From a virus, in the IMG/VR virus record IMGVR_UViG_3300044858_000988, positions 1 to 22,204 of that record: a DNA stretch of 22,204 nt, one strand, 5' to 3'. Each line of letters starts with the position of its first letter. Position 1 is the stretch's first letter. Shown one piece after another: positions 1 through 22,204 of the stretch. The position numbers and the translations under genes were made by a program. A model generated the notes under the pieces. The model worked only from the letters and a program-made list of their open reading frames with translations. It was not told the DNA's origin and made no database searches.

Positions 1-249
1 TCATCGCTTGTTCTCCTTTGCTCGCTGCCATGCATTGGCCAGCAGCCGATAGTTTGAGTCGGAAATGGTACCGTCCTTCAGCCACTCAAGCAGCTCGTCA
101 CCAGTACTATTCATCAGCTTGATCCGGTCTTGCAGGTATTCGACCAGCTCCTTCAGCTCGTTCACATCGGATTGAAGCTCGCGGATCTTTGTGGCCTGTG
201 GGTCGATTGTAGTCACCGTATTCGACGTTGGTATTGTGTAGTCGCTCAT
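1..249 (-). CDS. Coiled-coil protein of the GDE/W motif family, 82 aa
   Basis: The last gene in the window, complete, with its stop codon at positions 1-3. The ATG at 249 overlaps the upstream stop by four bases, and an ATG at 264 would add five residues. Residues 20-47 form a coiled coil (TKIRELQSDVNELKELVEYL, then QDRIKLM). The family pattern follows: NSTGDELLEWLKDG and LLANAWQRAKENKR. It pairs well with the 63-residue protein at 628-819. Function unknown. Confidence 0.7.
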   Translation of the reverse strand: MSDYTIPTSNTVTTIDPQATKIRELQSDVNELKELVEYLQDRIKLMNSTGDELLEWLKDGTISDSNYRLLANAWQRAKENKR

Positions 250-437
250 TTGCACTCCTTCCATTTGAACTGATTTTTACCCGCGCAATCGACCACCCAC
301 TCAGCGTGGCCTTTCCTCACGGCTTCTTCGCGCATCATGCTCTTGCCAAGCTGATCGCCCCACAGGATGGCCAAGGCCATAAAACAACCGGCTACAAGTC
401 CGTACATGCATTGTTCTAAAAGTGAAATGCTACTCAC
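246..437 (-). CDS. Small single-pass membrane protein, 63 aa
   Basis: A 63-residue protein with one hydrophobic segment at about residues 11-26 (MYGLVAGCFMALAILW), followed by a soluble tail, MREEAVRKGHAEWVVDCAGK, ending FKWKECK. The EAV-KGHAEWVVD--G---FKWKE block is common in small uncharacterised phage proteins. Two cysteines at 51 and 62 could form a bond if the tail faces the periplasm. The start is GTG 437 in a GTGA overlap, and the stop overlaps the next gene by ATGA. A lysis or superinfection role would be guesswork. Confidence 0.68.
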   Translation of the reverse strand: MSSISLLEQCMYGLVAGCFMALAILWGDQLGKSMMREEAVRKGHAEWVVDCAGKNQFKWKECK

Positions 438-631
438 GACTTCACCTCCTTCTCATTCCACAGCAGCAGATCGGCTCGCATGGCGTCGTTCTCTCGCTCT
501 AGTTGGGTGATGCGATCTTGCTGTTCCTCAAGACGCTGCGCTGCCTCAGCAGTTGCTGCTGAGACAACACCGTCATTGCCGGATGACACAATCCGCATGG
601 CTTTGATAAGTGTTTCGGTTGAGGTTTTCAC
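434..631 (-). CDS. Small coiled-coil protein, 65 aa
   Basis: A GTG start at 631 overlaps the previous stop (GTGA). Residues 1-30 read TSTETLIKAMRIVSSGND and GVVSAATAEA, and residues 32-55 form a coiled coil (RLEEQQDRITQLERENDAM). The C-terminus (LLLWNEKEVKS) has a tryptophan near the end, as do the related small proteins, but the GDE triplet is replaced by END. I regard it as a distant member of the same family. There is no known domain. It overlaps the membrane protein gene by GTGA. Confidence 0.65.
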   Translation of the reverse strand: MKTSTETLIKAMRIVSSGNDGVVSAATAEAAQRLEEQQDRITQLERENDAMRADLLLWNEKEVKS

Positions 632-819
632 GGCTTGGCCTCCTTGGCTTTGCGCCACATTTCAAATGCCGAAAGGCTGTTGACGTAATTGATTACTATT
701 TCATCCCCCGCCTCCTCCAGCCGCTTGATGCGGTCGTTGGCCGCGTGGAATTTCTCAAACCAATAGGTTGAAACTTCCACGGCTCGCTCTACTCGCTTCT
801 TCCATTCTTCGTCACTCAC
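628..819 (-). CDS. Small coiled-coil protein with RIKRLEEAGDE motif, 63 aa
   Basis: Starts at GTG 819, which overlaps the preceding stop as GTGA. A longer frame to 876 has an unlikely N-terminus read from the neighbour. The 63-residue protein begins SDEEWKKRVERAVEV. A helix with FEKFHAANDRIKRLEEAGDE at residues 21-40 is followed by IVINYVNSLSAFEMWRKAKE. It is the clearest member of the motif family in this cassette. Function unknown; the repeated pattern suggests a conserved binding surface. Confidence 0.7.
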   Translation of the reverse strand: MSDEEWKKRVERAVEVSTYWFEKFHAANDRIKRLEEAGDEIVINYVNSLSAFEMWRKAKEAKP

Positions 820-1244
820 GGCTTGTCCTCCTTGGCTTCGAGTGCTTCTGACGCTGTGTTGATTGCGTGCCAGCAAGCGTCATTCATCGCTCCCTCATTG
901 CTGTCTAGGTTCCAATACTTTTGAATGGACTTAAGAGCCTCTTCCAGCCGCTTGATGCGCTCTTTCATCTCACGCACCACAGCCACTCCTTGCTCGACAT
1001 CATCGGTTCCTAGCAGTTCGCGGAACTCCTCGCGGAGCTTGTAATTCTGATCAGCCTGTCGTCGCGCCGTGTCGCGCTCTGCGATGAGTAGGCGGATACG
1101 AGCATTGGCCGAGTTGAGTTCACGTTCGAGCTGGCGGCTCCAATCCAAAACTCCATCAACTGATGTTGGATCAAACTCCCATTCGGCGTCTGTCCTCGCT
1201 GTCTCACCGATCATTTTCGTGGCGTCAGGAATATGATCGCTCAT
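816..1244 (-). CDS. Coiled-coil protein of 142 aa, motif family member
   Basis: A soluble, highly charged protein. Residues 30-115 are predicted coiled coil (LDWSRQLERELNSANARIRL, VVREMKERIKRLEEALKS). The stretch ERIKRLEEA near 95-103 is the same as in the 63-residue protein next to it, although the GDE that follows there is replaced here by LKS. The C-terminus ends EALEAKEDKP. No enzyme motif is seen. Long Arg/Glu helices of this kind can bind partner proteins or nucleic acid, but I make no functional claim. It overlaps upstream by ATGA and downstream by GTGA. Confidence 0.7.
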   Translation of the reverse strand: MSDHIPDATKMIGETARTDAEWEFDPTSVDGVLDWSRQLERELNSANARIRLLIAERDTARRQADQNYKLREEFRELLGTDDVEQGVAVVREMKERIKRLEEALKSIQKYWNLDSNEGAMNDACWHAINTASEALEAKEDKP

Positions 1245-1480
1245 TTGCCCTCCCTCGCTTTGAGCATCGCGTCGGCTACTGCGTATGCATCTTTGGCAGC
1301 TTTATTCCATGCATCTTTGCCTTCGTAATATCCAACATCAATTGATTGTCCTGCTAGATTGCCCTGCAAAGCCGCCGCCGCGAAGTAGTCGCGGAGGGTC
1401 ATGCCCATGAGTCGATAGTGTTCGTTGGGGTCCATGGTCGGAAACGCCGGTCCTCCGTCGTTGATTGGTTGATTGCTCAT
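1241..1480 (-). CDS. Conserved phage protein with NDGGPAFP and DYFAAAALQG motifs, 79 aa
   Basis: I recognise the layout of a widespread but uncharacterised phage protein: NDGGPAFP at residues 7-14, MTLRDYFAAAALQG at 27-40, and a C-terminal helix (YYEGKDAWNKAAKDAYAVAD). The ATG at 1480 is used because it overlaps the upstream stop by four bases. An ATG at 1504 would add eight residues and overlap more deeply. Its role is unknown. Its own stop overlaps the next gene by ATGA. Confidence 0.75.
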   Translation of the reverse strand: MSNQPINDGGPAFPTMDPNEHYRLMGMTLRDYFAAAALQGNLAGQSIDVGYYEGKDAWNKAAKDAYAVADAMLKAREGK

Positions 1481-1677
1481 TTCAGTATTTTCGTTTGATG
1501 CCATCGTTCAAGCAGTTGCGATTGATTCGGAAGAACGTGCGACAGCACTAGAGCCATCTCGTCGCCAACCTCTTGCATTCGTTCGATCTGATTCTGTGCT
1601 TTGTAGAGGTCGTTTTCATCCTTCCTGATTCGATGTATCCAGTGCTCCAAGTGATCTGCGTTTGGTGAGTAGCTCAT
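1477..1677 (-). CDS. Small helical protein of the GDE/W motif family, 66 aa
   Basis: A 66-residue, largely helical protein. Residues 20-66 (ENDLYKAQNQIERMQEVGDE, then a hydrophobic stretch and LLERWHQTKILK) follow the pattern R-(I/M)-x-x-x-GDE-hydrophobic...W-x-x-(A/T)-K shared with other genes of this cassette at 628-819 and 1-249. The first half is charged and may form a coiled coil. Function unknown. Both ends overlap neighbours by ATGA. Confidence 0.7.
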   Translation of the reverse strand: MSYSPNADHLEHWIHRIRKDENDLYKAQNQIERMQEVGDEMALVLSHVLPNQSQLLERWHQTKILK

Positions 1678-2129
1678 TTCAGTCCCTCCACCAGCATGGC
1701 GTGCTCCAGGATGAGCACCGCATCCGCCGTCTTCAGTGTGATGTTCAGGCTAGGCTGCCTTTGCTGCGCCAAGCCCTTTAGGTGGGCCTTCCAGCGCGTT
1801 CCATGGGTCTTGCTTGTTCCTGCCCCAATCGTCTTCTGCCAGCGCTGTGGCGGCACCTCGATGCACCTGGTGAGCATCGAAGCTATCAGGCCGTGGATGA
1901 ACCCTACGTTTCGGCCGAACTGGAACATTGCGCTACCCGGGGCGCCCTTGCCGCCGATGTATCCGCCCACCTTCTCGATGTAGACCACATCAGACTGCGA
2001 CAGGTAGTTGATCAGCACCTCCCGGACGTCGCCGTCGGTCGACGGCATGGGCTCTAGGGTCACCCGGTTGTTGGCGAAGTGCGCCAGGCCGCCGGACAGG
2101 CCGGGGTCGATAGCTAGGATCCTTTTCAC
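1674..2129 (-). CDS. RuvC-like Holliday junction resolvase, 151 aa
   Basis: Likely endonuclease that resolves branched DNA before or during packaging. The RNase H-like motifs are visible: ILAIDPGLSGG with D8, VVYIEKVGG with E52, and KTADAVLILEH with D136. The fourth acidic residue of E. coli RuvC is not obvious, a common state in phage relatives. Residues 60-80 (GGYIGGKGAPGSAMFQFGRN) and the WQKTIG stretch near 97 also fit phage resolvases. I place the start at GTG 2129, overlapping the preceding stop (GTGA). A TTG at 2150 would add seven residues. It overlaps the next gene by ATGA. Confidence 0.85.
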   Translation of the reverse strand: MKRILAIDPGLSGGLAHFANNRVTLEPMPSTDGDVREVLINYLSQSDVVYIEKVGGYIGGKGAPGSAMFQFGRNVGFIHGLIASMLTRCIEVPPQRWQKTIGAGTSKTHGTRWKAHLKGLAQQRQPSLNITLKTADAVLILEHAMLVEGLK

Positions 2130-2263
2130 TTCGACGCCTTTCTCAACCAAGCCCTGATCGCCAGCTCTGCGAGAGCGTGCAGCTTCAGGCCTGTAACCTT
2201 GGAGTGATGCTTGAGCATTTCGTGCGTTTCCTTGGAGATGTTCAGTGTCTTTGTTTTACTCAT
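2126..2263 (-). CDS. Ribbon-helix-helix-like small DNA-binding protein, 45 aa
   Basis: A 45-residue gene starting at the ATG that overlaps the endolysin stop (ATGA). The sequence reads as one strand (TKTLNIS), helix (KETHEMLKHHSKVTG) and helix (LHALAELAIRAWLRKA), the Arc/CopG ribbon-helix-helix plan. Such proteins bind operators as dimers, so it may regulate phage or host genes. No operator is seen nearby. The longer upstream frame is rejected because its Arg-rich N-terminus is the shadow of the endolysin gene. Its stop overlaps the resolvase GTG. Confidence 0.7.
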   Translation of the reverse strand: MSKTKTLNISKETHEMLKHHSKVTGLKLHALAELAIRAWLRKASK

Positions 2264-2592
2264 TTGAGATACTTCTTCACCTTCGCCCAGTAGGCCTCGG
2301 TGGCCTGCTTCCTGTCGCCAGACGGGCCACCGTTCCACCTCCTGGCGAGCTGCTCGGTGCTGGCGCCGCGGCCGTAGTGCTTCAGGTAGGCCTCGCACAC
2401 CGCCCGAGCCTGCGCCCTGTTGGTCATGTCTTGGTGCCGGTAGTGGCTGCCGGTGATCCGGTTGACGTCGAGCACCACCCCTCGGTGGATCTGCAGTGGG
2501 CCGATGGCGCGTCCGTTGTCGCCTACTGCCATGTCGTTGCCGGAGCTTTCGACGATGATCAGAGCGCTGATGAGGTTTGAGATGGTGGTCAT
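2260..2592 (-). CDS. Endolysin candidate, lytic transglycosylase-like, 110 aa
   Basis: Probable muralytic enzyme. The core matches the SLT or lysozyme-like fold: LIIVESSGND with the likely catalytic glutamate at residue 15, then GDNGRAIGPLQI at 24-35, a helical middle, and RRWNGGPSGD at 84-93. It is short but holds the main motifs. The ATG at 2592 has an A/C-rich leader (AACAATCTCCAAACC). An upstream GTG at 2679 would add a Pro/Arg-rich 29-residue stretch that looks like non-coding shadow. No signal peptide is seen, so export would depend on a holin, perhaps the one near 12.5 kb. A virion-associated enzyme is the alternative. Confidence 0.78.
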   Translation of the reverse strand: MTTISNLISALIIVESSGNDMAVGDNGRAIGPLQIHRGVVLDVNRITGSHYRHQDMTNRAQARAVCEAYLKHYGRGASTEQLARRWNGGPSGDRKQATEAYWAKVKKYLK

Positions 2593-2673
2593 GGTTTGGA
2601 GATTGTTGCGCGTTGTTGAACCAGTCGCGCCCCTGGTGCCGGACTTCCTCACCGGCGGGATGGGCGGTTTATG

Positions 2674-2689
2674 GGGCACCGCCGTGCCC
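2674..2689 (-). other. Tight hairpin between hypothetical gene and endolysin
   Basis: GGGCAC at 2674-2679 and GTGCCC at 2684-2689 form a perfect six-base-pair stem with a four-base loop. It sits ten bases downstream of the stop at 2699 and has no T-tract, so a terminator is doubtful. It buries the GTG at 2679 that would give a longer endolysin, which supports use of the ATG at 2592. A role in RNA stability or translation of the endolysin is possible. Confidence 0.35.
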
Positions 2690-2698
2690 TAAGAGGTG

Positions 2699-2935
2699 TC
2701 AGTTCCAGTCGGGGTGGTTGCTGGTGATCAAGGCCACCCGAACATCGCCTCGGTTGATCGAAACGTGGCGACCACCGATGTGGATGTAGCCGATGCCGTC
2801 AAACTCCTGTAGAAACCTGGCGACTTGGCTGCGAGTAAGGTTGCCCTGACCAGAGGTGACCTTGAAACAAGCGATTGCTTCCTGCTCGATGTCGGTTGCC
2901 TTAGTTTCTTGGGAGACGATGTAGATGTTGCTCAT
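2699..2935 (-). CDS. Hypothetical protein, 78 aa
   Basis: Unrecognised protein beginning MSNIYIVSQETKATDIEQEA. It has a mixed alpha/beta look, with RSQVARFLQEFDG and a C-terminal beta part (IGYIHIGGRHVSI, VRVALITSN). I chose the ATG at 2935 because its leader GATCAACACC matches the A/C-rich leaders of other genes here. An upstream in-frame ATG at 2971 would add twelve residues and cannot be excluded. It lies between the tail module and the endolysin candidate, and a stable hairpin follows its stop. Confidence 0.6.
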   Translation of the reverse strand: MSNIYIVSQETKATDIEQEAIACFKVTSGQGNLTRSQVARFLQEFDGIGYIHIGGRHVSINRGDVRVALITSNHPDWN

Positions 2936-2974
2936 GGTGTTGATCTCGTTGACGGGATCAATCTGCACCATCAC

Positions 2975-3060
2975 CCAAACACCTGCAACACATTTTTACT
3001 ATTTTTCCCTCTTTTTGCAGAAACCCCAATGTTTGCAGGGGTCAAACGAGGGTCGAAAAG
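2975..3060 (-). other. A/T-rich gap after the tail module, possible terminator or promoter
   Basis: One of the few spaces between genes, 86 bases or up to 125 bases if the next gene starts at 2935. Near the tail gene stop, ACCCC (3023-3027) and GGGGT (3038-3042) can pair around a ten-base loop, a weak hairpin followed on the minus strand by TTCTGCAAAAAG. A second overlapping pair, GTTTG/CAAAC, is possible. Then comes GGGAAAAATAGTAAAAATG, which is A-rich. A transcription boundary between tail and lysis genes is plausible, but no clear -35/-10 pair is present. Confidence 0.35.
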
Positions 3061-5862
3061 TCAGGATGCGAGCTCATTCGGAAGTCGCAGATCGACGTAC
3101 CGGATGGTTTCGTATCGCTGCTCGTTGGCAACGGTGTCGAAGTAGCTCGAGACTTGGCGCCGCTCGCCGTCGGTGAAGTTGCGCAGGGTATCGTACCCGG
3201 TCGGCAGCACCGGCACGGCCTCATTCGGCTGGCCGTTCTCGGTGTCGAAGTTCCACGCGGTGAAGCCCTGGCTGTCGGAATAGGCGGCCAGATTGATGGC
3301 CGGGACGTACCAGTAATCGTTCCCGCCGGCATCCTGGTCACGGTAGCAGACCACGCCATTTGCGATCAGGAGATCGTAGGCCTGCTCCGAGATGTAGAAC
3401 GACGGGATGGTGCCGCCAGATTCACGCCCGGACGTCCCCAGCAGCACCATGCCGATGGTCAGCACACCGAGCACCCGGGAAGATCCGGTGGCGTCGTACA
3501 GCGGGCAGGATGACATCCCCAAGCACAGCGGCACAGCCCTCGTCCAAGCCCGCACCGACCATTCCAGAAGATTCCAGAGCCATGGCGACTTCGGGATCTT
3601 GTGGAAGAACGGTCCACCGCCGGGCAGGTAAGGATTGCCGACTGGGTTGTAAGGCAGATCGAACCCGACCTGCTCGACGCCACCTGTCCAGCAAATGTGC
3701 GTCATGTTATCTCGGTACGGCGGCGAGTAGGTCGACGACTTAAACGGCACGCTCGAGGCGAACGAGGCGCCACGGCGGTCCTTAAAGATATCGTCCCGCT
3801 GCGCCGGCACCAGGTCGACAAAAGAGCTGTTGTCGGCTGTCGGTATGTAGGCGTACTGCTGCGTTCTGTTGGGGCTGCCCGGGATCCGCACCGAGGCGTC
3901 GATGCCGCCTGGGCCGCCCCACTTGTTCAGCCAGAAGTCACCGCCCCAAGGCCTCGCATCGACGCCACCACCTGAGGCCATGTCGATGTCATAGGCTCTA
4001 ACCTGCTCGAAGTCATAAACAGAGCTGGAGAAGCCCCAAGGGCCGCCTGCCGGGATGAAGGCCGTGTTGACTGCAGGAACGCCTGCGGTCTGCACCGGGC
4101 ACAGTGTCGGCATGACGTTGGCCCATTGTTGGCTGACAGATGTGCCGGCAACCTGCAGATAAAAGATTCTGGTGCCGGAAGTGTACCGGGTATTGAACCA
4201 CGGGCCGACTCCGAAACCGATAGGCCTGTCGGCAATGTAGAGGCTCTGATTGTCGGCTGTGGTCTCGAAATTATTCAGGGTGCTGCCACCGATGCCACCG
4301 GCTGTGGCTGCACGGCACATCAGGCCGAGCGGTGTCATCGTAACAACCGATACCTTCTCCTCCACGATATCGACCACATCGTCGTAATTGTTCAGGAAGC
4401 CAACCTCGACGCCAATTCGGCGCCTTAGATCGCGCATGGTGTCGAAGATTGTGGCCTCGTTTCCAGCGGCCCAGTTGAAAATGCCGGATCCGTTGATCGG
4501 TGAAACCTCGGTGCTGTATTGCACCGGGTAGACCGTCGAAATCGTCTTTACGTTCGCATCTATTTCCCAAAAAGGATCGGCCGCTGTCGTAAAGATGTTC
4601 GCGTCGATAGGATAGATGCGAATGACGCCACGCTGCGTGGTGACCTGCATCCCGGTGGCCGTGACGTTCACGTCGATGCCTAGATCGCGCAGCCGATCGA
4701 CCAAGCTCGTCGTGCCATTAAAAACCCGGATCTGATCGGAGACGACATCCCCGGCCGCGTTGCTGAACGTCACACGGGCACGGCCCCAAGTGAACACGGC
4801 GTCCCCGATGGTTGTGTTGGCATTGCTCGGATCGGCGTATGATCCCGAGTAAACCTGCCGAATGTCATACGGGATGAACGGGTCATGGATTGTGACCATC
4901 GTCCGGCGCCACTCAAACAGAATGAACGGGTTGGCCACGTTGTTGGCCTGGGCGGATCGCTCGAGGCTAAGGAACTCCGACTGCGTGGCGGTGTCGGACC
5001 ATGACGGCGGCCCCTCGGCGAGGAACGGGATGTCGCCGGTGAAGTACGGGAAGAAGTAGCGGCAGAAGGTTCCACCCGGGAAGGTCACCGCCCAGGTGCC
5101 GTCGGGCTTGCGCCGGAAAGCCCTGCAAGAGCCCGCGGAAACGAACTGGCGGTCTGCGCTGCCATCGGGCAGTTGCAAGAACACCACGGCCGATCTGGTG
5201 CCGCAGTTGTGCACCCTCCAGCAGTCGTAGCGCTGGTATGTGCGCAAGATCCTGAACTCGTAGATGCCTTCGAGCGCAATCTCAGCAACGGCCAGCCGGT
5301 GCTTGTGGATCCGGCCAGGAGGCAGTGTCGGGTCAATGCCGGCGCCGAGGCTGCCGCGGACATAGGACGTCAGGCCCGAGGTCGACGGCGGATCCCATCC
5401 GAGATGCACGTCGTACTGGATCCCGGCCACCTCGCGCTTCAGCAGCTCGAAGCTGTAGTGGATATCGGCGACGTCACAGGTGAACGGATCGCCACCGGCC
5501 ACCCAGTGGTCGACGTAGGCCTGCCCGCCTTCGACGTCGAGGTGCTTGGTCTCGAGCTTCGACAGCTCGACCTGTGTCTGCACCTGGTTGTGGTTGTCCC
5601 GCCAGTTGTAGCCGATTCCGGGTATGTACGGCAGCGGCGATTCACCACCGTCCCGCAGACGTTTGCAGGTGTCTGGGTCGTTGCGGTAGACGTACCAGAC
5701 GCCGTATGGATATTTCCCCTCCCATGCACCGGATGCGGAGCTGGCGAACAACGGGCTTTTGCCGTTGAGCACCCGGTGGCATTTCTGGTCGAAACGGGAA
5801 TAAAGGCTGTTCAGGTTCGACGCCGTGAACATCTTCTCCCGCTTGTCTACGGCGAAAGGCAT
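3061..5862 (-). CDS. Large tail protein of 933 aa, tip or receptor-binding candidate
   Basis: The largest gene of the window and the last of the tail module, where receptor-binding or central tip proteins lie. Residues 1-300 are rich in Tyr, Trp and Cys (YPYGVWYVYRND, YDCWRVHNCGTRS). Residues 320-480 contain strands and DPFIPYDIRQVYSGSYADP. The region around 640-770 has Gly/Pro/Trp-rich loops (WGGDFWLNKWGGPGG). The C-terminus reads VPAINLAAYSDSQG and ends RYVDLRLPNELAS. I see no lambda J, peptidase or glycosidase signature. The neighbouring gene is separated by a rare A/T-rich gap. The assignment as a tail protein rests on size, place and composition. Confidence 0.65.
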   Translation of the reverse strand: MPFAVDKREKMFTASNLNSLYSRFDQKCHRVLNGKSPLFASSASGAWEGKYPYGVWYVYRNDPDTCKRLRDGGESPLPYIPGIGYNWRDNHNQVQTQVELSKLETKHLDVEGGQAYVDHWVAGGDPFTCDVADIHYSFELLKREVAGIQYDVHLGWDPPSTSGLTSYVRGSLGAGIDPTLPPGRIHKHRLAVAEIALEGIYEFRILRTYQRYDCWRVHNCGTRSAVVFLQLPDGSADRQFVSAGSCRAFRRKPDGTWAVTFPGGTFCRYFFPYFTGDIPFLAEGPPSWSDTATQSEFLSLERSAQANNVANPFILFEWRRTMVTIHDPFIPYDIRQVYSGSYADPSNANTTIGDAVFTWGRARVTFSNAAGDVVSDQIRVFNGTTSLVDRLRDLGIDVNVTATGMQVTTQRGVIRIYPIDANIFTTAADPFWEIDANVKTISTVYPVQYSTEVSPINGSGIFNWAAGNEATIFDTMRDLRRRIGVEVGFLNNYDDVVDIVEEKVSVVTMTPLGLMCRAATAGGIGGSTLNNFETTADNQSLYIADRPIGFGVGPWFNTRYTSGTRIFYLQVAGTSVSQQWANVMPTLCPVQTAGVPAVNTAFIPAGGPWGFSSSVYDFEQVRAYDIDMASGGGVDARPWGGDFWLNKWGGPGGIDASVRIPGSPNRTQQYAYIPTADNSSFVDLVPAQRDDIFKDRRGASFASSVPFKSSTYSPPYRDNMTHICWTGGVEQVGFDLPYNPVGNPYLPGGGPFFHKIPKSPWLWNLLEWSVRAWTRAVPLCLGMSSCPLYDATGSSRVLGVLTIGMVLLGTSGRESGGTIPSFYISEQAYDLLIANGVVCYRDQDAGGNDYWYVPAINLAAYSDSQGFTAWNFDTENGQPNEAVPVLPTGYDTLRNFTDGERRQVSSYFDTVANEQRYETIRYVDLRLPNELAS

Positions 5863-5871
5863 GGCGTCGGA

Positions 5872-6081
5872 TCAGTAGAACCAGGATTCCTCGGACGTCT
5901 GCGTGATCTGGGCCACCGGGTTGAGCTTCAGCACGGTGCCATTTGCGTTCTGCTCGACCCGTTGCCCGGGCCCGGCCACAAGCTGCACCTTGCGCACAGC
6001 CTCGATGAGCTGATTGATCGCCCGAGCATGGTCCGCTTTAAGACCACGCTCGGACAATTTGGCTGGGAGCTGTATCGGCAT
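5872..6081 (-). CDS. Small tail module protein, 69 aa
   Basis: A 69-residue protein. Residues 10-36 form a helix (SERGLKADHARAINQLIEAV). A short glycine-containing turn follows (AGPGQRVEQNANG), then strands LKLNPVAQITQ and the ending SEESWFY. Similar small proteins with a helix and an aromatic C-terminus precede large tail proteins in many phages and may act as linkers or chaperones. I cannot name the family. It starts four bases after the stop of paralogue B. Confidence 0.55.
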   Translation of the reverse strand: MPIQLPAKLSERGLKADHARAINQLIEAVRKVQLVAGPGQRVEQNANGTVLKLNPVAQITQTSEESWFY

Positions 6082-6085
6082 GGCC

Positions 6086-6442
6086 TTAGATCTCGCAGAA
6101 CTGCGCGAAGATCTTCACCGGGCTGTTCGATGCCTTGACGTACATGGTGGCATCTACCCACGGGATCAGGATGAACTGACCGGCAGGAATCTGGAAGCTG
6201 TACGGCGAGGAAGGCCCGATTGAGACCGAGTTGACCAGATCGAGGTTGACCACCAGGAGGCGGTATGGCGTGGCCAGATCCGCGGTGAGATCCAAGGTCT
6301 CGTCGGTGGTGCCGACGTCCTGCGTCTGTTGCCCCATGTCCCGGCCGGTCATGTTGGCGATGCAAGTGTACACCTGCGGGTTGATCGAGGCGCCGCCCTT
6401 GGCAGCGTACAGCCTCGCCGACATCTCGACTTCGTTGGCCAT
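6086..6442 (-). CDS. Tail module protein, paralogue B, 118 aa
   Basis: Tandem paralogue of the gene just upstream, with the same length, the same ends (MANEVEMSARLYA and FCEI) and the same IPAG-LIP core. Twelve bases separate the two genes, and the leader CTAACCAACCAACACC is again A/C-rich. Divergence at about half the residues implies an old duplication, so the two may form a hetero-oligomer or present different surfaces. Function is unknown and a tail tip or adhesion role is inferred from neighbours. Confidence 0.65.
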   Translation of the reverse strand: MANEVEMSARLYAAKGGASINPQVYTCIANMTGRDMGQQTQDVGTTDETLDLTADLATPYRLLVVNLDLVNSVSIGPSSPYSFQIPAGQFILIPWVDATMYVKASNSPVKIFAQFCEI

Positions 6443-6454
6443 GGTGTTGGTTGG

Positions 6455-6814
6455 TTAGATCTCGCAGAATGTGGCCTGAATGGTCACCGATGAAGTGTCG
6501 GCCTTCAGGTAGAGCGTGGCGCTGACATACGGGATCAGCATGGTCTCACCAGCCGGGATCCGCATCGTGTAGGTGCCAGAGACGAACCCAGCCTCGACGA
6601 AGTTCGTCGAATCAAGGTTGCTGATCAGCAGCTTGTAGGGGCTGGAGACATCGACGGGCACGTCGAGGGCCTCGACGGTGATGCCGATAAGCTGGGTCTG
6701 GCTGCCCATGTCGGTGCCGACCATGGTGGCGGTTTTGGTGTAGGTGACCGAGGGGAGATACGCACCGTTTTTAGAGGCGTACAGCCGGGCCGTCATTTGA
6801 ATCTCGTCTGCCAT
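6455..6814 (-). CDS. Tail module protein, paralogue A, 119 aa
   Basis: A beta-rich 119-residue protein and the first of two tandem paralogues. Shared anchors with the next gene are ARLYA-K at residues 9-15, DMG-QTQ near 35-40, a PY-LL--NLD block, IPAG---LIP near 86-95 and the identical ending FCEI. By ungapped eye alignment about half the positions match. There is no enzymatic motif. The compact strands suggest a small virion building block such as a tip or fibre-base subunit. The leader is long and A/C-rich (CCTCAACCAACATCCGCACACCTT). Confidence 0.65.
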   Translation of the reverse strand: MADEIQMTARLYASKNGAYLPSVTYTKTATMVGTDMGSQTQLIGITVEALDVPVDVSSPYKLLISNLDSTNFVEAGFVSGTYTMRIPAGETMLIPYVSATLYLKADTSSVTIQATFCEI

Positions 6815-6838
6815 AAGGTGTGCGGATGTTGGTTGAGG

Positions 6839-7663
6839 TTAGATGAAAGGATAGATGAGCAGATCCCAAGGCGCGAACGTCCAGGATATGACCTGCTCGA
6901 CCTGGTTGGTCTTCACCACGAGGCTTGTCGAATAGTTCGTTTGCTTCCAGCCCCACGCGGTTCCCACCGGGGTCTGTGCAGGATCAGCCGGCGGCACGGG
7001 AAGCATCGACTGAATTGAAAACAGGTTGAAGGCCTGAACGAACGAAAAGTAGGAATAGACCGGAGGCACGCCGCTGGGCACCTGTGGAAGCCCATTGTTG
7101 CCTGAGAACGTCGCCACCCGGGTAAGGCCGACACGGGCCACCGGGTAGGAATCTTCGCCGCGGGTCAGCTTGCGCCATACCTGCTGCGCGATTGGAAAGG
7201 TGTTTATGTTGCTCTCTGGAGCACCCGGTAGGGCTTCGCCGTTCTTGACCGCGGTCTCGATCAGGAACTTGTAGAGGCTCGGATTGCCGGTGCTGTTGGC
7301 CTCGGCGACAACCTGTGGGAGCGCAAATATCGACTGGTCGAGATAGTCTGTGCGGAACTCGTAGCGGATGTCCGGAGCCTCCTGGCCAGCGGCAGGCGTG
7401 TAGGCGGTGTTGATCGGATCACCGGGATCGGTCGACTCACCGGAATAGATGACGGTGGCCTCCGAGTAGGGGCCGTCCTCGTTGATGGTGACCTTGGCGC
7501 CGGAGTTGATCCATTGAACCGAGGCCAGGCGCAGAGCATCCTTGCTGCCACGATAGAGGAACGTCCAGATCGGCCCGGTGCCGGATCCGGAGTTGTTGAA
7601 CTGCCTCGAAACCTCGATGTACTCGAAGTTGTTGGGATTCGGGATGCCTTGGATCGTGGCCAT
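6839..7663 (-). CDS. Distal tail protein of unknown family, 274 aa
   Basis: First gene after the tape measure, where distal tail (Dit) or tip proteins are normally found. The 274 residues are beta-rich with aromatic patches: IEVSRQFNN, GPIWTFLYRGS, VVKTNQVEQVISWTFAPWDL. It shows neither the Dit N-terminal pattern nor a lambda M/L signature that I can identify. Neighbours suggest a tail tip role. The start ATG is three bases after the tape measure stop. Confidence 0.6.
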   Translation of the reverse strand: MATIQGIPNPNNFEYIEVSRQFNNSGSGTGPIWTFLYRGSKDALRLASVQWINSGAKVTINEDGPYSEATVIYSGESTDPGDPINTAYTPAAGQEAPDIRYEFRTDYLDQSIFALPQVVAEANSTGNPSLYKFLIETAVKNGEALPGAPESNINTFPIAQQVWRKLTRGEDSYPVARVGLTRVATFSGNNGLPQVPSGVPPVYSYFSFVQAFNLFSIQSMLPVPPADPAQTPVGTAWGWKQTNYSTSLVVKTNQVEQVISWTFAPWDLLIYPFI

Positions 7664-7665
7664 GA

Positions 7666-8658
7666 TCAGAGTCCGGAGATGGCGCTGGCTGTCTTGCCGG
7701 TGTTGCGGTTGATGGCCTTCATCTCAGAGACTTGAGCCTTGGATTGGTTCAGGAAGTCCTGCACCCACTTCGGCTGCATCGTAGTGTCTGCCAATTTTCG
7801 ACGGGAATCAATGGTGCCAAGTTTTCCGGTAGTCGAAAGTGGCAATGCCTCGAAGCGCTTGTTTGCTTCCTCAGGCGAAGCGAATGCCTCCTGCAGCGCA
7901 GCCTTGACGATAGAACCTTTGCCGCCGAGCTGCTGCATGATGCCTTGAAGGCCGTCTGCAACGCCTTTTTCATCGGCGATTGCTCGTTCCAGAGCGTCGG
8001 CGAAGAAGGTCATGGTCGGAACCGCTGAGACAACCATCTGCCGCTGAATCTCGTCGAAGCGGTCGGCAAGCTGCCCCAAGGCGTCGATCTGATCCTTGCT
8101 GATCAGGTCGATGGGGCCGAGTTCGTTAATCTTCGAGATGGCGCCGGCAGCCTTGAAGGCCTTCTCGCCGAGCAGATCCATGATGGCGGCCTGAGTCTGT
8201 GCGCTCTTGCCCGATGCTAGATGGGCCTGCCCCATCTTCGTGATCAGCTCGATGTTCGACAGGCTCTTGTCGTTCAGTTCTGCCACCGAGAACCCCAAGG
8301 CCTTAAAGTAATCTCGAGCGGGTCCGCCCTCCTCGATGGCCTTCAGGCGCTCCTGGCTAACCTTGGTGATGGCCTTGGCCATGGTCTCGAACGAGACTCC
8401 GGTCTGGCTGGCCAGAACCTGCAGGCGCTGCACGTCGTCGGTGCTGATGTTAAGCTGCTCCGACAGGTCACCGATGGCGTCGGCCGTTTGAACCACCTTG
8501 GCGGCGAATGCGGTCACCGCGGCCACCGACATGGCGGCACCAAGCTGGGCGCCCACCGATGACCTGAACTTGCCGGTCAGGCTTGTGGCCCGCTTGAGTC
8601 CGGTCTCAAAGGTCGAGCCATCAAGGCCGAGCTTGGCGATGAGCGAGAAGATAGCCAT
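7666..8658 (-). CDS. Tail tape measure protein, short, 330 aa
   Basis: Sets tail length. The protein is almost wholly helical, with repeated Ala/Gln/Lys-rich segments. It opens with the tape-measure-like LIAKLGLDGSTFETGLKRA, has a hydrophobic stretch at residues 36-57, and then TADAIGDLSEQLNISTDDVQ and VSFETMAKAI, as in the N-terminal domain of many tape measures. At 330 residues it is short. Using the known relation of about 0.15 nm per residue, the tail would be near 50 nm. No lysozyme or peptidase domain is present. It follows the chaperone candidate with no gap. Confidence 0.8.
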   Translation of the reverse strand: MAIFSLIAKLGLDGSTFETGLKRATSLTGKFRSSVGAQLGAAMSVAAVTAFAAKVVQTADAIGDLSEQLNISTDDVQRLQVLASQTGVSFETMAKAITKVSQERLKAIEEGGPARDYFKALGFSVAELNDKSLSNIELITKMGQAHLASGKSAQTQAAIMDLLGEKAFKAAGAISKINELGPIDLISKDQIDALGQLADRFDEIQRQMVVSAVPTMTFFADALERAIADEKGVADGLQGIMQQLGGKGSIVKAALQEAFASPEEANKRFEALPLSTTGKLGTIDSRRKLADTTMQPKWVQDFLNQSKAQVSEMKAINRNTGKTASAISGL

Positions 8659-9222
8659 TCAGTTGCGTATCGGGTGTTCCTGAGCGTAACGCCAGAGTGC
8701 CTCGTTCCTATCGTTCCACAGCTCGACACGGCCTTCCATCTCAGCGTGGGTCAGGAACAGGCGCTCGGCGTCGATCACCGGCATCGACAGCACATCCTGA
8801 TCGTTGAACCCGATGGATACAAGGCCCACCAATATGCGCTCAGGCCACGGCATGGCCGGTGTCTTCGACCGGCTGCCTGGCGCCTGCAGCACCTCGGGGC
8901 AATCTGACTGGTCGGTCAGCCATTGCTGCATCGTGGCGCATTCGGCCGCCAGGTTGGCCTTGCTGACACGGGATCGCATCAGGCGCAGCGGTATCCACCC
9001 GTGGATGGATCGCATTGCCTTGATGGACTCACCGGGCTCTTGGGAGCAGATGACGGCAGCCTCGACCAAATCCTGAGCGGTAGCGTCCCCTCCTACAACG
9101 AATGGAGAACCCATCCGGTGCAGGAGAATGGCGTGGCCGACCGTGAAAGGCGCCATCCGGATGCCGAGCACCATCGGGGGCGTCTTCGCGGTGGCCGTCA
9201 GGATGTCGGCTAGGCCGATCAC
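8659..9222 (-). CDS. Tail assembly chaperone candidate with GTG start, 187 aa
   Basis: The gene lies immediately before the tape measure, where lambda has G/GT, the chaperone that coats the tape measure during tail assembly. I place the start at GTG 9222, which overlaps the tube gene stop as GTGA. The open frame extends to 9411, but that part is Arg/His-rich shadow sequence. The protein begins IGLADILTATAKTPPMVLGI and is largely helical, with no membrane segment. No programmed frameshift product is apparent: the tape measure ATG follows the TGA directly (TGAATG). The role is inferred from position. Confidence 0.6.
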   Translation of the reverse strand: MIGLADILTATAKTPPMVLGIRMAPFTVGHAILLHRMGSPFVVGGDATAQDLVEAAVICSQEPGESIKAMRSIHGWIPLRLMRSRVSKANLAAECATMQQWLTDQSDCPEVLQAPGSRSKTPAMPWPERILVGLVSIGFNDQDVLSMPVIDAERLFLTHAEMEGRVELWNDRNEALWRYAQEHPIRN

Positions 9223-9695
9223 AGGTTGGTGGCGGCGCCCGAGGCGGTCAGATTGGTGTAGCGCTTCAGCGTGATAGTGCCGGTAGCCTTGCCGGTCTGG
9301 GTGGTCTTGATCGAGCCACCGCCGGCGTAGATCCAACGGTTGCCGGTGGCAGCGTTGATGGCATCGGCATAACCACCGATTTCGATCACGGGAGCGCCAG
9401 TGATCACGCAAGTGCCGTTGACATCCGGAAGGCTGGCCGCCAAGAGGGCATTGGCAGCGCTGGCGCCGCTCGGGATGAAATTGAGTGTCAGCGTCAGGCG
9501 GTTGTTGTAGCCAATGTGGCCAACAACCTCTCCGGAGCTGTTGCGCACCTCTTCGGTGTCAGCCTCGTGCGTGATGTCGTAGCTCTCGACGTCGGGTGCG
9601 ACGTAGCCTGTGACAACCAGGTTCCCCGCGGCGTCATAGAGCGCCATCGAGGCCGGTGATCCGAAAACGTATTTGCTGCCTTGAGTGTTAGCCAT
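9219..9695 (-). CDS. Major tail (tube) protein candidate
   Basis: A 158-residue protein, Gly/Ala/Thr-rich with alternating beta-strands (RLTLTLNFIPSG, GTITLKRYTN). Residues 30-62 read VAPDVESYDITHEADTEEVR and RNSSGEVVGHI, the kind of strand and loop seen in tube proteins of siphophages. It lies between the terminator and chaperone candidates and the tape measure, as expected. The ATG at 9695 has an A/C-rich leader (TGTAACACATCACT). Its stop overlaps the GTG start of the next gene (GTGA). Confidence 0.62.
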   Translation of the reverse strand: MANTQGSKYVFGSPASMALYDAAGNLVVTGYVAPDVESYDITHEADTEEVRNSSGEVVGHIGYNNRLTLTLNFIPSGASAANALLAASLPDVNGTCVITGAPVIEIGGYADAINAATGNRWIYAGGGSIKTTQTGKATGTITLKRYTNLTASGAATNL

Positions 9696-9704
9696 AGTGA
9701 TGTG

Positions 9705-10187
9705 TTACAGGGTTGCGGAACAGTAAAGGGTGATGCTTCGGGTGAATGTCCTCGAGCGGTTGGAGATCGAGGAAGCACCAAAGTCTGAAGGGGTGGCGAA
9801 CTGGGCCGTAAAAGGTCCGGACTCGCTGGAAATACCGGCATCGAGTACCGATGCACCATTCGCGTCGAAAAGCGGCAGAATGAGGCTGTCCAGCGCTGCG
9901 ACGGTGGTCAGCACATCGGCCTCGTCGGTGTCGTCGGCCGATAGCTGCAGCTCGATCTCGATGTCGACCTCGCAGGTCAGATCGGTGCGCTGCATCGGGC
10001 GGGCCGCAGTCGACGAGACAACCACCCGCGGAAAATTGGGCATTGTGTCCTGCTCGTCCGGGTCATCGTACAAACCGCGGCTGTAGGACGTCAAAAATGA
10101 TGGCGTGCCTGCACCAGCTCCGGACCAATCTCCGGAGGCCAGATAGTCGACAAGCGCCTTCTCGGCTCTAGGTGCAACGCCATTCAT
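9705..10187 (-). CDS. Tail terminator candidate, 160 aa
   Basis: A 160-residue acidic protein located just before the tail tube gene. Its pattern is helix (RAEKALVDYLAS), then strands with FPRVVVSSTAA and LTCEVDIEIELQLSADDTD, then a long helix and terminal strands ending in SITLYC. This alpha/beta order fits tail terminators of the lambda gpU type, which cap the growing tail and join it to the head. No unique motif is available, so the role is inferred from position and fold pattern. Confidence 0.5.
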   Translation of the reverse strand: MNGVAPRAEKALVDYLASGDWSGAGAGTPSFLTSYSRGLYDDPDEQDTMPNFPRVVVSSTAARPMQRTDLTCEVDIEIELQLSADDTDEADVLTTVAALDSLILPLFDANGASVLDAGISSESGPFTAQFATPSDFGASSISNRSRTFTRSITLYCSATL

Positions 10188-10981
10188 TTGATGTCGATGC
10201 CGTTATCCACCAGAACCTTGCCGTTTTCAAGCATGGCATCGGTGAGGCGGGCGTTTAATTCCTTGAGCTCGTCATCATAGGCCTTCTGCATGGCACCCGA
10301 CATGATGCGCTCGACTCGACCAACCTGATTGTCGGCGATGCCTGTGGACATGGCCACCGAGGCTGTAGGATTCCATCCTGGAACAGCCTGGAACCCGCGG
10401 GCCTTGGTGCCTTTGTGAACGGCCACGTTCTCCTCGGGTAGGCCGTACTGATTGGCAAGTGCCACCAGCGCCGAATTGGGCTTGGCCGGCGGCTTGTAGC
10501 TAGGAGGTTTGACCAGCGGCTTCCACTTCGGTGCCTTGAACTGCGAGAACCCGCGGTTGAAGATTCGGATGGCCTTGACCACACCGGAGCGCAGGTAGCC
10601 AACAGAACCGATCGCCTTGCGATAAACACGGCTGGCGGCCTGTTTCATCTCGACGCCATAGAGGCCTCGACGGCCGGCCTTGCGTTCGCGGGATTGCGCG
10701 ATCAGATGAACCCGGCGCAGCAAACGACTCTTGCCGATGCGCTTGCCGGTCTTCTTGGAGACACGATTGATGTCTCCCAGAGGCTTCGAGAGGTAATCTC
10801 CGATGCGCGTGCGTTCAGCCTGCGGGCTCTTAGGCGGCACCAGCACGAACAGCCGGACCATCAGGAAGAAAAACCGGCTGTTAACCGCCTTGTGAAGATC
10901 CCTTGAGGTCTGCAGCAGGTAGGCCTTCATCGCCGCGTCGAAACGGCTTGTGTCGACCGTCATGTTGACGACAGGCCTCAT
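10184..10981 (-). CDS. Tail completion protein candidate, HK97 gp10 or lambda Z position
   Basis: A basic 265-residue protein with a long N-terminal helix (DTSRFDAAMKAYLLQTSRDL), a very basic middle with many Lys and Arg (residues 70-160), a Pro-rich stretch (PPSYKPPAKP) and a helical C-terminus. HK97 gp10 and lambda Z occupy this slot between head closure and tail terminator, and often start with a similar amphipathic helix. It overlaps both neighbours by ATGA. Function is inferred from order and general pattern. Confidence 0.5.
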   Translation of the reverse strand: MRPVVNMTVDTSRFDAAMKAYLLQTSRDLHKAVNSRFFFLMVRLFVLVPPKSPQAERTRIGDYLSKPLGDINRVSKKTGKRIGKSRLLRRVHLIAQSRERKAGRRGLYGVEMKQAASRVYRKAIGSVGYLRSGVVKAIRIFNRGFSQFKAPKWKPLVKPPSYKPPAKPNSALVALANQYGLPEENVAVHKGTKARGFQAVPGWNPTASVAMSTGIADNQVGRVERIMSGAMQKAYDDELKELNARLTDAMLENGKVLVDNGIDIK

Positions 10982-11433
10982 TTGGTCTTCGCCCCTAGAT
11001 CAAGGCTGTAATAGGCGCCTGAAGCGTCCACGCGGCACGATAGGATGCGCAGCGTGCGGCCTTGGTACATCAGCGTTCGCCCGACCACCGGCCGAGGTTT
11101 GCAGAACGTCAAAGCGATGCGGTCGGTGTTCTCCAGGAGAACGAACCCGGAGTCCTCACGCTGCAGCCTCGAGAAGGTCGTGCCCTGGTCGAGCGTGTAC
11201 AGCGTCGAGTCCATGGAGACGAGCGTGCTATCGCAGGTCTTCCAGTCGCTGAACATGACCAGGATCCGGGATGTCACGTTGTCCTGGAACCCGCCGGCCA
11301 CCGGGGTGTTGGCATCGGTGACCGCGGCCGGGATGCACCGGATCGACGAGCCCTCCCAGATGAACATCGGCGCCCCGAGCATCTGCTGGAGCACCGTCAT
11401 GCCCTGCTGGAGACTGGATCCGATGGTGGTCAT
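10978..11433 (-). CDS. Head-closure (head-tail joining) candidate, 151 aa
   Basis: A 151-residue beta-rich protein at the place where siphophages encode the connector that closes the head after packaging. Residues 1-25 are helical, residues 80-100 contain LQREDSGFVLLEN, and the end (GRTLMYQGRTLRILSC) looks like the final strands of a small beta-barrel. The call rests on gene order, because the tail-completion, terminator and tube candidates follow in the standard sequence. The LxxED block is shared with the small protein at 14601-14831, which may reflect a common ancestor or convergent strands. Confidence 0.5.
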   Translation of the reverse strand: MTTIGSSLQQGMTVLQQMLGAPMFIWEGSSIRCIPAAVTDANTPVAGGFQDNVTSRILVMFSDWKTCDSTLVSMDSTLYTLDQGTTFSRLQREDSGFVLLENTDRIALTFCKPRPVVGRTLMYQGRTLRILSCRVDASGAYYSLDLGAKTK

Positions 11434-11933
11434 CAGCAGGTGAAGTAAACGCCCGACACAAGGATCCGGCTTGTGGCCTGCAGTTGAGCGGCCAGGCTCG
11501 AGATGTCGCCGGTTTCGTAGTGGCTGAGTTGGCAGTAGGACGTGCCGCCGACCACCTTTCCGATCACCGCGGTCTTGGCCTGCGTGGTGGCATTATCGAG
11601 CCAGATCGAAACCGCGGCGTCATAGGTCGACGCATCGGGCAGGCTCAGGCGCAGTTCGCCGGTGGCGCTGCCGGTCACCGAGTTGATCGTCAGATCCGCG
11701 GTGAAGGTGGTGACGAACCCGATGGACGTGTGCCGAGCGGTATTGATGGTGAAAGCGAACGTCCGGCCGCCACCTGAGTCGGTCAGCGTCGGCACCCAGG
11801 TCGACGGCGCTACAAGCGGGAGCGCGGCGTAGATCTCGTCGAAGTTGTCGTTGATCTTCTGGCCGGCGCCCCGGAGCGTGTCGCCGGTGTTGTCGTTGGC
11901 GATGGCGCCGATGTTGATGGTTTGCTGGGCCAT
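11433..11933 (-). CDS. Short fibre-like virion protein, 166 aa
   Basis: The N-terminus (INIGAIANDNTGDTLRGAGQ, then KINDNFDEIY) matches a common attachment module of phage tail fibre and neck proteins. Residues 40-165 are beta-rich with many Thr, Ser and Gly, and end in SRILVSGVYFTC with a terminal cysteine. No enzymatic motif is seen. It could be a short side fibre or a neck appendage. It follows the lipoprotein gene and overlaps the head-closure candidate by one base (TGATG). Confidence 0.6.
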   Translation of the reverse strand: MAQQTINIGAIANDNTGDTLRGAGQKINDNFDEIYAALPLVAPSTWVPTLTDSGGGRTFAFTINTARHTSIGFVTTFTADLTINSVTGSATGELRLSLPDASTYDAAVSIWLDNATTQAKTAVIGKVVGGTSYCQLSHYETGDISSLAAQLQATSRILVSGVYFTC

Positions 11934-11936
11934 GAT

Positions 11937-12164
11937 TTAGTCCTTCGGTAGTGCGTACCATCCCTCGTGGATTGTCACGCGATTACGACTCCTGACGATG
12001 TTGCCGCTGGCATCCTTGGCCCAGACATGAGCCTTGACCGATTCAGCCAGTCTTACCGGCTGCCCCGGCGGGACCATCACCACACGAGTCGGGGTGCAGC
12101 CCTGCAGCAGCAACACGAGCGGCAAGATCGTCGCGCAGCCGGTTGTCACGTTGGCCGTCTTCAA
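11937..12164 (-). CDS. Small lipoprotein, spanin candidate
   Basis: A 75-residue predicted lipoprotein. The hydrophobic core ILPLVLLL is followed by a lipobox LQGC with the lipidated cysteine at residue 23. The mature part of about 52 residues (PPGQPVRLAESVKAHVW, ending EGWYALPKD) is beta-like and resembles small phage lipoproteins near lysis genes. In Gram-negative hosts such a protein could act like Rz1 or a unimolecular spanin, but no inner-membrane partner of i-spanin type is obvious. It overlaps the membrane protein gene by ATGA, and the next gene starts three bases after its stop. Confidence 0.65.
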   Translation of the reverse strand: MKTANVTTGCATILPLVLLLQGCTPTRVVMVPPGQPVRLAESVKAHVWAKDASGNIVRSRNRVTIHEGWYALPKD

Positions 12165-12520
12165 GCGTTTGATCCTTCGGGTCGAGAATACGGTTGAGCG
12201 CCGCAGTCGTCATTCCCTGCGCCACGCTGGCTACTGGGTCCATGTTTGAGAAGTTTGGCGTGAAACACAGCGGCCCAGGCGAAAACGCCGGCAAGGCCGC
12301 AGTTGAGCATGACCTCGCTCGGTGGCGGTGTCGATAGGGTCAGGCAGTTGAAGAGCGCCCCGGAGGCCGTCAGCGTCAACGAAAGGCGAAGCAGCAGGCT
12401 GCCTGTCATCGGCCAGCGTCTGACCACTCCGTCGGTGCGGTAGAGCATCACCATGAAAGCAGAGACGCCAGCGGTGAGGATAGCGCTGGCGACTGCATTC
12501 ACGATAGTGAGCGGATTCAT
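12161..12520 (-). CDS. Three-segment membrane protein of the lysis cluster, 119 aa
   Basis: Residues 5-27, 41-61 and 70-90 are hydrophobic enough to span the membrane, separated by a basic loop (YRTDGVVRRWP). The last 28 residues are polar and probably disordered. I do not recognise the family. It overlaps the holin candidate upstream and the lipoprotein downstream by ATGA. A second holin or an antiholin is the simplest contextual reading. Codon use and GC content match the neighbours. Confidence 0.6.
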   Translation of the reverse strand: MNPLTIVNAVASAILTAGVSAFMVMLYRTDGVVRRWPMTGSLLLRLSLTLTASGALFNCLTLSTPPPSEVMLNCGLAGVFAWAAVFHAKLLKHGPSSQRGAGNDDCGAQPYSRPEGSNA

Positions 12521-12795
12521 TTCCTCTTAAATCTGTCGATGACGAACTCGACGCCGTGAAGCCCGAGGAAACCCATGATGAACGCGGCAGCGTATTGGGT
12601 GTTGCTGTCCTGCATATTGAAGAACTTAACCACTACCGGGGTGAGGTAGTTGGCCGAGAGGGTGCCTGCGAGGAGCGAGGTCAACGTGGTGAACCAGTTC
12701 TTGTGACCGTCCTTCTTCACGTTGACCAAGCTCCCTGCAAAGCCTGCGACGAGTAGGCCGATGTTGATGCCGATATCGCGCAGGTGGTCTTTCAT
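12517..12795 (-). CDS. Putative holin, 92 aa
   Basis: Predicted inner-membrane protein with three hydrophobic segments at about residues 9-25, 34-57 and 67-84, a short charged N-terminus and a basic C-terminus (DRFKRK). Size, segment number and basic tail fit phage holins, which open the membrane to trigger lysis. The motif SANYLTPVVVKFF in the second segment is distinctive. It overlaps the small membrane gene before it and the membrane gene after it by four bases each. The endolysin candidate is about 10 kb away, at 2260-2592. Confidence 0.6.
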   Translation of the reverse strand: MKDHLRDIGINIGLLVAGFAGSLVNVKKDGHKNWFTTLTSLLAGTLSANYLTPVVVKFFNMQDSNTQYAAAFIMGFLGLHGVEFVIDRFKRK

Positions 12796-12971
12796 GGCTT
12801 GTCGTCGGGCTTGGCGTCCTGGGCCTTGAGCGCGGTGAACATGGCACCGGCACCGCCGACAGCGGCGGCGATGGCACCGCCCATGTCACCGGCGATGGCC
12901 TGCTTGATGGCGACTGAGAGGGCGGCGAGCAGCACGGCCACGCCGCCGGCGGTTGTCTTCCAGTTTTTCAT
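12792..12971 (-). CDS. Small membrane protein, possible holin component, 59 aa
   Basis: A 59-residue protein beginning MKNWKTTAGGVAVLLAALSV. Hydrophobic stretches at about residues 8-22 and 31-47 are rich in Gly and Ala, and the tail is charged (QDAKPDDKP). Small MKNWKTT proteins are common beside phage lysis genes, but their role is not established. Both ends overlap neighbours by ATGA, tying it to the membrane protein that follows. Holin, antiholin or pinholin are the leading guesses, not shown by the sequence. Confidence 0.65.
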   Translation of the reverse strand: MKNWKTTAGGVAVLLAALSVAIKQAIAGDMGGAIAAAVGGAGAMFTALKAQDAKPDDKP

Positions 12972-13129
12972 TCGGGCTTGGCTTGGGAGGTTGCGGCAGC
13001 AGCTTCGAGGATGTCCACCAGCGGCAGGCCGACCTTCATGTTGTTGACGTTGCCGGCCTTCATGCCAATGACCAGCAGCTCATAGAGCTGGTTGAATTGC
13101 TGGGGAGTGAGTTTGATCGTGATTTCCAT
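12968..13129 (-). CDS. Small hypothetical protein, 53 aa
   Basis: Begins MEITIKLTPQQFNQLYELLV and ends ATSQAKPE. The ATG at 13129 is one base after the stop of the preceding gene (TGACATG), and its own stop overlaps the next ATG by four bases. A longer open frame runs upstream, but its N-terminal part is Arg/Leu-rich and is the shadow of the preceding gene, so the short form is chosen. The N-terminus suggests a beta strand followed by an amphipathic helix. There is no known domain and no function is assigned. Confidence 0.65.
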   Translation of the reverse strand: MEITIKLTPQQFNQLYELLVIGMKAGNVNNMKVGLPLVDILEAAAATSQAKPE

Positions 13130-13130
13130 G

Positions 13131-13493
13131 TCAGGCCGCAGCTTCGACAACGGGAGCCTCAGGCGCAACAACAACCGGCGGCACCCACGGCAGCGGAGGA
13201 GCGATGACCGGAGGATTGATCTGGTCAGCAATCTGCGCGGAGACGTTCGCTTCGATTGCGGTCTTGTCCACGCCGTTGCTCCAGCACCACCCAAGAACCT
13301 GCTGCTCGGTCAGATCAGGATACGGCGTGAAGGCCTCCGTAGGAGGCGCGAACGACGCGCTGCCGTAGCAGGTGCCGCTGTAGGTGCCATCGGTGCCGTT
13401 GCAACGCCAGTCGGCGGTGATGACGACATCGGTTTTGTCGCCTTCGGTCGGCTTAACGAGAAGGCGTTCGATGATCCAAGAGATGGTAATCAT
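13131..13493 (-). CDS. DUF7936-like phage protein, 120 aa
   Basis: The 120-residue protein has a beta-rich N-terminal domain with DKTDVVITADWRCNG and GTYSG, followed by FTPYPDLTEQQVLGW at about residues 55-69. I recognise this arrangement from uncharacterised phage proteins grouped as DUF7936, found near structural genes. The last 30 residues are Pro/Val/Ala-rich. Three cysteines (residues 31, 42 and 70) are unusual for such a small protein. The role is unknown and a virion or neck-associated function is inferred from position. The ATG has an A/C-rich leader (CTACTACCACC). Confidence 0.65.
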   Translation of the reverse strand: MITISWIIERLLVKPTEGDKTDVVITADWRCNGTDGTYSGTCYGSASFAPPTEAFTPYPDLTEQQVLGWCWSNGVDKTAIEANVSAQIADQINPPVIAPPLPWVPPVVVAPEAPVVEAAA

Positions 13494-13505
13494 GGTGGTA
13501 GTAGA

Positions 13506-14597
13506 TCAGTTGGCAGCAACCCAAGAACCGCCGCTGTAAAAGTACAGCTTGTTGTTTGTGGTATCGACAACCAAAGGAACTCTACCAGTCTGAGAGGTAG
13601 GAGTTCCGGTAGGAGTACCAGCGCAACCGGGGATGTAGAGGAAACCGTCAGTCGCAGTAGTCGCAACCGCAGCAGCACCAAGCACCAAGCTGCCAGCGGC
13701 AGAAAGCGTCATCGCTTGGGTGAATGTGATGGCATTGCCAGCGGTGCCGCTGGCGGCAATTAGCCACTGATGCGATGCGTCCACCAATCGGTACTGTGCC
13801 GCTGGCTGGCTGACCGCATATTTCCAAACAATGCCAGCTGAATATGTGGCATAGCTATTATTCGAAAACCATGAGTTTGGCGAACCAGTAAGCACGCTCT
13901 TGGCACCAGTAAAACCCTGTCCAACCCGCCCAATTTCAAGTGCTTGATAATACGTTGAATCCGTCGCACTCGGCGTAACCCCCACGCCCAGCCCCGTGGA
14001 GTTGAGGGTCATGGCGGTGCCAGCGACTCCGCCGACGTTCGACCAAGTGGCTACGCCGTCGGAAGCGATGCTGTAGCGTTCAGTGCCAGTGACTGTCGTG
14101 CTGTTTGCAGCAGTGTAAAAACCAATCGAAGTTGCTGCATTACCTCCAGAAAACCCACCACCAACATAAAGATAATTGTTGGTTGATGTAGCGTAACTTC
14201 CGACAACAGAAACAGGCTCCTCGGCGTTGGTGTAATGCCTAGAGCTGACAGTTCCTTCCTTAGCGGTTGCGTCGGTGTTGTTAGTTTGAAGAACCAACTG
14301 CAATCCAGCCGAACCTTGAACGTGTAGCTTGTATCCGGGGGTGGCTAGACCAACACCAACCCGATCATTCGCCGAATCCACCTTCAGGGTCGAGGTATCC
14401 ACCGTCAGATCGCCGGTGATCGTGGCGGAGGCGAGGGTGGCGGAAGGTGAACAAGCGAGGATGTTGTTGATGCTGATTCGCTTGGTCGTACCGGATGCCG
14501 CCATCGACGTATCGGACACGTCGACAATCGGCATCATGTCGTTTGCGGGATCGGCCGTAGTTAGGGCCGTCAGTGCTGTAATCTTAGAGTCTGCCAT
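13506..14597 (-). CDS. Fibre-like virion protein, 363 aa
   Basis: The N-terminal 50 residues (SKITALTALTTADPANDMMP) are of the type that attaches phage fibres to the particle. They are followed by Ser/Thr/Ala-rich repeats, including RVGVGLATPGYKLHV at about residues 80-94 and LGVGVTPSATD near 202-212. The C-terminus has the VPLVVDTTNNKLYFYSGGSW block common in phage fibres. No coiled coil or chaperone domain is evident. It lies between the capsid and neck genes rather than after the tape measure, so it could be a head or collar fibre. By eye the coding sequence looks more A/T-rich than its neighbours, which is compatible with exchange from another phage. Confidence 0.7.
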   Translation of the reverse strand: MADSKITALTALTTADPANDMMPIVDVSDTSMAASGTTKRISINNILACSPSATLASATITGDLTVDTSTLKVDSANDRVGVGLATPGYKLHVQGSAGLQLVLQTNNTDATAKEGTVSSRHYTNAEEPVSVVGSYATSTNNYLYVGGGFSGGNAATSIGFYTAANSTTVTGTERYSIASDGVATWSNVGGVAGTAMTLNSTGLGVGVTPSATDSTYYQALEIGRVGQGFTGAKSVLTGSPNSWFSNNSYATYSAGIVWKYAVSQPAAQYRLVDASHQWLIAASGTAGNAITFTQAMTLSAAGSLVLGAAAVATTATDGFLYIPGCAGTPTGTPTSQTGRVPLVVDTTNNKLYFYSGGSWVAAN

Positions 14598-14600
14598 GGG

Positions 14601-14831
14601 TCAGTTTGATTGGATTTGAAGTTTTCCGTCGTCCTCACGAAAGAGAAAACCAGCGTCCTCTCTCAGCAAGGAATCAAAGGTGCCAAACGTGATGACGATC
14701 TTTCCAATGCCGTCCTCCTGCAGGATGAAGAACTCGTCCTCCTGGAGAAGGTCACGGCGAAGCACAGGCAGGTCGGTGCCACCGGCTTGGCCCGGGAACA
14801 ACCTATTCAGTGCTATGCCGTTTGCGATCAT
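14601..14831 (-). CDS. Small repeat-containing phage protein, 76 aa
   Basis: A 76-residue protein with an imperfect internal repeat: LLQEDEFFILQEDG at residues 28-41 and LLREDAGFLFREDDG at 55-69. Such L-(Q/R)-ED strands recur in phage tail or head surface proteins of unknown role, and a related block (LQREDSGFVLLEN) appears in the head-closure candidate at 10978-11433. The start ATG directly abuts the stop of the preceding gene. I infer a virion-associated role from the repeats and neighbours but cannot assign a function. Confidence 0.6.
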   Translation of the reverse strand: MIANGIALNRLFPGQAGGTDLPVLRRDLLQEDEFFILQEDGIGKIVITFGTFDSLLREDAGFLFREDDGKLQIQSN

Positions 14832-15092
14832 TTAGCTGCGGGCAAGGAATGCCACCACGCTGCCGGAAGAGATTTGAAAGCCGGTGATGTTGCCAACCAG
14901 CGGGAACCCAGCCGGGATGGTCTTAGAGGTCCAGGTGCCGCTGATCTGGAAGCCAGTGATCGACGTAAACACCGTCGGCTCAGTCGGGATCAGTGCCGAG
15001 TAATTTCCGGTCTGGGCCGTCGTGGCGGTCACCAGCGCAAAGCCTTCACGGCCCATGCTGTACTCGGTTGAGATGTCTGCTTGAACGGCCAT
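14832..15092 (-). CDS. Small beta-rich structural protein candidate, 86 aa
   Basis: Not recognised as a named family. The 86 residues are rich in Thr, Ser, Gly and Phe, with few charges after residue 18. The heptad ITGFQIS occurs twice, at about residues 45-51 and 69-75, giving an internal beta-repeat. This composition and the place behind the capsid gene suit a decoration or head-surface protein (inference). The ATG at 15092 has the leader ACTGATCAAACACA and follows the GC hairpin. The next gene starts immediately after its stop (TAAATG). Confidence 0.65.
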   Translation of the reverse strand: MAVQADISTEYSMGREGFALVTATTAQTGNYSALIPTEPTVFTSITGFQISGTWTSKTIPAGFPLVGNITGFQISSGSVVAFLARS

Positions 15093-15109
15093 TGTGTTTG
15101 ATCAGTAGA

Positions 15110-15139
15110 GGGGGCCCCGGCCCTATTGCCGAGGCCCCC
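15110..15139 (-). terminator. Very stable GC hairpin after the capsid cluster
   Basis: Arms at 15110-15121 and 15128-15139 form a 12-bp stem (eleven Watson-Crick pairs and one G-U wobble in the minus-strand RNA) around a six-base loop, AAUAGG. It lies between the 58-residue gene and the next gene at 15092. The 3' flank is CUCUACUGAU with no U-tract, so a classical intrinsic terminator is not certain. An attenuator or an RNA-stabilising 3' end that raises capsid mRNA level are equal possibilities. Confidence 0.6.
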
Positions 15140-15149
15140 GGGTTGTCTG

Positions 15150-15326
15150 TTATCCTTTACGAACTTTCGGTGCAACGCTGCCCTGTATCCACAGGATCAG
15201 CTTCGTGCCCTCTGCAATCTTCGCGGTGTTGAAGTCTTCGCGCTGGGCGGCAGCGTCGACTTCGGGACCGGCGACAATCTTCGATTTGCCGCTCTTGTCC
15301 ACCGAGATGGTCGTGGCGATTCTCAT
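15150..15326 (-). CDS. Small protein of 58 aa after the capsid gene
   Basis: A short gene found by translating the gap after the capsid stop. It reads MRIATTISVDKSGKSKIVAG and ends VAPKVRKG. The start has an A/C-containing leader (TAAGGCTGACACATG) right after the capsid stop codon. The protein is basic, with a likely beta-strand N-terminus, a central acidic helix (residues 22-40) and a beta-like LILWIQGSV near the end. I do not recognise the family. Placement directly behind the major capsid gene suggests a capsid-associated or assembly factor (inference). A strong hairpin follows 11 bases after its stop. Confidence 0.65.
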   Translation of the reverse strand: MRIATTISVDKSGKSKIVAGPEVDAAAQREDFNTAKIAEGTKLILWIQGSVAPKVRKG

Positions 15327-15335
15327 GTGTCAGCC

Positions 15336-16484
15336 TTAGGCGGTGACGAGAACCTCGGCCTGCGTGGTGTCCGCGGCAGCGGCGCCGAACATGATGTCGT
15401 AGGACGCCATGTGGCTGCGGCTCGCCCGGCTGTACCAGACCGACAACAAGCAGCTCAGGCCGTTGTTGGTGGTGACCGTGCGCTGCTCGATGAACTCGCC
15501 GGCGATCATTCCGACCGGGAGACCGGCGGCGATGGCGATGGAATCCGGGCCGCACACAAAACCAACAGCGTTGGTCTCGGCCGAGGTCCAGCGGTTGTTC
15601 TCGGCGATCACGTCGAACCCGAACCGGCCGTTGGCGAGCTGGTCGAACCGGCCATCGGGGAAGTAGTTCGCGGCGCCCGAGAACTGCAGGCGGGCCAGGT
15701 GGCCACCGTCGAGGATCAGGTTCTTCGAGCGGTAGTTCTTGGCGAGCGCCAGGATCGCAGGCAGATCCGAGGTGTCGAAGTTCGCGGCCGTGCCGATAGC
15801 GGTGGCGGCGCCGTAGTTGCCGGAGACCATCAGAGCGGTCAGCACGTCGCTGATGCCGTAGGCGAACAGGTCAGCGGAACCCGCGGCCAGGTCGGCCAGG
15901 CTGAAGCCCTGGTTGAGCTCGGCCTGAGTCACGGTAAAGTTCTTCGAGATCTGGTTCACGGTCACCGAGGTGGCCGCCAGCGTGCTGTCGTTGTTGGTCT
16001 CCCAGGAGGTCGGGTTGGTCTGGGCCGCGGTGCCGGTGGTGTACTTCTTCACCTGCACGGTGGCGCGGGGGCGCAAGTTGTCCAGGCCGACGTTGCGGCT
16101 GAACGCGGAGACCAAGGCAAGCCGGTTGGCGGCCACGGTGATCACGGCGTCGGCGAGGTAGTCGACCACCAGGCCCGAGGCGAACGTGTTGGCGTTCTGC
16201 GGGGCGTGAATGGCGCTCTGGCGCAACAGCTCGCTGTGGTTCTGGATCAGCCACGAGCGGCGATCAGCACCGGCCTGCAGCTTCTTGTGGGCCTCGAGCA
16301 GCGGGTTGCCGAGGTTCTCGATGCGGGCCGGGGCGATGGGCTCCGGGGCCGGGGCGGCGGTAGGGGCCTTGGCGCTGATGGCAGCGGCGACGGCCTTGGC
16401 GACGATGCTCTCGATGGACGAGGCATCCAAAGTAGCGGTCGGCGCAGTAGGAGCGGCCGCCACCACGGTGTTGGAATCAGTCAT
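15336..16484 (-). other. Candidate internal start making a separate capsid product
   Basis: The ATG at 16484-16482 lies in frame within the protease-capsid gene at residue 330. The minus-strand leader GCAGACACCACACAAA before it resembles the leader ACTGATCAAACACA of the gene at 15092 and differs from the Ala/Pro-coding GC-rich sequence around it. Starting there would give a 382-residue protein with an Ala/Pro-rich N-terminal region (possible delta or scaffold domain) followed by the capsid fold. This is a prediction from leader similarity and domain border. It parallels the known internal start of lambda C/Nu3, but no Shine-Dalgarno supports it. Confidence 0.4.
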
Positions 16485-17471
16485 TTTGTGTGGTGTCTGC
16501 TGTGATGTCGGCGCGGTTGTCGCGCCATCGACGGCAGCGGGAGTGCTGATCGTCGAAATCTTGTCTTCAGGCTCGGAGAGTTCTTCTTCCTCTTCGATCT
16601 GGGCGGCCAGCGCCTTGAACCAGTCACGGCCGGCGGCACCGCCCCAAAGGTTTGCGGCCACATCGGCCGGGGTGTCGGCTTCGGCATCGAGGAAGCGCTC
16701 ATTGCGCGCCCACCAGGCCACAGCCTTCTTCACCTTCTCAACGCTGGGCTCTTCGCCCTTGGCCAGATTTCGGGCGTCGATCACGGTAGCCTCCTCGAGG
16801 CCGTCGCCACCGAGACCATCCTCGTACTGCCGGATGCCGCGCTCGAGGTTGCGGCGAACGGTCGGAGGCGCCGTCTTGGTCACCGCCCGCGGATGCCAGC
16901 AGGCAGCCATGGCCAGCATCTCGGTCATGCTGTCAGCCAGGCCAAAAGCCACGGCTTCCTGCGCGGTGAACCATGTCTCGGCTGTCATGGCCGCCCGGAT
17001 CTGCGCCACCGGCTTTCCGGTGCGCTTGGAATAGATGCCAGCCAGAACCTCGGCGTGCTGATCCAAGGCTGCGGCCATCTTGCGCATATCGTCGGCCGTA
17101 CCGGCAACCATGCCGGACGGGTCGTGAATCATGAACAGCGCCGCATCGGCGATCTCAACGGTGTCGCCGGCCAGAGCGATGATCGAAGCGATTGAGGCAG
17201 CGATGCCGACCACCCGGGTTGTCACCTGGGCATTACGGCCGCGCAGCATATTGTAGATGGCCAGACCATCCCAGACGTTGCCGCCGGGGCTGTTGATCTC
17301 GACCACCAAAGGGCCAGGGCCCACAGACTGCAGAGCATCGGAGAAGGCCTTGGCCGAAACACCGGAGCCACCGAACCAGTCCTCGCCGATCTGGTCGAAG
17401 ATCTGGATCATGGCGGGCTCAGTCGCCGCCGCTCGGGGCTGGTAGGAAAGCCAGTTTGTGACCTTGGTCAT
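15336..17471 (-). CDS. Fused ClpP-like prohead protease and major capsid protein
   Basis: A single 711-residue frame joins head maturation protease and capsid. Residues 20-185 are a ClpP-type serine protease: SPGGNVWDG at 61-69, nucleophile S93 in GIAASIAS, H116 in MIHDPSG, and ETWFTAQEA-FGLAD at 165-180. Residues 205-290 form a charged helical domain (VAWWARNERF, LWGGAAGRDWF). Residues 291-395 are low in complexity: an acidic EEEEE run, then an Ala/Pro-rich stretch. Residues 400-711 look like an HK97-fold capsid protein. M330 begins MTDSNTVV after an A/C-rich leader (ACACCACACAAA), like leaders of other genes here, so a separate capsid product of 382 residues may be made from 16484. Protease cleavage is the alternative route. 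Confidence 0.88.
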   Translation of the reverse strand: MTKVTNWLSYQPRAAATEPAMIQIFDQIGEDWFGGSGVSAKAFSDALQSVGPGPLVVEINSPGGNVWDGLAIYNMLRGRNAQVTTRVVGIAASIASIIALAGDTVEIADAALFMIHDPSGMVAGTADDMRKMAAALDQHAEVLAGIYSKRTGKPVAQIRAAMTAETWFTAQEAVAFGLADSMTEMLAMAACWHPRAVTKTAPPTVRRNLERGIRQYEDGLGGDGLEEATVIDARNLAKGEEPSVEKVKKAVAWWARNERFLDAEADTPADVAANLWGGAAGRDWFKALAAQIEEEEELSEPEDKISTISTPAAVDGATTAPTSQQTPHKMTDSNTVVAAAPTAPTATLDASSIESIVAKAVAAAISAKAPTAAPAPEPIAPARIENLGNPLLEAHKKLQAGADRRSWLIQNHSELLRQSAIHAPQNANTFASGLVVDYLADAVITVAANRLALVSAFSRNVGLDNLRPRATVQVKKYTTGTAAQTNPTSWETNNDSTLAATSVTVNQISKNFTVTQAELNQGFSLADLAAGSADLFAYGISDVLTALMVSGNYGAATAIGTAANFDTSDLPAILALAKNYRSKNLILDGGHLARLQFSGAANYFPDGRFDQLANGRFGFDVIAENNRWTSAETNAVGFVCGPDSIAIAAGLPVGMIAGEFIEQRTVTTNNGLSCLLSVWYSRASRSHMASYDIMFGAAAADTTQAEVLVTA

Positions 17472-19003
17472 GTCGTCTTCGATCTAGGTTTCCGCTTTTT
17501 CGGCGCCTTGGCAATAACCTGCTGACTAGGTTCAGCCGGGATTTCTTCAGGCATGGCGCCAGTGGGCTCGACCTCGGGCGTCGGCTCGGCCGGTTCAGGC
17601 GCGATTGGGAGCTTCTGGGCGGTCGAGATCTCGGAGACGTCGATGCCGTACTTCACGGCCAGATCCCGGATGTGCTTGGCCTGCTGGGCCTTGGCCTCGA
17701 GGGCCGAGCGCCAGTCGATGCCGCGGGCGCCGTAGATCTCGTCGTAGGTCGTCACGCCGGCCTCGAGCTCGGCGAGCTGGGCCGCCGAGTTGCGGCCGAC
17801 GTCGACATTGGGGGCCCGGGGCGCCTGGATCGCCACCTCGTACCAGTCGTCCGGGGAATCCTGCAGGCTGGGGTCCACCCGGATGGCGTACTCCATGACA
17901 TACTCCCAGATCCTACGGGCGGCCGAGGCCATCACCTGGTGCCGGCTGCGGAACCAGACCGACGACATATCGAGAGCTCCGCGGTACACGGTGCCCTGCA
18001 TTCCCTCGGGGAAAACCAGAACGTAGGGGATGCCAACACCGGCACACACCTTTTCGGTGAGCTGGCGCCAGTATTCCCGCATATTCACGTTTGGGCGGTC
18101 GGCTTGGAACTGCTCGAACTCGTCGCCGCTTTTGAGAACCTTGACGGTCGAACCGAAAACATTCTCGTAGTAAGTCTGTGCCGTGCCCTGTGAACCAGCC
18201 ACGCCGGAGCGCAGGCTGGTGGCCTGCACCTCGCCGGAGGCCGTCTTGATGACCTGGGCCACGCTCGAGGCGAGCTTGCAGCTTTCCATCTCGAGCTTCT
18301 GCAGGTCGTCGAGATCGTGCAGGTCGTTGATCACGCACGCCACGAACGGCAGGCCGCGGAGCTGGCCGGCACGCTGGGCCTCGTAGATGTGAATAATCGA
18401 GTCGGACGAGATCGACCGGATGTCCTGGAGCTGTCCCTGCTGCGATTCTTGCCCGATGTAGTAGGACAAGGCCCGGCCGGTCTTGGTGTCGAACCGGACG
18501 CCATCGAACACGTCGACGTCGTTCTCCTTGCCATTCGGAGTGGCCACCTGCTGCGGCTCAATGAGCTGCAGCCGGGGGCGCCCGGAGTCTCCCTTGGTCA
18601 AGAGGATGAAGGATTCGCCGTCGTAGAACCACCCGCGGGCAGCCAACGACATCAGGGTGCCGAACGATTGCCGGCTGCCGATATCCGGGTAACGGGACCA
18701 GGTATCCCACCAGCGCTTCGCCCGGAGGTTCCAGTCGGGGTCAGAGCTGGCCGGTTGAACCGAGAAATTGCTGCCGACGGTGTAGTTCTCGAACAGGTCA
18801 CCGAGGCGGTTCATCACCGCGTTGTTCTGCTCGAAGAACCGGCTTTTCCGCACGATCTGCTGCCGGGTCGAGGCCGTGACATCGAACCGAACCGAGGTGT
18901 AGGACGTATCGAGGAACGAACGGCGGATTGAATTGGCCGCCCCCTCGTAACGATCAACGGGCTGTGACCTGAGCCTATGCAGGATATTGGCAAAGATTCC
19001 CAT
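17468..19003 (-). CDS. Portal protein, lambda gpB-like
   Basis: Dodecameric portal through which DNA enters and leaves the capsid. The 511 residues show the order typical of lambda-type portals: an N-terminal RYEGA...R segment (18-30), GWFYDGESFILL at 114-125, LQLIEPQQVATP at 135-146, and DSIIHIYEAQRAGQLRGLPF at 201-220, which matches the conserved IIH-R-GQ-RG-P block. The C-terminus, from about residue 465, is rich in Pro and Glu and ends in a basic KKRKPRSK stretch. It overlaps the adaptor candidate by one base and the protease-capsid gene by four (ATGA, 17468-17471). Strong call by motif, length and neighbours. Confidence 0.93.
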   Translation of the reverse strand: MGIFANILHRLRSQPVDRYEGAANSIRRSFLDTSYTSVRFDVTASTRQQIVRKSRFFEQNNAVMNRLGDLFENYTVGSNFSVQPASSDPDWNLRAKRWWDTWSRYPDIGSRQSFGTLMSLAARGWFYDGESFILLTKGDSGRPRLQLIEPQQVATPNGKENDVDVFDGVRFDTKTGRALSYYIGQESQQGQLQDIRSISSDSIIHIYEAQRAGQLRGLPFVACVINDLHDLDDLQKLEMESCKLASSVAQVIKTASGEVQATSLRSGVAGSQGTAQTYYENVFGSTVKVLKSGDEFEQFQADRPNVNMREYWRQLTEKVCAGVGIPYVLVFPEGMQGTVYRGALDMSSVWFRSRHQVMASAARRIWEYVMEYAIRVDPSLQDSPDDWYEVAIQAPRAPNVDVGRNSAAQLAELEAGVTTYDEIYGARGIDWRSALEAKAQQAKHIRDLAVKYGIDVSEISTAQKLPIAPEPAEPTPEVEPTGAMPEEIPAEPSQQVIAKAPKKRKPRSKTT

Positions 19004-19446
19004 CAGGTGATTCCCGTTCTAAAGGTGCCTTCGCGTCGGAAGTTCGAGAAGTCACCGCCGTAGGACGTGGCCGCAATCAGCACCACGGCCATCAGCTTGT
19101 TGTAGATCTGGGCGTCGGTAGGGTTGGCAATGCCATCCTGGCCGAGGTAATACACGGCCAGATCGTAGTCGTTCAGCAGGCTTTCCCACATCTCGACCAT
19201 TTCGGAAGGTGTCGGTCCGCCCTTGCCGGGCTCGGCGAACTCGACCGACACATCTGAGGATGATGTCGATCGGACAATCTGCCCGGACTCGATGACCGAG
19301 GATGCCGCGATGGACTTGGCCGACAGGGCAGCCAGAAGCGTCGAACCTCCGAGGGCCGAGTAAACAGCCCGCAGGTAGGAGCGCTTTATGGCAACGGTGA
19401 ACGTGAACACCCGGCGGGAGAATGCATCTTCCAGGTGCCGGTGCAA
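19003..19446 (-). CDS. Putative gpW-position head-tail adaptor, 147 aa
   Basis: This gene sits between terminase and portal, where lambda encodes gpW. It is longer than gpW, at about 147 residues. The N-terminal half (residues 12-75) is Ala/Ser-rich. The C-terminal half is helical and acidic (PTPSEMVEMWESLLNDYDLA) and ends in GGDFSNFRREG. No ATG is usable: the frame opens only after the terminase stop, and the first candidates are TTG at 19446, CTG at 19434 and GTG at 19410. I give the TTG start with low certainty. The stop overlaps the portal ATG by one base (TGATG). The adaptor role is inferred from position only. Confidence 0.6.
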   Translation of the reverse strand: MHRHLEDAFSRRVFTFTVAIKRSYLRAVYSALGGSTLLAALSAKSIAASSVIESGQIVRSTSSSDVSVEFAEPGKGGPTPSEMVEMWESLLNDYDLAVYYLGQDGIANPTDAQIYNKLMAVVLIAATSYGGDFSNFRREGTFRTGIT

Positions 19447-19461
19447 TAGGTTAGCAGAACA

Positions 19462-21309
19462 TCATGCTTCGGAAGTCTGCACCAGGTCGTTCCAAAGCAT
19501 CACCATGGCAAGCTGCATGATCTCGCAGTCGTGCAGGTGGTCCGGCCACTTCTGGTTGCGCTTGGTCCAGACGTGTTTGATCCGGCCCGCACGGTTGGCC
19601 ACCGGCCGGAGCTGGTGGCTGTCGAGATGGCGCCAATACAGCTCCTGGTCGGCAAGGTAGGCGCCTTCGGCCTCGAGCACCGGAGGTGTCGGGCAGACTC
19701 CCCACTCCCGGTCGATGTCGCCTTTGCGCAGGCGGGAGAGCATATCGCGCAGGTGCTCGGTGTCGAACACCAGGAGGGGTTGCACCACGTCGGTGCGCAT
19801 CGAGGATGACGTCGACAGTCCGAACGGGTGCACCGTGCCGCTCTGGGCAGTGAATCGGGCGCCGGTCTCCCGGCCTTTGAGCGGCAACCACCCGATGATC
19901 ATGGGCTTGCGGAGGCCGCCTTCAGGCGGGTACCGGAGGCCGCACGGGTAGGTTATCGGGTTGGATGTGATCGTCGAATAGGCGCCGCAGGCATCGTACA
20001 CCGCCTGCGTGTTGAACCCTGAGTCGATGCCGACATCCATGTCGTGCACCTCGAGCGCGATCTGCACCCGCCGGAGGGCCGCGAAGTCGTCGGCGTGGCC
20101 TGAAGCGATCAGCGTGGAGTTGCCGTCCTTCCATTCCCGGCACACCCACCACAGGAACGGCGCCACGGCCTGCACGTCGGCGGTCAGATACCGGCGGCCA
20201 CCGTCGAGCTTCACCTCGACCGATGTTTCCGGGCGCTCCTGCTGCACGTCCTGCTGCTCCCAAGGCTCGGCCAGATTTCCATTGATGAAGCCCTGCAGGC
20301 CGCCCATCGACTGCTTGGCCTCGATGAAAGCCACGGCGAGGTGGCCCCAGGTGCATTTCCGGTCGGGGCTGTAGAGGCTGGAAAGATGGTAGGAGCGCAC
20401 GCCGGGTAGCGCCCCGGGATTCTCCGGGATCCACCGGCCATGGCGCAGCGCTGCCACCTTGTGGGCGTCGGTGATCTTACCCTGACAGAGCTGGCAGACG
20501 TAATGCGCCGAGGCCCGGATCTTCGAGAGGTCGTGCTTGCCGTCCTCGGTCTTGTGGTCCTCCCATGTCACCTGCCGCCATTCCAGCCGGATGTATTCCT
20601 TGCAGTGCGGGCACGGCAGGTAGAACCGCCGCTGGTCGCCGCGGAGGAAGCGCTGCCAGATCCGGCCTTCGACCACGGTCGGCGTCGAGGTCATGAACGC
20701 CTTCGACGATGAGAACGATTTGAGGCGCTGCTCGGCCAGATCGAGTGCGTCGGCTTCCTTGGCTGTCGCTTCGGCGAACTTGTCCACCTCGTCGGCGATC
20801 AGCACCCGGACCGGGCGGCTAGCCAGGTTGGCCGGGCTGTTGGACCCCACAAAGGTCAGCGTCGACCGGGTGAAGTTCTGCTCGAGGTTGGTGATCTTGT
20901 CGGCCTCGGCCGGGAAGCATTCCAGCATGGCCGGGCTGTCCTCGAGCATCGGGAGCCACCGAGATTTTGAGAATGAACGAGCTAGGTTCTCAGTCGGCAT
21001 CAGCCACAACGCCGGGCTCGGCTCGTTGGCGATCAGCCAGGCCAGGCCGGCCATTAGGGTGGTTGTTTTGGATGTCTGCGACCCCCAGCAGAGCGTCACC
21101 TCGGATACGCTGGTGTCCTTCCAGCATTCCATGGGCTCCCGGGTGTATGGTCGCACCGAGGTGCTGAATGGTCCCGGATGCTCGGTCTGCCGGGCGGTCA
21201 GCCGGAGGTTGGCCTCGGACCATTCGACGACGGTCTGCACCGGGGTCGGCTTGTAGAGGTTCCTCCGGTAGTCGAGCAGGTTGCGCTGCAGGTCGGTCAG
21301 GCTTTCCAT
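19462..21309 (-). CDS. Terminase large subunit, GpA family
   Basis: Packaging ATPase and nuclease that pumps DNA through the portal. At 615 residues it is close to lambda GpA. The ATPase half shows a Walker A-like GSQTSKTT at residues 76-83 and a Walker B VRVLIADEVD at 167-176. Two CxxC pairs (CPHC at 233-236, CQLC at 272-275) form the zinc-ribbon insert typical of this family. The nuclease half has acidic positions in TADVQ (D378), DVGIDSG (D429) and a late HDCE (593-596). The ATG at 21309 lies 13 bases inside the small subunit gene, behind an A/C-rich leader (ACAATACAGACCC) rather than a Shine-Dalgarno. This is the firmest anchor in the window. Confidence 0.95.
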   Translation of the reverse strand: MESLTDLQRNLLDYRRNLYKPTPVQTVVEWSEANLRLTARQTEHPGPFSTSVRPYTREPMECWKDTSVSEVTLCWGSQTSKTTTLMAGLAWLIANEPSPALWLMPTENLARSFSKSRWLPMLEDSPAMLECFPAEADKITNLEQNFTRSTLTFVGSNSPANLASRPVRVLIADEVDKFAEATAKEADALDLAEQRLKSFSSSKAFMTSTPTVVEGRIWQRFLRGDQRRFYLPCPHCKEYIRLEWRQVTWEDHKTEDGKHDLSKIRASAHYVCQLCQGKITDAHKVAALRHGRWIPENPGALPGVRSYHLSSLYSPDRKCTWGHLAVAFIEAKQSMGGLQGFINGNLAEPWEQQDVQQERPETSVEVKLDGGRRYLTADVQAVAPFLWWVCREWKDGNSTLIASGHADDFAALRRVQIALEVHDMDVGIDSGFNTQAVYDACGAYSTITSNPITYPCGLRYPPEGGLRKPMIIGWLPLKGRETGARFTAQSGTVHPFGLSTSSSMRTDVVQPLLVFDTEHLRDMLSRLRKGDIDREWGVCPTPPVLEAEGAYLADQELYWRHLDSHQLRPVANRAGRIKHVWTKRNQKWPDHLHDCEIMQLAMVMLWNDLVQTSEA

Positions 21310-21926
21310 GGGTCTGTATTGTGAAGGGTCTTGAGCGCCACCTCTTGCACCCAGCGGGAGAGCTCCCGCTCGGCGTGCTCCGGGTCGTGCGGTGCGATAC
21401 GGCCGGAGAGTTGTTTCGGCATGGCCTTCAGCAACGAGGACACCGCCCCGTCGTGCTCCTGCATGACCTTCCGCACCCAGTCGCCGGAGACTAGGCGCCG
21501 TTCCTTCTCGGCCTGGGCGATCACCTCGTCCCGGGATGACGTCAGGTTCTTTGCCGCGGTGGCGTGGATGGCCACCAGTCGGGCTGCATCGGCCCGGCGG
21601 CCGCGGAGGGCCTGCACCGCCAGATCGTAGGCCGCCCGCTCGATCTCCTTCTGCCGCTCGTAGGCGCCCTGCGGTGAGTCGGTGGCCGCGGTTGCGGTGT
21701 CGACAGGCTGCGCTGCTTCCGCGGGCCTGTAGGGGCCTTCCTGCTCGATGGCCGGGTCTTCCTGCTCCGAGGCAGTGGGCGGGGTGTTCCTAGCTCGTGC
21801 CCGCACGTTCTTCTGGCGCCAGGCGTCGGCGGCTTCTGCGCTGTCGAGCGGCATCCCGCGGGCGACAAGCTGGGTGACGTAGCCTGATGTCAGGCCCGAG
21901 TGCATTCGGTATTCCTTCTGGGTCAT
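21297..21926 (-). CDS. Terminase small subunit candidate
   Basis: Probable DNA-recognition subunit of the packaging motor, which binds the cos or pac site and hands DNA to the large subunit. The protein has 209 residues. Residues 1-40 look like a short winged or simple helix-turn-helix of the Nu1 type (EYRMHSGLTSGYVTQLVARG). Residues 45-85 form a low-complexity, Pro/Ala/Glu-rich linker. Residues 88-205 are helical and charged, suited to oligomerisation. It overlaps the preceding gene by four bases and the large subunit by 13 bases, the usual small-large order. The assignment rests on position and N-terminal pattern, since small subunits diverge strongly in sequence. Confidence 0.65.
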   Translation of the reverse strand: MTQKEYRMHSGLTSGYVTQLVARGMPLDSAEAADAWRQKNVRARARNTPPTASEQEDPAIEQEGPYRPAEAAQPVDTATAATDSPQGAYERQKEIERAAYDLAVQALRGRRADAARLVAIHATAAKNLTSSRDEVIAQAEKERRLVSGDWVRKVMQEHDGAVSSLLKAMPKQLSGRIAPHDPEHAERELSRWVQEVALKTLHNTDPWKA

Positions 21927-22147
21927 GGCTTCAAGGCGTTGCGGATCTCGTCGGGCATCATCGAATCAGGCAGCGTGGCTGCGTACTGCAGCGCCCGGAA
22001 CACGCCGTCCCGGCGGCTGTCGCGCTCGTTGGGCACGCAATAGGCCACAAGCTGCTCGGGCGGGGTGCCACGTTTCATCAAACGAATGAACCACGCGGTG
22101 TTCGCCAGGCCGTACTGGTCGATCAAGAACTTAATGTGTTGTGGCAT
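21923..22147 (-). CDS. Hypothetical protein, 74 aa, upstream of terminase
   Basis: I do not recognise this protein. It is 74 residues, soluble-looking and mixed in charge, with a predicted helical N-terminus (MPQHIKFLIDQYGLA) and no membrane segment or known motif. The ATG at 22147 is preceded by an A-rich sequence rather than a Shine-Dalgarno. Its stop overlaps the ATG of the terminase small subunit candidate by four bases (ATGA, 21923-21926), so the two are probably translationally coupled. Position suggests a packaging or early-late accessory role, but this is inference from context only. Confidence 0.7.
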   Translation of the reverse strand: MPQHIKFLIDQYGLANTAWFIRLMKRGTPPEQLVAYCVPNERDSRRDGVFRALQYAATLPDSMMPDEIRNALKP

Positions 22148-22204
22148 CTTTTTTATTGTATTGTCGACTTACTCACTCGGGAAGGAAGGGGTCTCGCGTT
22201 CACC
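22148..22204 (-). promoter_or_regulatory. Upstream leader of the packaging operon, possible promoter
   Basis: These 57 bases lie upstream of the first gene of the minus-strand run. Read on the minus strand they end in an A/T-rich stretch, GACAATACAATAAAAAAG, directly before the ATG at 22147. TACAAT resembles a bacterial -10 box, but no convincing -35 box stands 16-19 bases upstream, and the position would leave almost no untranslated leader. No Shine-Dalgarno sequence is visible. The region may instead just be the end of an upstream intergenic space cut by the window edge. Confidence 0.25.

Follow-up and report, generated by a model that had tools for sequence, protein, structure and literature searches.

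The baseplate of JBD30 (Casadabanvirus) is built of the Dit protein gp49, the upper baseplate protein gp50, the hub gp53, the fibres gp47/48 and the RBP gp54. Gp53 and pb3 of T5, 13% identical in sequence, are alike in fold and domain organisation, and the JBD30 cryo-EM paper proposes that most siphophages of Gram-negative hosts have this hub core in common. In Pa193, the ring formed by ripcord-1 gp38 (residues 2-171) is placed between the hub and the tube-like ring of gp37. The tail-tip module described here is a direct test case for the proposal of one hub architecture. It lies in the IMG/VR virus record IMGVR_UViG_3300044858_000988, from which positions 1 to 22,204 were analysed (22,204 bp, referred to as the window).

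The structural genes of the window are carried by the minus strand. The module is made of five intact minus-strand genes running from 7663 to 3061 after the gene of a 330-aa tape measure protein (TMP; 7666..8658, minus). They code for proteins of 274 (6839..7663), 119 (6455..6814), 118 (6086..6442), 69 (5872..6081) and 933 residues (3061..5862), in positions and lengths that confirm the gene set listed by the initial annotation. The order TMP-274-119-118-69-933, with inter-gene gaps of a few bases, is kept in 100 of the 102 related IMG/VR loci that have sufficient sequence downstream of the 274-aa gene, and the 933-aa gene is found in all 102. Median dN/dS values are 0.03-0.13 across the five genes (0.05 for the 69-aa gene; the 274-aa value comes from only two usable pairs). 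Because of this conserved order and these dN/dS values, the sequence comparison indicates that the five ORFs are real genes and more than chance ORFs. Relatives in IMG/VR amount to 103 confirmed stretches for the 933-aa protein and 136-159 for the 274-aa protein, many of the contigs measuring 28-30 kb. The closest genome, G004 (28.7 kb), has a terminase 99% identical to that of the window and is judged nearly complete because both its ends fall in or beside the capsid gene. It adds to the gene set of the window a primase, a Dda-like helicase, an exonuclease and a RuvC-like resolvase. Since its remaining genes (packaging, head, replication) include no other candidate with a known tail-tip signature, the five module genes are the tip candidates. 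The head had been described as lambda-like; this holds for the portal and the terminase, which belong to lambda-type families, and not for the capsid protein, which is fused to a ClpP-type protease.

The lambda M/L/K/I/J families are matched neither in PHROGs by any member of the 274-, 118/119- and 933-aa families, nor in Pfam by the 274- and 933-aa families, nor in NCBIfam by the window proteins, in agreement with the initial description of a distal tail module devoid of recognisable lambda tip genes. The five proteins match no named protein in PHROGs, Pfam, NCBIfam or PDB sequences, and the family searches are negative even with 38-53 homologues scanned. Two weak matches unshared by the other family members were set aside, one to DUF7077 (2 of 38 members, E 0.002) and one to GH2 (8 of 53 members, E 0.017). 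The module, including the 933-aa protein whose homology search against phages had been proposed, has no relative among 50,697 phage records (INPHARED). A search of 84,980 species, each represented by one genome (GTDB), finds no 933-aa protein, and 387 Verrucomicrobiota genomes yield no relative of the 274-aa protein, in a search without positive control among those genomes. Hhalign gives nothing above 7% probability against tip proteins of lambda, T5, JBD30, TP901-1 and Akkermansia phage Moulinsart, and no match of the module to Dit, hub and tube proteins of lambda, T5, JBD30 and TP901-1; the test is insensitive, the presumed major tail protein (158 aa; 9219..9695, minus), assigned by position and without family match, having likewise found nothing. 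This protein and the probable tail assembly chaperone that precedes the TMP (169 aa; 8659..9168, minus), assigned by position and co-variation with the TMP, are as unrecognisable by sequence as the tip genes. Because the presumed major tail protein is matchless too, the missing homology mostly reflects divergence, a trait of the whole tail, and therefore absent homology alone does not prove a new tip architecture. The tip had been proposed to be of a different, possibly undescribed type: undescribed is justified by the phage records, whereas a different type does not follow from missing homology.

Structure prediction led to a probable functional assignment for the 274-aa protein. Its AlphaFold2 model, built with 53 homologues, has a pLDDT of 76.5, with values of 85-93 over most of residues 101-274. 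Residues 95-270 align with 13 of the listed VIA structural matches, every one a ring protein of the tail-tube fold that comes from a phage tail or a tail-like injection machine. Z scores are 3.8-5.4, and values of 4-5 may reflect no more than a common arrangement. The 13 matches belong to Pa193, E217, phiCD508 (twice), cyanophage A-1(L), AFP (twice), two PVC-type systems, the monocin tip, HFTV1, the neck of phage 812 and lambda gpU. The top match, chain S of Pa193, would be ripcord-1 gp38 to judge from its length of 170 aa. Residues ~10-80 form an extra strand-helix-strand domain in the model, and the matches listed for residues 1-85 are mostly unrelated small alpha/beta domains. Foldseek of the model against the PDB gives nothing significant (best E 0.03), and its BFVD matches (E 2e-8) are unnamed proteins of uncultured phages that add no function. 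The gene adjoins that of the tape measure with a median gap of 8 bases. A tail-tube fold of residues 95-270 is probable from the model, and a Dit-type ring at the tube end is the most likely predicted role. The fold match to Dit that would have contradicted the initial annotation is thus found in part, as matches to tail-tube-fold rings over residues 95-270 whose low Z points weakly to the ring fold; such matches are what a Dit-type protein would give.

The TMP matches PHROG tape-measure families (E 7e-13) and has homologues of 327-368 aa. Co-variation, calculated as the Spearman correlation of pairwise identities over 67 loci, delineates a cassette of the 169-aa gene, the TMP and the 274-aa gene, with values of 0.78 for the 169-aa gene and the TMP, 0.60 for the TMP and the 274-aa gene (Mantel p 0.001) and 0.63 for the 274- and 169-aa genes. 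Correlation with the TMP is low for the 933-aa gene (0.18) and for the 119-aa gene (0.14), although the latter is next to the 274-aa gene. Between the window and G004 the segment 7176 to 9187 has been exchanged as a block, with the 169-aa gene, the TMP gene and the first ~160 codons of the 274-aa gene in it, and the DNA on either side is ~88% identical. Protein identity is 27% for the TMP, 45% for the 169-aa protein and 60% for the 274-aa protein in the block, versus 99% for the presumed major tail protein and 100% for the 119-aa protein outside of it. The block swap and the co-variation fit a ring that would contact the tape measure. Linkage may partly explain the coupling of the TMP and 274-aa genes, yet the adjacent 119-aa gene lacks such coupling. 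The presence of a tape measure agrees with siphovirus morphology, and sheath families are matched by none of the proteins scanned, though several presumed tail proteins match nothing. Tape measures account for ~0.15 nm of tail length per residue; the tail built on the 330-aa TMP would thus be roughly 50 nm long.

The 933-aa protein is the putative central tip protein, acting as hub and/or adhesin. Its family spans 876-940 aa with a mean identity of 65%. Conservation peaks in residues 1-360 (0.63-0.85), is patchy and lower beyond, and has its minimum at residues 781-810 (0.22). The AlphaFold2 model is poor, with a mean pLDDT of 50.5 and values below 50 for residues 36-199. At this quality it carries no weight for or against a match to J/Tal hubs, the other result that would have contradicted the initial annotation. 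Residues ~50-269 give weak matches, in partly unreliable coordinates, to StcE-like and tailspike-type domains (Z 4.0-6.6), the latter being Solidus gp83, CBA120 TSP4 and the Pa223 capsid spike (Z 4.3-5.5), while residues 350-440 have listed matches to FliD-like domains. Dit, Tal and J chains are absent from the best 50 matches to this poor model, and its better-predicted stretches (about 341-520 and 801-900) have no hub match among the matches listed. The weak matches would fit a surface-exposed tip protein, with the reserve that part of the coordinates are unreliable. Aromatic residues make up 12.6% of the protein, compared to 4.3-9.2% in most other window proteins tested and 12.4% in the 274-aa protein. 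Its 13 cysteines include C214 and C220, invariant in 38 of 38 homologues, and six others kept in 31-36 of them. The richness in aromatics and cysteines initially reported is real for the former and mild for the latter (1.4%, against 2.1% in the terminase).

The 118- and 119-aa proteins are 52% identical, an identity that marks their genes as tandem paralogues. Together with the 69-aa protein they are among the most conserved of the module, with median identities of 81-88% (87% for the 119-aa protein, 81% for the 69-aa protein), and they look beta-rich from their sequence. The 119-aa protein has no family or PDB match, and homology of the 118/119-aa proteins to the 933-aa protein was not found. 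Downstream of the module, a 139-aa protein (2260..2679, minus) with an SLT transglycosylase domain (Pfam PF01464, 23.0 bits versus a cutoff of 21.3) is a candidate endolysin or tail-tip lytic enzyme.

The host likely belongs to the Verrucomicrobiota because the closest terminase relatives sit in genomes of this phylum, which hold ranks first to fourth (54, 51, 49 and 39% identity). One of these relatives, the Verrucomicrobiota prophage L274, has a tape measure of 441 aa that is a homologue of the window's (hhalign 95.6%); after it come genes for 308, 193 and 638 aa, the last tail-fibre-like, without a lambda tip. Among cultured phages, Akkermansia phage Moulinsart has one of the nearest terminases (33%). 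A short terminase fragment of 83% identity is found in a contig binned as Gammaproteobacteria.

These data lead us to favour the reading, which we consider reasonably probable, that the five genes encode the distal end of a short non-contractile siphovirus-type tail, with the 274-aa protein as Dit-type ring and the 933-aa protein as central tip, in a clade of ~29 kb phages most likely infecting Verrucomicrobiota. The 274-aa protein would form the ring at the tube end through the probable tail-tube fold of its C-terminal two thirds, tied to the TMP and to the preceding gene. Below it, the conserved N-terminal ~360 residues of the 933-aa protein would anchor this protein on the ring and seal the tube, its variable remainder reaching the cell surface, and the 118/119-aa paralogues and the 69-aa protein would be small accessory parts between ring and tip. 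In this reading the stoichiometry and the role of the 933-aa protein, like the host and the tail length, are inferred, whereas gene content, order, conservation and co-variation were observed. Host recognition could also reside elsewhere, a possibility that we rate somewhat below even and that is compatible with the favoured arrangement. A 363-aa fibre-like protein of the head/neck region (13506..14597, minus) and a 166-aa gp9/10-like adaptor (11433-11933), which matches T4_gp9_10_N, would then constitute the adhesin and leave a purely structural role to the module. Homologues of the 363-aa protein range from 221 to 516 aa and only the first ~60-90 residues are conserved (0.71 over the first 60, 0.02-0.49 beyond), the C-terminal part being almost unconserved, against the narrow length range and 65% identity of the 933-aa family. 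This gene, not that of the 933-aa protein, is the most variable virion gene seen, and its product is at least as good a candidate for the source of host-range variation; its location between capsid and neck genes, however, suggests a possible fibre of the head or neck. An improbable reading is that the 118-, 119- and 933-aa genes encode other virion proteins, such as head decoration, and merely follow the tail genes. They co-vary with the backbone gene g160 (0.72, 0.33 and 0.62, respectively) and not with the TMP, and give no useful E-value with any tail family, but their placement is invariant, they nearly overlap the tail operon, and the genome would be left without any tip candidate.

Within the tail, the module would be a divergent, probably reduced siphoviral tip. 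It could be canonical, at slightly below even chances, with a 274-aa Dit and a 933-aa Tal/BHP-type hub of the usual domains that differ in sequence only, having diverged beyond recognition. The other tail genes of the same phage are equally unrecognisable, the likeness of JBD30 gp53 and T5 pb3 at so low an identity, with the common core proposed from it, argues in the same direction, and a hub-adhesin would agree with the conserved N-terminal third of the 933-aa protein and its more variable rest. This is at odds with the better-predicted stretches, 341-520 and 801-900, in which no hub is matched, and with the FliD-like and tailspike-like nature of the matches listed. A tip without hub is possible and rather unlikely: the 933-aa protein would be a new spike or adhesin directly on the 274-aa ring, which would close the tube with the small proteins. 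No hub signature is present in the 38 homologues of the 933-aa protein, residues ~50-269 resemble tailspike-type domains, and L274, whose tape measure is also short, has just three larger genes after it. The tailspike-type matches lie, however, mostly in residues with pLDDT below 50, the best listed match, 6o38_A (Z 6.6), and StcE are non-phage proteins, and from so poor a model the missing hub match is no evidence. Unlikelier by a little is a tip without any canonical hub in which an unrelated tip protein, the one of 933 aa, and the small paralogous beta proteins cap the tube-fold ring. A hub-less tip, if true, would break the proposal of one hub core for most siphophages of Gram-negative hosts.

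The module is a conserved, unnamed putative tail tip in more than 100 uncultured virus contigs without cultured relative, and its probable host phylum has few cultured phages. Two candidate host-recognition proteins, of 933 and 363 aa, can be named for this clade. Compared to Dit/ripcord-type rings (Pa193 gp38, the monocin tip, the lambda gpM type), the 274-aa protein has the same position after the TMP and a probable tail-tube fold in residues 95-270; it differs by the absence of sequence or profile similarity and by its extra N-terminal domain. The lambda tip M-L-K-I-J also has several tip genes downstream of the TMP, along with terminase and portal of the same families, but the module has no L, K, I or J signature or K-like peptidase and its gene sizes differ, so that by fold the 274-aa protein alone plausibly parallels M. 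A non-lambda gene set after the TMP is found in JBD30, and also in betaproteobacterial prophages with a TMP that resembles the one of the window at its N-terminus; the JBD30 Dit has two tube-like domains and its hub is defined, while none of the five proteins matches its tip. Gp25 of Alishewanella phage LSH1, which has a minimal hub (PMC13243795), is recognisably gpL/gpJ-like, unlike the 933-aa protein. The module would have in common with LSH1 a reduced tip, a tube-fold Dit with an extra N-terminal domain, few genes after Dit and the absence of lambda receptor components.

Between the window and its close relative G004, recombination has exchanged a block at 7176-9187 that comprises the 169-residue gene preceding the tape measure, the tape measure itself and the start of the 274-residue gene, ~160 codons long. 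Neighbours of this block, such as the presumed major tail protein and the 119-residue gene product, are still 99-100% identical between the two phages. A prophage of a Verrucomicrobiota contig (L274, 3127-8164) codes for a homologous short tape measure (441 residues) followed by genes of 308, 193 and 638 residues, and is a second case of a short tip not of lambda type.

Two further contigs carry relatives of the window's terminase. The small and large subunit genes found in L170 (180-3300; large subunit 51% identical to that of the window) abut genes judged by eye to resemble Verrucomicrobial housekeeping genes (RibF, TruB, NusA and IF-2 like). Head genes are absent after this terminase pair, which may be a remnant or a partial element. 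L173, a 23-kb contig binned as Gammaproteobacteria, ends with a terminase fragment (10001-10396) of 83% identity and is probably a misbinned phage contig.

The 363-residue product of the fibre-like gene located between the capsid and neck genes (13506-14597) is likely an adhesin; the gene is hypervariable, ranging from 221 to 516 residues among relatives, with a conserved N-terminus. In the neck region, a 166-residue protein (11433-11933) with a T4 gp9/gp10-like N-terminus (Pfam PF07880, PHROG 677) is a possible fibre adaptor. The SLT transglycosylase domain protein encoded directly after the 933-residue gene region (2260-2679) is either an endolysin or a tail-tip lytic enzyme, and a 92-residue membrane-like protein (12517-12795) gives a sub-threshold hit to putative holin family PF16931 (E 0.003). 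At 15336-17471, the presumed major capsid protein and a head maturation protease of the ClpP type are encoded as a fusion in a single ORF of 711 residues, which partially matches NCBIfam NF045540; this arrangement is already known.
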